A stretch of 64,000 nt of DNA from Streptomyces sp. NBC_01260 (GTDB taxonomy: Bacteria; Actinomycetota; Actinomycetes; Streptomycetales; Streptomycetaceae): NCBI RefSeq assembly GCF_036226405.1, contig NZ_CP108464.1, positions 372,001 to 436,000 of the forward strand. The letters run 5' to 3'. A model generated the notes under the pieces. The model made no database searches and was not told the origin of the DNA. It was given only the letters and a program-made list of their open reading frames with translations. Positions 1 through 64,000 of the stretch are shown here, in pieces. How positions within the stretch are numbered: the stretch's first letter is position 1; each line of letters opens with the position of its first letter. The translations under genes were made by a program, and so were the position numbers.

Positions 1-2
1 AG

Positions 3-56
3 GGCGGGTTCTTCGTCGTCGACGGCGAGTACGCGCAGCATGAGGCCGGAGTGTAG
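3..56 (+). CDS. C-terminal end of an unidentified protein (partial)
   Basis: The first 56 bases read open in one forward frame and end at TAG, giving about 17 residues (GGFFVVDGEYAQHEAGV). Codon use looks like coding DNA of this genome. The fragment is too short to assign a family. It converges on the glycosylase gene that follows on the other strand. It could be a chance open frame. Confidence 0.4.
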   Translation, partial: GGFFVVDGEYAQHEAGV

Positions 57-103
57 ACCGGTCGGCCGGTGTGGACGGTGCGGGAGCTCAGTGGCCGGGC
101 GGG

Positions 104-964
104 CTACTTGAGCAGTTTGGAGAGCCTGCGGTCGGCCAGTGGTTTCCCGCCGGTCTGGCAGGTCGGGCAGTACTGGAGCGAGGAGTCGCTGAAGGAGACC
201 TCGCGGACGGTGTCCCCGCAGACCGGGCAGGCCTCCCCGGTCCGTCCGTGGACCCGCATCCCGCTGCGCTTCTCGGCCTTGAGCTTTCCGGCCGCGAGTC
301 CGCTGGAGCGGGCGACGGCGTCGTCCAGCGTGGTGCGCAGGGCCGTGTGCAGCCGGGTGATCTCGTCGTCGGTGAGATGCGCGGTGAGTTTGAAGGGGGA
401 CATCTTCGCGACGTGCAGGATCTCGTCGCTGTAGGCGTTGCCGATGCCGGCGATGAGCGACTGGTCGCGCAGTGCCCCCTTGATCTGACGGCGTTCCCCG
501 TCGAGCAGGGCGGCGAAGGTGTCACGGTCGAAGGAGGGGTCCAGCGGGTCGGGCCCGAGGCGGGCCACGCCGGGCACCTCGGCCGGGTCGTGCACGAGGT
601 GGACGGCGAGGCGTTTGGTGGTGCCGGCCTCCGTGAGGTCGAAGCCGTCGCCGCCGGTGAGTACGGTGCGCAGCGCCAGGGGCCCCTTGCCGGGGCGCGG
701 AGGGGTGGCGGGGAAGGCGTCCTTCCACTGGAGCCAGCCGGCCCGTGCGAGATGGGTGACCAGGTGCAGGGGGCCGACGGCGATGTCCAGGAACTTGCCG
801 TGCCGCCGGACGCCGGTGACCGTGCCGCCGTGCAGGACGGTGAGCGGCGGGTCGTACGTCTTCAGGACGCTGATGGCGAGCGGCAGTACGCGGTCGATCT
901 CCCTGCCGACCAGGTGGTCGTCGAGGAAGATCCGCAGGGCTTCGACTTCCGGCAGTTCTGGCAT
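104..964 (-). CDS. Fpg/Nei-family DNA glycosylase/AP lyase
   Basis: A 286-residue base-excision repair enzyme expected to remove oxidised bases and cleave the abasic site. The N-terminus is PELPEVE after the initiator Met; Pro2 is the Schiff-base nucleophile and the following Glu is catalytic in this family. The RRHGKF stretch near residue 53 carries the conserved lysine. A C-terminal zinc finger has Cys at 246, 249, 266 and 269. The motif usually read HLGMSG is HLARAG here, as in actinobacterial Fpg/Nei variants, so substrate preference (8-oxoG or oxidised pyrimidine) is open. GGGAG lies just upstream of the ATG. It appears to be a single gene, separate from the catabolic operon to its right. 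Confidence 0.88.
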   Translation of the reverse strand: MPELPEVEALRIFLDDHLVGREIDRVLPLAISVLKTYDPPLTVLHGGTVTGVRRHGKFLDIAVGPLHLVTHLARAGWLQWKDAFPATPPRPGKGPLALRTVLTGGDGFDLTEAGTTKRLAVHLVHDPAEVPGVARLGPDPLDPSFDRDTFAALLDGERRQIKGALRDQSLIAGIGNAYSDEILHVAKMSPFKLTAHLTDDEITRLHTALRTTLDDAVARSSGLAAGKLKAEKRSGMRVHGRTGEACPVCGDTVREVSFSDSSLQYCPTCQTGGKPLADRRLSKLLK

Positions 965-998
965 GGCTCCCAGCCTGCCGCAGCCGCCGCCCCGGTGC

Positions 999-1856
999 CT
1001 ACCGGAGGCCGTACACGCGCTCGGCGGTGGTGGCGAGGACGGCGTTGCGATCGTCGGGCCCGAGGCCGTCGACGAGGGTGCGGGCGGCCTCGACGACCTC
1101 GGTGTACGTGGCGGCGAGCCGGCACACCGGCCAGTCCGAGCCGAACATCAGCCGGGACGGCCCGAAGGCGTCGATGACGGTGTCGGCGTACGGGCGCAGG
1201 CCGGCGACGGTCCACGCACGCACATCGGCCTCGGTGACCAGGCCGGAGAGTTTGCACACCGTGTTGGGGAGGGCGGCGAGTGCCCGCAGATCGTCGGCCC
1301 AGGGGTGCAGTTCCCCGGTGGCGACCGGCGGTTTGCCCGCGTGGTCGAGCACGAAGGTGAGGCCGGGCAGCAGCGCGGCCGCCCTGACGGCGGCGGGCAG
1401 CTGGTGCGGCTGGACCACCAGGTCGTAGACGAGCCCGGCGTCGGCCACCGCGGCCAGGCCGCGCAGGACGTCGGCCCGCAGCAGCCATTCGGGGTCGGGT
1501 TCGCTCTGCACCTGGTGGCGCAGCGAGACGAGCCGGTCGCCGCCGGGCAGCTCGCGGAGGGCGGCCAGCGTGTCGGCGATGTCCGGCGCGGTGAGGTCGC
1601 TCCAGCCCACGACTCCGGCGACCAGATCGCTGCCGTCGGCGAGTGCGAGGAACTCGGGGGTCTCCTCCGCGACCGTGACGGTCTGTACGAGCACGGTGGC
1701 GCACACTCCGTTGGCACGGGCCTCCGGCTCCAGGTCGGCGAGGGTGAAGTCGCGGCGCAGGGGCGCCAGTTCCTCGCCGGTAATCCACTCCTGGTCGCGT
1801 ACCGCGAGATCCCAGACGTGGTGGTGGGCGTCGACGATCCGTGGGCCGCCGGTCAT
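999..1856 (-). CDS. Amidohydrolase-2 family lactonase (L-fuconolactonase-like)
   Basis: A 285-residue TIM-barrel metal hydrolase with the N-terminal metal motif DAHHHVW (residues 9-15), a mid-chain FVLDHAGKP and a late FGSDWPV aspartate. This pattern belongs to the amidohydrolase-2 group that includes L-fuconolactonase and L-rhamnono-lactonase. It lies one base beyond the mutarotase stop codon and downstream of an aldo/keto reductase. The inferred role is hydrolysis of the lactone made when L-fucose or a related 6-deoxy sugar is oxidised. The exact sugar cannot be read from sequence. Confidence 0.82.
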   Translation of the reverse strand: MTGGPRIVDAHHHVWDLAVRDQEWITGEELAPLRRDFTLADLEPEARANGVCATVLVQTVTVAEETPEFLALADGSDLVAGVVGWSDLTAPDIADTLAALRELPGGDRLVSLRHQVQSEPDPEWLLRADVLRGLAAVADAGLVYDLVVQPHQLPAAVRAAALLPGLTFVLDHAGKPPVATGELHPWADDLRALAALPNTVCKLSGLVTEADVRAWTVAGLRPYADTVIDAFGPSRLMFGSDWPVCRLAATYTEVVEAARTLVDGLGPDDRNAVLATTAERVYGLR

Positions 1857-1857
1857 C

Positions 1858-2169
1858 TCACAGCTCCCAGGCGACGGGGAGTCCGGCCTCGGCGCCGTCC
1901 GAGGAGTAGTCGTGCGTGACGTCGAGGAGTTCGTCCATCCTGGCCTGCCAGGCGACGTTGACGGGGAGCTCCTCCAGTTCGGCGAGGAGCCGGGCGTAGT
2001 CGTCGCACTCGATGACGTGGAACAGCTCGGTTCCGCTGCGCCAGATCGTCCAGGAGGTGGCGCCCGCCGCGCGGATCGCGCGGGTCAGCTCGGCCGGGAC
2101 CTCGCGGTGCGCGGCCTCGTACTGAGCTATGCGGTCCGCGCGGACCTTGGTGTGCAGGGCGATACGCAT
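1858..2169 (-). CDS. L-rhamnose mutarotase-family protein (DUF718)
   Basis: A 103-residue single-domain protein of the RhaM type. It has the N-terminal MRIALHTKVRADRIAQYEAAH strand-helix (a family His at position 6 is visible), a central TSWTIWRSG strand and the LFHVIECDDY segment. Such proteins interconvert alpha and beta anomers of L-rhamnose or L-fucose. It sits one base after the aldo/keto reductase and one base before the lactonase, so the three are surely co-transcribed. It probably supplies the anomer used by the dehydrogenase. Confidence 0.85.
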   Translation of the reverse strand: MRIALHTKVRADRIAQYEAAHREVPAELTRAIRAAGATSWTIWRSGTELFHVIECDDYARLLAELEELPVNVAWQARMDELLDVTHDYSSDGAEAGLPVAWEL

Positions 2170-2170
2170 G

Positions 2171-3154
2171 TCAGTTTCCGTTCTCGGTCAGCAGGCCCTC
2201 GTCGCGCAGCTCGTCCCAGAGGTCGTCGGGGACCGGCTTGCGCAGCAGCGCGGCGGCGTCACGCACCTCGTCCGGGGAGCGGGTGCCGACGAGCACGCCG
2301 GCGACGGCGGGGTGGGTGAGCGGGTAGTGCAGTGCGGCGGCGCGCAGCGGCACGCCGTGGCCCTCGGCGACCGCCTTCAGACGCAGGGCCCGGTCCAGGA
2401 GCTTCAGGGGCGCGGCGGCGTAGTCGTACGTCGCGCCGGGGCGCGGGTCGGCGAGGAGGCCGGAGTTGAAGACCCCGCCGACGACGACGCTGCGGCCGCG
2501 AGCCGCGGCGGCGGGCAGCAGATCGGTCAGGGCGGACTGGTCGAGGAGGGTGTAGCGGCCGGCACAGAGCACCACGTCGGCGTCGGTGTCGCGGACGAAG
2601 CGGGTGAGCATCGCGGTCTGGTTCATGCCGGCCCCGATGGCGCCGATCACGCCCTCCGCGCGCAGCTTCTCCAGTTCCGGATAGGCCTCGTGGAAGGCGG
2701 CTTCCGCGTGGTCGTCCGGGTCGTGCAGATAGGCGATGTCGATGCGGTCGAGGCCGAGCCGCTGCAGGCTGTCCTCGATGCTGCGACGGACACCGGCGGC
2801 GCTGAAGTCCCAGCGGCGGCGGTGGGTGGCCCGTACGGCGAAGCCCTCGGAGAGCCCCTCGGACTGCTCGGGACCGCCGTCGGGCAGCGGGTCGAGCACC
2901 CGGCCGACCTTGGTGGACAGGACGTACGAGTCGCGGGGGCGGGCCCGCAGCGCCTCGCCGAGCCGTCGCTCGGAGAGGCCTAGCCCGTAGTGCGGGGCGG
3001 TGTCGAAGTAGCGGATGCCCTCGTCCCAGGCGGCGTCGACGGCGGCCGCGGCCCGCTCCGGTTCGACGGCGCTGAAGAGATTGCCGATGGCGGCCGCCCC
3101 GAAGGACAGCTCGGTGACCTCGACCGCGCTGTTTCCCAGCCTGTTGCGCCGCAT
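2171..3154 (-). CDS. Aldo/keto reductase (L-fucose/D-threo-aldose dehydrogenase-like)
   Basis: A 327-residue (alpha/beta)8 NAD(P) oxidoreductase. The catalytic tetrad is visible: Asp51 and Tyr56 in FDTAPHYG, Lys in LSTKVGRV and His in AYLHDPDD. The GLGLSERRLGEAL segment resembles D-threo-aldose 1-dehydrogenase/L-fucose dehydrogenase. I chose the ATG at 3154 because GGAGGG lies 6 bases upstream; a longer open frame reaches 3190 without a good ribosome site. It is the first gene of the leftward operon. The inferred reaction is oxidation of L-fucose (or L-galactose) to its lactone, hydrolysed by the downstream amidohydrolase. Confidence 0.84.
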   Translation of the reverse strand: MRRNRLGNSAVEVTELSFGAAAIGNLFSAVEPERAAAAVDAAWDEGIRYFDTAPHYGLGLSERRLGEALRARPRDSYVLSTKVGRVLDPLPDGGPEQSEGLSEGFAVRATHRRRWDFSAAGVRRSIEDSLQRLGLDRIDIAYLHDPDDHAEAAFHEAYPELEKLRAEGVIGAIGAGMNQTAMLTRFVRDTDADVVLCAGRYTLLDQSALTDLLPAAAARGRSVVVGGVFNSGLLADPRPGATYDYAAAPLKLLDRALRLKAVAEGHGVPLRAAALHYPLTHPAVAGVLVGTRSPDEVRDAAALLRKPVPDDLWDELRDEGLLTENGN

Positions 3155-3196
3155 GCTTCTGCCGCCCTCCCCGATGATCGCTTCGTGCACTGAGCA

Positions 3197-3225
3197 ATAT
3201 TCATCGGATCACTTGGGCACGTCAA
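3197..3225 (-). promoter_or_regulatory. Putative promoter and operator of the fucose-type operon
   Basis: On the minus strand TTGACG (3220-3225) and GAATAT (3197-3202) are separated by 17 bases. Between them, touching the -10, lies TCCGATGAAT (3199-3208). The same TCCGATGA core overlaps the -10 of the alpha-L-fucosidase promoter near 22.87 kb. A related CCGATGAT (3171-3178) lies in the leader. I infer a shared sugar-responsive repressor site; no regulator gene for it is in the window. Confidence 0.45.
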
Positions 3226-3322
3226 CACCCAGGAGGCCATCAACTACGGCGATTGCTCGGGAATCTGTCCGATCTATGGCGCCGCTCCCCAGGTCCGGCA
3301 GCCAAATCCCGGACCGGGCCGG

Positions 3323-4702
3323 TCAGCCGGCGGGCAGAGTTGCGAGCAGCTCCGCCACCTCGTCCTCGGCGCAGCGCCCCAGCCGTTCCAGATCGGGCAG
3401 CGCCTTGCCGTCGGCCACCAGTCCGACCTGCACCTTGCCGCCGTACGTCGTGAGCGCCACGGCCAGCGATTGACCGCGGGCCAGTGGCGCCATCGGATAC
3501 AGCGCGCGCAGCGGGCAGCCGCCGAGCGAAAGCGCCGAGCGCGGCAGCGGCACGCTGGTGACCAGGACGTCGAAGAGCATCCTGGCCGCACTCCCGGCGA
3601 GCGGGGCGCCGAAGCGGTGCGCCAGCGAAGGAAGTTGATCGGCGAGTACGGCGACCGCGCCGGCCCCGCGCAGCGGCCCGGCGGACTTGTTGCGGTCCAT
3701 GGCTTCGCGCACCGCCCGCAGCCGTTCCCAGGGGTCGGGTTCGCAGACGGGGAGGCCGAGCAGGTAGGCGGACAGCCGGTTTCCGGTGGCAGCCCCACCC
3801 GGCCGGCGCCGGGAGACGGGGACCAGGGCACGCGGATCGGCGCCGGGCAGCGGCTCGCCGCGTTCCAGCATCCAGCGGCGCAGCGCTCCGGCGACGACCG
3901 CGAGCAGGACGTCATTGGCCGTGCCGCCCGCGGCCCGCCGGACGCGCTGCACGGCGTCGAGGTCCAGATCGGCGGTGGCCAGCCGCCGGGTGCCGCTGGA
4001 GCTGGCGCTGAGCGCCGTCGCGCCGCGCAGATCGAGACGGCTGGCCCGTACCAGCGAGGCACCGACGCCGAAGGCCCGGCCGAGGTCCTCGATCCGCCCG
4101 CGCGCGAGCCCGGCGACCTGGCGCGGGCCGGGCATCCAGGAGCGCGGGGGTACCGGCCGGGCCCGGCCGGACGCAGCTCCGGGGTGTCCGCGGCCCGCGA
4201 AGGAGGCGATCTCGTCGAAGATCCCGGCCCCGATGGCGACGGCGCGCATCCCGTCGGCGAGCGCGTGATGGAGCTTGACCAGGACGGCGAAGGGGCCGTC
4301 GGCGCCGCCGCCGATGACGTACATCTGCCAGGGCGGCAGGCCCCTTCGCAGCGGCTGCTCCATCAGCTCACCGGCGAGCCGGGTGGCCGCCGCCATGAAG
4401 GCGCCCTCCTCGCCCACCTCCGCCCCGGGCAGTTCCACGCGCTTGACGTGCCGGTGGACGTCGAAGTCCTTGTCCACCGACCAGGCCGCACCGCCGACCG
4501 GCAGCAGCACGTCCCGTACCCGCATCCGCAGCCGGGGGATCGCGGCGGCCCGGGTGCCGAGCAGCTCCAGCAGCGCGTCCGGGCCGGGAGACCGGCCCCC
4601 GTCCGGGGAGAAGACGGCCAGCGCACCGAGGTGCATGGGGTGGGCATCGGACTCGAGGTGCCAGAAAGCCAGATCGAGAGGTGCCAGTAGCTCAGTGCCC
4701 AA
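3323..4702 (-). CDS. Wax ester synthase/diacylglycerol acyltransferase (WS/DGAT)
   Basis: A 459-residue acyltransferase with the catalytic HHxxxDG motif (HHALADG, His145-His146-Asp150) and the N-terminal PLDLAFWHLESDAHPMHLG signature. It should esterify diacylglycerol or a fatty alcohol with acyl-CoA, making storage lipid at the membrane/lipid-droplet surface. The start is TTG at 4702, supported by GAGGAC 6 bases upstream. Streptomyces make triacylglycerol this way. It is a single gene, preceded by an imperfect inverted repeat. Confidence 0.88.
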   Translation of the reverse strand: MGTELLAPLDLAFWHLESDAHPMHLGALAVFSPDGGRSPGPDALLELLGTRAAAIPRLRMRVRDVLLPVGGAAWSVDKDFDVHRHVKRVELPGAEVGEEGAFMAAATRLAGELMEQPLRRGLPPWQMYVIGGGADGPFAVLVKLHHALADGMRAVAIGAGIFDEIASFAGRGHPGAASGRARPVPPRSWMPGPRQVAGLARGRIEDLGRAFGVGASLVRASRLDLRGATALSASSSGTRRLATADLDLDAVQRVRRAAGGTANDVLLAVVAGALRRWMLERGEPLPGADPRALVPVSRRRPGGAATGNRLSAYLLGLPVCEPDPWERLRAVREAMDRNKSAGPLRGAGAVAVLADQLPSLAHRFGAPLAGSAARMLFDVLVTSVPLPRSALSLGGCPLRALYPMAPLARGQSLAVALTTYGGKVQVGLVADGKALPDLERLGRCAEDEVAELLATLPAG

Positions 4703-4768
4703 CGGGTCCTCATGTCATCGAAGACAAAGACTGACGGAACCGCAGTCAATCTCTCTCGGTCGGTTACG

Positions 4769-4798
4769 GTCAAGTACAGTCATATTACGTACTGTTAC
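4769..4798. promoter_or_regulatory. Imperfect inverted repeat upstream of the WS/DGAT gene
   Basis: AAGTACAGT and ACTGTTACTT face each other across an AT-richer centre, in the short gap between the SpoIIE-type gene and the acyltransferase. One arm has an extra T, so symmetry is imperfect. The low GC against the surroundings and the position suggest a regulator site in the acyltransferase promoter. No regulator can be named. Confidence 0.35.
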
Positions 4799-4846
4799 TT
4801 TCCGATACCACGCATTGCCGCCGTTCGGCACCGTTCGTTCGGCAGG

Positions 4847-6913
4847 TCAGTCGCGTGGCGGAATGCTGAATTCGCACCAGACGCACTTGCCCGTGCCCCG
4901 GGACTCGACGCCCCAGGCGTCCGCCAGCTGGTCCACGAGCATCAGCCCCCGGCCCGACACCCCCGATTCACCGGCGTCCCGGCGGCGCGGCAGCGCGCTC
5001 GACCGGTCCTCCACATCGACCCGGAGCCACCGCCCGGTGCCGGTGAGCACCCGGATGGTGACGATCGCTCCGCCGTCGGTGTGCATCAGAGCGTTGGTGG
5101 TCAGCTCGTCGGCGGCCAGCTCGACCTCGTCGGCCCGGTCCTTCGCGCCCCAGGCCCGCACCGCCGCACGGATCATGTGGCGCGCCGAGCTCAGCGCCTC
5201 GGGGTCGTTCTGCGCCACGTGCTGCTGGAGCCGGCCGCCGGGCTGCGGGGCGTGGGCGGCCTTGCGCCGCAGCAGCAGCACCGCGACATCGTCCTCGCCA
5301 CCGCGCTCGTCGACCGACTCGCAGAGCTGGTCGGCCAGTTGCTGGAGATCCTGCGGGCCGTTCCTGACCCTGTCGGCCAGCAGCTGCATCCCCTCGTCCA
5401 GGTCCGCGCCGGGCAGCTCCACCAGGCCGTCGGTGAACAGCACCATGGCCTGGCCGGAATCCAGCTCGACCGTGCTGACCGGGTATTCCAGCCGCCCGAA
5501 CTCGGCGGAGAGCCCCAGCGGCAGCCCGCCCTCGACCGGCACCTTGCGACAGCTGCCGTCGACATCCCGCATCAGCGGGTCCACATGACCGGCCCGGACC
5601 ATCTGCACGACTCCGGTGGTCAGGTCGGTCTCGGCATAGGTACAGGTCGCGAAGCGGTCGGTGTCGAGCTCGTGCAGGAAGACGGAGGCCCGGGCCATCA
5701 CCGTCGCGGGGCTGTGGCCCTCGGCCGCGTAGGCCCGCAGCACGATGCGCAGCTGGCCCATGACGGCCGCGGCATGGATGTCGTGCCCCTGTACGTCACC
5801 GATGACGGCGCCCACCCGGCCGCCGGGCAGCGGGATGACGTCGTACCAGTCGCCGCCGATGTCGCGGCCCATCCGGGCCGGGCGGTACCGGACGGCGATC
5901 TGCGCACCGGGCACCTCGGGAATCCGACGCGGCAGCATGGCCTGCTGGAGCCCCTCGGCGAGGTCGTGCTCCTGCTCGTAGAGCATGGCGCGCTGCAGGC
6001 TCTGGGCGATGGAGCTGCCGAGGGCGACCAGGAGATTGCGTTCGTCACCGGTGAACCCGTCCTTGTCGCTGTAGAGCAGCCCGAGCGCGCCGATGGGGCG
6101 GGCCTGGGCGATCAGCGGCAGATAGGCCGCCGAGGTGATGCCGAGATGGCTGATGTGGGCCCACAGGATCGGGTACGAGGTGGCGAAGTCCTCGGCGGAC
6201 TCGATGAAGCGCGGGGTGAGCGTGCGTACGACCTCGCTCATCGGGTACGGCTCGTCCGTCCGGGTGTAGCGGGTGCCCGGCACGAAGGAACCCTCGGGCC
6301 CGTCCGCCACCAGATGGATGCGCCCGGCCTCTATCAGCCCCATGACCAGGCTCGTCGCGCCCAGGAGCGCCAGCCCCTGGGAGTTCTTGAGCACGGCTGT
6401 GACGTCCCTGACGGTACGGGCGTGGGCCAGCGCGGCCGTGGTGCCCTCCACCAGGCTGGTCCGGCGCCGGCGCTCCCCGTCCAGCTCGCGGCGGGCGGTG
6501 AAGTCGGCCAGCTCCTGGGTGGCGTCCCGGACGATGCCGATGATCCGGCGGGGCCGCCCGGTCGCGTCGCGCCGGACGCAGCCCTGGGTGTGCGTCCAGC
6601 GCAGGGTCCCGTTGCGGCGCAGGGTGCGGAAGTACGCCCCGTAGTTGCTCCGCCCGCTCTTGAGCGCCTGCGCGACGAGGGCGTCCAGGCGGACGCGCTC
6701 GTCCGGCGGCACCCGCTTCGCGAGCGTCTCCGGCCGGTCGTCGTACTCGTCGGCCCGCAGGTCGAACACGTCGAGGGCGGGCTGGTCCATGTGCATGAGG
6801 CCGCTGTCGAGGTCCCAGTCGAAGCTGCCCATACGGTTCAGGGCGAGACTGAGGTCCGGGTGGGCGGGCCACTCGTCCGGGAGTGGCGGGGCACCCACTA
6901 CCCGATCATCCAT
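4847..6913 (-). CDS. PAS-GAF-SpoIIE phosphatase with C-terminal RsbW-like ATPase domain
   Basis: A 688-residue cytoplasmic signalling protein. The order is a PAS domain (about 20-130), a GAF domain (about 155-310), a PP2C/SpoIIE phosphatase (about 330-540) and a HATPase_c anti-sigma-type domain (about 560-685). Phosphatase metal motifs are intact: GGDWYDV, IGDVQGHD, LFTDGLVE and DDVAVLL. The kinase part has an N-box (DELTTNALMH). Such proteins both phosphorylate and dephosphorylate STAS anti-anti-sigma factors. I placed the start at the ATG at 6913; an open frame continues to 7144 but that extension is Trp/Arg-rich and non-family. It could act on the partner-switch proteins at 34-42 kb. Confidence 0.85.
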   Translation of the reverse strand: MDDRVVGAPPLPDEWPAHPDLSLALNRMGSFDWDLDSGLMHMDQPALDVFDLRADEYDDRPETLAKRVPPDERVRLDALVAQALKSGRSNYGAYFRTLRRNGTLRWTHTQGCVRRDATGRPRRIIGIVRDATQELADFTARRELDGERRRRTSLVEGTTAALAHARTVRDVTAVLKNSQGLALLGATSLVMGLIEAGRIHLVADGPEGSFVPGTRYTRTDEPYPMSEVVRTLTPRFIESAEDFATSYPILWAHISHLGITSAAYLPLIAQARPIGALGLLYSDKDGFTGDERNLLVALGSSIAQSLQRAMLYEQEHDLAEGLQQAMLPRRIPEVPGAQIAVRYRPARMGRDIGGDWYDVIPLPGGRVGAVIGDVQGHDIHAAAVMGQLRIVLRAYAAEGHSPATVMARASVFLHELDTDRFATCTYAETDLTTGVVQMVRAGHVDPLMRDVDGSCRKVPVEGGLPLGLSAEFGRLEYPVSTVELDSGQAMVLFTDGLVELPGADLDEGMQLLADRVRNGPQDLQQLADQLCESVDERGGEDDVAVLLLRRKAAHAPQPGGRLQQHVAQNDPEALSSARHMIRAAVRAWGAKDRADEVELAADELTTNALMHTDGGAIVTIRVLTGTGRWLRVDVEDRSSALPRRRDAGESGVSGRGLMLVDQLADAWGVESRGTGKCVWCEFSIPPRD

Positions 6914-7188
6914 GTGGGTCACTCTGCCATCATTTGTCCGATTCTTCGAGTGAGCTGTCCACCAGGTGAACGTGTGATGGAACACACCGCGCGAGCCGGC
7001 CGGCGGGGCCGTATCCCAAGGGATCAGCGAAAGGCGCCCCGGCCAGGAGCGCCGGATACCGCCCCAGAACGCCGACCCGCCCCGAAACCGGACGGAGGCA
7101 GCGGCTACCGTGTGCGGAGGGCGAACTAAGTCAAGCCTTACCAAGTCCCGCCCTGTCCGTGTTCGTCCGTTCTAAGGAACAGCCCTCC

Positions 7189-8556
7189 ATGACACGCCCC
7201 GTCCGCGTAGCCATCGTCGGAGCCGGTCCCGCCGGAATCTACGCAGCGGACGCGCTGCTCAAATCCGAGGCCGCCTCCGACCCGGGCGTGTCCATCGACC
7301 TGTTCGAGCGGATGCCCGCGCCCTTCGGTCTGATCCGTTACGGCGTGGCCCCGGACCACCCCCGGATCAAGGGCATCGTGCAGGCGCTGCACCAGGTCCT
7401 GGACAAGCCGCAGCTGCGGCTCTTCGGCAATGTCGACTACCCGAACGACATCGGCCTCGACGAGCTGCGGACGTTCTACGACGCCGTGATCTTCTCCACC
7501 GGCGCCGACGCGGACCGAGCTCTGGACATACCGGGCAGCGACCTGGACGGCTCGCACGGAGCCGCCGACTTCGTCTCCTGGTACGACGGCCACCCGGACG
7601 TGGCGCGCACCTGGCCCCTGGAGGCCGAGAAGGTCGCCGTCCTCGGTGTCGGCAACGTGGCCCTCGACGTGGCCCGGATGCTCGCCAAGACCGGCGACGA
7701 GCTGCTGTCGACGGAGATCCCCGCCAACGTCCACGAGGGCCTCAAGGCCAACAAGGCACTGGAGGTGCACGTCTTCGGGCGGCGCGGTCCGGCCCAGGCC
7801 AAGTTCAGCCCGATGGAGCTCCGCGAGCTGGACCACTCGCCGAACATCGAGGTCATCGTCAACCCCGAGGACATCGACTACGACCAGGGCTCGATCGACA
7901 CCCGGCGCGGGAACAAGCAGGCCAACATGGTCGCCTCCACGCTGGAGAACTGGGCGATCCGCGATGTCGGCGACCGGCCGCACAAGCTCTTCCTGCACTT
8001 CTTCGAGTCCCCGGTCGAGATCCTCGGCGAGGACGGCCGGGTCGTCGGGCTGCGCACCGAGCGCACCGAGCTGGACGGCACCGGCAACGTGCGGGGCACC
8101 GGCCGCTTCAACGACTGGGACGTGCAGAGCGTCTACCGCGCGGTCGGCTACTACTCGCAGGAGCTGCCCAAGCTCCCCTTCGACGTCGCCTCCGGCACCG
8201 TTCCGCACGCCGCCGGACGGGTCCTCGCCGGTGAGGAGCCGATGGACTCGGTGTACGTCACCGGCTGGATCAAGCGCGGTCCGATCGGCCTGATCGGCCA
8301 CACCAAGGGCGACGCCAACGAGACCGTCGCCTGCCTGCTGGAGGACCACACCGCCGGCCGGCTGCCCGCTCCGGCGCAGCCCGAGCGGGAGGCCGTCACC
8401 GAGTTCCTCCGGGCCCGCGGCGTCCGCTACACCACCCGCGAGGGCTGGTACCGCCTGGACGCTCACGAGCGCGCCCTCGGCGAGGAGCAGGGGCGCGAGC
8501 GGGTCAAGGTCGTGGAGCGCGACGCCATGCTGGACGCCTCGGAACCCGGCAACTGA
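7189..8556 (+). CDS. Ferredoxin/adrenodoxin-type NADP reductase (FprA-like)
   Basis: A 455-residue FAD flavoprotein of the adrenodoxin reductase/FprA family. It moves electrons between NADPH and ferredoxin, often for cytochromes P450. The FAD dinucleotide fold GAGPAGIYAAD is at the N-terminus, and the FGLIRYGVAPDH family signature follows. The NADP fold is VLGVGNVALDVARM near residue 155. C-terminal GWIKRGPIGLIGHTKGDA is also typical. The first Met preceding MTRPVRVAIVG is used; AAGGA lies about 12 bases upstream. A strong hairpin follows the stop codon. Confidence 0.9.
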   Translation: MTRPVRVAIVGAGPAGIYAADALLKSEAASDPGVSIDLFERMPAPFGLIRYGVAPDHPRIKGIVQALHQVLDKPQLRLFGNVDYPNDIGLDELRTFYDAVIFSTGADADRALDIPGSDLDGSHGAADFVSWYDGHPDVARTWPLEAEKVAVLGVGNVALDVARMLAKTGDELLSTEIPANVHEGLKANKALEVHVFGRRGPAQAKFSPMELRELDHSPNIEVIVNPEDIDYDQGSIDTRRGNKQANMVASTLENWAIRDVGDRPHKLFLHFFESPVEILGEDGRVVGLRTERTELDGTGNVRGTGRFNDWDVQSVYRAVGYYSQELPKLPFDVASGTVPHAAGRVLAGEEPMDSVYVTGWIKRGPIGLIGHTKGDANETVACLLEDHTAGRLPAPAQPEREAVTEFLRARGVRYTTREGWYRLDAHERALGEEQGRERVKVVERDAMLDASEPGN

Positions 8557-8560
8557 CACC

Positions 8561-8617
8561 ACGGCCGACGGCCCCGGAAGGTCTCCGCGCAGGAGCCCTC
8601 CCGGGGCCGCCGGCCGT
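8561..8617 (+). terminator. Hairpin terminator after the ferredoxin reductase gene
   Basis: Arms at 8561-8577 and 8601-8617 pair over 17 positions with one mismatch, starting 4 bases after the reductase stop. No long T run follows, which is usual for high-GC actinobacterial terminators. Confidence 0.6.
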
Positions 8618-9454
8618 TGCCGGACCGGGCGGTCAGCCCCCTGCAGCCCCTTGATGTTGTGTCAAGGTTCCGTGTCCAGCGGTCCGGCCCCGATCTCACG
8701 CGACCTGGTCCGATTCGCTCGTCGTCTCAGTCGCTCTGGTCCGTGTGATGTGAGGGTGTTCCGTCCCGGCGGAGTTGACAGGGGCTCGTTGAACGGGCAG
8801 ACCCGCGGATTCAGGCTCGGCACGGTTGGGGGTGAGGATTCAGGTGGTCTTGATCTGGCCGCCGTCAATGACGAACTCTGCGCCGGTGATGTTGGCGGCG
8901 CGCGGAGAGGCAAGGAAGGCGGAGAGTTCAGCTACTTCCTGGGGTTCGGTGATCCGTCCGGTGGAGATGCCCATCTGCTGGGGCACGACCTCGTCGAGGG
9001 TCTCCTTGGCGCTTTTGCCGGTGCCGGCTGCCGCGACGTCGGCGAAGCCGCCGGGGGCAGTCCAGAACGGGGTGCGGACCGGCCCGGGGGCGATGGCATT
9101 GACGCGTACGCCCTGTGGGGCGAACTCCTCCGACAGGGCTTTGGTGAGGTTGCTCAGCGCAGCCTTGGCCGCTGAGTAGTCGACCACCATGGGGAAGGGC
9201 AGGCGGGCGTTGACGGAGCTGATGTTGACGATTGCTCCGCCGTTGTCGGCGAGCAGATGGGGCAGCGCGGCACGGCTGGTACGGACCGCGCTGAAGAAGG
9301 TCAGATCGAAAACGCGCTGCCACTCGGCGTCGTCGACGTCCAGGAAGCTGGAGCGGGGACGGGTGACTCCGAGATTGTTGACCAGCACGTCCATCCGGCC
9401 GTGGCGCTCGGCAGCGGCATGAATCAGCAGGCCGGGGCCGCCGGCGTCACCTAG

Positions 9455-10393
9455 GACGTGTTTGAGATGTGGTCACAGCGTCTGCCGTATGAGGGTGAGC
9501 TGAACGGTCGACTCGTAGCGGACAGCGAGCTTGTCGTATCTGGTCGCGACGCCTCTCGCCTGCTTCAGAAGGCCGATCCGGCACTCGACTTTGTGCCTGC
9601 GTTTGTACATTTCGCGGTCGAAGCCGGGAGGACGGCCGCCGGCAGAACCGCGGCGGAGCCGGTGTCCGGCCTGGTCCCGCTTCTCCGGGATGGTGTGCGC
9701 GATCCCGCGTTTGCGCAGGTAGGAGCGAATCTGACGGGAGGAGTACGCCCGGTCGGCAAGCACATGTTCCGGCCGGGTGCGGGGGCGTCCACCGCTGACC
9801 CGGGGAACACGGATTCGCTCCATCACCTGCACGAAGGCGGGCGCGTCGCCCCGTTGGCCAGCAGTGATGACGGCTGCGAGGACGTGGAAAGAGGCATCGA
9901 CGGCGAGGTGAATCTTGGTAGTCAGTCCGCCGCGCGAGCGTCCCAGGCCGTGGTCGTCCGGCTCGGCCGCGAGGCCATTCGGACGCGTCCGGCCTGGATC
10001 GTCAGCCCCCTTTTGCGGGCCCCGGCGGCGTGCTGGTGGGCCCGGCAGACGGTGGAGTCGACCGAGACTTCCCACTCGATGATCCCGTCTGCGTCTGCCT
10101 TGACCTGCAACTTCTTTAGGACGCGGGCCCATGTTTCGTCGATCTGCCATCGCCGGAACACCGCATACGCCGTCTCCCAGGGGCCGTATCGCTCGGGCAG
10201 GTCCCGCCAAGGCGAGCCGGTCCGGGCCCGCCACCAGATCCCGTCGAAGACCTGCCGCCGATCCCTCGGAGGTCGGCCCATCTTCGGTATCAGCGGCAAC
10301 ACCGCTTCCAGCCGCTCCCACTGTGCATCCGTCAGGTCGCCACGAGACATCTGAAGATCGTTTCACGACCTTGATCGACATCTCAAACACGTC
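9455..10393 (-). mobile_element. IS5-family (IS427-like) insertion sequence, complete
   Basis: A 939-base element with terminal inverted repeats GACGTGTTTGAGATGT (9455-9470) and its complement (10378-10393). It is flanked by direct CTAG copies at 9451-9454 and 10394-10397. Because CTAG is itself palindromic, the ends could be drawn up to one base further out with a TA duplication; the restored target is the same. It encodes one transposase in two overlapping frames on the minus strand. Confidence 0.9.
9473..10350 (-). CDS. IS5-family transposase made by -1 frameshift (orfA + orfB)
   Basis: The first frame (10350 to 9922) begins MSRGDLTDAQWERLEAVLP and holds the HTH-like N-domain and the first catalytic Asp in SVDSTVCRAH. 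The second frame (to 9473) continues with SRGGLTTKIHLAVD, the second Asp in LADRAYSS, and the Glu in RRHKVECRIGLLK, completing a DDE site. The frames meet at CAAAAGGGGG on the minus strand (about 10006-10015), a credible slippery run for a -1 shift. All catalytic residues are present, so it may be active. Confidence 0.85.
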
Positions 10394-10819
10394 CTAGATC
10401 GACGGGAACGAAAGCGACGTCGTACTTGTCGCACAGTGCAGCGAGCTCAGGGGTTTGGGTACGACTGCCGGCGACGAGGCGGGCGCCTTCGCGGCCGAGG
10501 GTCTCGACGATGGCCAAGCCGATGCCCTTGCTGGCACCGGTGACGACAGCGACCTTGTCGGTGAGCCCGAGGTTCATCAGCATGCACTCCCGTAACGCGA
10601 GTCGAGACCGAAAAATCCCCCCAGAAGTGCTCAGATCGACTTCAGTATCACGCACGGAAACCCCCACTGGGCCCATAGCCACGAGCCTGGTTCGGAGAAT
10701 TCCCCCACCTACCCGCCCCGCCGCGGTAACTCGCGCTCCGCCCTGGGGCGCGGCGCGCGAGACTCTGGCGAGCTCGGGCCTGCCCCACCATCGGTCATGG
10801 CAGGAATCGCATCGAGAGG

Positions 10820-11074
10820 GTGAGCGTGGGGTGCTTCGATCAGATACGACGGGTGGCAGCCGACTTGTTTCTTGCCGAGGCCGAGCATCTCGATGCGGTG
10901 GCCGAGGTCATCGACCGGCACTCCGACCAGGACGCGTCCGGCAACGGGGCGGCTGCGGATGACGTGGTAGCCGCTGGGCGCTCTGCACGCCCGTTGACTC
11001 CGGCGTTCATTGCGATGGCCCACGTTGTGACCCGGTTGGAGTGCGTGGCCGCGCCTGCCGGTGCGGATGCGTGA
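10820..11074 (+). CDS. Small hypothetical protein
   Basis: An 84-residue open frame starting at GTG (10820) after GAGAGG and ending 40 bases before the alpha/beta hydrolase. It has no recognisable domain. A predicted helix-rich stretch (FLAEAEHLDAVAEVIDRH) is followed by an Ala-rich region. Third-codon GC is only moderate, so it may be a remnant or a chance frame. An opposing frame over 10709-11023 is no more convincing. Confidence 0.3.
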   Translation: MSVGCFDQIRRVAADLFLAEAEHLDAVAEVIDRHSDQDASGNGAAADDVVAAGRSARPLTPAFIAMAHVVTRLECVAAPAGADA

Positions 11075-11114
11075 ACACTTGCTGTAACAGCGATCTCACG
11101 GAAGCGAGAACGGC

Positions 11115-12092
11115 ATGGCAGCATTCGCGGTCCCCGGTTCACGGCGCCGAATACGTCGCGTACACATCATGGCGGCAGGGGCCGCCATGGCCCTGTGCAC
11201 GGCCCTGGCGGCCCCTGCCGCCGCGGCGGACGGCACGACCACGACCAAACCCACCATCGTGCTGGTGCACGGGGCGTTCGCGGACGCTTCCAGCTGGAAC
11301 GGGGTCGTCGAACGGCTCGAACGTCGTGGATACACCGTCATCGCCCCCGCCAATCCGCTGCGCGGGCTGTACAGCGATTCCACGTACATCGCCTCCCTGC
11401 TGGACAGCATCAAGGGCCCGATCGTGCTCGCGGGTCACTCATACGGCGGCGCCCTGATCAGCTCGGCTGCCGAGAGCAACCCCCGGGTGAAGTCGCTGGT
11501 GTACATATCGGCACTGATGCTCGACGTGGGCGAGAGCGGAATGTCCCTGGGCGCCAAGTTCCCCAGCGAACTCGACACTGCCACGAAGTCCGTTCCGTAC
11601 CGGGTCGGCGGTGGCATCAGCGGGACCGACCTGTACCTCAAGCCCGACAAGCTTCATCAGGTCTTCGCCGCGGACCTGCCGGAGAGCACCACAAGGGTCA
11701 TGGCGGTCACCCAACGACCTGCGGCAACAACCGCGTTCTCCGAGAAGGCCAAGGTGGCCGCCTGGAAGCACATTCCGTCGTGGTTCCTCGTCGCGAAGCA
11801 GGACAAGACCATCAACCCCGACCAGGAACGTTTCGAGGCGAAGCGCGCGGGTTCACACACGGTGGAGATCAACTCCTCCCACGTGGCCATGATCGCCCAC
11901 CCCGAAGCGGTCACCGACCTCGTCCTGCAAGCCGCCACGGCGGCAGGTTCCGCCCGGCCTGCGCTGGCCACCTCCGGGTCCACCCACGACGCCCGGGCCG
12001 AGACCGCACTCACCGGCATCGCCGCCGCCTCGGTGATCGCAGGCGCGGGAGCCGTTCTCCTGGGCCGCCGCCTGAGGCGCCCCGCGCCCTGA
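11115..12092 (+). CDS. Secreted alpha/beta hydrolase with C-terminal membrane anchor
   Basis: A 325-residue protein. Residues 1-39 form a signal peptide (Arg-rich start, hydrophobic MAAGAAMALCTALAAPAAAA, Ala-rich cleavage site). The hydrolase fold starts at IVLVHGAFADASSW, the oxyanion segment. The nucleophile Ser is in GHSYGG and the catalytic His in INSSHVAMI; the acidic residue is likely in LVAKQDKTI. It resembles EstC-like salicylate or aryl esterases. The C-terminus adds a hydrophobic segment (about 297-317) and GRRLRRP. This looks like a sorting or membrane-anchor tail, but the canonical LAxTG sortase motif is not clear (RAETALTG is the nearest). Confidence 0.82.
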   Translation: MAAFAVPGSRRRIRRVHIMAAGAAMALCTALAAPAAAADGTTTTKPTIVLVHGAFADASSWNGVVERLERRGYTVIAPANPLRGLYSDSTYIASLLDSIKGPIVLAGHSYGGALISSAAESNPRVKSLVYISALMLDVGESGMSLGAKFPSELDTATKSVPYRVGGGISGTDLYLKPDKLHQVFAADLPESTTRVMAVTQRPAATTAFSEKAKVAAWKHIPSWFLVAKQDKTINPDQERFEAKRAGSHTVEINSSHVAMIAHPEAVTDLVLQAATAAGSARPALATSGSTHDARAETALTGIAAASVIAGAGAVLLGRRLRRPAP

Positions 12093-12185
12093 CGGCGCGC
12101 TCCGGGACGGCGTACCTTTCTGTGCGCCCGGCGCAGCACCCTGCACACCAGCAATTCGACCTCGTCCTGTTGCTCACGGACCAGG

Positions 12186-12575
12186 GGAATGCTCGTTCAC
12201 GCCGCGAGTGAGCTTTTCCAACCAGGCTCGTGACGTACTGAGTTGGTGTGGGCGCCGGGTACGGGAAGGCGAGCACGGTCTGGATGTCGTCGCGGCGAAC
12301 TTCGAGCGGCAGATGCCCTCGTGGCGGGCGATGCGGTTGCGGAACTTATGCAGCCGCTTGACCGGGTCTTCCACCGTGGCCAGGGCACGGTGGGGAGCGT
12401 GCGGAAAGGCGCCTGCCAGGTCAGGCCAGAGGCCTGGACGACGTCATCGCGGGCCTTGCCACGGAGCGGGACCGCCGTGTCGGCGTACCACTCCGTGGTC
12501 TCGAAGAACGCTACGGCGAGATCGCTGTTCCACCAGTACAGCGCGAGCGCGGCGCCGGCATCACCGCCTCACACG
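12186..12575 (-). pseudogene. Degenerate Abi-like family gene
   Basis: On the minus strand three broken frames spell out pieces of one protein. ALALYWWNSDLAVAFFETTEWYAD is followed, after a shift, by GLWPDLAGAFPHAP and then RLHKFRNRIARHEG, and after another shift by RRDDIQTVLAFPYP. FRNRIARHE matches the RNRIAHHEP signature of Abi-like abortive-infection-type proteins, and the order matches that family. About half of the usual length is missing between the first two pieces, so it is both deleted and frameshifted. It is flanked by decayed sequence. Confidence 0.5.
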
Positions 12576-12589
12576 CCCAGGTAGGAGTT

Positions 12590-12940
12590 CTGAATCGCCC
12601 CGGCCCAGGACGGCCATCCGGTCGCAAGAACACCTGGCCCACACCACGCTACGACGTGCACACAGTCGGCAAACCGGGCCCCGCAGCTCGACGGACGAAG
12701 AAGCCAGCAACCCCGCGTCCACGCCGCACAGGTTAAAGATCAAGCTAAGGCTTGTCCCGCAACGCTCATGCGGGTGCCACGGGGAGCAAGAGTCCGAGGC
12801 TCTGACAGTGCTCGCTCGGCCCATTTCCTCGACGAGGCGTGCTACGAGCGGAATGTGAAGCATCAGGATTCGGGTTCGCCAACTATGCTGCTGTGTAGCG
12901 CTTTTGGGAGTCAGCGGTCAGTCGCTCACTTCTTCGCTCG
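12590..12940. other. Non-coding or decayed stretch before the kinase gene
   Basis: Only short frames with unbiased third positions are seen here on both strands. GC is lower than in neighbouring genes. I recognise no RNA, repeat or domain. Together with the Abi-like remnant it looks like eroded DNA. Confidence 0.4.
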
Positions 12941-12979
12941 ACGGTGCGGTTCTCGGCATTCCGTACGGAGGGGGAGGGC

Positions 12980-14593
12980 ATGCGGGGTGCATTGCTCGCG
13001 GGGCGCTACCGCCTGGGTAAACCCATCGGTTCCGGCGGCATGGGCACCGTGTGGCGTGCCACGGACACCTACCGCCAGCGCGGTGTCGCGGTGAAGATGG
13101 TGACTGGCCTGGCCGAGGGCATGACCTCGGAGACCGCCGGCAGGTTCCACCGCGAGGTCCAGGTCGCCTCCCGGCTGCACCACCCGCACATCGTGGAGAT
13201 GCACGACGCCGGCGAGGCGGTCGTGGACGGGCGTCCGGTGCTGTACCTGGTCATGGAGGAGATTCCCGGAGAGCCACTGAGCCGGGTGCTCGACGTGCGA
13301 AGACCCTCGCTGGCCGAGATCGCCCGATGGGGTGGTGAGATCTGCGACGCGCTCGCTGCCATGCACGGCGAGGGAGTCGTGCACCGGGACCTGAAGCCGG
13401 CGAACGTGATGATCGGCCCCGACGGGCATGTGACCGTGCTGGACTTCGGCATCGCGCGGCTCGACGCCACCGGCATTGACCTGACGACACTCACCCGCAC
13501 TGGCAGTGTCCTCGGCACCGTCGCCTTCATGTCTCCGGAACAGGCGGGGGGCGGGGGTGAGGTCGGCGCGCCCAGCGACCTCTACTCCCTGGGGTGCCTC
13601 CTGTACGCCACACTGGTAGGCGGGCCGCCGTTCTCCGAAGGGCCCTGGCAGCGCATTCTGCTGCAGCATCTCGACGAGGTCCCCGCCGCCCCTGGCCTGC
13701 GCCGCAGTGGGCTTCCGCCCGAGTGGGACACCCTGGTGCTGGAGCTCCTCGCCAAGCAGCCGGAGCACCGGCCGCCGACTGCGCTGGCGGTACGGGAGCG
13801 GCTGGCGGCCCTGCCCTTCCCACAGGCCGCGCCTGCCGAGGTTCTGTCGCGCATCTCCGTCCCGCCCGAGGCCGCATCCGTGACGGCTCCGGGTTCCGGT
13901 GCGACCCTTGTCGATCCCGACGGGGTGGCGACCGCTTCGGTGACGCCGGACGGGTCCGCTCCGCAGGGACCTGCGCCGGGCGCGGCGGCCGAGACGTCCG
14001 ATGTGAGGGCCGCGGACACGGTGACGCACAACGAGGGGTCCGTGTCCGCGGTTCACCCGCCCACCGAGGTCTGGTCCGGCGCCCCGGAGCCGATCTCCTC
14101 GAATTCGGGGGACGTGATCTCCCGCAGCCTGACCTGGGGGCAGCTCCTGGCCTTCTTCGCTGGTGTCGTGGTGCTTCTTGTCGGGTTGGTGGCGGTCATC
14201 CTGATCATGTCGGGACGCGGGGCAGGACAGTCAGTGGGTACCTCCGGCCTGATCGTCGTAGGTGGCTTCGTCGCCTTCGTCCTGTTCGGTATCCTGCACG
14301 CCGTGTACATCGACGTCTGGCGACCGCGGCGGATCAAGCGGCAGGTCGGCAGGTGGTCGTGGTCGAACGAGCGGGTTGAAGCGTTCGCCGCCGTCGACCG
14401 GGCGATGCGAAAGGGCCGCCGGATCGAGGTCGTCTTCGAGCCCGAGGGGGGTGGGTGCGTGACCTACGTCATCTTTCCGAGCCGCTTCGTCGAGGCCGGG
14501 CTCGTGGGCTGGACGGAGTCGGGCGAGGAGGTCCTCTTCCCCGATGACCAACTGCTCACGGTCATGGCCGTCCAGGACGACGGCGGCGGCTGA
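12980..14593 (+). CDS. Serine/threonine protein kinase with two transmembrane segments
   Basis: A 537-residue Hanks-type kinase. It has a Gly-rich loop GSGGMGTVW, ATP-binding Lys39 in VAVKMV, catalytic HRDLKPAN (Asp136), DFG at about 155 and the activation segment GSVLGTVAFMSPEQ. The kinase domain ends near 270. A Pro/Ala/Thr-rich linker leads to two hydrophobic segments (about 389-411 and 421-443) and a basic cytoplasmic tail of about 90 residues. Two segments put the tail back in the cytoplasm, unlike PknB kinases with external PASTA repeats. The ATG at 12980 follows GGGGGAGGGC, so I prefer it to the frame start at 12944. Confidence 0.88.
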   Translation: MRGALLAGRYRLGKPIGSGGMGTVWRATDTYRQRGVAVKMVTGLAEGMTSETAGRFHREVQVASRLHHPHIVEMHDAGEAVVDGRPVLYLVMEEIPGEPLSRVLDVRRPSLAEIARWGGEICDALAAMHGEGVVHRDLKPANVMIGPDGHVTVLDFGIARLDATGIDLTTLTRTGSVLGTVAFMSPEQAGGGGEVGAPSDLYSLGCLLYATLVGGPPFSEGPWQRILLQHLDEVPAAPGLRRSGLPPEWDTLVLELLAKQPEHRPPTALAVRERLAALPFPQAAPAEVLSRISVPPEAASVTAPGSGATLVDPDGVATASVTPDGSAPQGPAPGAAAETSDVRAADTVTHNEGSVSAVHPPTEVWSGAPEPISSNSGDVISRSLTWGQLLAFFAGVVVLLVGLVAVILIMSGRGAGQSVGTSGLIVVGGFVAFVLFGILHAVYIDVWRPRRIKRQVGRWSWSNERVEAFAAVDRAMRKGRRIEVVFEPEGGGCVTYVIFPSRFVEAGLVGWTESGEEVLFPDDQLLTVMAVQDDGGG

Positions 14594-14621
14594 AGAGCGG
14601 GCCTCGACTTCGTGTCGGCGC

Positions 14622-14942
14622 CTATCCGGGGCCGTCGGGGGAGGTTACCAACTCGTACGCATGCAGCTCCGCAAGAAGAACCCGATGCAGCCGGTCGAAG
14701 ACCCCTGCCTTCTGCCACCGGTCCAGACGACGCCAACAGGCCTGCCCCGAACCGAACCCCAGCCCCAGCCCCAACGGCAGGAGTTGCCAGGCTATGTCGT
14801 TGTAGAGGACAAACAGGATCCCCTGAGGACAGAGCCGGTCGGACACTGGCCTCGGCCCCGGCGACCGCTCCGGCCACGGAGGCGGCAGCGGCTCGATCAG
14901 TGCCCACAAGTCGTCGTCCACGATCCACGGTCGAGTGCTCAC
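14622..14942 (-). pseudogene. Truncated IS transposase (N-terminal part only)
   Basis: This 106-residue frame begins MSTRPWIVDDDLWALIEPLPPP and runs through the CWRRLDRWQKAGVFDRLHRVLLAEL segment typical of orfA in IS5-family elements. After LLAEL the sequence departs from the family and stops, so the first catalytic Asp and all of orfB are missing. Upstream, 14983-15002 carries CAGGCTGTTTCAGCAAGATC, which resembles an IS end. The element is therefore a 5' remnant between the kinase and the chitinase. Confidence 0.75.
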
Positions 14943-15007
14943 ACCCTCACGAACGGCCGAATCATCACACCGGTCACGGCCAACCAGGCTGTTTCAGCAA
15001 GATCGTG

Positions 15008-16063
15008 TTACGGGCTCTGGAGAAGCTGTTTGACGTTGTCACCGAAGGTCCAGCTCTTGGACCCGTCCCAGTTCAGCGACCAGTCCATCAGGCCCTTCAG
15101 GCTGCCGCCGTAGTGGTTCCAGGCCTGGGACACCAGCCCCGGCGCCATGTAGCCGCCACCCGCGCCCGACTGGGCGGGCAGCCCCGGGACCTGCTTTTCG
15201 TAGGGCACCTTGACCGTGGTGCCCTGGATGACGAGCCCCTTGGCCAGACAGTCCGTCTGCGCGGTGAAGCCCTTGACGGTGCCCGCGGAGTACGAGTCGC
15301 CCGAGCAGCCGTACATGCTGCCGTTGTAGTACTGCATGTTCAGCCACCAGAGCCGGCCATTGTCCGCGTACTTCTTCACGATGGGCAGGTACGCGCCCCA
15401 GATCGAGCCGTAGGTGATGCTGCCTCCGGTGACATAGGCCGTCTCCGGAGCCATCGTCAGGCCGAAGTTCGACGGCATCCCGGCGAGCACCCCGTCGATG
15501 ATGCGGATGAGGTTGGCCTGCGAGGCCGACAACTGTTTGATGTTGCCGCTGCCGCTCAGGCCGGTCTCGATGTCGATGTCGATGCCGTCGAAGTTGTACT
15601 TCTTGAGGATCGGCACCACCGTGTCGACGAAGCGGTCGGCCACCGCGCGGGAGCTGAGGTCGATACCGGCCGCCGCGCCGCCGATCGACATCAGGGTGGT
15701 GAGCCCGGACGCCTTCGCCTGGCACATCTCGGCCGGGGTCGGGACCTTGACGGTCGAGTCCATCCCGTCCTCCCACAGGACGGTGCCGTCGGAGAGGATC
15801 ACCGGGAAGGCCGCGTTGATCACGTTGTAGCCGTGCTGTGTGATGCGGCTGTCGGTGATGGGGATCCAGCCCAGCGGCGGGTGCACACCGTTGGACGCGC
15901 CGTCCCAGTTCTCCCAGTAGCCCTGGAGCACCTTGCCCGCGGGCTTCGACTTGACCGCGCAGGTGTCATCCTGCGCGGAGCTCGGCGTCGCCGCGACCAG
16001 CATCTGTACGACGCATGCCGCCGCGATGCCGGCCCCCAGCAGACGTGATGTCCGACCGAACAT
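15008..16063 (-). CDS. Secreted GH18 chitinase
   Basis: A 351-residue chitinase with a signal peptide (about 1-30, ending TPSSA) and a single GH18 TIM barrel. The catalytic DxxDxDxE is FDGIDIDIE (Asp159, Asp162, Asp164, Glu166). SIGG at 126-129 and the late MDWSLNWD strand are also family marks. There is no separate chitin-binding or FnIII module, unlike many Streptomyces chitinases. The ATG at 16063 follows GAAGGGAAC; an upstream in-frame Met at 16111 lacks a site. The promoter carries two TGGTCCAGACCT boxes, so induction by chitin/N-acetylglucosamine is likely. Confidence 0.92.
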   Translation of the reverse strand: MFGRTSRLLGAGIAAACVVQMLVAATPSSAQDDTCAVKSKPAGKVLQGYWENWDGASNGVHPPLGWIPITDSRITQHGYNVINAAFPVILSDGTVLWEDGMDSTVKVPTPAEMCQAKASGLTTLMSIGGAAAGIDLSSRAVADRFVDTVVPILKKYNFDGIDIDIETGLSGSGNIKQLSASQANLIRIIDGVLAGMPSNFGLTMAPETAYVTGGSITYGSIWGAYLPIVKKYADNGRLWWLNMQYYNGSMYGCSGDSYSAGTVKGFTAQTDCLAKGLVIQGTTVKVPYEKQVPGLPAQSGAGGGYMAPGLVSQAWNHYGGSLKGLMDWSLNWDGSKSWTFGDNVKQLLQSP

Positions 16064-16170
16064 GCCCGGTTCCCTTCGTGGGGTGGAGACCAGAGAAGCC
16101 GAAAATGCCATGATCCTGACAAGTCAGAGGTCCCGGCAGCCCGGCCGTCACAACGCGGCACACGCTAAAG

Positions 16171-16203
16171 TGGTCCAGACCTTCCGTCAATAGGTCTGGA
16201 CCA
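16171..16203 (-). promoter_or_regulatory. Chitinase promoter with two DasR-like 12-bp boxes
   Basis: TGGTCCAGACCT occurs at 16171-16182 and, as exact complement, at 16192-16203. Each is nearly palindromic and matches the 12-bp repeats of Streptomyces chitinase promoters and the DasR site core TGGTCTAGACCA. TTGACG (minus strand, 16185-16190) lies between them, with TAGCGT 17 bases on (16162-16167). The boxes thus flank the -35. Confidence 0.75.
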
Positions 16204-16298
16204 TACGCACGGTGGCGCCGCCCCCCTCCCGCCCGCGGCGGCGACGGGGCGAAACACGAAGGCAACACCCCCGCCCCGCCGTCCGGCCTTCGCCGGGC

Positions 16299-17480
16299 TC
16301 ACCCGGTGACGGACTCGGGAGCACCCCCGGTACCGTCCGGCCACGGCAGCTCGATGGCGGTCTGCGGCTCCTGCGTCATGGACGGCACCAGGTCCCCGGG
16401 AGGCTCGTCCGGCTCCGCCGGGGTACCGGTCGGCTCGCCGGGCGGAATCCCCGACGGCTCGTCGGTGGCGCCGTCCGAGGGCAGGCCCGTCGGACAGTCC
16501 GGGGGCGCGGCCAGGCCGCCGTCGGGGGCGCCCGGCGGATCGCCCGAAGGGGTCGCGGCGGCCTCCTCCCCGGGCGGCGTCGGGACGCCCGGTGTCGGGC
16601 AGTCGGTGGGCGCGGTGGTCCGCGAAGGGGTCGGTTCACCAGGCGGCACCCCGGGCAGCGGTCCGGTGATGTCGGTGCCCGGGCCGTACGGCGGCGGCAC
16701 CTCGGGGGCGCGGTCCCGGGCGCCCTCGTCCCCGGCCGTCCGCTCGATCCAGGCGCTGTGCACGACGTCGACGATCACCAGGTCCGTGAGCTCGCGCGCG
16801 GTGGGCTCGACGACGACGACGCGCGCCGGGTCGTAGCCCTTCCACTTCTCCCCCCGGTCGGCCGACTCGCGCGCGCCGTTCGGCGCGGTCAGCGGGTTTC
16901 CGCAGGCACAGCGCACTCGTGGCATCCCGTGGCTGTCGACCATCACCGCGGTGCCGGCCTGGAGCACGGACTGGAACGTGGTCGCGGATCCCCCGCTGAA
17001 GCCGTGACCGGCCACCCGGGTGTCGGCGCGCAGCAGGACCGGGGTCAGCCCGCGCAGGAAGCCGGCGGCCCCGGCCGGGGCGATGCCCGCGGCATGCGCG
17101 AAGGCCTCCCTCCTGGCACGGTCGGCGGCCAGGAAGCGGATCTGCTTCCCGACATCGCAGGAGGCCACGGAGCGGGTGCCGCCGTAGAGGCCCGGGGTGG
17201 AGCCGGCGAGCCGGTGGACGGCCCGGCCGCCGGGGGCCGGGGTCTCACGGGGGCCGGTGCGCGACGGGGCCGGCGCCGCACCGGACGGCCTCACCGTCGA
17301 GCCGGTGAAGGGGTCGGGCCCCCGCGCCGCGGCAGACTGCAGGAGGACCTCCTGGGCGTCGGCCGTCCCCTTGGTGCCGTTGCCGCCGAGGGGGGCGTCC
17401 CGCGCGCAGCCCGCGGCGAGCAGGATCCCGGCGGACAGCGTGGCGCCCGCGGCGCGGCGCAGGCGTATGGGTGAGCGCAC
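16299..17480 (-). CDS. DUF6777-type lipoprotein with Pro-rich C-terminus
   Basis: A 393-residue exported lipoprotein; the lipobox LLAAGC places the lipid-bearing Cys at 25. Residues about 35-255 form a domain matching the Streptomyces DUF6777 family, with paired Cys in SCDVGKQ and VRCACGNPL and the conserved GTAVMVDSHGMPRVRC segment. The last 140 residues are a low-complexity Pro/Gly/Glu/Thr spacer. No function is known. It is transcribed away from the membrane-protein group to its right. Confidence 0.75.
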   Translation of the reverse strand: MRSPIRLRRAAGATLSAGILLAAGCARDAPLGGNGTKGTADAQEVLLQSAAARGPDPFTGSTVRPSGAAPAPSRTGPRETPAPGGRAVHRLAGSTPGLYGGTRSVASCDVGKQIRFLAADRARREAFAHAAGIAPAGAAGFLRGLTPVLLRADTRVAGHGFSGGSATTFQSVLQAGTAVMVDSHGMPRVRCACGNPLTAPNGARESADRGEKWKGYDPARVVVVEPTARELTDLVIVDVVHSAWIERTAGDEGARDRAPEVPPPYGPGTDITGPLPGVPPGEPTPSRTTAPTDCPTPGVPTPPGEEAAATPSGDPPGAPDGGLAAPPDCPTGLPSDGATDEPSGIPPGEPTGTPAEPDEPPGDLVPSMTQEPQTAIELPWPDGTGGAPESVTG

Positions 17481-17603
17481 GAACGGTCTCCTGCCGGTTC
17501 ACCGGTCCCGAGTGGTCCCCCTATGTCTGCCGCAGTTGACCCTTCCCCGCAAGCCGAGGGCACACGACGGGCGCGGGAGGCCGGACGGGGTCGGCAGCAA
17601 CAC

Positions 17604-17663
17604 CTTGAACACGTTCAAGAAAGGCCCTAGAGTCAGCACCGATATCACTTGAACATGTTCAAG
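17604..17663 (+). promoter_or_regulatory. Promoter with two TetR-type palindromes
   Basis: CTTGAACACGTTCAAG (17604-17619) and CTTGAACATGTTCAAG (17648-17663) are 16-bp palindromes whose centres are 44 bases apart. TTGAAC of the first box serves as -35 (17605-17610), with TAGAGT 17 bases on (17628-17633). The second box lies between the start point and the ATG at 17677. The boxes resemble TetR-family operators. No TetR gene is in the window, so the repressor must act from elsewhere. Confidence 0.7.
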
Positions 17664-17676
17664 ACGGGGGTGGGCC

Positions 17677-18531
17677 ATGTCGGTCCTGGTCGGTCTGACC
17701 GTGATGCTCGGCATGCTGGTGATCGTGCCGGCCGGGCTGCTGCTGACGGACGTACCGGAGCTCGGCCGGATACGGCGGCTGTGGCCGGCCTTCGCCGTAC
17801 CGGGAGCCGTCTCCCTCTGGCTGCCGCGCGGCCTGCCCGCCACCCTCCTCGCCCTCTGCTACGCCCTCGGGGCCGCTCTCCTCGCACTGCACGCCCTGCA
17901 CCGGCTCGCCCGCCACCCCGCGGCACTGCGCTCCTCGCGGACCGCGCCCGCCGAGGTCGCGCTGCTCACCGCCCTGGTGACCCCCTCGATCGCCGCGGCC
18001 GCACTGGTCGCCGAGCGCTCGGGGCACTCGCTGTTCGGCTTCGGCCTCGGCATCCTGGCGCTGACCGTGCCGCACTTCCACTTCGCCGGATTCGCCGCCG
18101 CCCTGGTCTCCGGACTGGTCTGCCGGCTCGTCGACAGCACCGCGGGCAGGTTCGCGGCGCTGAGCGTTCCGCTGGGTACCCTGCTCGTCCTGATCGGCTA
18201 TTTCGTCGGCGACCGGACCGAGTTGGCCGGGGCGGTCGTACTGACGGCGGGGATGTGGACCGTCGCCCTGCTGACCTGGCGGACGGTCCGGCCGGCCGGT
18301 CGCGACCGGGCCACCCGGCTGCTGCTCGCCACCTCGGCCGCAGCGCTCGCGGTGACCATGGTGCTCGCGCTGAGCTGGGCGCTGGGCGAGGCCACCGGAC
18401 TGCCCCATCCCACCCTGACCTGGATGGCCGCCACCCACGGCGTCGGCAACGCGCTGGGCTTCGCGCTCTGCTCGGTGCTCGCCTGGAGGCGGCTCCGCGA
18501 ACCCGCCGACCACGAAGGACGCACCGAATGA
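17677..18531 (+). CDS. YndJ-like integral membrane protein
   Basis: A 284-residue polytopic membrane protein with about eight hydrophobic segments. It contains the conserved LTVPHFHFAGFAAAL stretch and a late THGVGNALGFALCSVLAWR segment, both typical of the YndJ-like family. Function is unknown. It overlaps the following DUF1990 gene by ATGA and is preceded by the two TetR-type boxes, so it is the first gene of a regulated operon. Confidence 0.72.
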   Translation: MSVLVGLTVMLGMLVIVPAGLLLTDVPELGRIRRLWPAFAVPGAVSLWLPRGLPATLLALCYALGAALLALHALHRLARHPAALRSSRTAPAEVALLTALVTPSIAAAALVAERSGHSLFGFGLGILALTVPHFHFAGFAAALVSGLVCRLVDSTAGRFAALSVPLGTLLVLIGYFVGDRTELAGAVVLTAGMWTVALLTWRTVRPAGRDRATRLLLATSAAALAVTMVLALSWALGEATGLPHPTLTWMAATHGVGNALGFALCSVLAWRRLREPADHEGRTE

Positions 18532-19052
18532 GCACCCTGACGTACCCGGAAGTGGGCGCCACCCGTCTCGGCCCGCTCCCCGACGGCTACCACCACCTGC
18601 ACCACCGCAACCGGATCGGCCACGGCCGCGCGGACTTCGAGGCCGCCGGCGCCGCGGTCACCGAATTCCGTATGCACCGCGTCGCCGGAGCCCGGGTCGT
18701 CGCGTCGGCGCGACGCGCCGAGCCCGGAGCGGCCGTTCGGGTGGCACTGGGGGCGGGCCCGTTCCGGTTCACCGCGCCCTGCCGGGTCATCTGGACCGAG
18801 TACGCCGCGCAGCGCATCGGATTCGGCTACGGAACGCTGACCCGGCACCCCGAGTGCGGCGAGGAGTCCTTCGTGGTCGACCTGGCCGACGACGGGACGG
18901 TGTCGTTCACCGTCATGGCGTTCAGCCGGCCCGCCCGCTGGTACGCCCGGCTCGCCGGTCCGCTCGTACCGGTGGCCCAGCTCTGGTACGCGCGCAGGCT
19001 CGGCAGCACCCTGCGCCGGATCGTCACGGAGGCGCGCCAGAAGCGGAACTGA
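18528..19052 (+). CDS. DUF1990-family protein
   Basis: A 174-residue soluble protein of the DUF1990 (UPF0548) family. It has the GYHHLHHRNRIGHG segment near residue 20 and the FGYGTLTRHPECGEESFVV motif in the second half. A biochemical role is not established. The ATG overlaps the YndJ-like stop codon, indicating translational coupling. YndJ-like and DUF1990 genes are often paired, which supports both calls. Confidence 0.82.
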   Translation: MSTLTYPEVGATRLGPLPDGYHHLHHRNRIGHGRADFEAAGAAVTEFRMHRVAGARVVASARRAEPGAAVRVALGAGPFRFTAPCRVIWTEYAAQRIGFGYGTLTRHPECGEESFVVDLADDGTVSFTVMAFSRPARWYARLAGPLVPVAQLWYARRLGSTLRRIVTEARQKRN

Positions 19053-19080
19053 GGCGCCGGGAGGCGCCGCGGGGCCGATA

Positions 19081-20526
19081 ATGGAGGCAATGGAATGGTT
19101 CACCGCAGACGGGTACTGGCTCAGCCGGCTGATCTTTCAGCGAGCGCTCGCTGCCATCTATCTGACCGCCTTCCTCACCGCCGCGCTCCAGTTCCGGGCG
19201 CTGATCGGTGAACGCGGCATGCTGCCCGCTCCCGGACTCCTGCGGCGCACGGACTGGCGCACCGCTCCCGGGCTCTTCCGCCTCCACTACTCCGACCGCT
19301 TCTTCGCCCTGGTCGCGTGGACCGGCTGTGCGCTCTCCGTCGCGCTGATCGCCGGCCTGGACAGTCATCTGCCCCTGTGGGCGGCGATGCTGCTGTGGGC
19401 CCTGCCCTGGGCGCTGTACCTGTCGATCGTCCAGGTCGGCGACACCTGGTACGGCTTCGGCTGGGAGTCGCTGCTGCTGGAGACCGGATTCCTCGCCGTC
19501 TTCCTCGGCAACGCGGGCACCGCCCCGCCGGTGCTGGTGCTGTGGCTGCTGCGCTGGGTGCTGTTCCGGGTGGAGTTCGGCGCCGGGCTGATCAAGATCC
19601 GCGGCGACGCGTGCTGGCGCAGGCTGACGTGTTTGTACTTCCACCACGAGACCCAGCCGATGCCCGGCCCGCTGAGCTGGTTCTTCCACCGGCTGCCCCG
19701 GCCCCTGCACCGGGCCGAGGTGGCGGCCAACCATGTGACCCAGCTCCTGGTCCCGGTGCTGCTCTTCACCCCGCAGCCGGTGGCGGGCGCGGCGGCGGCC
19801 CTGATGGTCCTGACCCAGCTGTGGCTGGTGCTGTCGGGGAACTTCGCGTGGCTCAACTGGCTGACGATCGCGCTCGCCCTGTCGGCCGTCGACTGGTCCC
19901 CGGTCGCCGAGCCGCCCGCGCAGTCCGCCGCGCCCCTCTGGTACGAGGTGGTGGTCATCGCCGTCACCGCCCTGGTGCTGGCTCTGAGCTACCGCCCGGC
20001 CCGCAATCTGGTCTCGCGCCGCCAGGTGATGAACCGCTCGTTCGACCCTCTGCACCTGGTCAATACGTACGGCGCGTTCGGCAGCATCAGCCGGGTCCGG
20101 CTGGAGGTGGTGGTCGAGGGCACGGATGAGCGGGTCGTGCATCCGGGCACGGTCTGGCGGGAGTACGGGTTCCGCGGGAAGCCGGGAGATCCGCGGCGGC
20201 TGCCGCGCCAGTTCGCCCCGTACCACCTGCGGCTCGACTGGATGATGTGGTTCGCCGCTCTCTCACCCGCCTATGCCCGCCCCTGGTTCGGCCCGTTCGT
20301 GCAGCGGCTGCTGGAGAACGACCGGGACACGCTGCGGCTGCTGCGGCACAACCCGTTCCCCGGCGCCCCGCCCGCGCACGTCCGCGCCAGGGTGTACCGC
20401 TACCGGTACACGACCTGGCGCGAACTGCGGGCCACCGGGCGCTGGTGGCACCGCACCTACGTGCGGGACTTCATGCGGCCGGTGCCGCCGGGTCCCGCAC
20501 CGGTCAGCCCGACCAGGCGATCTTGA
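19081..20526 (+). CDS. Lipase maturation factor-family membrane protein
   Basis: A 481-residue membrane protein of the LMF family, with multiple helices over residues 15-310 and a large soluble C-terminal part. Typical marks are FRVEFGAGLIKIRGD, CLYFHHETQPMPGPLSWFFHRLP, the QVMNRSFDPLHLVNTYGAFGSI segment and LDWMMWFAA. In animals LMF1 helps lipases fold; the bacterial role is unknown. It lies 28 bases after the DUF1990 gene, so it is probably the third gene of the TetR-box operon. Its 3' end overlaps the convergent fucosidase gene by 23 bases. Confidence 0.88.
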   Translation: MEAMEWFTADGYWLSRLIFQRALAAIYLTAFLTAALQFRALIGERGMLPAPGLLRRTDWRTAPGLFRLHYSDRFFALVAWTGCALSVALIAGLDSHLPLWAAMLLWALPWALYLSIVQVGDTWYGFGWESLLLETGFLAVFLGNAGTAPPVLVLWLLRWVLFRVEFGAGLIKIRGDACWRRLTCLYFHHETQPMPGPLSWFFHRLPRPLHRAEVAANHVTQLLVPVLLFTPQPVAGAAAALMVLTQLWLVLSGNFAWLNWLTIALALSAVDWSPVAEPPAQSAAPLWYEVVVIAVTALVLALSYRPARNLVSRRQVMNRSFDPLHLVNTYGAFGSISRVRLEVVVEGTDERVVHPGTVWREYGFRGKPGDPRRLPRQFAPYHLRLDWMMWFAALSPAYARPWFGPFVQRLLENDRDTLRLLRHNPFPGAPPAHVRARVYRYRYTTWRELRATGRWWHRTYVRDFMRPVPPGPAPVSPTRRS

Positions 20527-22858
20527 ACACCCAGGCGTGCTCGCCGGTCCTGCGGGCCGCCGCCGGTACGTCGACCACCAGCGAGTCGCCGGTGGTGCGC
20601 CAGCTCAGCGGCCGGTCGTACCCGAGCAGCGTGATCCGGTCGCCGCCGCGGACCGGCACCGGGGCCCCGACCGTCAGGGTCGCGCCGGGCCGGGCCAGCG
20701 AGTGGATGTAGAACGCCTTGTCCGGCCGGACGGTGAACCGCAGATCCTCGCCCAGCTGCGGCATCCGCGACCAGTACGTGGTGTCGTAGATCGCCTCTCC
20801 GTTGGTCTTCAGCCACTGCCCCGTCTCGCGCAGCCTGCGCTGCATGATGTCGGGGATCGTGCCGTCGGCCTTCGGTCCGATGTCGAGCAGGAAGTTCCCG
20901 TTCTTGGAGACGATGTCGACGAGCGAGTGCACGATCTCCTCGGCCGTCATGTACTTCTCGTCCGGGGTCTGCGCGTTGTAGCCGTAGCTGTAGGGGTCGA
21001 GGCCCCGGCTGGACTCCCATTTGGCGGTGACGATCTGGTCGTACGTCGTGTACTCGGGCGTCGTGAAGTCGTGCGACCCGATTCCCGAGCGGTCGTTGAC
21101 CGTGACGTCCACCGGACGGGCCCGGTTCTTGGCCTGGTTGAAGTACTCGGCGAGCACCCGGTGGCTGTCGTTGTCGCCACCGATGTCACACCAGATGATC
21201 TCGGGGTCGTACCCCTCGATCAGCTCCAGCATCTGCGGGCCCTGGAACTCGGTGACGTAGTCCTTGCCCGCCGAGTGGCCGGTGTACGGGACGGGCTCCA
21301 GGGTGTACGGATTGCGCGGGGCGTGGCCCATCCACGGGTGGTCCGGGTTGAACCACTCGGGCATCGAGAAGTACAAGCCGCGGTGGAGTTCGGGGGCGTA
21401 GCGCCGTGAGGCGTCGAAGAGTTCCCTGATCACATCGCGCTTGGGGCCCATCTTCACGGAGTTGCGGTCGGAGAGTTTGGTGTCCCAGAGTGCGAAGCCC
21501 TCGTGGTGCTTCGAGGTGAGCACGTGGTACTGCGCGCCGGCGTCCCGGAACAGCTCGACCCAGGAGCGGGGGTCGAAGTGTTCGGCGCGGAACCGCGGGA
21601 TGAAGTCGTCGTAGGCGAACGACTCGCCGTAGGTGTCGCGGTGATGGGCGTAGGTGGGGTTGTTCGGGTCCTGCATCTGGTTCCAGTACCACTCGGCGTA
21701 CTGCGTGCCGACCGGCGCCCAGGCCGGGACCGAGTAGACGCCCCAGTGGATGAAGATCCCGAACTTCGCGTCCTGGAACCAGTACGGCGCCTGGTGGGTG
21801 GAGAGGGACGCGTCCGTGGGGGTGTAGTCGGGGACCCCGAGGGTGAGCGAGCGCCGGACCGTTGCCGCCTGCTGTCCCCGGCCGCGAGCCACCACGCCGC
21901 CGTCCCGGGCGGTGCCGGGCGCGGTACCCGGTCTGTTGCGGATGCCGATGCGCACGCGGGCCTGGTCGCCGGGGGCGAGCCGGGTGACGCGGGCGGGTGC
22001 GACGGTACGCGCCCCGGGTACGTCCACCGAGAGGGTGAGGCCGTCGGCGGCGAGGATGCCGACCGTGCCCGCGTTGACGACCGTGGCCTCGACGCTCTGT
22101 GCTCCGTGTTCCAGCAGCGAGGTGGTGGAGCGGGCGTCGCGTACGGCCAGGGCCCGTCCCTCGGCCGCCGGTTGCAGGGAGAGCGCGAAGATGTGCAGGG
22201 CGGACTTGTCGGCCTCGGCGGGCTGGGTGGTGGGAAGGGTCAGCGCGACGGCCTGCCTTGTCGGGTCGAGCGGGATCTCGGACACGGCGATGGAGACCGG
22301 GTGCGGGTCCTTCGTCCCGTCGGGGGCGTAGCGGTAGGCGGAGGTCAGGTCGCCGCTGCCGGAGTACCAGTCGGGTCCGGCGAGGGCCGGGGCCGATGTG
22401 GTGCCGTCGGCGTAGTGCACCGTGGCCTTGCCCGACGCGGCTCCGTAGCTGCACGCGGTGAGGAGGAGGCCGGACAGGTAGCGGCCCGGCGGGAGGTCGA
22501 TGCGCTGGCCGAGGGCGACGATGTTGTTCTTCGCCCCCGCCCCGGCGGCCGGGAAGCGGAAGGTGGTACCGGCTATCTCCCGCTCCCCTGCGGGGAGTTC
22601 CTCGCCGGGGAAGGTGTAGCCGGAGCCGTCGAAACTGCCGCCGCGGGCCTCGGCGGTGTCGATGCCGTCGTTGTCGAACCAGTCGTCGAGGGGGACGGGG
22701 ACGGCCGGGGGCACGGTCCCCCAGTCACCGCCGTGAACGGTCTCGGGCGCGGTCCCGGTTCGCGGGGCCGCTTCGGCGGTGGCGGGGGTGAGCAGGGCGG
22801 CGCCGACTGCCGCCCCTGCCGTCATTCCGAGTACATGGCGCCTGGGAAGTTCGGTCAT
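20504..22858 (-). CDS. Secreted GH29 alpha-L-fucosidase
   Basis: A 784-residue enzyme releasing alpha-linked L-fucose. The N-terminus RRHVLGMTAGAAVGAAL looks like a Tat signal. Residues about 60-340 are accessory beta-type domains, and the GH29 barrel follows from QAPYWFQDAKFGIFIHWG. LTSKHHEGFALWD is the substrate-binding signature and EIIWCDIGGD holds the catalytic nucleophile Asp. I chose the ATG at 22858; a GTG at 22879 would add seven residues and destroy the likely leaderless layout. Released fucose could feed the operon at 1-3.2 kb. Confidence 0.88.
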   Translation of the reverse strand: MTELPRRHVLGMTAGAAVGAALLTPATAEAAPRTGTAPETVHGGDWGTVPPAVPVPLDDWFDNDGIDTAEARGGSFDGSGYTFPGEELPAGEREIAGTTFRFPAAGAGAKNNIVALGQRIDLPPGRYLSGLLLTACSYGAASGKATVHYADGTTSAPALAGPDWYSGSGDLTSAYRYAPDGTKDPHPVSIAVSEIPLDPTRQAVALTLPTTQPAEADKSALHIFALSLQPAAEGRALAVRDARSTTSLLEHGAQSVEATVVNAGTVGILAADGLTLSVDVPGARTVAPARVTRLAPGDQARVRIGIRNRPGTAPGTARDGGVVARGRGQQAATVRRSLTLGVPDYTPTDASLSTHQAPYWFQDAKFGIFIHWGVYSVPAWAPVGTQYAEWYWNQMQDPNNPTYAHHRDTYGESFAYDDFIPRFRAEHFDPRSWVELFRDAGAQYHVLTSKHHEGFALWDTKLSDRNSVKMGPKRDVIRELFDASRRYAPELHRGLYFSMPEWFNPDHPWMGHAPRNPYTLEPVPYTGHSAGKDYVTEFQGPQMLELIEGYDPEIIWCDIGGDNDSHRVLAEYFNQAKNRARPVDVTVNDRSGIGSHDFTTPEYTTYDQIVTAKWESSRGLDPYSYGYNAQTPDEKYMTAEEIVHSLVDIVSKNGNFLLDIGPKADGTIPDIMQRRLRETGQWLKTNGEAIYDTTYWSRMPQLGEDLRFTVRPDKAFYIHSLARPGATLTVGAPVPVRGGDRITLLGYDRPLSWRTTGDSLVVDVPAAARRTGEHAWVFKIAWSG

Positions 22859-22862
22859 GACG

Positions 22863-22895
22863 TCCGATGATTGGAGCACGACGTGAACCTGTCAA
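22863..22895 (-). promoter_or_regulatory. Fucosidase promoter with TCCGATG-type operator
   Basis: On the minus strand TTGACA (22890-22895) is 17 bases from AATCAT (22867-22872). The ATG follows the -10 by 8 bases, so the mRNA is probably leaderless. The complement TCCGATGATT (22863-22872) covers the -10 and resembles the site in the fucose-type operon promoter near 3.2 kb. Confidence 0.5.
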
Positions 22896-22920
22896 TGCAA
22901 TCTTCCAGACAGAACGAAAC

Positions 22921-22992
22921 TTCTCCCCCACATCCATCGGATGACTCGGGGGAGAAAGCGGGGTGGGCCGGGCATGTGACGACCGGCCCACC
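22921..22992 (-). terminator. Tandem hairpins ending the urease-amt operon
   Basis: GGTGGGCCGG and CCGGCCCACC (22962-22971, 22983-22992) form one hairpin 10 bases after the amt stop. A second has arms TTCTCCCCC and GGGGGAGAA (22921-22929, 22948-22956), with an inner CATCC/GGATG pair, and is followed on the minus strand by GTTTCGTT. Its loop also contains CATCGGATG, which could instead be a regulator site for the fucosidase. Confidence 0.6.
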
Positions 22993-23001
22993 CCCCGTCG
23001 G

Positions 23002-24351
23002 CTACTTCTCGTGCTCGCGGGCCCGCAGCAGGGTGCTGATCTGCTTGACGAGTTCGTCGTCGCTGGTCACGGGCTTGCCGGAGACCAGCGCACCGAGGCG
23101 CTCGGCGGTCTGGAAGTCGTACGCCCGCTCTGCCTCCGCGCCGGGAACGCTGTCGTACTCCTCCTTGGCACGGAACCCGACGGTCAGCTCCACGGCCTTG
23201 GCGATGAGCCAGGTCAGGATGAACGAGAAGGCGATCACGGCGACGATGGCGACAAGCTGCTTGCCCAGCAGCCCCCAGCCGCCTCCGTAGAACAGTCCCT
23301 TCTTGCCGCTGATGCGTGCGGTGGCGAACAGGCCGACCATGATCAGGCCGATCAGCCCGCCGACACCGTGCACGCCCACCACGTCGAGGGTGTCGTCCAC
23401 GTTGAAACGGAACTTCAGCGTGATCGCGAAGGCGCAGACCGCGCCGACGACGAGGCCGGTGATGACCGCGCCGAGCGTGTTGATCTCGCCGCAGGCCGGG
23501 GTGATGGCGACCATGCCCGCGACGGCGGACGAGACGACCCCCATCGTGGTGACTCTGCCGGTGCGCCACTTCTCCACCAGCGGCCAGGTGACCATCGCGC
23601 CCGCGGCCCCGAGCTGAGTGTTGATGAAGGCCGCGGCTGCGGTGCCCTGGTCGCTCAGTGCCGAACCGGAGTTGAAGCCGAACCAGCCGAACCAGAGCAG
23701 CCCGACCCCGATGACCACAAGGGGAATGTTGTTGGGGCGCTCCTCACGGCGGGCGAAGTCGCGCGGTGCCCGCAGGACGAGCGCGACGGCGAGGCCCGCG
23801 ACACCGGAGTTGAGCTCCACCGGGAGACCGCCGGCGAAGTCGAGGGCGCCGAGGTGCCTGACGATCCAGCCGTCCGAGTCGAACACCCAGTGCGCGAGGG
23901 GGATGTAGACGATGAGCAGCCACAGCACGACGAAGACGAGCCAGCCCTTCATCGTGGCGCGGTCGGCGATCGAACCGCTGATCAGCGCCACCGTGATAAT
24001 GGCGAAGCCCATCTGGAAGGTGCTGTAGACGTAGGTGGGGATCGATCCGGTCAGCGTGGTCAGGTCGATGCCGCGCATGAACACATGGTTGAGATTGCCG
24101 ATGACTCCGGCTCCTCCGACATCCGGTCCGAACGCGAGCGTGTATCCGATGACCCACCAGACGAGGGTGCCGAACGCGAGCGCGGCGAAGCTCATCTTGA
24201 TCATCATCAACACGTGTTTGGTGCGCACCATGCCGCCGTAGAAGAACGCGAGACCGGGCGTCATCAGCAGCACCATGGCGGTGGAGGCGAGCAGCCAGGC
24301 GGTGTCACCGGAGTCGTACGCGGGCGGCATCGGCGCGGGAGCGGTGTTCAT
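23002..24351 (-). CDS. amt: Ammonium transporter (Amt/MEP family)
   Basis: A 449-residue channel with about 11 transmembrane helices. It has the AmtB-like N-terminal DTAWLLASTAMVLLMTPGLAFFYGGMVR, the GLLWFGWFGFNSGSAL signature and the pore-lining twin His motifs in DVVGVHGVGG. The soluble C-tail (about 400-449) is longer than the minimum and might bind a PII protein. It lies 36 bases after ureD at the end of the urea operon. In this setting it may recapture ammonium that leaks out after urea hydrolysis. Confidence 0.93.
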   Translation of the reverse strand: MNTAPAPMPPAYDSGDTAWLLASTAMVLLMTPGLAFFYGGMVRTKHVLMMIKMSFAALAFGTLVWWVIGYTLAFGPDVGGAGVIGNLNHVFMRGIDLTTLTGSIPTYVYSTFQMGFAIITVALISGSIADRATMKGWLVFVVLWLLIVYIPLAHWVFDSDGWIVRHLGALDFAGGLPVELNSGVAGLAVALVLRAPRDFARREERPNNIPLVVIGVGLLWFGWFGFNSGSALSDQGTAAAAFINTQLGAAGAMVTWPLVEKWRTGRVTTMGVVSSAVAGMVAITPACGEINTLGAVITGLVVGAVCAFAITLKFRFNVDDTLDVVGVHGVGGLIGLIMVGLFATARISGKKGLFYGGGWGLLGKQLVAIVAVIAFSFILTWLIAKAVELTVGFRAKEEYDSVPGAEAERAYDFQTAERLGALVSGKPVTSDDELVKQISTLLRAREHEK

Positions 24352-24387
24352 CGGCGGGCACCTCGTTGGTTCGTGGGGGCGGAGGGG

Positions 24388-25347
24388 CTACGGCTTGCGC
24401 AGATCGGGGGCGGGATGGCCGGTGAGCAGCCGGCGCACGGACTGCCAGGCCGCCTGATGGGCCGCGGCGACCCGGATCGGGCTGTCGTCCAGCAGCCGCA
24501 TCCAGGCGCCGCAGTCCCGGGGCAGGACGCTCACGCCGTACAGGACGCCGAGTGGGGCCAGCGCCTCGTGCAGGGTGTCGGCGAGTTCGGCGGCCGGGGT
24601 GCGGTCGGTCACGACGAAGAGCGAGGCGACATGGTCGTGCCCGGCGAACACACCGGGTCCCAGGTCTCCCCCGCCGTCCGGCCCCGGGGCGAGGCGCAGG
24701 GTGTCGACGGCAAGCAGGGTGCCGTCGGGCCTGCGGATACACAGGTCGGTGGCGAGCACCCGGTAGGCGTGGCGTTCACCGCGGGCGAGCCGTCCGGCCG
24801 TGAGGGTGTCGCCGACGACGACGGTGGCGCCGCTTGCGACCGTGACCTCGGTGCGCTGGTAGAAACGCGCGTCCTTGAACGGGATCAGCGGGTCCGGCAG
24901 GTACTCGACGTAGCTCCCGGCCTCCGCCGTCAGGTGCACCCGCTGGCTCGCGTAGTCGTGCTCCATGCGGAAGATCTTGGTGGCGGCCTGGGTGGTCAGA
25001 TGGACCTGGGTGTCCGGTCCGCAGCGGAAGTCCATCCGGTAGCGGTCGGCCTGGGCGACGCCGCCGCCGGTCGCCATCAGGTAGACGTAGCTCATGCCGG
25101 GCAGCGCGGGGTCGATCCACAGCGGCCGCATGATCTGCAGCGGTGTCTTCTGGTAGCGCTCGACGAGTTCGGTACGCCCGCCCCGCACGGCGAAGGCCAG
25201 GTCGAGGATGCCGACCTTGGCCGGGGACCCGGGCGCGAGCGTGTCGGGCACGGAGGCCAGGGCCGCCACGTCCGGGGGGACCCGGACCGCCGTGTAGTAC
25301 TCCTCGGCGAGCCGGTCGGCCGGGGGCCGGTGCGGGGCGAGCGTCAT
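24388..25347 (-). CDS. ureD: Urease accessory protein UreD
   Basis: A 319-residue UreD/UreH-family scaffold that binds apo-urease and recruits UreF and UreG for nickel loading. Family marks include QIMRPLWIDPALPGMSYVYLMATGGGVAQADRY, TTQAATKIFRM and LPDPLIPFKDARFYQRT. The long first 40 residues are less conserved. It begins one base after the ureG stop. Confidence 0.92.
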   Translation of the reverse strand: MTLAPHRPPADRLAEEYYTAVRVPPDVAALASVPDTLAPGSPAKVGILDLAFAVRGGRTELVERYQKTPLQIMRPLWIDPALPGMSYVYLMATGGGVAQADRYRMDFRCGPDTQVHLTTQAATKIFRMEHDYASQRVHLTAEAGSYVEYLPDPLIPFKDARFYQRTEVTVASGATVVVGDTLTAGRLARGERHAYRVLATDLCIRRPDGTLLAVDTLRLAPGPDGGGDLGPGVFAGHDHVASLFVVTDRTPAAELADTLHEALAPLGVLYGVSVLPRDCGAWMRLLDDSPIRVAAAHQAAWQSVRRLLTGHPAPDLRKP

Positions 25348-25348
25348 C

Positions 25349-25969
25349 TCAGATCAGCACCTTGCGGCGCGATTCGAGGTAGACCGCGATCTCGTCGATG
25401 CCGACGCCGGTCAGGCAGTCGGTGAGGACGACGGGGCGGTTGTCCCGGACCCGGTGGGCGTCGGACTCCATGACGTTGATGTCCGTGCGGACGTACTGCG
25501 CGATATCGATCTTGTTGATGACGAGGAGATCGGACTCGGTGATGCCGGGGCCGCGCTTGCGGGGCATCTTCTCGCCCTCCGCGGTGTCCAGCACGAAGAG
25601 GAAGAGGTCCACGAGGGCCGGGCTGAAGGTCAGGGTGAGGTTGTCGCCACCGGACTCGTAGAGCAGTGTGTCCGTGTCCGGGAAGCGCTCCAGCATCTCG
25701 GCGCCGGCCGCCAGGTTCATCGTGGGGTCGTCGCGTACGGCGGTGTGCGGGCAGGCGCCTGTCTCGACCCCGACTACGCGCTCCGGTTCGAGGACTCCGG
25801 CCAGGGTGCGGCGGATGTGCTGGGCGTCCTCCTGGGTGTAGATGTCGTTGGTGATGACGGAGGGGCGGTGTCCGCGCTCGATCAGAATCGGCACCAGCGC
25901 CTCGATGAGCGCGGTCTTGCCGGATCCGACCGGTCCGCCGACGCCGACCCGCAGTACGTTGTCGTCCAT
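25349..25969 (-). CDS. ureG: Urease accessory GTPase UreG
   Basis: A 206-residue SIMIBI-class GTPase that drives nickel insertion into urease. The P-loop is GGPVGSGKTALIEAL near the N-terminus. ETGACPHTAVRDD carries the CPH nickel site at the dimer interface, followed by ESGGDNL and the base-recognition NKIDIAQYV. It lacks the N-terminal His stretch seen in some UreGs. It lies 30 bases after ureF in the operon. Confidence 0.96.
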   Translation of the reverse strand: MDDNVLRVGVGGPVGSGKTALIEALVPILIERGHRPSVITNDIYTQEDAQHIRRTLAGVLEPERVVGVETGACPHTAVRDDPTMNLAAGAEMLERFPDTDTLLYESGGDNLTLTFSPALVDLFLFVLDTAEGEKMPRKRGPGITESDLLVINKIDIAQYVRTDINVMESDAHRVRDNRPVVLTDCLTGVGIDEIAVYLESRRKVLI

Positions 25970-25999
25970 GGTGCTCCCTGAAGTGTGACGGGGTGGATT

Positions 26000-26746
26000 T
26001 CAGCTGGCGAAGAGCCGGGCCTCGGCGCGTTCATGACGGCCCGACATGATGTCCGAGGCGAAGACGGTGGCGCCGACGTCATCGAGTTCGCGCCGCAGCG
26101 CCGCCTCGACGGCCTCTTCGATGACGGGTGCGGCACCCCGCAGGAGAGTCTGCGCCGAGCGGTGGTCGGTCAGCCGGAGCCGCAGGGCCGCACCCGCGAA
26201 GCTGACGCAGAAGGCGAACAGGTCCGAGGCGACGGCCTGCCGGAGCGGGACCCCGGTCGCGGCGTAGATGACACCTGCGGCCACCGCCTGGGTACCGGGG
26301 GCCTCCCGGCGTACCACGCGGTCGAAGTAGTCGCCGATCTCCGGGCGGTCGAAGACCTCGTGGCCCAGGTCGAGCAGCTGCCGGCCGGTCCGGGTGGCGG
26401 CCTGGCGCATCTCGCGGCCCAGCTTGGTCGCGAAGAGGTGCTCGTCGATCCGGACGACGGCCGCCGGGTCGCCCGCCGCGGTCGCGCGGTGGGCGAGGGC
26501 GAGCGCCGTGGCATCGGCGGGACCGACGCCGTGCAGCAGCAGGTCCCGGAGCAGCAGCGGCACGGCGGCGGGGCCGACGGCCCCGGCCTGGGCGAAGCCC
26601 TCCAGGCTGTGCGACAGCGTGTAGAAGCCGCTCGGGAACGCGGAGTCGGTCAGCTGGAGGCTGACCAGCAGCGGTCCCAGATCCGTGCCGGCCGCGGTCA
26701 TGGCCGGCACGGACTCGCCCGCGGTGTCGCCCTCGTTGCGGTACAC
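26000..26746 (-). CDS. ureF: Urease accessory protein UreF
   Basis: An all-helical protein of up to 248 residues that acts as a GTPase regulator in the UreDFG complex. Family marks are SLQLTDSAFPSGFYTLSHSLEGF and the later Arg/Ala-rich helices. Start is uncertain: GTG at 26746 sits 4 bases after the ureC stop, while the ATG at 26701 gives a 233-residue protein closer to the usual length. Neither has a strong ribosome site, so coupling to ureC translation is likely. Confidence 0.92.
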   Translation of the reverse strand: MYRNEGDTAGESVPAMTAAGTDLGPLLVSLQLTDSAFPSGFYTLSHSLEGFAQAGAVGPAAVPLLLRDLLLHGVGPADATALALAHRATAAGDPAAVVRIDEHLFATKLGREMRQAATRTGRQLLDLGHEVFDRPEIGDYFDRVVRREAPGTQAVAAGVIYAATGVPLRQAVASDLFAFCVSFAGAALRLRLTDHRSAQTLLRGAAPVIEEAVEAALRRELDDVGATVFASDIMSGRHERAEARLFAS

Positions 26747-26750
26747 CGGC

Positions 26751-28475
26751 CTAGACCAGGAAGTACAGGTGATTGAGGGGCAGCTTCTCGGCCGGGTCGA
26801 TGGTGGCGACCTTGCCGTTGAGCGTGACCTTGAACGTCTCCGGGTCGACCTGGATGTCCGGCAGGGCGTCGTTGCGGACCATGTTGTGCTTGCCGATGGT
26901 GCGGGTGCGGCTCACCGGCAGGATCATGCGGTCCAGGCCCAGCTCGGCCGGGACCCCGGCAGCGATGCCGGCCTGGGACATGAAGGTGGCATGCGTCGTC
27001 GGCAGGGCCTTGCCGTACTGCCCGAACATCGGGCGGTAGGTGACGGGCTGCGGGGTCGGCAGTGAGGCGTTGGGGTCGCCCATCTGCGCCCACGAGATGA
27101 TGCCGCCCTTGATCACCATCTTCGGCTTGGCACCGAAGGAGTGGATCGGCCAGAGCACGATGTCGGCGAGCTTCCCCTTCTCGATCGAACCCACGTGATC
27201 CGAGATACCGGTGGCGATGGCGGGGTTGATGGTGACCTTCGCCAGGTAGCGCAGCACCCGCTGGTTGTCGTTGCGAGCGGAGTCGCCCTCCATCGTGCCG
27301 AGCTTGTCCTTGCAGTGGTGGGCGATCTGGAAGGTCCGGGTGACGGACTCCCCGACCCGGCCCATCGCCTGGGAGTCGGAGGAGATCATGCTGATCACAC
27401 CGAGGTCGTGCAGGACCGACTCGGCGGCGATCGTCTCGGCCCGGACCCGGCTGTCGGCGAAGGAGACGTCCTCGGGGATGTCGTGGCTGAGGTGGTGACA
27501 GACCATGACCATGTCGAGCAGCTCGTCCACCGAGTTCTTGGTGTAAGGCAGCGTCGGGTTGGTGGAGGACGGCAGCACGTTCGGCTCGCCGGCCACCCGC
27601 ATGATGTCAGGGGCGTGCCCGCCGCCCGCGCCCTCGCTGTGGAAGGTGTGGATGGTGCGGCCGTCGAACGCGGAGCGGGTGTCTTCGAAGTAGCCGCTCT
27701 CGTTGAGGCTGTCGGTGTGGATGGCCACCTGGACGTCGTACTGGTCGGCTACGTTCAACGCGTTGTCGATCACGGCGGGGGTGGCGCCCCAGTCCTCGTG
27801 GACCTTCAGGGCGCAGGCACCGGCGACGATCTGCTCGTTGAGCGCCTCGGGCAGGCTGCCGTTGCCCTTGCCCATGATGCCGAGGTTGACCGGGAAGGCC
27901 TCGGCCGCCTGCAGGAACCGGGCGATGTTGTACGGTCCCGGCGTGCAGGTGGTGCCGTTCGTGCCGTCGCTCGGCCCGGTACCACCGCCGATGAGCGTGG
28001 TGATGCCGTTGGTGAGTGCCTGCTCGGCCTGTTGCGGTGCGATCAGGTGGACGTGGCTGTCGATCGCTCCCGCGGTGGCGATGAGGTGTTCACCGGCGAT
28101 GGCCTCGGTGCCCGCCCCGATGACCAGGTTCGGGTGCACGTTGTTCTGGGTCTGTGGATTGCCCGACTTGCCGATGCCGGCGATGAAGCCGTCCTTGATG
28201 CCGATGTCGCACTTGACGACACCGACGATGGGGTCGATGAGCACGACGTTGGTGATGACGGTGTCGAGAGCGCCCTGGGCGGCGGTGACCTGCGGATCGG
28301 AGCCCATGCCGTCACGCATGGTCTTGCCGCCGCCGTAGAGGATCTCGTCCCCGTACTGGCCCTCGCTGAAGTCCTTCTCGACCTCGACGACGAGGTTGGT
28401 GTCGGCGAGGTGGAAGCGGTCGCCGACCGTCGGGCCGAACATGTCGGTGTACTGCTTGCGGGGCAGGATGGGCAT
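26751..28475 (-). CDS. ureC: Urease subunit alpha (catalytic)
   Basis: A 574-residue nickel amidohydrolase that splits urea into ammonia and carbamate. Nickel ligands and flap are visible: DSHVHL, the carbamylated Lys in ALKVHEDWG (about 217-225), [30 protein letters not shown] segment ([13 protein letters not shown]) and the mobile flap [13 protein letters not shown] with its Cys. Length is normal. The start overlaps the ureB stop as ATGA. Confidence 0.97.
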
Positions 28476-28960
28476 CAGCGCGAACCCTTCTTCTTTTCCT
28501 TGGTGGCGGGCTTGGTGGGCTTGGCGGCGGGCTTGGCTGCCTTGGCGGCAGGCTTGGTGGCCTTGGCACTCTTGGCGGCGGGGGTGTTCTGCGCGCCCTG
28601 GAAGCCCTGCTCAATGGCCTTGCGGACGGCTTCGACGCGTGCGGGGTGGGAGGCGAGGCTGCCGTTGAGCAGCCCGCTGAAGCCGACCAGCCGACCGGTT
28701 CCGCCGTACGCGCACAGTTCGACCTCGCGCGAGCCGCCGGGCTCGAAGCGCACGGAGGTGCCAGCGGCGATGTTGAGGTGCATGCCGAGCGTCTCCTGGC
28801 GGTCGAACAGCAGCGCCGAGTTGACCTCGAAGAAGTGGTAGTGGGAGCCGATCTGTACCGCACGGTCGCCGGTGTTGCTCACGGTGACCTTCAGCGTGCG
28901 GCGGCCCGCGTTGATCTCGATGGGGTCCTTGCCGTAAATGTACTTCTGACGGAACGTCAT
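28475..28960 (-). CDS. ureB: Urease subunit beta with Lys/Ala/Pro-rich C-terminal tail
   Basis: The first 105-123 residues are a normal UreB fold: [33 protein letters not shown] and [17 protein letters not shown]. The usual subunit is about 100-125 residues. Here it continues for about 38 more (124-161) in a low-complexity tail of Ala, Pro and 11 Lys, resembling the basic repeats of HBHA or histone-H1-like proteins. Its ATG overlaps the chelatase stop and its stop overlaps the ureC start. The tail may be surface exposed on the urease particle; its job is unknown. Confidence 0.95.
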
Positions 28961-29817
28961 GCGATGCTCCTGATGACTTGGCCCGCTCCATCGGCGGACG
29001 GGTGCTGATGCGGGTGCGTATGGCCTGGGCCGTGCTCGTGCTGGTGGCCAGGACCGTGGCCGTGGTCGTGGCCCTCGCCCGGTGGGTGGGCGTGGGAGTA
29101 GCCGTGGTTCTCGGCCGCGGTCAGCCCGGGCGCGATGCCGTCGTCGCCGTGCTCGCGGCGGCGCCGCCGGGCGTCGGCCACCCTCTCGGCCAGCACCCGT
29201 CGCAGCGCGGACGCGGACACGAGCGGACCCGCGCGGTCCACCGGAAGCCCGGCCGCACCGCCCACCTCGGGCGCCTCCGGCGGCGCGAACCCGGCCGACA
29301 GCAGCGTCACGCGCTCCGCGCCGAGCAGCCGGCAGCGCCGGACGCCCTCGGCCGGGTCCGGGTCCCCGCCGGTGAACGCGACCTCGACCAGGGCGTGCCG
29401 CCCGTAGCGGCGCACGAGTGCGGCGATCCGGTACAGCTCCGCGTCCTCGAACGGGTCGCCGGACGGGGCCGTGACCAGCAGGGCGGACGCCTCCGGCACG
29501 CGTCCCGCCGCCGCGCGCAGCCAGCCGACGAGGTGCTGGGCGGTGCCGAACGGCTCGGCGAGCACGGTCGCCGCCCGTTCGCCGCCGGGAACGGCACGCA
29601 GGGTCCGGGCGGTGTCCGCGACGAGTCCGGGGTCCCGGCCGAGCGTCATCGGGACGACCACGGTCTCCTCGCCCCGGCGCAGGTTCGCGCAGACGCTCCG
29701 GAACAGCTCGCGCCCGCTCGGCACGACGCTCACCCCGGGGTCCACGAGTCCCTCCAGCGCACGCCCGTACGCCGCTTCGTGGCCGCACACGGCGATGACC
29801 GCGCAGCGCTCGGCCAC
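28957..29817 (-). CDS. CbiX/SirB-like chelatase with His-rich tail, inside the urease operon
   Basis: A 286-residue protein related to sirohydrochlorin/cobalt chelatases. The first half-domain starts [20 protein letters not shown], with the metal-binding-type His in CGHE, then [11 protein letters not shown]. The second half starts [12 protein letters not shown]. Residues 238-272 hold 13 His in 35 residues, as HGH, HDH and HEH units. The start GTG at 29817 is 5 bases after the ureA stop; its stop overlaps the ureB ATG. The operon has no ureE, whose product also often ends in a His tail. I infer a nickel storage or delivery role; a corrinoid role cannot be excluded. Confidence 0.75.
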
Positions 29818-29822
29818 CGGGG

Positions 29823-30128
29823 TCAGCCCCCGATCGGGTCGTGGCAGGACACCAGCTTCGTACCGTCCACGAAGGACGCCTCGACCTGGAGCAGGCCGAG
29901 CATCTCCCGTACGCCGGGCATGGTGTCCGGCTCGCCCACGACTTGGCGGCCCAGTTCCATGCAGTCCGCGACGCTCTTGCCGTCGCGCGCGGCTTCGAGG
30001 ATCGCCTCGGTGATCAGCGCGACCGACTCGCTGTAGTTGAGCTTGAGGCCGCGTCCCTGGCGTTTGCGGGCCAGGTCGGCCACCACGTACACCAGCAGCT
30101 TGTCGATCTCGCGGGGGGCGAGGTTCAT
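29823..30128 (-). CDS. ureA: Urease subunit gamma
   Basis: A 101-residue subunit of normal length, starting [23 protein letters not shown]. It contains [33 protein letters not shown] and ends at VHDP-like SCHDPIGG. It is the first urease structural gene after the urea channel. Unusually, ureB does not follow directly; the chelatase-like gene lies between. Confidence 0.95.
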
Positions 30129-30188
30129 CGTCTGTACCTTCCTCGGGTTGTACGGGCAGAGGGCAAGGGAGCCCGGGGGCCGGGGCGG

Positions 30189-31151
30189 TCAGCCGCTCCG
30201 GCGAAGGCGGGGCAGCAGCGGCACGGCGGCCATCAGCGCCCAGGTGGTGAGAATGAAGGGCCAGGTGAAGGTGTGGCCGCCGAAGGGCTTGAAGAAGGAC
30301 GTCAGCGACGCCGTCAGTCCGGTGCTGGCCGCGGCGCCGAACAGCGCGTACACACCGGTCCACACCGTGTTCGCCATGAAGACCGCGCCGATGGCGATGG
30401 CCACGAGCACCGCGTTGTATCCGTAGATGCCGTTGGCGATCAGCGCCGTCGGTGCGCCCAGCAGCCACGCGGCGACGATGCCGATCACGCTGCCGGCCGC
30501 CGCGTAGAGCACGACGCGCAGACCGGCCAGGGCGAGGCCGACGAGCATGATCAGTCCGACGTACCAGCTGTCGATCAGGAAGACCTGCGAGACGTTGTTG
30601 AAGAACGCGTGCCACAGCACGCTCCAGGACATCGCGGTATCGCCGGTGGTGGTGCTGGCCACGGAGGCCGGGGCGCCGTGCCAGACCCGCTCGAACGAGG
30701 GGGCGCCCACCACCATCACTCCGGAGACCAGACAGAAGGGCGCGGTCAGCGGGGTGAGCCCGTAGGGGGTGAGGAAGGTGCCCAGGGCGGCCATCAGGAG
30801 GGTGCACATGATGGCGCCGACGACGGTCAGCACATAGGTGGCGAGATGGTTCCCCAGCGAGGAGACGAGGGCGATGCCCGTCAGGCAGCCCGCATATCCC
30901 TGGAGGCCGAGCGCGATCCCCGACCGGTCGACGGCGAGGGCGTAGGCGGTCGCGGTGGCGAGCAGGGTGCCGAGCGTGGCGAAGAGGCCGTTCTGCCAGC
31001 CCGACACCCACAGCGCGACGAGGATCGCCACTCCGGTCAGCAGGCCGGCCTGGAGGTCGACCTGTCCGAACCCCCGCAGGGAGGCCAGAACGTACGCGGA
31101 CGGCTGACGGCGCTCCATCCGCCGGACGATTTCCGGCTCGGCGATGGGCAA
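30189..31151 (-). CDS. Urea transporter/channel (UT family)
   Basis: A 320-residue membrane protein with about ten helices arranged as two related halves. The UT signature segments are visible: NGLFATLGTLLATATAYAL, the AGCLTGIALVSSLGNHL region and LTAPFCLVSGVMV in the first half, and ANGIYGYNAVLVAIAIGAVF in the second. It should let urea enter down its gradient. It is the first gene of the leftward urea operon, 60 bases before ureA. Confidence 0.88.
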   Translation of the reverse strand: MPIAEPEIVRRMERRQPSAYVLASLRGFGQVDLQAGLLTGVAILVALWVSGWQNGLFATLGTLLATATAYALAVDRSGIALGLQGYAGCLTGIALVSSLGNHLATYVLTVVGAIMCTLLMAALGTFLTPYGLTPLTAPFCLVSGVMVVGAPSFERVWHGAPASVASTTTGDTAMSWSVLWHAFFNNVSQVFLIDSWYVGLIMLVGLALAGLRVVLYAAAGSVIGIVAAWLLGAPTALIANGIYGYNAVLVAIAIGAVFMANTVWTGVYALFGAAASTGLTASLTSFFKPFGGHTFTWPFILTTWALMAAVPLLPRLRRSG

Positions 31152-31330
31152 GGCTCACTCCAGCGGCTCGACGGCGGAGGCTCCCGGTCCACAGGCCGGA
31201 AGAGCGCATATCTACACATGCCATCAAGACACAAAGTGATCAGATAATCGCGCTGCGTGGATTCCGGCTAGCCCAACCGGGTACGGGATCCGGCAGGCCA
31301 GCGCGCTCGGCCCCGGCCGCCCCGGCCCAC
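31152..31330. other. Divergent intergenic region: urea operon and crcB pair
   Basis: This spacer should hold the urea operon promoter (leftward) and the crcB promoter (rightward). A locally AT-rich stretch at about 31205-31250 is the likely leftward promoter area. I looked for a fluoride riboswitch before crcB and did not find its consensus. Confidence 0.3.
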
Positions 31331-31349
31331 TCCCTAGATTCGCGGAATG
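31331..31349 (+). promoter_or_regulatory. Leaderless -10 element of the crcB pair
   Basis: TAGATT ends 6 bases before the ATG at 31347, the spacing expected when transcription starts at the A of the start codon. No ribosome site is present. This supports a leaderless transcript for the first crcB gene. Confidence 0.45.
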
Positions 31350-31817
31350 TCCCCCAGGATGCGCCTGAACCTCCATAGCCACCCCGACCATCACCCCGGG
31401 GTGCAGCTGTCGGTCGTGGGCGCCGTCGCGGTCGGCGGCGCCGCCGGAGCCGTCGCCCGGTACGGCGCCGAACGCCTCTGGCCGACCGGCGCCACCGCTT
31501 TCCCGTGGACGGTTCTGCTGATCAACACGGTGGGCTGTTTCCTGATGGGCGTCCTGATGGTCACCGTGAAGCTGCGCTTCCCCGGTGCTCCCCGGCTGAT
31601 CAGTCCGCTGCTCGGCACCGGTGTGCTCGGCGGATTCACCACGTTCTCGCACTACACGGACGACGTCCGGCAGCTGTTCGAGAACCACCAGCCGGGGTAC
31701 GCGGTCGGCTGCCTGGTACTGACCGTGGTGGCCGCGCTGACCGCCGTGACGGCGGGTGCCTTCGTCACCCACTTCGCCTTCGGGCGTTCCTACGTCACGG
31801 AGAACGGCGCGTCATGA
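31347..31817 (+). CDS. crcB: Fluoride channel CrcB/FluC, first subunit
   Basis: A 156-residue, four-helix membrane protein. Family marks are GGAAGAVARYG, FPWTVLLINTVGCFLMGVL and GTGVLGGFTTFSHYTDD. Fluc proteins form antiparallel dimers that export fluoride. The His-rich start (HSHPDHHPG) is an unusual cytoplasmic extension. The stop overlaps the next crcB start, so the two products probably pair as a heterodimer. Confidence 0.92.
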   Translation: MSPRMRLNLHSHPDHHPGVQLSVVGAVAVGGAAGAVARYGAERLWPTGATAFPWTVLLINTVGCFLMGVLMVTVKLRFPGAPRLISPLLGTGVLGGFTTFSHYTDDVRQLFENHQPGYAVGCLVLTVVAALTAVTAGAFVTHFAFGRSYVTENGAS

Positions 31818-32188
31818 CCGACTGGCTGCTCGTCATCGCCGGCGGACTCGTGGGCGCACCGCTGCGCTACTGCCTCGGGGTCGACGCGAAGTTCCGCCTG
31901 CACAGCGTCTTCCCGTGGGGCACGTTCGCCGCCAACGCCGGCGCGGCCCTGTTCCTCGGCTTCATCACCGAGGCGGTGACCGACGGCGACCTGGGGGCCA
32001 AGCTCAATCTGCTGCTCGCCACCGGGTTCTGCGGCGCCCTGTCCACCTGGTCGACGTTCTCCTACGAACTGCTGACCCTGAACTCCGCCCGTCGGCTGAC
32101 CCTGGCGGCGGGCTATCTGCTGCTCACCGTGTGCGCGGGGGTCGGTCTCTCGTTCGCCGGGGCTGCCGTGGCCAGCGCGGCCTTCTGA
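31814..32188 (+). CDS. crcB: Fluoride channel CrcB/FluC, second subunit
   Basis: A 124-residue CrcB paralogue with GGLVGAPLRYCLG, FPWGTFAANAGAALFLGF and ATGFCGALSTWSTFSYE. It overlaps the first copy by ATGA. Tandem copies usually encode oppositely oriented partners. A hairpin follows its stop. Confidence 0.92.
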   Translation: MTDWLLVIAGGLVGAPLRYCLGVDAKFRLHSVFPWGTFAANAGAALFLGFITEAVTDGDLGAKLNLLLATGFCGALSTWSTFSYELLTLNSARRLTLAAGYLLLTVCAGVGLSFAGAAVASAAF

Positions 32189-32209
32189 GCGGGGTCACCC
32201 GCCGCACGG

Positions 32210-32256
32210 CCGAGCTCCGGCCCCCGCCCCTGTTCGGGGTGCGGACCGGAGCTCGG
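32210..32256. terminator. Bidirectional hairpin between crcB and a small gene
   Basis: CCGAGCTCCGG (32210-32220) and CCGGAGCTCGG (32246-32256) are exact complements across a 25-base loop. The hairpin lies between two convergent genes and can serve both. Confidence 0.6.
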
Positions 32257-32267
32257 TGGTGAAGCAC

Positions 32268-32444
32268 TCAGTCGATGCCGGGCAGGATGTGCGGCTCGGC
32301 GAGGTCGTCCTCGTAGCCGGCCAGCCGGATCGGTGCGGACCTGGCCCAGACCTCGATGTTCCGGAGCTTCTCGGGCCTGCGGGCCCGCTCTCCGTGCTGT
32401 TCGGCCGGTCGCTTCTCGTACTTCGTCAGTTCCGGTGTCGTCAC
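32268..32444 (-). CDS. Small conserved-looking protein of 58 residues
   Basis: The GTG at 32444 is preceded by AAAGGAG at ideal spacing, one of the best ribosome sites in the window. The product starts MTTPELTKYEKRP, is rich in charged residues, and ends AGYEDDLAEPHILPGID. It has no signal peptide or membrane segment. I do not recognise a family. A short leader-like peptide substrate or a small binding protein are both possible; no modifying enzyme gene is adjacent. Confidence 0.6.
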   Translation of the reverse strand: MTTPELTKYEKRPAEQHGERARRPEKLRNIEVWARSAPIRLAGYEDDLAEPHILPGID

Positions 32445-32791
32445 CGCGCACTCCTTTGTGTCGCGTAACCCCGGGCGTCGCCGACGCTCCGGCTTCAATA
32501 CCGGCACATCGACCGCCCGTGAGGGCAGGGGCAGGATCAGCTTCGGTCGCGGTGGCGCCGGGTACGGGGCGGGACGGCGGCCTGGTTGACAGGCCTGTCC
32601 CAGGACGGCCGAGGAACCTTCGTGGATCCCTTGGTGGCGTCCGTTCCCCTCAGAGTAACCAAATGAGCGCGTCCACGCTCGATGGAACGTGTGCTCTGGG
32701 TCACTTTCAGCCACAGAATACGAGAAAGACCCGGCCAGGAGAGTTCCCGGGCCGGGTCCGCGACTGCGTGGAGGGGTGCTTTTCCGGACTG

Positions 32792-34276
32792 CTACCAGTT
32801 CGCGGGGGCGTAGTCCTTGAGGAAGCAGCCGTACATCGTCTCGCCCGCTTCACCGCGGACGATCGGGTCGTAGACGCGGGCGGCCCCGTCGACCAGGTCG
32901 AGCGGGGCGTGGAAGCCCTCCTCGGCCAGCCGGATCTTGTCGGGGTGCGGCCGCTCGTCGGTGATCCAGCCGGTGTCGACGGCGGTCATCAGGATGCCGT
33001 CCTTCTCGAACATCTCCTGGGCGCTGGTGCGCGTCAGCATGTTCAGCGCGGCCTTGGCCATGTTGGTGTGCGGGTGGCCTGCGCCCTTGTAGCCGCGGCC
33101 GAACACGCCCTCCATCGCGGAGACGTTGACCACGTAGGAGTGCTTGGCGGCCGTCGCCGCCATCGCCGGGCGGAGCCGGCTGATCAGGATGAACGGCGCG
33201 GTCGAGTTGCACAGCTGGACTTCCAGCAGCTCGATCGGCTCGACCTCGTCGACTGTCTGGATCCAGCTGTTGGTGTGGTGCAGGTCGGGGACGAGCCCGC
33301 CCGCGTCGATGGCAGTGCCGGCAGCGATGCGCTCCAGCGACGCGGATCCGGTGACCAGCGCGAGTTCGGTGACGTCCTGCGCGCTCAGCCCTTCCTTGCG
33401 GGCGGCGGGCAGCGCGGCGACGCGGTCGACGGTGCCGCTGCCGAAGGTGCCGATCACCTCGGCGGCGGGCAGTTCGCCCGCGGGCAGCGGGGCGGACTCG
33501 GCACCGAGCAGCTCGCTGTAGGCCTGCGGCGAGCGGCGCACCGTCTGCGCGGCGTTGTTGATCAGGATGTCCAGCGGCCCCTCGGCGGCGACCGAGTCGG
33601 CGAGCGCGACGACCTGGGCGGGGTCGCGCAGATCGATGCCGACGATCTTCAGCCGGTGGATCCACTCGTCGCTGTCCGGCATCGCCTTGAAGCGGCGGAT
33701 CGCGTCATTGGGGAAACGGGTGGTGATCGTGGTGTGCGCACCGTCACGCAGCAGCCGCAGCGCGATATACATACCGATCTTGGCGCGGCCGCCGGTGAGC
33801 AGCGCCCGGCGCCCGGTCAGGTCGGTGCGCGCGTCACGGCGGGAGCGGTTCTGCCGGGCGCACGACTGGCAGAGCTGGTGGTAGAACGCGTCCACCTCGA
33901 CGTACCGCGTCTTGCAGATGTAGCAGGACCGGGGGCGCTGGAGAACGCCCGCGATCTCCGCGGCGGCGGAGGAGGACGGCAGGACGCCCTGCGTCTCGTC
34001 GTCGATGCGCTCGGCCGAACCGGTCGCGGTGGCCTCGGTGACGGCCTTGTCGTGCGCGGTCTTGGCGGCCCGGCGCTCCTGGCGGCGGCGCTGCTTCACG
34101 GTCCGGTAGACACCGGCGGTGGCGCGGCGCACCGCGATGGCGTCCGGGTGGTCGACCTCGATGGCGTCGAGCTCGTCGAGCACACTCAGGCAGACGGCCA
34201 GCCGCTGCGGGTCGATACCGGGACCGAACTCCTCGATACCGGGCGCGAGCTCCGGGCTGTCCTCTGTCACCGTCAT
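32792..34276 (-). CDS. Large SDR-family oxidoreductase with N-terminal zinc-ribbon-like region
   Basis: A 494-residue protein about twice the usual SDR length. Residues 1-130 are helical and charged. A CYICKTRYVEV...QLCQSCAR cluster near 120-145 gives CxxC pairs of zinc-ribbon type. The SDR part begins RRALLTGGRAKIG (Rossmann TGGxxxIG), with NNAAQTVR, the Ser in VNVSAMEG and KAALNMLTRTSAQE. The usual YxxxK is read HTNMAKAAL, so the catalytic Tyr appears replaced. AGAGGAACGG precedes the ATG at 34276. Substrate unknown. Confidence 0.8.
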   Translation of the reverse strand: MTVTEDSPELAPGIEEFGPGIDPQRLAVCLSVLDELDAIEVDHPDAIAVRRATAGVYRTVKQRRRQERRAAKTAHDKAVTEATATGSAERIDDETQGVLPSSSAAAEIAGVLQRPRSCYICKTRYVEVDAFYHQLCQSCARQNRSRRDARTDLTGRRALLTGGRAKIGMYIALRLLRDGAHTTITTRFPNDAIRRFKAMPDSDEWIHRLKIVGIDLRDPAQVVALADSVAAEGPLDILINNAAQTVRRSPQAYSELLGAESAPLPAGELPAAEVIGTFGSGTVDRVAALPAARKEGLSAQDVTELALVTGSASLERIAAGTAIDAGGLVPDLHHTNSWIQTVDEVEPIELLEVQLCNSTAPFILISRLRPAMAATAAKHSYVVNVSAMEGVFGRGYKGAGHPHTNMAKAALNMLTRTSAQEMFEKDGILMTAVDTGWITDERPHPDKIRLAEEGFHAPLDLVDGAARVYDPIVRGEAGETMYGCFLKDYAPANW

Positions 34277-34610
34277 TGCCGTTCCTCTGTTGCTTGTGCC
34301 GCCGGATTCTCTCGGCGGACCGTGGCACGCCGCCGAGCCGGACTCACGAGGACTCGCATCCACGGGACTGAAGGTCCGGCCGCGGGCTTCTGCGCAAAGC
34401 CGCCGCACTGCGGGCCGAACGCCCCCGTCAAGTTTGCCATGCTCCGGCAGCTGCTCCATTCGAGTGCCCCGGGCGGTCCGCGCGGGGCGGCGGAGACCGG
34501 TGGCGCGCGGTGATCCGGGCCACTGAAAAAGATTTCATCGATTCGGCATGACCTCGGAATTGCGGGGCACACGAGGCCTGACGCACTTGGCAAGCAGGAG
34601 GGGCGAGAAC

Positions 34611-35513
34611 ATGGCGGCCACGACGGAGCAGACCGGCGGAGCCCTTGGCGCAGCGCGCTCGCTTTCGGAGCAGTCCGGCACCTACACGGATGCCGGCACT
34701 TCGGAGCTGCCGTGGATCGAGGACACCGGAAAGGTGGCTCCGAAGGACGCCCGCGCCCTGTCGAAGCTGTTCCTCGACCGGCTCCAGGTCCTCGAGGAAG
34801 GCACCCGCGAGTACCAGTACGCGCGCAACACCCTCATCGAGATGAACCTCTCGCTGGTGCGGTACGCCGCCTCGCGGTTCCGCAACCGCGGTGGCGACGA
34901 CACCGAGGACATCATCCAGGTGGGCACCATCGGGCTGATCAAGGCGATCGACCGGTTCGACCTCTCGCGTGAGGTCGAGTTCGCCACCTTCGCGGTCCCG
35001 TACATCGTCGGGGAGATCAAGCGCTTCTTCCGGGACACGACGTGGGCGGTGCACGTGCCGCGGCGGCTCCAGGAACTGCGTGTCGATCTGGCGAAGGCGA
35101 AGGAGCAGCTGTCGGCGAAGCTCGACCGCGACCCGACCGTCAAGGAGCTCGCCGAACTCATCGACCTGCCCGAGGAAGAGATCATCGAGGGGCTCGTCGC
35201 GGCCAACGGCTATTCGGCGGGGTCCCTGGACTCCCCCTCGGCCGAGACCGATTCCGGGAGCGACCAGCGGTCGTTCGCCGAGACGATCGGCGAGGCCGAT
35301 CCGGGGATGGAGACCGTCGAGAACCTCCACACCCTGGCGCCGCTGCTGGAACAGCTCGACGACCGCGAGCGCAGGATCGTGCAGATGCGCTTCGGCCAGG
35401 AGATGACGCAGTCCCAGATCGGTGCCGAGCTCGGCGTCTCGCAGATGCACGTCTCCCGGCTGCTCGCCCGCATCGTCAAGCAGTTGCGCGCCGGGATGTC
35501 CGTCGAGGCGTGA
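34611..35513 (+). CDS. SigB/SigF-family alternative sigma factor
   Basis: A 300-residue sigma-70 factor of the stress/sporulation (SigB/F/G) group. Region 2 is NLSLVRYAASRFRNRGGDDTEDIIQVGTIGLIKAIDRFDLSREVEFATFAVPYIVGEIKRFFRD. Region 3 holds LDRDPTVKELAELIDLP, and region 4 has an HTH in MTQSQIGAELGVSQMHVSRLLARIVKQL. I use the ATG at 34611, which follows AGGAGGGGCGAGAAC; an in-frame ATG at 34548 lacks a site. Such factors are held by RsbW-type kinases and released by dephosphorylated STAS proteins, and candidates for both lie downstream. Confidence 0.92.
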   Translation: MAATTEQTGGALGAARSLSEQSGTYTDAGTSELPWIEDTGKVAPKDARALSKLFLDRLQVLEEGTREYQYARNTLIEMNLSLVRYAASRFRNRGGDDTEDIIQVGTIGLIKAIDRFDLSREVEFATFAVPYIVGEIKRFFRDTTWAVHVPRRLQELRVDLAKAKEQLSAKLDRDPTVKELAELIDLPEEEIIEGLVAANGYSAGSLDSPSAETDSGSDQRSFAETIGEADPGMETVENLHTLAPLLEQLDDRERRIVQMRFGQEMTQSQIGAELGVSQMHVSRLLARIVKQLRAGMSVEA

Positions 35514-35540
35514 CCTCCGCCACATGAGAGCATCCCGCCC

Positions 35541-35747
35541 ATGGATCTCTCTCCCCTGGAACTGGCCGTACACCGGCGGCGGGACGCCGACGCCGCGGCC
35601 GACGCCGCCCGCGCGGACGTAGAACTGGAAGCGGTTCTCGCCGTACGCGCGGGCGCGGACGTCGACGCGGTGTCGGGTCTCTCCGGCATCACCCCGCATG
35701 ATCTGCTCAGGCTGGAGAAATTCACCGGCGAAATCCGCCCGAGTTGA
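35541..35747 (+). CDS. Small hypothetical protein, 68 residues
   Basis: The ATG at 35541 lies 27 bases after the sigma factor stop, probably in the same transcript. The product is MDLSPLELAVHRRRDADAAADAARADVELEAVLAVRAGADVD..., an acidic Ala-rich helix followed by SGITPHDLLRLEKFTG, which could be a small helix-turn-helix-like unit. Codon use is strongly biased as in real genes. Function unknown. Confidence 0.6.
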   Translation: MDLSPLELAVHRRRDADAAADAARADVELEAVLAVRAGADVDAVSGLSGITPHDLLRLEKFTGEIRPS

Positions 35748-35872
35748 ACCAGCGGGGCCCGTATCGCTTCCGAGCGGCACAATGACGTCTGCCCGCACAG
35801 GGGCGGGCGTCATTCACATATGCTGCGTGGCGACGGCGGGCGGCCCGCTCGATCGAAACGAGAGGGTGAGGC

Positions 35873-37144
35873 GTGGCTGAGATGCGTACTGACTCCCACG
35901 CTCAGCATCCGCTCAGCACAGCTCTCCCGGTACAGGCCGGGTCGCAGTCGCCGGACGGCCGGCCCTCCGTGTGGGACGTCAACGCCTCCATCCTCCTGGT
36001 CGAGGACGACGCGGGCGACGCCCTCCTCGTCGAGGAGATGCTCGCCGACGGCGAGCTGGACTCCGCTCTCACCTGGTGCAAGACCCTGACCGAGGCCCTG
36101 ACTTTTCTGCGCGGGCACCGGACACCCGTCTGTGTCCTGCTGGACCTGCACCTTCCCGATGTGCACGGGCTGAGTGCCGTCACCCAGATCGTGGAGACCA
36201 CCCCGGACGCCGCCATCGTGGTGCTGACCGGCCTCTCCGAGGCCGAGGCCGGGCTCGACGCGGTGGCCACCGGCGCGCAGGACTACCTGGTCAAGGGACG
36301 GCTCGACCCGCAGGCGCTGTCCCGTGCCGTCCGCTACGCCCTCCAGCGCAAGCAGGTCGAACGGGCTGCGGCGGCCCTGCGCGCCAACCAGCAGATGGCC
36401 CAGGAGAACGCCCGCCTCGAACGGGGGCTGCTGCCCGTACCACTCCTGAACGACGACAGTTTCGAGGCGGTCGCCCGCTACGAGCCCGGCCGCGCCCACG
36501 GCCTGCTCAGCGGTGACTTCTACGATGTGGTCCAGACCGCCGACGGCACGGTTCACGCCGTGATCGGCGATGTGTCGGGGCACGGTGCGGCGGAGGCCGC
36601 GCTGGGGGTGTGCCTGCGGGTGGCCTGGCGCACGGCGGTGCTGTGCCGCACCGACCAGTTGGAACAGCTCGCGCTGCTCGAGGAGATCCTCGTCGCCGAG
36701 CGGTCCGACCCGCATGTCTTCGCGACCGTCACCTCACTCGTCTTTCCGCCCGGCGGGGACCACGTCCGGATCGTGCGGGCGGGGCACCCGGGGCTCCTGC
36801 TGCGCCACGGCACGGGCATCGAGTGGGTGGAACCCGAGGGTGGCATCGCTCTCGGCCTGCTGCCCGGTCACGGCCAGTGGATCTCCACCGACCTGACGCT
36901 GGCGCCCGGCGCCGGTCTCGTACTCTTCAGCGACGGCCTGTTCGAGGGGCGCACCGGACCGGACACCCGGCTGGGTGAGGACGGGCTGCTCGCCATGGCC
37001 CGGAGCCGGGCCGGTCTGCCCGCCCGGCCGTTCATCGACGCACTGGTCGCCGGCGCCTCCGACGCGGCCGCTCCCCACGGCGGCCTCGCTGACGACGTCG
37101 CCGTGCTGCACCTCGCCTGGAACAGGACACCTCATGACCAGTGA
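35873..37144 (+). CDS. Receiver-SpoIIE (PP2C) phosphatase, RsbU-like
   Basis: A 423-residue response regulator whose output is a phosphatase. The receiver domain covers about 38-155, with acidic pair Glu44-Asp45, phospho-acceptor Asp91 in LLDLHLPD and Lys in YLVKGRLDP. A coiled-coil linker leads to a SpoIIE domain from about 200, with GDFYDVV, IGDVSGHG, LFSDGLFEG and DDVAVLHL all intact. It should dephosphorylate a STAS anti-anti-sigma factor when the receiver is phosphorylated. It overlaps the histidine kinase gene by 11 bases; GAGAGG precedes the GTG start. Confidence 0.9.
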   Translation: MAEMRTDSHAQHPLSTALPVQAGSQSPDGRPSVWDVNASILLVEDDAGDALLVEEMLADGELDSALTWCKTLTEALTFLRGHRTPVCVLLDLHLPDVHGLSAVTQIVETTPDAAIVVLTGLSEAEAGLDAVATGAQDYLVKGRLDPQALSRAVRYALQRKQVERAAAALRANQQMAQENARLERGLLPVPLLNDDSFEAVARYEPGRAHGLLSGDFYDVVQTADGTVHAVIGDVSGHGAAEAALGVCLRVAWRTAVLCRTDQLEQLALLEEILVAERSDPHVFATVTSLVFPPGGDHVRIVRAGHPGLLLRHGTGIEWVEPEGGIALGLLPGHGQWISTDLTLAPGAGLVLFSDGLFEGRTGPDTRLGEDGLLAMARSRAGLPARPFIDALVAGASDAAAPHGGLADDVAVLHLAWNRTPHDQ

Positions 37145-38759
37145 CTCACCGGCAGACCCCCCGATGCGGCCGGGGCGGCTGGCACGGCTGTCGGTCCAGA
37201 ACTGGGTCCATCTGATCCTGGCCTGTTTCGTCCTGGTCGTGTGCGGCTGCCTGGTCGTCGGCGGACTCGTGCTGGCCCGGATATCCGACCGGACCACCGA
37301 ACTGGTGGACCGCATCCAGCCCGCCCGCTCCGCCTCCTTCCAGCTGCAGAACGCGCTGCTCGACCAGGAGACCGGGGTCCGTGGCTACGCCCTCAGCGGC
37401 GACCCCTCCTTCCTCCAGCCCTACGCGACGGGCAAGCGCGACGAACAGCTGCGGCTGGCGCGGGTCCGCTCGGCGATGGGCGACGCCGAACCGTACGCCC
37501 GCGATCTGGACCGGATCGCCGCGGCCTCCGCGCAGTGGCGCGCGGAGCATGCCGAACCGTTGATCGCCGCTGTCCGCCGCGACGGCCAAGAGAGCCGGTT
37601 GTCCGCCAGGATCGCCGGGAGCAAGACCGCCTTCGACGCTCTGCGGCGGCTCTACAGCACACAGCAGTCCCATCTCGACACCGCCCGGGACCACGCGCGC
37701 GCCCAGCTCAACGACGCACGTGTCACACGCGACCGGACGCTGATCGCGCTCGTGGCCTGCTTCGTGGTGTGTGTGATCGCCCTCAGCCTGCTGCTGCACC
37801 GGGTGGTGGGACGGCCGCTCCACGCGCTGGCCGAGGCCTCCCGCGAGGTGCAGTCCGGCGCCTTCCGCCGCCGGATCGAGGTGCACGGGCCGTCCGACGT
37901 ACGGGCGGTGGCCGGCGCCGTCGAGGACATGCGGTGCCGGCTGGTCGAGGAGCTCGACGCCTCCCAGGAGCGGGAGGACCTGCTGGCCCAGCAGACGGAG
38001 GAGCTCCGCCGCTCCAACTCCGAGCTGGAGCAGTTCGCGTATGTCGCCTCGCACGACCTCCAGGAGCCGCTGCGGAAGGTCGCGTCCTTCTGCCAGCTCC
38101 TGGAGAAGCGCTACGGGACGGAGCTGGACGCGCGCGGCAAGCAGTACATCGACTTCGCGGTCGACGGTGCCAAGCGCATGCAGGTGCTCATCAACGACCT
38201 GCTCACCTTCTCCCGGGTGGGCCGGGTCCACGACAGCTGGAGCACCGTCGACCTCGACCGCTCGCTGGACCGGGCGCTGGCCAATCTGGCACTGGTCATC
38301 GAGGAGTCCGGCACCACGGTCGTGCGCGAGGACACGCTGCCCGAGGTGAACGGCGACGGAACGACCCTGGCCATGATCTGGCAGAACCTGATCGGGAACG
38401 CGGTGAAGTTCCGCCGCGCGGACGAGCCGTGCGTGATCACGGTCGGCTGCGTACGGGAGGACGACGTCTGGCACTTCACCGTGACGGACAACGGGATCGG
38501 GATCGCCCCCGAGTTCGCCGAGAAGGTCTTCGTCATCTTCCAGCGTCTGCACGCCCGCGACGAGTACGACGGCACGGGAATCGGACTCGCTCTCTGCCGC
38601 AAGATCATCGAGTTCCACGGCGGCCGGATCTGGCTGGATCCCGAACCCCGCCAGGGCGCCCGTATCCACTTCAGCCTGCCCGCCGAGGACGGCGGGTCCC
38701 CGGCCGGGGACCCGGCCGAACCCGCCCGACCCGCCGAGATCTCCGGAGATACCGCGTGA
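37134..38759 (+). CDS. CHASE3-HAMP sensor histidine kinase
   Basis: A 541-residue membrane kinase. A first transmembrane helix (about 22-44) leads to an external CHASE3 domain with [21 protein letters not shown] second helix (about 202-222) and HAMP follow. HisKA has the phytochrome-like box [12 protein letters not shown] (His307), and HATPase motifs include [15 protein letters not shown] and GTGIGLALC. It is expected to phosphorylate the receiver of the overlapping phosphatase, the following stand-alone receiver, or both. The ligand is unknown. Confidence 0.92.
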
Positions 38760-39199
38760 CCCATCCCGCACAGCCCATCGAGGTCCTTCTCGTCGAGGAC
38801 GACCCCGGTGACGAGCTGATGACGCGTGAGGCGTTCGAGGACAACAAGATCCGCAACACCCTCCATGTGGTCCGCGACGGACAGGAGGCGCTCGACTTCC
38901 TCTACCGCCGCGGCGAGCACGGCGAGGCCCCGCGCCCCGACCTGATCCTGCTCGACCTGAACCTGCCCAAGTACGACGGGCGTCAGGTGCTGGAGCAGAT
39001 CAAGCAGGACCCGGAACTCTCCCTCATTCCCGTGGTCGTGCTGACGACGTCCTCCGCCGAGGAGGACATCCTGCGCAGCTACAAACTGCACGCCAACGCC
39101 TACGTCACGAAGCCGGTCGACCTCGATCAGTTCATCGCGGCGGTGCGCCAGATCGACGAGTTCTTCGTGACCGTGGTCCGGCTTCCCGGACGTGCGTAA
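38756..39199 (+). CDS. Stand-alone receiver protein (Rcp1/CheY-like)
   Basis: A 147-residue single receiver domain with no output. [18 protein letters not shown] provides the acidic pocket, [11 protein letters not shown] the phospho-acceptor Asp67, and [10 protein letters not shown] the conserved Lys. The extended [11 protein letters not shown] form is typical of Rcp1-type partners of phytochrome-like kinases. Its GTG overlaps the kinase stop. It may act as phosphate sink or shuttle between the kinase and the phosphatase receiver. Confidence 0.92.
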
Positions 39200-39301
39200 G
39201 ATCTGCTGACACAGGCCGGGAGTGGGATCTCCCGGCGCGGGTACACGAGCAGCGAGAAGAGAGGCCCATGGCCTCCCCCCGTTGCGCCCTGGCTGGAGCA
39301 C

Positions 39302-39757
39302 ATGAACGAACAGGCCGTCTCCCGGCCGGACGACTCCCCGAGGATCTGTCCGCCCACGGAGATACTGCACGCCGCCGAGGTGTTCGACGGCGAGCCGGGG
39401 TGCATCTCCCAGGCGCGGGGCCTGGCCGACCGCTTTCTCGCGCGGCTCGTCTCCGAGTGGATGGCCGTGCTCGGCACCCACACCCGCAATGATCTGATGC
39501 TGGCCGTGAGCGAGTTGGTCACCAATGCCGACCGTTACAGTCACGGCCCCTATCTGCTGGAGCTGGAGGGCACGGCGGAGCGGATCAGCGTCACCGTGTA
39601 CGACAGCAGCAGCGCGCTCCCGGTCTTCTACTCCCCCGACCCGAGCCGGCTGGGCGGTCACGGCATGGAGATCGTGGTGGCCCTGTGCGACCGGCTGACG
39701 GCCGAGCGGGTTCCCGTCGGCAAGCGCATCCGCGCCGAGTTCATGCTCAGCAGCTGA
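39302..39757 (+). CDS. RsbW-like ATP-binding regulatory protein
   Basis: A 151-residue HATPase_c protein of the anti-sigma kinase type. The N-box is LMLAVSELVTNADRYS and the G-box region is GGHGMEIVVALCD. There is no HisKA domain. Such proteins bind a sigma factor and phosphorylate a STAS antagonist. Start ATG at 39302 is preceded by GGAG. Given the sigma factor at 34.6 kb and STAS gene at 41.8 kb, it is a likely partner, though Streptomyces carry dozens of such ATPases. Confidence 0.85.
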   Translation: MNEQAVSRPDDSPRICPPTEILHAAEVFDGEPGCISQARGLADRFLARLVSEWMAVLGTHTRNDLMLAVSELVTNADRYSHGPYLLELEGTAERISVTVYDSSSALPVFYSPDPSRLGGHGMEIVVALCDRLTAERVPVGKRIRAEFMLSS

Positions 39758-39794
39758 CCCGGGCCGCCCCCGGCGGTGTCGGGCTCCGCGGCGG

Positions 39795-40970
39795 TCAGCC
39801 GGCGCTCCCCTGTCTGCCGAACCAGTCGATGCAGACGACCAGCGCGTCGTCGAGCGGGTCCGCGTCGCGGTAGTCCGCCAGTTCACGCAGGACGGCGCCC
39901 GGCACCGAAGCCGCGGGCAGCAGCCGCGTCGCGAGGACCGCCCTGGCGAGGCCCCGCTCCACATAGGCCTCGCCGAGTGGCGAGACGGTGTCGTACACCC
40001 CGTCGCTGACGAGCAGCAGCCGGTCGCCGGGGATCAGCTGGAGGCACTGGACGTCGTACTGCGACTCCTCGAACATGCCGAGCGGCAGCTGCGCGTCCAG
40101 CTCGACGCGGGCGACCGTTCTGCCGCGCAGCCGCCACAGCTGCGGGGAGCCGGCGTCCACCGCGCCGACCGTTCCCGTGGCGAGGTCGAAGCGGAGCAGC
40201 AGCGTCGACACATGGACGCTGCCGCGGTGCTGGTCGTAGAGCGCCTGGTCGGCGAGTGCGGCCTGGTCCGCGATACCGATCCCGGCCCTTCGGGCGTTGC
40301 GCAGCGCGTTCACGGCGAGGTTGGTGAGCAGAGAGGCCTGGATGCCCTCGCCCATGCCGTTGGTCACGGAGACGGTCAGCTGGTCGCCGTCCGCGGCCCA
40401 GTCGAAGTTGTCGCCGTGGATGGCGTACGCCGGTTCCAGCTGGGCACCGATGGCGTACTCGGCCGCGGTGAACGCCCGGGCCGGGAGCAGTTGCCACTGC
40501 ATCTCGGCGGCGAGGGTGAGCCGGGCGATGCGGCGGGCCCCCTGGTACAGATCGGTGTCCCGTTCGGCGACGACGATCTCGTGGCCCAGCAGGTCGGCCA
40601 CATCGGACAGCTCGTTCACGGTCTGCGCGGTGGAGCCTCCGGCCGGGAGGCGGACGGTGAGGATGCCGAGGCGCTCGCCGCGTACGGTCACGGGAAGGTG
40701 ATGGTCTACGGCTCCGTCCCGTCCGGCCGGCTCCTCGTACGGGCGCTGGCTGCCGAACGCCCGGCCCTGCGGGCTGTTGTGCATCGACAGGGCGCGTTCG
40801 CGCCCCGGAGCCGAGCCGACCGGGTTGAGCACGGTCATTCCGTAGTCCGCCAGCAGCAGCTCCACGGACCGGGCGTCGTACGCGGCGGCAAGTGCGCCGC
40901 GCACCGCCTCCACCAGGGCGTACGGTGCGGCCGCACGTACGGCTCTTTCGATTTCGGGACGGGCGTTCAC
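39795..40970 (-). CDS. SpoIIE/PP2C-like protein with a substituted metal motif
   Basis: A 391-residue protein. Residues about 10-170 form a GAF-like N-domain (VEAVRGALAAAYDARSVELLLADYGM). The SpoIIE-like part has GDNFDWAADGD and LLLVSDGVYDTVSP, and ends LDDALVVCIDW. The motif normally read D-x-x-G-H-G is NGMGEG, so one metal-binding Asp is Asn. It may be a weak phosphatase or a binding decoy. The GTG at 40970 follows GGAAGACC. It converges on the RsbW-like gene and diverges from the MarR gene. Confidence 0.82.
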   Translation of the reverse strand: MNARPEIERAVRAAAPYALVEAVRGALAAAYDARSVELLLADYGMTVLNPVGSAPGRERALSMHNSPQGRAFGSQRPYEEPAGRDGAVDHHLPVTVRGERLGILTVRLPAGGSTAQTVNELSDVADLLGHEIVVAERDTDLYQGARRIARLTLAAEMQWQLLPARAFTAAEYAIGAQLEPAYAIHGDNFDWAADGDQLTVSVTNGMGEGIQASLLTNLAVNALRNARRAGIGIADQAALADQALYDQHRGSVHVSTLLLRFDLATGTVGAVDAGSPQLWRLRGRTVARVELDAQLPLGMFEESQYDVQCLQLIPGDRLLLVSDGVYDTVSPLGEAYVERGLARAVLATRLLPAASVPGAVLRELADYRDADPLDDALVVCIDWFGRQGSAG

Positions 40971-41050
40971 GGTCTTCCGCTCATTCTTCGTCGGGTCACG
41001 GGGCCGGGGCCGGGCTGACAGGAGGACGTTCCGGATGACAGAGTGGACGG

Positions 41051-41551
41051 ATGCGCCACCGCACCGATCTTCCTCATGGCCGCCTTGAGCGGGTCTCCGA
41101 GGACGTCTGTGCCGCATCGGAGCTGCTGGAAGTGCTGTGGGGCCGCGGCCAGGAGGCCGCGCCTCCGGGCACGGTGTCGCCCTCGCAGCTGCGGGCCCTG
41201 CTCGTCATCGAGAAGCAGGAGGGCAGCAACCTCCGCTCGCTCGGTGAGGCGCTCGGCTCGCGGGCTCCGTCGGTGAGCCGGCTCTGCGACCGGATGGAGG
41301 CCATGGGCCTCGTCCAGCGGGACCCCAGCCCGACGAGCCGCCGCGAGGTCGAGCTGCGGCTGACCGGGCGGGGCCACGCCCTGCTGGAGGAGTACCGGGC
41401 GATCCGCACGCGTGAGCTCTCCGCCGTGCTGGAGCGGATGCAGCCATCCGACGTGGCGGCGCTCACCGAAGGGCTGGCCGCTTTCCGTTCGGCCGCGTCG
41501 CAGCGGCTCACCGCCGGCCGGCTCCGTGACGACATCGCGGACAGCGCCTAG
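41051..41551 (+). CDS. MarR-family transcriptional regulator
   Basis: A 166-residue winged-helix protein. The recognition region is NLRSLGEALGSRAPSVSRLCDRMEAMGLVQRDPSPTSRREVELRLTGRG, the classic MarR helix-turn-helix plus wing. It lies head-to-head with the SpoIIE-like gene, with about 80 bases between starts. A 16-bp palindrome just downstream, in the STAS promoter, is a candidate target. Confidence 0.9.
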   Translation: MRHRTDLPHGRLERVSEDVCAASELLEVLWGRGQEAAPPGTVSPSQLRALLVIEKQEGSNLRSLGEALGSRAPSVSRLCDRMEAMGLVQRDPSPTSRREVELRLTGRGHALLEEYRAIRTRELSAVLERMQPSDVAALTEGLAAFRSAASQRLTAGRLRDDIADSA

Positions 41552-41645
41552 CTTCATCGAGCCCCTGCTTCCGCATTTCTGAGGCACTCCCCGAGGGGAT
41601 GCGTCCATTGATCGTTCGGGTACAGATTGTTGCCCCATGGAGAAT

Positions 41646-41676
41646 GTTGTCAAATGGCAACTATTGCTTCTATCGT
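41646..41676 (+). promoter_or_regulatory. Putative STAS-gene promoter with 16-bp palindrome
   Basis: GTTGTCAAATGGCAAC (41646-41661) is an inverted repeat of form GTTGnCAnnTGnCAAC. It contains a -35-like TTGTCA (41647-41652), and TATCGT lies 18 bases on (41671-41676). The form suits a MarR-type dimer and the marR gene ends 95 bases upstream. Confidence 0.5.
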
Positions 41677-41770
41677 GGCCTTCACCCGCCGCGAGCAGGG
41701 ACGGACTCGCACCGGACCGTCCGCATCAACCGGCGTTCTCCCCCGCCATCCAGTGCATCATGAGGTGACC

Positions 41771-42133
41771 GTGCTCCCATCCCCCAGCGCCGGCAGAGCC
41801 ATGAGAATCGTCCCACGCCAGGAGCGGGGAGCGCTGGTGCTCGCCGTGACCGGTGACCTCGACATTGACAACGTCACCCCGCTCGGCGCAGCGCTGGAGA
41901 GCGCGGCCGCGGACGGTGACGGCCCCGTCGTCGTCAACCTCTCGGACGTGAGCTTCGCGGACTCGACGACGGTGAACGTGCTTCTTCAGGGGCAGACCCT
42001 GCTGGGTCCCCGGCTGCGGCTCGCCGAGCCGTCCCCCTTCGTGGAGCGGCTCATCGGTGTGCTGGGCCTCGACAGCGTGCTGCCGGTCTTCCCGACCGTC
42101 ACCGAGGCGATCGCCGCCCCGCTCCGCCGCTGA
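41771..42133 (+). CDS. STAS-domain anti-anti-sigma factor
   Basis: A 120-residue RsbV-like protein. It has strand LVLAVTGDLDIDNVTPLGAAL and the phospho-acceptor segment DVSFADSTTVNVLL with the conserved Asp-Ser. Start choice: a GTG at 41771 follows GAGG at good spacing. Longer in-frame starts at 41627 or 41654 would place the promoter-like palindrome inside the gene. Dephosphorylated STAS proteins bind RsbW-type kinases and free the sigma factor. A perfect hairpin follows the stop. Confidence 0.85.
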   Translation: MLPSPSAGRAMRIVPRQERGALVLAVTGDLDIDNVTPLGAALESAAADGDGPVVVNLSDVSFADSTTVNVLLQGQTLLGPRLRLAEPSPFVERLIGVLGLDSVLPVFPTVTEAIAAPLRR

Positions 42134-42140
42134 GCCCCGA

Positions 42141-42187
42141 ACACCGCGTGCCCTTCCCCCGCACGGCGGGGAAAGGGCACGCGGTGT
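42141..42187. terminator. Long hairpin between the STAS and GH92 genes
   Basis: ACACCGCGTGCCCTT with its following C run (42141-42160) pairs with the G run and AAGGGCACGCGGTGT (42167-42187), leaving one bulged A. It lies between convergent genes. Confidence 0.7.
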
Positions 42188-42203
42188 GTCGTGGATCGCC
42201 CGG

Positions 42204-44555
42204 TCAGCCGAGCGCAGGCGGAGCGTCCTCGGGCGCGGTGCCCCAGGCCGACGGCTCGCTGCCCACCGTGAAGGAGAGCGAGCGGGCCGAACGGACGTCG
42301 TCCGTGGTGAGGTAGGTGCGCGACTGCTGCGCACCGTCGAGCCGGGCCGACTGGATGTAGCGGTCGGTGTCCGATGCCCCGGGAGCGCTCACCGTGAGCG
42401 AGCCGCGCGGGTAGTACCGGCGGTCGAGCTTGATGTCGACGCGCTCGAACGCGGGCGTGGAGAGTCCCCAGGTGTCGGTGCCCGGCTGGACCGGGAAGAC
42501 GCCGATCGAGGAAAGCACCATCCAGGCGGACATGGTGCCCAGGTCGTCATTGCCCGTCATCCCGGTCGGGCCGTTGGTGAAGAGCGTCAGGGCCGCATGG
42601 ACCACATCGGTCGTCTTCCACGGCTGGCCGGTGGAGAGATAGGTGTACGGGGCGATGAGGTCGGGCTCGTTCTGCGGGTTGTACTTGTCGGCGTTGTAGT
42701 ACGCGTACGGGCCGTTGACCCAGACCTCTCGGGCGGTCTTCGCGGGGTCGGCCAGCAGCTTGTCGTACGCGAAGAAGGAGTCGAGCCGCTGGTTGGCGGC
42801 GTCCTTGCCGCCGATCAGGTCGACCATGCCGGGGATGTCCTGCGGCACCATCCACTGGTACTGCCAGGACGTGCCCTCGTGGAAGCCCTCGCTCTCGGCC
42901 GGGTCGGCGGGGCCGGTGAAGGCGCCGGAGGCGTCGCGGGCGCGGAAGAAGCCGGTCGAGGGGTCGAAGATCTTCCGGTAGTTCTGGGCGCGGGCGTCGT
43001 AGCGTGCGGCGTCGGCGTCGTGGCCGAGGTCGCGGGCCATCTCGGCGAGCATTCCGTCGGAGAGGGCGTACTCCAGGGTGGCGGAGGCGCCGTGGTCGTA
43101 GTCCGAGTCACCGGGCTTGGCGTGCTGACGGTCCTTGATGTACGGGGCGAAGCCGTCCTTCAGGTACTCGACGTTGGCTTCCCGGCCGACCGGGGCCGAG
43201 TCCGCGGCCGGCACACCGTCCGCGTTCTTCCTGAGGGCGCGGTACGCCTGCTCCTCGTACCCCTTCAGCAGGCCCTGCTGGTAGGCGTTGGTGAGGAAGG
43301 GGGTGACCGGGTCGCCGGTCATGATGTTCGTCTCGACCGTGCCGTAGCCCCACTTGGGCAGCCAGCCGCTCTCGGCGTCGATCCGCAGGACGGATATCGC
43401 CATGTCGCGGGACTCGCGCGGGGCGAGCAGCGAGAGGAGCTGGGCCTGGGTGCGGTAGGTGTCCCAGAGCGACCAGTTCTGGTAGTACGTGAAGTTCTTG
43501 GCGCGGTGCTTCTTCTGGTCCCAGCCGGTGTAGCGGCCGTCCACGTCGCTGCCGACGTTGGGCGCGAGGAAGGACCGGTAGAGGGAGGAGTAGAAGGTAC
43601 GGCGGAGTTCGTCACTGCCGCCCTGGGCCTTCACGCCTTCGAGGCGGTCCTCCCAGCTGCGCTGCGCGGCACGCTCGACACGGTCGAAGCTGCGGCCGCC
43701 CTCGGCGCGGAGGTTGAGCGCGGCGCCCTTGGCGTCGACGTAGCTCAGTGCCGTGGTGGCCTCGACGGTCCGGTCCTTTCTGGTGTCGAAGCGCAGCCAG
43801 GCGCCGTTGCGGGCGTCGGTGGCCGAGGACTTCCTGGACCCCTCCGTGACGGTGGCGCCCTTCCAGGTGCCGGAGGTGGTGAACGGCCGGTCGAAGTGGG
43901 TGACCGTGTAGACCGTGTACGGCTTGGTGTCCTGGCAGAAGCCGCTGCCGGTGATCGCGGTCCGCACGGTGCGGCTGTCCAGGATCTCGACCTCGGAGGA
44001 GAGCGTCTTGTGCAGCGACTGACCCGCGTTGAGCAGGACGTTGGCCTTGTCGGTGGCCGGGAAGGTGTAGCGCTGCACACCGGTGCGCTGCGTCGCGGTC
44101 AGCTCCGCGCCGATGCCGGTCTTGAGCCCGACCTTGTAGGAGCCGGGGCTCGCCTTCTCGTCGTCGTGGCTGAACTCGGCCGCGTACTTCGCGTAGTCGG
44201 TCTCGGTGACGTCGCCGGTGGTGGGCAGGGTCGGCAGGTCGCCGCCCAGACCGCAGCCGACGCCTGAGAGATGGACCGCGGAGAAGCCGCGGATGTGGTT
44301 CTCGCCGTAGTCGTAGCCGGTGTTGTGACCGGTGTCCGGGGAGAGCTGCACCATGCCGAAGGGCACGGAGGCGCCGGGGTAGGTGTTGCCCTCGTTCTGG
44401 GTGCCGATGAACGGGTTGACCAGATCGGTCAGCCGGCCGTCGGTCCGGGGCGTGGCCTGGGCCGTGGCCCCGGGGTAAAGGACACCGCCCAGGAGCGCGG
44501 CGGCGGCGAGTGCGGCCGCCGGGCCGCGCAGTCGCGGCCGTGGGGTCCGGTGCAT
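42204..44555 (-). CDS. Secreted GH92 alpha-mannosidase
   Basis: A 783-residue enzyme with a signal peptide (1 to about 35). GH92 marks start at the N-terminal VNPFIGTQNEGNTYPGASVPFGMVQLSPDT. They continue with SHDDEKASPGSYKV, the SLYRSFLAPNVGSDVDGRYTG region and the acidic EGTSWQYQW-type catalytic segment (FHEGTSWQYQWMVPQDI). TGNDDLGTMSAWMVLSSIGVFPVQPG closes the domain. GH92 enzymes are calcium-dependent exo-mannosidases acting on N-glycan-type mannosides. GAAGGAG precedes the ATG. A CAACGTTG operator overlaps the predicted start point. Confidence 0.92.
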   Translation of the reverse strand: MHRTPRPRLRGPAAALAAAALLGGVLYPGATAQATPRTDGRLTDLVNPFIGTQNEGNTYPGASVPFGMVQLSPDTGHNTGYDYGENHIRGFSAVHLSGVGCGLGGDLPTLPTTGDVTETDYAKYAAEFSHDDEKASPGSYKVGLKTGIGAELTATQRTGVQRYTFPATDKANVLLNAGQSLHKTLSSEVEILDSRTVRTAITGSGFCQDTKPYTVYTVTHFDRPFTTSGTWKGATVTEGSRKSSATDARNGAWLRFDTRKDRTVEATTALSYVDAKGAALNLRAEGGRSFDRVERAAQRSWEDRLEGVKAQGGSDELRRTFYSSLYRSFLAPNVGSDVDGRYTGWDQKKHRAKNFTYYQNWSLWDTYRTQAQLLSLLAPRESRDMAISVLRIDAESGWLPKWGYGTVETNIMTGDPVTPFLTNAYQQGLLKGYEEQAYRALRKNADGVPAADSAPVGREANVEYLKDGFAPYIKDRQHAKPGDSDYDHGASATLEYALSDGMLAEMARDLGHDADAARYDARAQNYRKIFDPSTGFFRARDASGAFTGPADPAESEGFHEGTSWQYQWMVPQDIPGMVDLIGGKDAANQRLDSFFAYDKLLADPAKTAREVWVNGPYAYYNADKYNPQNEPDLIAPYTYLSTGQPWKTTDVVHAALTLFTNGPTGMTGNDDLGTMSAWMVLSSIGVFPVQPGTDTWGLSTPAFERVDIKLDRRYYPRGSLTVSAPGASDTDRYIQSARLDGAQQSRTYLTTDDVRSARSLSFTVGSEPSAWGTAPEDAPPALG

Positions 44556-44570
44556 GGGGATACTCCTTCG

Positions 44571-44622
44571 GACAACGTTGTCAGAGCGCGATCATTCTTG
44601 ATTCCCCGTTGACCCGCGTCAA
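44571..44622 (-). promoter_or_regulatory. GH92 promoter and LacI-type operator
   Basis: TTGACG (minus strand, 44617-44622) is 17 bases from AAGAAT (44594-44599). The perfect palindrome GACAACGTTGTC (44571-44582) lies at about +10 to +20. A similar ACAACGTTGG sits upstream of the GH2 gene. The CG-centred form fits a LacI-family repressor. Confidence 0.6.
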
Positions 44623-44632
44623 GGGGTCGGGC

Positions 44633-44679
44633 GGTGCCGCTCCGGCCCGCCCGCACACGGGACGGGCCGGAGCGGCACC
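44633..44679 (-). terminator. Hairpin after the GH2 gene
   Basis: GGTGCCGCTCCGGCCCG (44633-44649) and its exact complement (44663-44679) form a 17-bp stem with a 13-base loop, starting 5 bases after the GH2 stop. Confidence 0.7.
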
Positions 44680-44684
44680 AGCGA

Positions 44685-47291
44685 TCAGGCCGCGGGGCAG
44701 CCCGCGACGACCGGCTGCGACGCGTCGCGGATCAGCGCCTTCTGGGCGTCGTGGACCCTCTTCACATCGGGTTTGACGACCCTGCGGTCGTAGGTGAGCA
44801 GTCCGTTCAACTCGCCCTCCACGTCTGATATCTGCGTGTACACCGCGCCGTTGCCTCCCTTGCAGGCGAGTGCGTGCACCTCGTCGAGCTTGGCGAGGTA
44901 GTCGTCCGTGTAGGTGGCCGGGTCGACCGCGATGTACGACTGCTGCACGGCCCAGGCGTGGCCCGGTACCGCGAGACCCAGTCCGCCGTACTCACCGCTG
45001 ATCAGGGCCCGTCGACCGTCCGGCTTGGGCAGGGCGGGACTCGGGTAGCCGTGCTCGTCGATGATGTCCCCGGTGCCTCCGTCGACGCCGAGGTTGATCC
45101 CGGACATGCTGTTGACCAGGCGTGTCGGGTCCCAGGACTTGGCCTGGTCGGCGATGCGGACCTCGTCGTACTGGCCCCAGCCCTCGTTGAAGGTGACCCA
45201 CATGACGACGGACGGGTGGCTGGAGTGTTCGTCGATCATCTCCTTCATCTCGTGCTCGTACTGCGCGCGGGCGGCGGCCGACGGGTTGACGGTGTTCATC
45301 GCCGGCATGTCCTGCCAGACCATCAGGCCGAGCTTGTCCGCCCAGTAGAACCAGCGGTCGGGTTCGACCTTGATGTGCTTGCGGACCGAGTTGAAGCCCA
45401 TCGCCTTGTGCATCTTCAGGTCGTACGCGAGTGCCTCGTCGGTGGGCGCGGTGTGCAGCCCGTCCGGCCAGAACCCCTGGTCGAGGGTGGCCATCAGGAA
45501 GACCGGCTTGCCGTTGAGGACGGTACGGGGGGTGCCGTTCACCTTCTCGACGGCGATGGACCGCATCCCGAAGTAGCTGCCGACCCGGTCGGCTCCGACG
45601 GTGACCTCCAGCTGGTAGAGATGCGGATCGTCCGCGGCCCACAGGTGCGGGTGCGGGACGGGTACCTTCAGCGCCGATCCGGTCCGGCCGGTGGCGGTGC
45701 CCACCTTGCGCTTGCCGTCGTACGCGGTCGCCGTGACCGGGACCCCGTCCCGCACACCGCGCGCCTCGACGGTGACGCTCGCCCCCGGGACGTCCGGGGT
45801 GAGCTTCAGCGAGTCCGCGTGGTCGGCGGCGACCGGTTCCATCCACACCGTCTGCCAGATGCCGGAGGACGGGGTGTACCAGATGCCGCTCGGGTCGAGG
45901 CGCTGCTTGCCCATCGGCGGGTTCTCGCCGTCCCTGGCGTCGGTCGGGTCGTAGACGCCGACGATCAGCTCCTGGGTGCGGCCGGGCACCAGCGCGTCGG
46001 TGACATCCGCGCTGAACTTGTCGTAGCCGCCCTTGTGTTCGGCGACGCGCTTGCCGTTGACGTACACCTCGGCCTGCCAGTCCACGGCACCGAAGTTCAG
46101 CTGGAGCCGTTTGCCCGAGCCGACCTTCCAGTTCTTGGGGACGGTGAACGTGCGGCGGTACCACATGCGGTCCTCGTGCCGTTCGATCCCGGAGAGCTGG
46201 GACTCGACCGGGTACGGGACGAGGATCTTCTCGCCGAGCTTCCTGCCAACCGGGGGCTGCTCCCCCGCCTTCGCCGCGGCGAACTCCCAGGAGCCGTTGA
46301 GGTTCTGCCAGTTGTCGCGGGTGAGCTGGGGGCGCGGGTACTCGGGGAGCGCGTTCTTCGGCCCCACCTCGTCGGCCCACTTCGTGCTCAGCTCGTGGGT
46401 GGAGTGGTTCGGCCCGCTGGACCAGAAGGCGCCGACCGGCTTGCCGTCCTGGCCGGCCAGTGCGCCGTCGCCGTCGTAACGGATGTCGGCCAGGCCGGTG
46501 GCGTTCCCGGCCTTGTTCCCGACGACCGGTTCCTTGAGGGCGACGGTCAGACTGCGCGGGTCCTTCGGGTCGGCCTTGACCGCGCCGAGCGGCCACTCGG
46601 CCCCGCCGATCACGGCGTCGAGGTGGTTCACCAGGCCGGCCGGCAGCCGCCCGAGCTTCTGTGCGAAGTCCAGCTTGAGGGTGCGTCCGTCGGCGAGCAC
46701 GGTGGCGGCGATGGCCCCGTCGTACGCGAAGTCGTCGGGCAGCCGGAAGGCGGACTGCGGCACCGGGACCTTCGTGCCGCCGGGTTCGGTCCACCTGAGG
46801 TGGAGGTTGGAACCGCCCTCGTGCTCGAAGTACTCGACCTTGAAGTCGTAGGCGGTCCCCGCGGTCAGCTCGACCGGCTGGGAGGTCTGCTCCTTCTCCC
46901 AGTCGTCGACCCAGTGGTCGATGACCGGCTTCCCGTCGATCCAGAGGCGGAAGCCGTTGTCCCCGATCATGGAGAAGGTGTGGGCGCCGGACTTCTCCGG
47001 CACGATCTTTCCGGTCCACCGGATGCTGGCGTCGTCGGACTGCCCGGTGGCCGAGGCCAGCCGCGACTCCAGGGTCGGGAAGTCGATGCCCGGGTCGAAT
47101 CCGGTGGCCTTGAGCTCCCCGAAGTCGAAGGCGCCCGGGGCGGACTGGGTGTAGTACTCCCCCTTCAGCCCGTGCACGTCGGCCGAGCCCCCGGGGTCGT
47201 GATCGGCCGCCGAAGCGGCGGGAACGGCGGACAGTCCCGCGGCGCCGACGACGGCGGCGAGGAGCAGGACCAACTTCTTTCTGATGCGCAC
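44685..47291 (-). CDS. Secreted PA14-containing GH2 glycoside hydrolase
   Basis: An 868-residue exported enzyme. The signal peptide is about 1-30 (RKKLVLLLAAVVGAAGLSAVPAASAA). A PA14 domain (about 40-180, with DNGFRLWIDGKPVIDHW) precedes the GH2 sugar-binding, immunoglobulin-like and TIM-barrel domains. The catalytic acid/base Glu is in WVTFNEGWGQYD and a GEYGGLG Glu is the likely nucleophile. Beta-galactosidase, beta-mannosidase or glucuronidase activity are all possible. The GTG at 47291 follows AAGGAGG. It is tandem to the GH92 gene and shares its operator type. Confidence 0.9.
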   Translation of the reverse strand: MRIRKKLVLLLAAVVGAAGLSAVPAASAADHDPGGSADVHGLKGEYYTQSAPGAFDFGELKATGFDPGIDFPTLESRLASATGQSDDASIRWTGKIVPEKSGAHTFSMIGDNGFRLWIDGKPVIDHWVDDWEKEQTSQPVELTAGTAYDFKVEYFEHEGGSNLHLRWTEPGGTKVPVPQSAFRLPDDFAYDGAIAATVLADGRTLKLDFAQKLGRLPAGLVNHLDAVIGGAEWPLGAVKADPKDPRSLTVALKEPVVGNKAGNATGLADIRYDGDGALAGQDGKPVGAFWSSGPNHSTHELSTKWADEVGPKNALPEYPRPQLTRDNWQNLNGSWEFAAAKAGEQPPVGRKLGEKILVPYPVESQLSGIERHEDRMWYRRTFTVPKNWKVGSGKRLQLNFGAVDWQAEVYVNGKRVAEHKGGYDKFSADVTDALVPGRTQELIVGVYDPTDARDGENPPMGKQRLDPSGIWYTPSSGIWQTVWMEPVAADHADSLKLTPDVPGASVTVEARGVRDGVPVTATAYDGKRKVGTATGRTGSALKVPVPHPHLWAADDPHLYQLEVTVGADRVGSYFGMRSIAVEKVNGTPRTVLNGKPVFLMATLDQGFWPDGLHTAPTDEALAYDLKMHKAMGFNSVRKHIKVEPDRWFYWADKLGLMVWQDMPAMNTVNPSAAARAQYEHEMKEMIDEHSSHPSVVMWVTFNEGWGQYDEVRIADQAKSWDPTRLVNSMSGINLGVDGGTGDIIDEHGYPSPALPKPDGRRALISGEYGGLGLAVPGHAWAVQQSYIAVDPATYTDDYLAKLDEVHALACKGGNGAVYTQISDVEGELNGLLTYDRRVVKPDVKRVHDAQKALIRDASQPVVAGCPAA

Positions 47292-47322
47292 GGATCCTCC
47301 TTGTGAGGAAGGGTGGCGGCTC

Positions 47323-47347
47323 GTTGCAACAGGATGTACAACGTTGG
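47323..47347 (-). promoter_or_regulatory. CAACGTTG-type operator pair before the GH2 gene
   Basis: ACAACGTTGG (47338-47347) and GTTGCAAC (47323-47330) lie 32 to 56 bases upstream of the GTG start. The first matches the core of the GH92 operator. The remainder of the gap up to 47549 shows no gene. Confidence 0.5.
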
Positions 47348-47549
47348 AAGGAATGGCAGTTGGCATGACAGCACGACGGATGCGGCGCTGTCCAGGTGCA
47401 TGACAATCCCCCGTTCGGAGGAAGCAACACCCGGAGAACCCGAGGCACAGCGGCGTGGAACGGGGTACGGCGCGACCCCGCCGCGCCGCGCTTCAACACG
47501 CCCTCGACAGGCCCGCCGTAAGCCCAGGAGCACCCTCGCGGCGCTGGTC

Positions 47550-48278
47550 TCAGGCCCTGCCGGGGAGATCGACGTCCTGGGCGCTCGCCGGCGTTCCGGG
47601 CGCGCTGTCGAAGACGCAGTCACCGCACAGGCCGCCGCCCGGACCGCGGTAGTAGAGGCAGCAGGTGCGCCGGCGGAAACCCGGGCCGTGCGGGGCGCCG
47701 GTGTCGCGCAGACCGGGGTGGTCGAAGAGTTCGGCCGCCAGGGCGCGGGCGCGCGCGGCGACGTCCGGCCGGCCGTGGGCGCGCGCCCAGCCGATCAGCT
47801 GGCGTACGGCTCCGGCCAGCGCGGATCCGGCGTTGCCCCACAGGAGCCGGGCCGAGACGGCCGTGTCGCGGCGGACCGCCGCGACGAGCGGTTCGAGATG
47901 GCCGTACTGGACGACGTCCCTGATCCGGTCGGCGGTGCCCGGCAGCAGCCCGGCGGACTCCGTCCACAGGTCGTCGGGCGCCTGCTGACGGGGGTCCCAG
48001 TGCAGGTTCTCCGCCCGCAGGTCGGGGAAGCGGCCCGAGAGCGCCGCCGGCCCCAGCGCGGTGGCCCACAGCCGCGCGGCCAGCCCCAGCTGCGCGACAG
48101 AGGCGGCGACCCGGCGCTCGGACGTGCCGAGCCGCTCGGCGACGGTGTCGATCCGGAAGGTGAGCGATGCGGCGTCGCCCTCGTAGACCCGGGCCAGCGC
48201 CCGGTGCCCGTCGTCCGGCGGCGGGGTCGCCCGCAGCGTGAAGAACGCGCCCACCGAGGCCGCTTCCGGCTCGTCCAT
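47550..48278 (-). CDS. FhuF-like (2Fe-2S)-binding protein
   Basis: A 242-residue protein whose C-terminus holds the siderophore-reductase iron-sulphur motif CCLYYRGPGGGLCGDC, the C-C-x10-C-x2-C pattern of FhuF. The body is Ala/Arg-rich and helical. Such proteins reduce ferric siderophores to release iron in the cytoplasm. The ATG at 48278 is preceded by AAAGGCGG; the frame opens further to 48353 without a better site. There is no siderophore gene nearby. Confidence 0.82.
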   Translation of the reverse strand: MDEPEAASVGAFFTLRATPPPDDGHRALARVYEGDAASLTFRIDTVAERLGTSERRVAASVAQLGLAARLWATALGPAALSGRFPDLRAENLHWDPRQQAPDDLWTESAGLLPGTADRIRDVVQYGHLEPLVAAVRRDTAVSARLLWGNAGSALAGAVRQLIGWARAHGRPDVAARARALAAELFDHPGLRDTGAPHGPGFRRRTCCLYYRGPGGGLCGDCVFDSAPGTPASAQDVDLPGRA

Positions 48279-48500
48279 CGTGCTGCCGCCTTTGCTCCCC
48301 GGCCACCTGTCGTGACGCCGCGGACACCAGGGGTGCCACGGCTCGCGGTTCACCGTATCCGTACGGGATGATCGTTCTGACGTCGGCGGCAGGGGGGACT
48401 ACCGTCAGGAGGAGGACACCGTAACCACTGCCGTACTACCAAAGCAGTACGCCGGATCGCCGCCTCAAGGACGACGACGCGGCGGCTTTGAAGGGCCATC

Positions 48501-53797
<5,297 letters not shown>

Positions 53798-53805
53798 ATG
53801 CGCTC

Positions 53806-54915
53806 ATGACGGATGATCTGCGCTCGGCCGGTACACCCACCCTGGAGGACGTGGCGAGGGCGGCCGGGGTCTCCCGCGCCACCGTCTCCCGGGTGATCAA
53901 CGGAGTACGCAATGTCGATCCGGTGATCCAGGAGGCCGTGCGCCGGGCGGTCGCCCGCACCGGATACGCGCCCAACCGCGCGGCACGCTCCCTGGTGACC
54001 CGGCGCACCGACGCCATCGCACTGGTGGTCTCGGGCGCCGGGGTCGAGTCCGGGCCCGCGGACAGCGCACGGGCCCCCGGAGCCGAGCCCGCGGAGGCGG
54101 GCGAGCCCGACAGCGGCTCCGCCTTCACCGCGCAGGTCTTCGCCGACCCGTTCTTCGGCCGGGTGGTGACCGGGGTGGTCAACTACCTGCGGCCGCGCGG
54201 AATGCACCCGGTGCTGATGTTCGCCGAGACGTCACGGGCCCGGGAGGACGTGGTCTCGTTCCTCCGCCAGGGCAGTGCCGACGGCGCCCTCGTCGTCTCG
54301 ACGCACGCGGAGGACCCGCTGCCCGGTCTGCTGACGGACGCGGGACTGCCCGCGGTGCTGTACGCACGGCCCGCGCGCCCGGTCCGGATCAGCTATGTCG
54401 ACCTCGCCCACCAGGACGGTGCGCGGCTGGCGGCCGAGCATCTGCTGGCGCGGGGCTGCCGCCGCATCGCGACCATCAGCGGGCCGCTCGACGTACCGGC
54501 CGGGCAGGAGCGACTGGCCGGTTTCCGCGACACGATGACGCGGCTCGGGCATCCGTACATCCCGATCGCCGAGGGACAGTTCACCCAGGAGAGCGGCGAG
54601 GCCGCGATGGAACGGCTGCTGGTCGAACATCCCGACCTGGACGCGGTGTTCGCGGCCAACGACCTGATGGCGGTGGGCGCCTGCCACGTCCTGCGGGAAC
54701 ACGGGAAACGAGTGCCCGAGGACGTCGCGGTGATCGGGTTCGACGACAGCAGCGCGGCGTCCGCCTGCCGTCCGCCGCTGACCACGATCCGTCAGCCGGT
54801 CGAGGCGATGGCCGCGGAGATGGCCCGGCTGCTGATCGAACGGCTGGCGAAGCCGGACGGGGCCGCGACCTCCGTGATCTTCGAACCGGCTCTGGTGGTG
54901 CGGGACTCGGCGTAG
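53806..54915 (+). CDS. LacI-family transcriptional regulator
   Basis: A 369-residue repressor. The helix-turn-helix and hinge are PTLEDVARAAGVSRATVSRVINGVRNVDP. The ligand domain runs from about 75, with DAVFAANDLMAVGA and VIGFDDSSAASACRPPLTTIRQP. About 30 residues rich in Ala/Glu/Gly/Ser are inserted between the first strand (AIALVVSG) and FADPFFGRVV, longer than usual. It follows GH3 by 8 bases. The adjoining GAGAGCGCTCTC sites are its probable targets. Confidence 0.92.
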   Translation: MTDDLRSAGTPTLEDVARAAGVSRATVSRVINGVRNVDPVIQEAVRRAVARTGYAPNRAARSLVTRRTDAIALVVSGAGVESGPADSARAPGAEPAEAGEPDSGSAFTAQVFADPFFGRVVTGVVNYLRPRGMHPVLMFAETSRAREDVVSFLRQGSADGALVVSTHAEDPLPGLLTDAGLPAVLYARPARPVRISYVDLAHQDGARLAAEHLLARGCRRIATISGPLDVPAGQERLAGFRDTMTRLGHPYIPIAEGQFTQESGEAAMERLLVEHPDLDAVFAANDLMAVGACHVLREHGKRVPEDVAVIGFDDSSAASACRPPLTTIRQPVEAMAAEMARLLIERLAKPDGAATSVIFEPALVVRDSA

Positions 54916-55021
54916 ACCGGCGCAGAGCCTGGGCCGTGTCCGCGAAGTCCCGTTGGGGTTGCACCGCACCGGCTGCGGAAAGGATCGGGTGGTCGCCGCG
55001 CTACCTGATCGGGGTTCCCCT

Positions 55022-55585
55022 GTGAGTCTGACCGACCGGATACTTCCCCTCGCGGGTGTCGCTCTCGGGGCGCTCATGTCGTACGTGATGAGCACCCTGA
55101 ACGAGCGGACGAGGTGGCGCAGGCAGCAGGCCGTGCGGTGGGACGAACACCGGCTGACGGCCTATGCCGAGTACGCGCACGCCGTCAAGGAGCTGGCGGC
55201 CCGCTACCGGACGCTCGCCGTCGCCCGCGGTCTGACGTCGGGGCCGATGTCTCCGGAGACCACGCCCGAGGTGCTCGCGGAGCTCGGCCGGCTGGAGTCC
55301 CGGCGGTCGGCGCTGTCCGAGACGCTCGCGCTGCTCGGCGACACCGAGGCGAACACCGCCTCCAAGACGCTGGACCACTGCGTGTGGCGGCTGGAGTGCC
55401 TGGCCCGCGGTATCCCCACCGAGGCCGAACAGGACTGGGACCAGGCGTACCTGGAGTTCCGTCAGGCACGGGACCGCTACGTCACGCGTGCGCGGGCCGA
55501 CCTCGGCGTCCCGGGGGCCGTCGCCCGGGACGTGGCCTGGCCGCCCGCGTGGCGCCCCGCGAGCCGGTCCTCGCCCTCGCCGTGA
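55022..55585 (+). CDS. Hypothetical single-pass membrane protein
   Basis: About 187 residues. One hydrophobic N-terminal segment (ILPLAGVALGALMSYVMS) is followed by a long helical, charged cytoplasmic part (ERTRWRRQQAVRWDEHRLTAYAEYAHAVKELAARY). This layout is common in unassigned Streptomyces proteins. The GTG at 55022 is chosen by the position of the membrane segment; the ribosome site is weak. Confidence 0.65.
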   Translation: MSLTDRILPLAGVALGALMSYVMSTLNERTRWRRQQAVRWDEHRLTAYAEYAHAVKELAARYRTLAVARGLTSGPMSPETTPEVLAELGRLESRRSALSETLALLGDTEANTASKTLDHCVWRLECLARGIPTEAEQDWDQAYLEFRQARDRYVTRARADLGVPGAVARDVAWPPAWRPASRSSPSP

Positions 55586-55648
55586 GATGTGTGTGGCGCC
55601 CGCCCGTACGCCTGCGGAACGGCACGCCCCACCCCGTCCAGCGCCGCC

Positions 55649-57007
55649 TCAGCCCGGCGCGTCCGAGGCAGTCCGCGGGCGCTCCCTCTTCCGCACGGCG
55701 TCCGCGGCGGTCCGGAACCCCGGCGCCGGGTTGCTGGGCGGGGGCTCGGGGGCCGGGCGGCTGCCGCCCCTGGCGAGGAAGTCGGCCAGCGGGAGCGTCG
55801 CGGCGCCGACCGTGACCGCGTCGGGGCCCAGCCGGCCCATCTCGATGGTGGTACGGGCCGCGGCGTGCCGGAGCGCGTACTCCTGCGCGTAGCGGCGGAT
55901 GTCGGGCAGCAGGTGCGGTCCGATCAGCAGGCCCGCCCAACCCCCGAGCAGAATGCGTTCGGGCAGGAAGAGGTTGATCAGGTCGCCGAGGGCCGCGCCC
56001 AGGCATTCGGCCGTCTCGTCGAGCAGCGAGACCGCCAGTGGGTCGGGCTCACCGCCGGGACCGGGGTAGGCCGCGGCCAGCAGCGCGGCGAGCGCGGTCT
56101 CGTCGTCGGCGTCGGCGTCGAGCGGGCCTCCCGCCTCGTGCCAGCGCTCGCGCATCGCCTCGGCGCCCGCGTACGCCTCCAGGCAGCCGATCGAGCCGCA
56201 CCGGCAGCGGCGTCCGCGCAGCTGGACAGTGGTGTGGCCCCATTCGAGGGCCATGCTGCTGCGGTCCTCGTCGAGCAGGTCGCCGTGGTTCACACAGGCG
56301 CCGACGCCGGAGCCGATGAGCGCGATGGCCGAGGCTCCCGCGCCGCGGCCGCCGCCGAACCACATCTCGGCCTGGCCGAGCGTCTTGGCACCGTTGTCGA
56401 TGAAGAACGGCACCTCGGGCGGGACCCGGACGGCGTCGCGGAGCAGCTGCTCGAAGGGGACGGCGCTCCAGTCGATCGTCTGGCCGTGGACGACGGAGCC
56501 CACGTCGCCGATGGCGCCGTCCGGGGCGTCCCGCTCGATGATCCCCGGAACGCCGATCCCGATGCCGAGCAGCCGGCGCGGGTCGGCCCCGGCGTCCCGC
56601 AGCACATCGGCGACCCCGCTGCGGACATGGCCGACGATACGGCTGACGTCGTAGCCGTGCTGGGCCAGCAGCCTTTCGGTGCGGGCGAGTTCGGTGAGGG
56701 AGAGGTCGAAGAGCTCCACCCTGATCCTGGTCTCGCCGATGTCGATGCCGATGAGGAGCCCGCCCCCGGGCGCGACGCGCAGCAGCGTACGGGGACGGCC
56801 GCCGTCGGAGTCGACGACACCGGCCTCCTCCAGGAGGCTCTCGGCGGCGAGTTCCGCGACGACGTTGCTGATGGAACCTGAACTCAGCCCCGTGGCGGGA
56901 CCGAGCTCCTGGCGGCTCAGCGGGCCGTCGAAATACAACCGTTGCAATACCCTCGCCCGGTTGCCCCGTCGCAGGTCACGCACGGTCCGTCTGTTGCGCT
57001 CAGCCAT
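55649..57007 (-). CDS. ROK-family transcriptional regulator
   Basis: A 452-residue NagC/Mlc-type protein. The winged helix is RVLQRLYFDGPLSRQELGPATGLSSGSISNVVAEL. The sugar-kinase-like domain has GIDIGETRIRV and a glycine-rich GIGIGVPG. Zinc-motif cysteines are in CRCGSIGCLE, and LEWGHTTV supplies the zinc His region. The C-terminal 40 residues are a Pro/Arg-rich extension. It is divergent from a sugar ABC operon, with an AT-rich palindrome between them, so it very likely controls that operon. Confidence 0.92.
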   Translation of the reverse strand: MAERNRRTVRDLRRGNRARVLQRLYFDGPLSRQELGPATGLSSGSISNVVAELAAESLLEEAGVVDSDGGRPRTLLRVAPGGGLLIGIDIGETRIRVELFDLSLTELARTERLLAQHGYDVSRIVGHVRSGVADVLRDAGADPRRLLGIGIGVPGIIERDAPDGAIGDVGSVVHGQTIDWSAVPFEQLLRDAVRVPPEVPFFIDNGAKTLGQAEMWFGGGRGAGASAIALIGSGVGACVNHGDLLDEDRSSMALEWGHTTVQLRGRRCRCGSIGCLEAYAGAEAMRERWHEAGGPLDADADDETALAALLAAAYPGPGGEPDPLAVSLLDETAECLGAALGDLINLFLPERILLGGWAGLLIGPHLLPDIRRYAQEYALRHAAARTTIEMGRLGPDAVTVGAATLPLADFLARGGSRPAPEPPPSNPAPGFRTAADAVRKRERPRTASDAPG

Positions 57008-57070
57008 GTGGCTCCTTCCCTTCCCGCAACATACCGTGACCGCGGGACTTGACGCGACCTTCTCTCACCT

Positions 57071-57093
57071 CTTAAATCACGTCATAAATTAAG
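57071..57093. promoter_or_regulatory. AT-rich 23-bp imperfect palindrome (ROK operator candidate)
   Basis: The site starts CTTAAATCACG and ends AAATTAAG; 17 of 23 positions are symmetrical including the centre-paired CACGTCA region. It is the most AT-rich spot in the surrounding 5 kb and lies between the divergent ROK and solute-binding genes. ROK repressors usually bind AT-rich palindromes of this length. Confidence 0.6.
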
Positions 57094-57152
57094 GCCTGAA
57101 GACCGTTCGGTTCCCGAACACGGCCTTCCTCCCCGGAAAGGGGCCACCCAGC

Positions 57153-58466
57153 ATGCGCACCATCAGAGCCGCAGCAGCCGTCACCCTCGCGATCTCCATC
57201 GCCGCCGGCGTCACCGGCTGCGGAGGCGGTTCGTCCGCCAAGGGCGGCAGCAACGATTCGCCGAAGACCCTCACCTACTGGGCGTCCAACCAGGGCCCCA
57301 GCATCGAGGCCGACAAGAAGATCCTCACCCCCGAGCTGAAGAAGTTCGAGGAGCAGACCGGCATCAAGGTCAAGCTGGAGGTCGTGCCCTGGGCCGACCT
57401 GCTCAACCGGATCCTCGCCGCCACCACGTCCGGCCAGGGCCCGGACGTGCTGAACATCGGCAACACCTGGTCGGCATCGCTTCAGGCGACGGGCGCGCTG
57501 CTCCCCTGGAACAAGGCCAACTTCGACGCGATCGGCGGCCGGGACCGCTTCGTCGACTCGGCGGTCGCCTCAGCCGGCGCGGAGGGCAAGGACCCCTCCG
57601 CGGTGCCGCTGTACTCGCTCGCGTACGCCCTGTACTACAACAAGAAGAGCTTCGCCGAGGCAGGCATCAGCAAGCCGCCGGCCACCTGGGACGAGCTGGT
57701 CGCGGACGGCAAGAAGCTCTCCAAGGACGGCAAGTGGGGGCTGGGTGCCGAGGGCTCCAACCTCTCCAACAACATCCACCAGACCTTCGTCCTGGGCCAG
57801 CAGCACGGTGCGGACTTCTTCGACGCCGACGGCAAGGCGACCTTCACCTCCGACGGCGCCGTGGCGGCGGTGAAGCAGTACATCGACTTCATGGCCAAGG
57901 ACAAGATCATCGCTCCGGGCAACGCGGAGTACGCCCAGAACCAGTCCCTGACGGACTTCGCCAAGGGCAAGACCGCGATGGTGCTCTGGCAGGCCGCGGC
58001 CTCCACCTTCGCCTCCCAGGGCATGAAGCCCGAGGACTGGGGAGCGGCCCCGGTCCCCGTCGGGTCCGGCACCCCGGGCACCGGCAAGAGCACCAACTCC
58101 ATGGTCGCCGGCATCAACATGGCGGTGTTCAAGAACACCAAGAACATCGACGGCGCCAAGAAGTTCGTGAAGTTCATGACCAGCGACGCCGAGCAGAAGC
58201 TGCTCAACAAGACCTACGGATCGATCCCGCCGGTCAAGACCGCCCAGGCCGACGAGGCGTTCTCCGCCCCCGACCTGAAGGTCCTGCGCGACACCCTGTC
58301 CACCAGCGCCGCCCCGCTGCCGCAGGTGCCGAACGAGTCGCAGTTCGAGACGGCCGTGGGTACGGCGGTCAAGGAGCTGTGGGCCGATGCCGCAGCCGGA
58401 CACCCCGTGACCACCGAATCCGTCAAGGCGCGCCTCGAAAAGGCCCAGCAGACGATGCAGCAGTAA
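57153..58466 (+). CDS. Sugar ABC transporter solute-binding lipoprotein
   Basis: A 437-residue family-1 extracellular binding protein. The lipobox VTGC sets the lipid Cys at 23. LTYWASNQGPS and the GPDVLNIGNTWSASLQATGALLPW segment are typical, as is GINMAVFKNTKNIDGAKKFVKFM. AAAGGGG precedes the ATG. It is the first gene of a transporter/GH1 operon lacking its own ATPase, so a shared MsiK-type ATPase is likely used. A beta-glucoside or oligosaccharide ligand is inferred from the GH1 gene. Confidence 0.92.
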   Translation: MRTIRAAAAVTLAISIAAGVTGCGGGSSAKGGSNDSPKTLTYWASNQGPSIEADKKILTPELKKFEEQTGIKVKLEVVPWADLLNRILAATTSGQGPDVLNIGNTWSASLQATGALLPWNKANFDAIGGRDRFVDSAVASAGAEGKDPSAVPLYSLAYALYYNKKSFAEAGISKPPATWDELVADGKKLSKDGKWGLGAEGSNLSNNIHQTFVLGQQHGADFFDADGKATFTSDGAVAAVKQYIDFMAKDKIIAPGNAEYAQNQSLTDFAKGKTAMVLWQAAASTFASQGMKPEDWGAAPVPVGSGTPGTGKSTNSMVAGINMAVFKNTKNIDGAKKFVKFMTSDAEQKLLNKTYGSIPPVKTAQADEAFSAPDLKVLRDTLSTSAAPLPQVPNESQFETAVGTAVKELWADAAAGHPVTTESVKARLEKAQQTMQQ

Positions 58467-58475
58467 GGCTCCCTC

Positions 58476-59486
58476 ATGACCGCCACCGTGACCACCGACA
58501 GCCGGACGGAACAGTCGGACAGGGTGACGAGCCGGGGCACCGGGGGTGCGCGCAGGAGACTGCCGCGCATCCCCGACCGGATCCGCCAGGGCGGACTGCC
58601 CTATCTCCTGCTCCTGCCGGCCGTCCTGCTCGAACTCCTCGTCCACGTGATTCCGATGATCATCGGAATCGTGATGAGCTTCCGCGAGCTCACGCAGTTC
58701 TACATCAACAACTGGGGCGGAGCGCCCTGGAGCGGCTTCGACAACTACAAGATCGCCGTTGACGTCAACGCCCCGATCGGTGAAGCGCTGCTCCACTCGT
58801 TCTTCGTCACCTGTGTCTTCACGTTCTTCGCCGTCGGCCTGGCCTGGCTGTTCGGGGTCGCGGCGGCGATCATGCTGCAGGAGAACTTCCGCGGCCGGGG
58901 CTTCCTCCGGGCGATCTTCCTCGTCCCGTACGCCCTGCCGGTTTACGCGGCCGTCATCACCTGGGCGTTCATGTTCCAGCGGGACAACGGCCTGGTCAAC
59001 CACGTGCTCCACGACCAGCTCGGGCTGACCGACCAGCCGTCCTTCTGGCTGATCGGTGACAACAGCATCTACGCGCTGATCGTCGTCTCGGTCTGGAAGG
59101 GCTGGCCGTTCGCCTTCCTCATCGTGATGGCGGGGCTGCAGAACATCCCGCGCGAGCTGTACGAGGCCTCCGCGATCGACGGGGCCGGCATCTGGCAGCA
59201 GATCCGCAAGATCACCCTGCCGGCGCTCCGCCCGGTCAACCAGGTCCTGGTGCTCGTCCTGTTCCTGTGGACGTTCAACGACTTCAACACCCCGTACGTC
59301 CTCTTCGGGAAGGCGGCACCTTCGAGCGCGGACCTGATCTCGATCCACATCTACCAGTCGTCGTTCGTCACCTGGAACTTCGGCACCGGATCCGCCATGT
59401 CCGTACTGCTGCTGCTCTTCCTGCTGGTCGTGACGGCCGTCTACCTGCTCATCACCTCACGCGGAAGGAAGGGCTCCGATGCCTAG
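58476..59486 (+). CDS. Sugar ABC transporter permease (MalF type)
   Basis: A 336-residue membrane protein with six helices. The first 35 residues are charged and Arg-rich. The coupling-helix EAA motif is YEASAIDGAGIWQQIRKITLPALRP. It starts 9 bases after the binding protein and overlaps the second permease by 8 bases. Confidence 0.92.
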   Translation: MTATVTTDSRTEQSDRVTSRGTGGARRRLPRIPDRIRQGGLPYLLLLPAVLLELLVHVIPMIIGIVMSFRELTQFYINNWGGAPWSGFDNYKIAVDVNAPIGEALLHSFFVTCVFTFFAVGLAWLFGVAAAIMLQENFRGRGFLRAIFLVPYALPVYAAVITWAFMFQRDNGLVNHVLHDQLGLTDQPSFWLIGDNSIYALIVVSVWKGWPFAFLIVMAGLQNIPRELYEASAIDGAGIWQQIRKITLPALRPVNQVLVLVLFLWTFNDFNTPYVLFGKAAPSSADLISIHIYQSSFVTWNFGTGSAMSVLLLLFLLVVTAVYLLITSRGRKGSDA

Positions 59487-60387
59487 CCATGCCCAGCCGG
59501 CCGCGCTGCCGGGAGCGCCGAGGTCCCGGGCCCGGAGGCGGTCCCCGATGGCCGCGCCGCAGTCCTTCCTCTGGACCCGCCGCGTCATCCTGACCTTCCT
59601 GGCCGCCTTCGCCCTGCTCCCCGTCTATGTGATGGTCAGCAGCTCGCTCAAACCGCTCCAGGACGTGTCGGGGAAGTTCCACTGGATACCGTCCGGGCTG
59701 ACCGTCCAGCCGTACTTCGACATCTGGAAGACCGTCCCGCTCGCCCGGTACTTCGTCAACTCGCTGGTCGTGGCGGGTTCGGCGACGGTCCTCTCGGTGA
59801 TCATCGCGGTGTTCTCCGCGTACGCCGTGAGCCGCTACAAGTTCCGCGGCAAGCGCGTCTTCACCGTCACGGTGCTCTCCACCCAGATGTTCCCCGGCAT
59901 CCTCTTCCTGCTCCCGCTGTTCCTGATCTTCGTCAACATCGGGAACAGCACCGGCATCGCGCTGTACGGCTCGCGCGGCGGACTGATCCTCACGTATCTG
60001 ACGTTCTCGCTGCCGTTCTCCATCTGGATGCTCATCGGCTACTTCGACTCGATCCCGAAAGATCTGGACGAGGCCGCCCTGGTGGACGGCTGCGGACCGC
60101 TCGGCGCCCTGTTCCGGGTCGTCGTGCCGGCCGCCGTGCCGGGCATCGTCGCCGTCGCCGTGTACGCGTTCATGACGGCCTGGGGCGAGGTGCTCTTCGC
60201 CTCCGTCATGACCAACGACACCACCCGCACCCTGGCCGTCGGCCTCCAGGGTTACGCCACCCAGAACGACGTGTACTGGAACCAGGTGATGGCCGCCTCG
60301 CTCGTCGTCAGTGTCCCGATCGTCGCCGGGTTTCTGCTGCTTCAGCGCTACCTCGTCGCGGGCCTCACCGCGGGAGCCGTCAAGTGA
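59479..60387 (+). CDS. Sugar ABC transporter permease (MalG type)
   Basis: A 302-residue membrane protein with six helices. The EAA motif is [38 protein letters not shown] precedes the ATG inside the end of the first permease gene, indicating coupled translation. With the MalF-type partner it forms the membrane pore. Confidence 0.92.
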
Positions 60388-60407
60388 CCACTTCGGAAAG
60401 GAAGTCC

Positions 60408-61766
60408 GTGAACGACCTCAGCGCCCTACCGGCCGACTTCGCCTGGGGCGTCGCCACCGCCGCGTACCAGATCGAGGGGGCCGTGGCGCAGGACGGCCGG
60501 GCCCCGTCGATCTGGGACACGTTCTCCCACATCCCCGGCAACGTGGCCGGCAACGACACCGGCGACGTGGCCTGCGACCACTACCACCGGGTTCCCGAGG
60601 ACATCGCCCTGATCAAGGAGGTGGGGGCGGGCGCCTACCGCTTCTCACTCGCCTGGCCGCGGATCGTCCCGGGCGGCGACGGCCCGGTCAACAAGGCCGG
60701 GCTCGACTTCTACGACCGGCTGGTCGACGGCCTCCTCGACGCCGGGATCACCCCGTTCGCCACGCTCTACCACTGGGACCTCCCGCAGGCGCTCCAGGAC
60801 CGCGGCGGCTGGACGGTCCGGGAGACGGCCGAGCACTTCGCCGCGTACACCTCGGTCGTCGTGGAGCGCCTCGGTGACCGGGTGAAGGACTGGGCGACCC
60901 TCAACGAACCGCTCTGCTCGGCCTGGATCGGCCATCTGGAGGGCACGATGGCACCGGGTCTCACCGACCTGACCGCCGCCGTCCGGGCCTCGTACCACCT
61001 GCACCTCGGGCACGGTCTCGCCGTGCAGGCGATCCGGGCCGCGTCCCCGGACGCCCGCGTCGGCATCGTCAACAACCTCAGCCCGGTGGAGGCCGCCACC
61101 GACCGCGAGGCGGACCGGGCCGCGGCGGTGCGCGGCGACGGCCACACCAACCGCTGGTGGCTCGACCCGATCCTCGGGCGCGGCTACCCGCAGGACATGG
61201 TCGACCTGTACGGGGTCGAACTTCCGGTGCGGCCCGGCGACATGGAGATCATCGCGGCGCCACTCGACTGGCTGGGCGTGAACTACTACTTCCGCCAGGT
61301 CGTCACCGCCGACGCGACCGGTCCCGTCCCGCACGCCAAGCAGGTCTACCTGCCGGGCTCCCGCCACACCCACATGGACTGGGAGGTGCACGCCGAGGGC
61401 CTGGAGCAGCTGCTGCTGCGCCTGACCGAGGAGTACGGCGTGCAGCGCATCTACGTCACCGAGAACGGCTCGGCGTACCAGGACGTCGTCCTGGCCGACG
61501 GTTCGGTGCACGACCCGGAGCGCACCCGGTACCTGGAGGAGCATCTCGCCGCCTGCGCGCGGGCCGTCCGCAAGGGTGCGCCGCTCGCCGGGTACTTCGC
61601 CTGGTCGCTGCTGGACAACTTCGAGTGGGCGTACGGCTACGACAAGCGGTTCGGCCTGGTCCACGTCGACTACCCGACACAGCGCCGCACCGTCAAGAGC
61701 AGCGGCCGCCGCTACGCCGAGCTGATCCGTGAGGCAGCGGAGGGCCGCTCGGGCAAGGCCGCCTGA
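60408..61766 (+). CDS. GH1 beta-glucosidase
   Basis: A 452-residue intracellular enzyme of normal GH1 length. The N-terminal signature is [15 protein letters not shown]. The acid/base Glu is in TLNEPLC and the nucleophile Glu in YVTENGSAY; the late [19 protein letters not shown] is also diagnostic. I use the GTG at 60408 after AAAGGAAG; the frame opens at 60384, overlapping the permease stop. It would cleave the sugar brought in by the adjoining transporter. Confidence 0.94.
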
Positions 61767-61797
61767 ACCACCGGACCGGCCCCTGAGGGCCGGCCTT

Positions 61798-61833
61798 CCT
61801 CCGGCCGCGGCGGACGACCGCCGCGGCCGGAGG
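61798..61833 (+). terminator. Intrinsic terminator of the ABC-GH1 operon
   Basis: A 16-bp perfect stem (61798-61813 with 61818-61833) and 4-base loop, followed by TTTCGTGTTT. A smaller CCGGCCC/GGGCCGG hairpin lies just before it at about 61776-61793. Confidence 0.85.
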
Positions 61834-61923
61834 TTTCGTGTTTCCGCGGGCCGTCGCCCGCCGCGTCCGTCCCGGCCTGCCGGGCACCGGGGGCGTTCAC
61901 GGCGCCCGGCCCCTCACGCGACG

Positions 61924-61963
61924 AGTCCGCGGTGGTCACGGATTTCCGTGACCACCGCGGACT
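61924..61963. repeat. 40-bp perfect palindrome
   Basis: Arms of 19 bases (61924-61942 and 61945-61963) are exactly complementary around TT. The arm begins AGTCCGCGGTGGTCACGGA. It is separate from the operon terminator, and no T run follows. It may be a second bidirectional terminator or a protein-binding or structural site. Confidence 0.75.
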
Positions 61964-62396
61964 TCCGCAGCGCACCGACAGCGGGGATGGGACGGTGCGG
62001 GCGGTCCTACGGGATCAGCAGCCCGGAACGGGCGCCGGACTCGATTGAGAGAGCGCTCTCCGAACCATGGTCAGTGTTGCGCCGCCGCTCGGGAAGTGTC
62101 AAGAGTCGGCGAACAGCGCCCCCGTTCGGGCCGGTTGGCGTTCATACCGCGAGGGCGAGGCGCAGGCCGGCACGCTCACGAGCTCCGGGCGGTGCAGCGG
62201 CAGCGGCCTGAGGGCCGGCGCCGGCCTTGATCGCGCGGGGCGCGGGACAGCGGGCCGCGCTCGCGACAGGGTAGCGGCGCGCACCCGGCTCCGCCGCTGA
62301 ACAGGCCGTCCCCCGGTCCCCTATCCATACTGGACATCGCGGCATCTCAACGTCCCGGCGTCCCGGCGTCCCCCAACAGATTGCAGGAGCACCCAG
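61964..62396. other. Gene-free stretch before gnd with one LacI-type operator
   Basis: No frame here has convincing codon bias. It contains the palindrome GAGAGCGCTCTC at 62049-62060 and the leader of gnd; GCAGGAG lies at the gnd ribosome site. Nothing else was recognised. Confidence 0.5.
62049..62060. promoter_or_regulatory. Third GAGAGCGCTCTC palindrome
   Basis: The 12-bp core matches the two sites flanking GH3. With the next base either side it is AGAGAGCGCTCTCC, one mismatch from the 14-mer. It lies 337 bases upstream of gnd, rather far for direct control of that start. Confidence 0.55.
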
Positions 62397-63836
62397 ATGA
62401 GCGACACTGCGCAGATCGGCGTCACCGGACTCGCGGTGATGGGCCGCAACCTGGCCCGCAACTTCGCCCGCAACGGCTTCACGGTCGCGGTGCACAACCG
62501 TACGACCGCGAAGACCGATGCCCTGGTCAAGGAGTTCGGCGACGAGGGGGCCTTCATCGCCGCTCACACACCGCAGGAGTTCGTCGCGGCGCTGGAGCGG
62601 CCCCGCCGCCTCGTCGTCATGGTGAAGGCGGGCGAGCCGACGGACGCGGTGATCCAGGAGTTCGCGCCCCTGCTGGACGAGGGCGATGTCGTCATCGACG
62701 GCGGCAACGCCCACTTCGAGGACACCCGGCGCCGGGAGAAGGAACTGCGCGAGCGCGGTATCCATTTCGTCGGCGCCGGCATCTCGGGCGGCGAGGAGGG
62801 CGCGCTGAACGGGCCGAGCATCATGCCGGGCGGTTCGGCCGAATCGTACGAATCGCTGGGGCCGATGCTGGAGAAGATCTCCGCGAAGGCCAAGGACGGG
62901 GCTCCGTGTGTCACGCATGTCGGCCCCGACGGTGCCGGACATTTCGTGAAGATGACGCACAACGGCATCGAGTACGCGGACATGCAGCTCATCGGCGAGG
63001 CCTACCAGCTGCTCCGCGACGTCGCGGGATACTCCGCCACACAGATCGCGGACATCTTCCGCACCTGGAACACCGGCCGTCTGGACTCCTACCTCATCGA
63101 GATCACCGCGGAGGTGCTCTCCCAGGTCGACGCGGCGACCGGCAAGCCCTTCGTGGACGTGGTGCTCGACCAGGCGGAGCAGAAGGGCACCGGCCGCTGG
63201 ACCGTGCAGATCGCTCTCGACCTGGGCGTTCCCGTCTCCGGCATCGCCGAGGCCGTCTTCGCCCGCTCCGTCTCCGGCCACGCCGCGCTCCGCGAAGCCT
63301 CACGCCACCTCGTCGGACCGACCGCCCGCACGCTCGGCGCGGACGAGGCGGCAGCATTCGCCGACCAGGTCGAGCAGGCGCTGTACGCGTCGAAGATCGT
63401 CTCCTACACCCAGGGCTTCCACGAGATTGCGGCCGGCAGCGAAAAGTACGACTGGAACATCGACCTCGGCAAGGTCGCCGCGATCTGGCGCGGCGGTTGC
63501 ATCATCCGGGCCGCGTTCCTCGACAGGATCACCAGCGCCTACGAAGCCCGGGCTCAGCTGCCGAGCCTCCTGGCCGACAAGAGCTTCGCCGAAGAGATCG
63601 CCGCCGCACAGGACGACTGGCGCGCCGTCGCAGCCACCGCCATCACCCAGGGCGTTCCGACTCCCGCCTTCACGTCCACGCTCGCCTACTACGACTCCCT
63701 GCGCGCCGAACGCCTCCCGGCCGCTCTCACTCAGGGCCAGCGCGACTACTTCGGCGCACACACCTACCGCCGCGTCGACCGCGACGGCGTCTTCCACACC
63801 CTCTGGGGTGGCGACAAGACCGAAGTCGAAAGCTGA
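62397..63836 (+). CDS. gnd: 6-phosphogluconate dehydrogenase (decarboxylating)
   Basis: A 479-residue pentose-phosphate enzyme that converts 6-phosphogluconate to ribulose 5-phosphate with NADP reduction. The N-terminal dinucleotide fold is GVTGLAVMGRNLARNFARNG, and the Asn-Arg-Thr after the second strand (HNRTTAK) is the NADP-binding type. IDGGNAHFEDTRRR, GISGGEEGA and the catalytic HFVKMTHNGIEYADMQLI follow. C-terminal YFGAHTYRRVD is diagnostic. GCAGGAG precedes the ATG. Length is that of the long, homodimeric enzyme. Confidence 0.97.
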   Translation: MSDTAQIGVTGLAVMGRNLARNFARNGFTVAVHNRTTAKTDALVKEFGDEGAFIAAHTPQEFVAALERPRRLVVMVKAGEPTDAVIQEFAPLLDEGDVVIDGGNAHFEDTRRREKELRERGIHFVGAGISGGEEGALNGPSIMPGGSAESYESLGPMLEKISAKAKDGAPCVTHVGPDGAGHFVKMTHNGIEYADMQLIGEAYQLLRDVAGYSATQIADIFRTWNTGRLDSYLIEITAEVLSQVDAATGKPFVDVVLDQAEQKGTGRWTVQIALDLGVPVSGIAEAVFARSVSGHAALREASRHLVGPTARTLGADEAAAFADQVEQALYASKIVSYTQGFHEIAAGSEKYDWNIDLGKVAAIWRGGCIIRAAFLDRITSAYEARAQLPSLLADKSFAEEIAAAQDDWRAVAATAITQGVPTPAFTSTLAYYDSLRAERLPAALTQGQRDYFGAHTYRRVDRDGVFHTLWGGDKTEVES

Positions 63837-63841
63837 CCGGC

Positions 63842-64000
63842 TCAGTTGCCGGCTTGTGAAGCGCCCAAGGACCGGGCGAAGTCAGTCTTCCAGTGAACTC
63901 CGTCGGGGCGCTCCCGGAACAAGCCATCACCGAAGTCGACGAACGGCAGTTCGGGAAGGCCGAGCACCGGGGCGATCCACCGGTTGGCATCGGCCATCCA
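63842..64000 (-). CDS. HAD-like protein, 3' end only
   Basis: The window edge cuts this gene; 52 C-terminal residues are visible, beginning WMADANRWIAPVLGLPELPFVDFGD. This resembles the W-x-x-x-ANRW-x-APxLGLP segment of HAD-domain proteins common in Streptomyces. In those the sequence usually continues some 50 residues past HWKT, whereas here it ends 13 residues after it. The end may therefore be truncated or shifted. It converges on gnd, with only 5 bases between the two stop codons. Confidence 0.5.
   Translation of the reverse strand, partial: WMADANRWIAPVLGLPELPFVDFGDGLFRERPDGVHWKTDFARSLGASQAGN

Follow-up and report, generated by a model that had tools for sequence, protein, structure and literature searches.

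A chelatase-like gene within an actinobacterial urease operon as a candidate nickel store or donor that alternates with the histidine-rich tail of UreG

Results

The window analysed here, a stretch of 64,000 nt from the genome of Streptomyces sp. NBC_01260, contains a block of genes on the minus strand in the order urea transporter, ureA, X, ureB, ureC, ureF, ureG, ureD and amt, no gap being larger than 60 nt (Table 1), X being our name for a chelatase-like gene and its product. The preliminary description of this DNA had placed a chelatase-like gene between ureA and ureB, and its coordinates and counts are correct, as are the two tight junctions, a gap of 5 nt between ureA and X and an overlap of 4 nt (ATGA) between X and ureB. 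Also the gene order from ureA to ureD stands as it was given, but the block is longer and has a transporter at both ends: the urea transporter upstream and the ammonium transporter downstream are part of a block that is kept in most relatives. All eight neighbours of X (both transporters, ureA, ureB, ureC, ureF, UreG and UreD) exceed their Pfam cut-offs. No Rfam match to a nickel/cobalt riboswitch was obtained at the gathering threshold between positions 20000 and 34000 of the window, and what we take to be the consensus of a Nur-type box gave one match with three mismatches, at 56942, against 3.1 expected by chance. Genomes, contigs, loci and families are given below by our handles G, C, L and f, G000 being the genome of the window.

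Table 1: Features of the urease block and of X in the window.
Feature	Position	Strand	Basis
Urea transporter	30189..31151	-	PF03253, 268.2 bits
ureA (urease gamma)	29823..30128	-	PF00547, 136.6 bits
X, chelatase-like protein of 286 aa with GTG start and without internal stop	28957..29817	-	open frame; SirB/CbiK-like predicted fold; hhalign
His13 of the GHE motif in X, aligned counterpart of the first metal-site His in CbiX/SirB	29779..29781	-	hhalign
PMTLGRDP motif in X, residues 56-63, in place of the chelatase segment that precedes the second metal-site His (GHAK)	29629..29652	-	alignment
His95, in urease-linked X only	29533..29535	-	row comparison
Residues 238-272 of X, a His-rich tail with 13 His among 35	29002..29106	-	sequence count
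ureB (urease beta), Lys-rich C-terminal extension at ~28478-28600	28475..28960	-	PF00699, 132.8 bits
ureC (urease alpha)	26751..28475	-	Pfam, over cut-off
ureF	26000..26746	-	PF01730, 116.2 bits
ureG, N-terminus MDDNVLRVG, without His-rich tail	25349..25969	-	PF02492 (CobW/HypB/UreG domain), 105.7 bits
ureD	24388..25347	-	PF01774, 182.5 bits
Ammonium transporter (amt)	23002..24351	-	PF00909, 367.9 bits

In a Pfam scan with E values up to 1, CbiX (PF01903) was the sole entry found for X, with 15.9 bits against a curated cut-off of 22, and among its relatives L039 and L041 reached 23.8 bits and L035 21.4 bits while L070 gave no match. The earlier label 'CbiX-like' is thus weak by Pfam, yet profile and fold comparisons both bear it out: hhalign matched X to actinobacterial CbiX-type chelatases with 99.1% and the predicted fold is that of a two-domain class II chelatase with SirB as the best match. 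The first metal-site histidine of these enzymes (His10 in SirB) corresponds to His13 of X and is kept in 64 of the 65 aligned X rows. At the place of the second one (His76 in SirB) the aligned position 64 is never a histidine (0/65); H74 is invariant in the eight chelatases of alignment A3. A CxxC motif, present in seven of eight related chelatases, is missing from 64/65 X rows. The stretch matching the metal-site glutamic acid (Glu43 in SirB) aligns unreliably to X, and in CfbA this residue is not conserved according to an excerpt of PMC11301274. Residues that are invariant in all 65 rows include G12, E14, V54-P56, G60, R61, R101 and C162. His95 is found in all 48 readable urease-linked X (four truncated rows are unreadable at this position) versus none of the 11 stand-alone homologues.

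A relationship of X to UreE was considered and rejected, since neither UreE_N nor UreE_C matches and the model resembles chelatases. A PDB sequence search with X alone as query gave chance-level matches only, and the highest-ranking match of the profile search was a de novo TIM barrel, which was discarded as a repeat effect. The possibility that X is the only sirohydrochlorin chelatase of the cell was likewise dismissed: another gene of the same genome (G000:C1:1378848-1379531) encodes a CbiX in which two domains exceed the cut-off, and therefore X is not needed as a housekeeping chelatase. A third, weaker CbiX match lies at C1:6726837.

The 13 histidines previously counted in residues 238-272 of X are borne out. 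Against a background of 2.4% His (57/2377 residues in eight neighbouring urease and transport proteins) this corresponds to a binomial P of 8e-13, or to P ~2e-6 after allowing for ~2.8 million windows. The model of X is of low confidence from about residue 241 (pLDDT below 50 over 241-244, 249-255 and 257-286), suggesting that the His-rich tail is probably disordered. Wherever the tail could be delimited (the boundary pattern found no boundary in 7 of the 65 X rows, and P rows were taken irrespective of gene context), urease-linked X carry at least 7 tail histidines, ranging from 7 in L267 to more than 30, with the exception of L278; stand-alone homologues have 0-4 in 11/11 cases. Individual counts are 16 for L051, 18 for L061 and 3 for L043. 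In L278 (G881:C1:563000-579000), where UreG is tailless, the frame of X exits the His-rich tail after five histidines and continues for hundreds of residues, which is a frameshift in the tail, either real or a sequence error. Four further loci (L018, L019, L133 and L134) encode actinobacterial CbiX-like chelatases with both CxxC and a His-rich tail and likely represent the parent type of X. As genuine actinobacterial CbiX-type proteins also have such tails, the tail of X may predate the link to urease and may have been inherited rather than gained for it.

In all operons with both neighbours readable (44/44), X is inserted between ureA and ureB in their orientation; in four further X operons a single neighbour was readable, ureB in three and a ureA fragment in one, each operon being counted once. 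The hosts are Streptomyces, Speluncibacter and members of three further actinobacterial families. A scan of genome contigs gave 26 X loci. Streptomyces and Speluncibacter account for 25, all of which adjoin urease genes on their readable sides; in the 26th, from a haloarchaeon, the match is confined to the His tail. In a draw of 150 Streptomyces genomes a UreG of the X-type lineage is present in 17 genomes at 18 loci, with X in 13, no X in G075, G077 and G023, and G189 and G151 not assessable. Among 345 genomes drawn from the class, X-type UreG (at least 77% identity) occurs in four, namely the genome of the window, G192, G825 and G837, and X occupies the same slot in all of them. Within family f3, G093 and G096 also have X in a urease operon, and at least 11 loci have X-like genes away from urease. 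The stand-alone proteins of L040-L050 (f3) are X-like, without a long His tail and without His95. Several of the stand-alone f3 loci lie near trehalose-synthesis (PF00982, PF02358), FUSC/ArAE or sugar-transporter genes, which gives no functional clue.

Loci were dropped or not assessable where the contig ends beside ureB (L110, L274), where the operon is decayed (L112) or where the contig carries no ureG (L054, L055, L072, L073), and the duplicates L052, L111, L075, L276, L279 and L283 were removed. By ureC DNA, near-copies remain in L262/L264 among the nine X-less sister operons and in the window and L074 among the 48 X operons. L112 (G151:C1:6599000-6617000) is the remnant of an operon of this type: ureF and ureG are partial, ureD and amt are present and ureABC are gone. 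In L273 (G1057:C1:2020000-2036000), a decayed X operon, X, ureF, ureG, ureD and amt are left together with a ureA fragment, ureB and ureC being gone; it was counted for UreG and excluded from the UreC tree.

UreG has no His-rich tail (at most one histidine at either end) in 48/48 X operons, while an N-terminal extension with 5-6 histidines is present in 9/9 sister operons without X. UreG starts were picked for their match to a Shine-Dalgarno sequence; for L053, four more histidines would come from an in-frame start further upstream that has no such sequence, in L185 there is one histidine near each end (one of them under an alternative start) and in L066 one at the C-terminus. Both types occur in genome G1057, with L266 (X-less, tailed UreG), L280 (X, tailless UreG) and the decayed X operon. 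In the Streptomyces class II urease, UreG has 2-7 histidines in an N-terminal extension in 11/11 stretches, of which 10 show ureA, ureB and ureC (L122 is without ureABC), and X is present in none (0/11). In the genome of the window UreG is encoded at three loci (in the window, in L116 and in L195), all of them next to ureA, ureB and ureC. L195 (G000:C1:1268000-1286000) is the third urease set of this genome, and its UreG carries short His stretches at both ends. In L199, L202 and L203 from other actinobacteria, the His-rich stretch of UreG (7-12 His) is C-terminal and not N-terminal.

The preliminary description had noted the lack of ureE in the operon and suggested that a chelatase family was recruited to urease, replacing UreE. 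The lack of ureE holds, and neither UreE_C nor UreE_N has a match in the whole genome of the window (9.28 Mb, three contigs). The recruitment itself is supported by the predicted fold, by the constant slot (44/44) and by a presence of X that tracks the His-rich binding part of the operon, but a replacement of UreE as stated is not: UreE_C matched in 0/150 Streptomyces genomes, although in a draw of the same kind 129/150 gave UreG matches with E values of 1e-50 or less, and only 17/150 have X-type UreG. As far as UreE_C with its limited reach can tell, no detectable ureE is thus the rule for the genus with or without X, and X is no simple replacement of UreE. Of three genomes with an operon ureE, this model found G277 and missed G804 and G780, and with the same limited reach it was negative in other genome sets (0/21 matches in one, 29/30 negative in another). 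The whole-genome search with UreE_N covered the genome of the window, and among the contig-scan loci UreE_C covered the genome of L070.

Three more distant X-less operons (L187-L189), in which UreG has no histidine at either end, all carry ureE (UreE_N over the cut-off in 3/3), and a local UreE model built from them found none in the other operon stretches. Judged from these sequences, X trades with the His-rich tail of UreG, and UreE is there instead in the three distant operons. A His-rich partner is not always needed, because five operons outside the lineage (L200 and, from f3, L221, L222, L223 and L226) have neither X nor a UreE match and a UreG with a single tail histidine.

To estimate how much weight this pattern has, we reconstructed trees of UreC, from the first of which L192 and L193 were left out due to their short ureC. 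The X-type urease lineage is a UreC clade with support 100/100, and the nine X-less sister operons form one clade, again with 100/100. The best tree puts the X-less operons inside the X operons, and X operons as a single clade are not rejected (p-AU 0.17). Hence the pattern of 48 and nine reflects a single switch within the lineage and no more than one other at its base; it persists across a long divergence but does not amount to dozens of independent trials. Distances of X and UreC are correlated (r 0.87 over 32 operons, compared to 0.95 for UreC and UreD), and X evolves faster, with a mean distance of 0.53 vs 0.18 for UreC.

A further feature of these operons is the Lys-rich C-terminal extension of UreB, which has 12 lysines in the window (28478-28600). 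Such a tail, with 5-20 lysines, is present in 29 of the 32 X operons examined; there are only 1-2 lysines in L039, L070 and L220, and 0-1 in the 10 class II operons and three X-less sister operons that were compared. The extension could be a docking tail.

Discussion

We consider it fairly probable (about 60%) that X derives from a chelatase and serves specifically the urease of the X operons, as a nickel store or donor. What bears directly on this reading is the position of X, its conservation, its predicted fold, the loss of one metal-site histidine and the mutual exclusion with the UreG tail; that nickel is the metal, the tail the binding part and UreG the receiver is what we infer from them. 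In this view a class II (CbiX/SirB-type) chelatase would have given rise to X as an accessory protein of urease, and X has probably lost tetrapyrrole metallation. Nickel would be held by the His-rich, probably disordered tail and perhaps also by a remodelled site in the core (H13 and H95), and would be passed to the UreG of the same operon, which itself is without a His-rich tail. X would then play the role that the UreG tail has in the sister ureases and UreE has elsewhere. The store or donor reading is supported by the slot, the exclusion, the tails, His95, the correlation of X with UreC and the separate CbiX; counting against it are the single X-less clade, the near-copies, L278, the option of an inherited tail, the operons with single-His UreG and the fast change of X. 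More tentatively, and with the odds somewhat against it, X could be a urease accessory factor of a kind not described so far, in which a chelatase fold loads nickel onto UreG using H13 and H95 of the core, the His-rich tail and possibly a docking to the Lys tail of UreB. With such a factor the nickel-binding tail would be an interchangeable module that sits on UreE, on either end of UreG, or on X.

X might also serve as a buffer or sink for nickel, shielding the cell while urease is made and without any handover to UreG, similar to the His-rich proteins of gastric Helicobacter, presumably Hpn and Hpn-2. A tail that is long, variable (7 to more than 30 His) and of low confidence in the model is what one expects of a store, but a plain store would not need a strongly conserved core (e.g. 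G12, E14, R61 and C162) and would leave the mutual exclusion with the UreG tail unexplained, and we regard a mere buffer as unlikely. The trade with the UreG tail is equally left unexplained if X took part in urease assembly without metal, as a scaffold for the urease-UreDFG complex or in carbamylation, with its histidines as decoration. Such a function would fit the close packing of X against ureA (5 nt gap) and ureB (ATGA overlap), L278, in which X persists although most of its tail is gone, and the Lys-rich UreB tail in 29/32 X operons, which could mark a docking site; however, this tail is nearly missing in the X operons L039, L070 and L220, and an assembly role appears improbable to us. 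That X is still a tetrapyrrole chelatase, inserting nickel or cobalt into sirohydrochlorin from a place in the operon that serves cofactor supply, is hardly credible, as the second metal-site histidine is replaced in 65/65 rows, CxxC is missing in 64/65, a separate CbiX exists in the same genome and urease uses no tetrapyrrole.

Compared to known systems, X shares its predicted two-domain fold with the CbiX/SirB class II chelatases (SirB from B. subtilis, 5ZT8; CbiK, 2XVX and 1QGO; and 6M25/6M2A, which we take to be CfbA) but differs from them in the missing second metal-site histidine and CxxC motif, in a Pfam score below the cut-off and in its place in a urease operon. Like UreE it is encoded in a urease operon, has a His-rich C-terminus and is present where UreG has no His tail; unlike UreE it has no UreE_N or UreE_C match and its predicted model matches chelatases. 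As a test of a UreE-like role, its presence with every tailless UreG (48/48) and absence with every tailed one (9/9) applies within the lineage and reflects few independent events. UreE-less ureases are common, and the nickel supplier to their UreG is, to our knowledge, not settled.

His-rich UreG extensions are present in plants, fungi and many actinobacterial operons, and the role we propose for X is the same, whereas in X operons the His-rich stretch sits on a separate protein. For the fumigatus UreG, an excerpt of PMC10100864 gives the His-rich extension the same role, and by analogy this logic would shift the His-rich part to a third protein, X. The small His-rich nickel-binding proteins of gastric Helicobacter, as outlined in an excerpt of PMC4671568, resemble X in being His-rich, with metal binding by X being putative, and X adds a full core of chelatase fold.

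No chelatase-like gene in a urease operon was found among the matches listed in a search of the open full-text literature by titles and beginnings of abstracts, with subscription literature outside its scope, and we provisionally regard X in urease operons as unreported. The X operons offer a clean comparison of closely related ureases with the His-rich part either on UreG or on X, once even in one genome (G1057). If the store or donor reading is true, the fold of a tetrapyrrole chelatase has been reused for a metal donor from protein to protein, and the names 'sirohydrochlorin chelatase' and 'cobalamin biosynthesis protein CbiX' would need correcting on many database records. Homologues of X in the databases number 375 at E values up to 0.001, and many of the 120 listed among them carry one of these two names.
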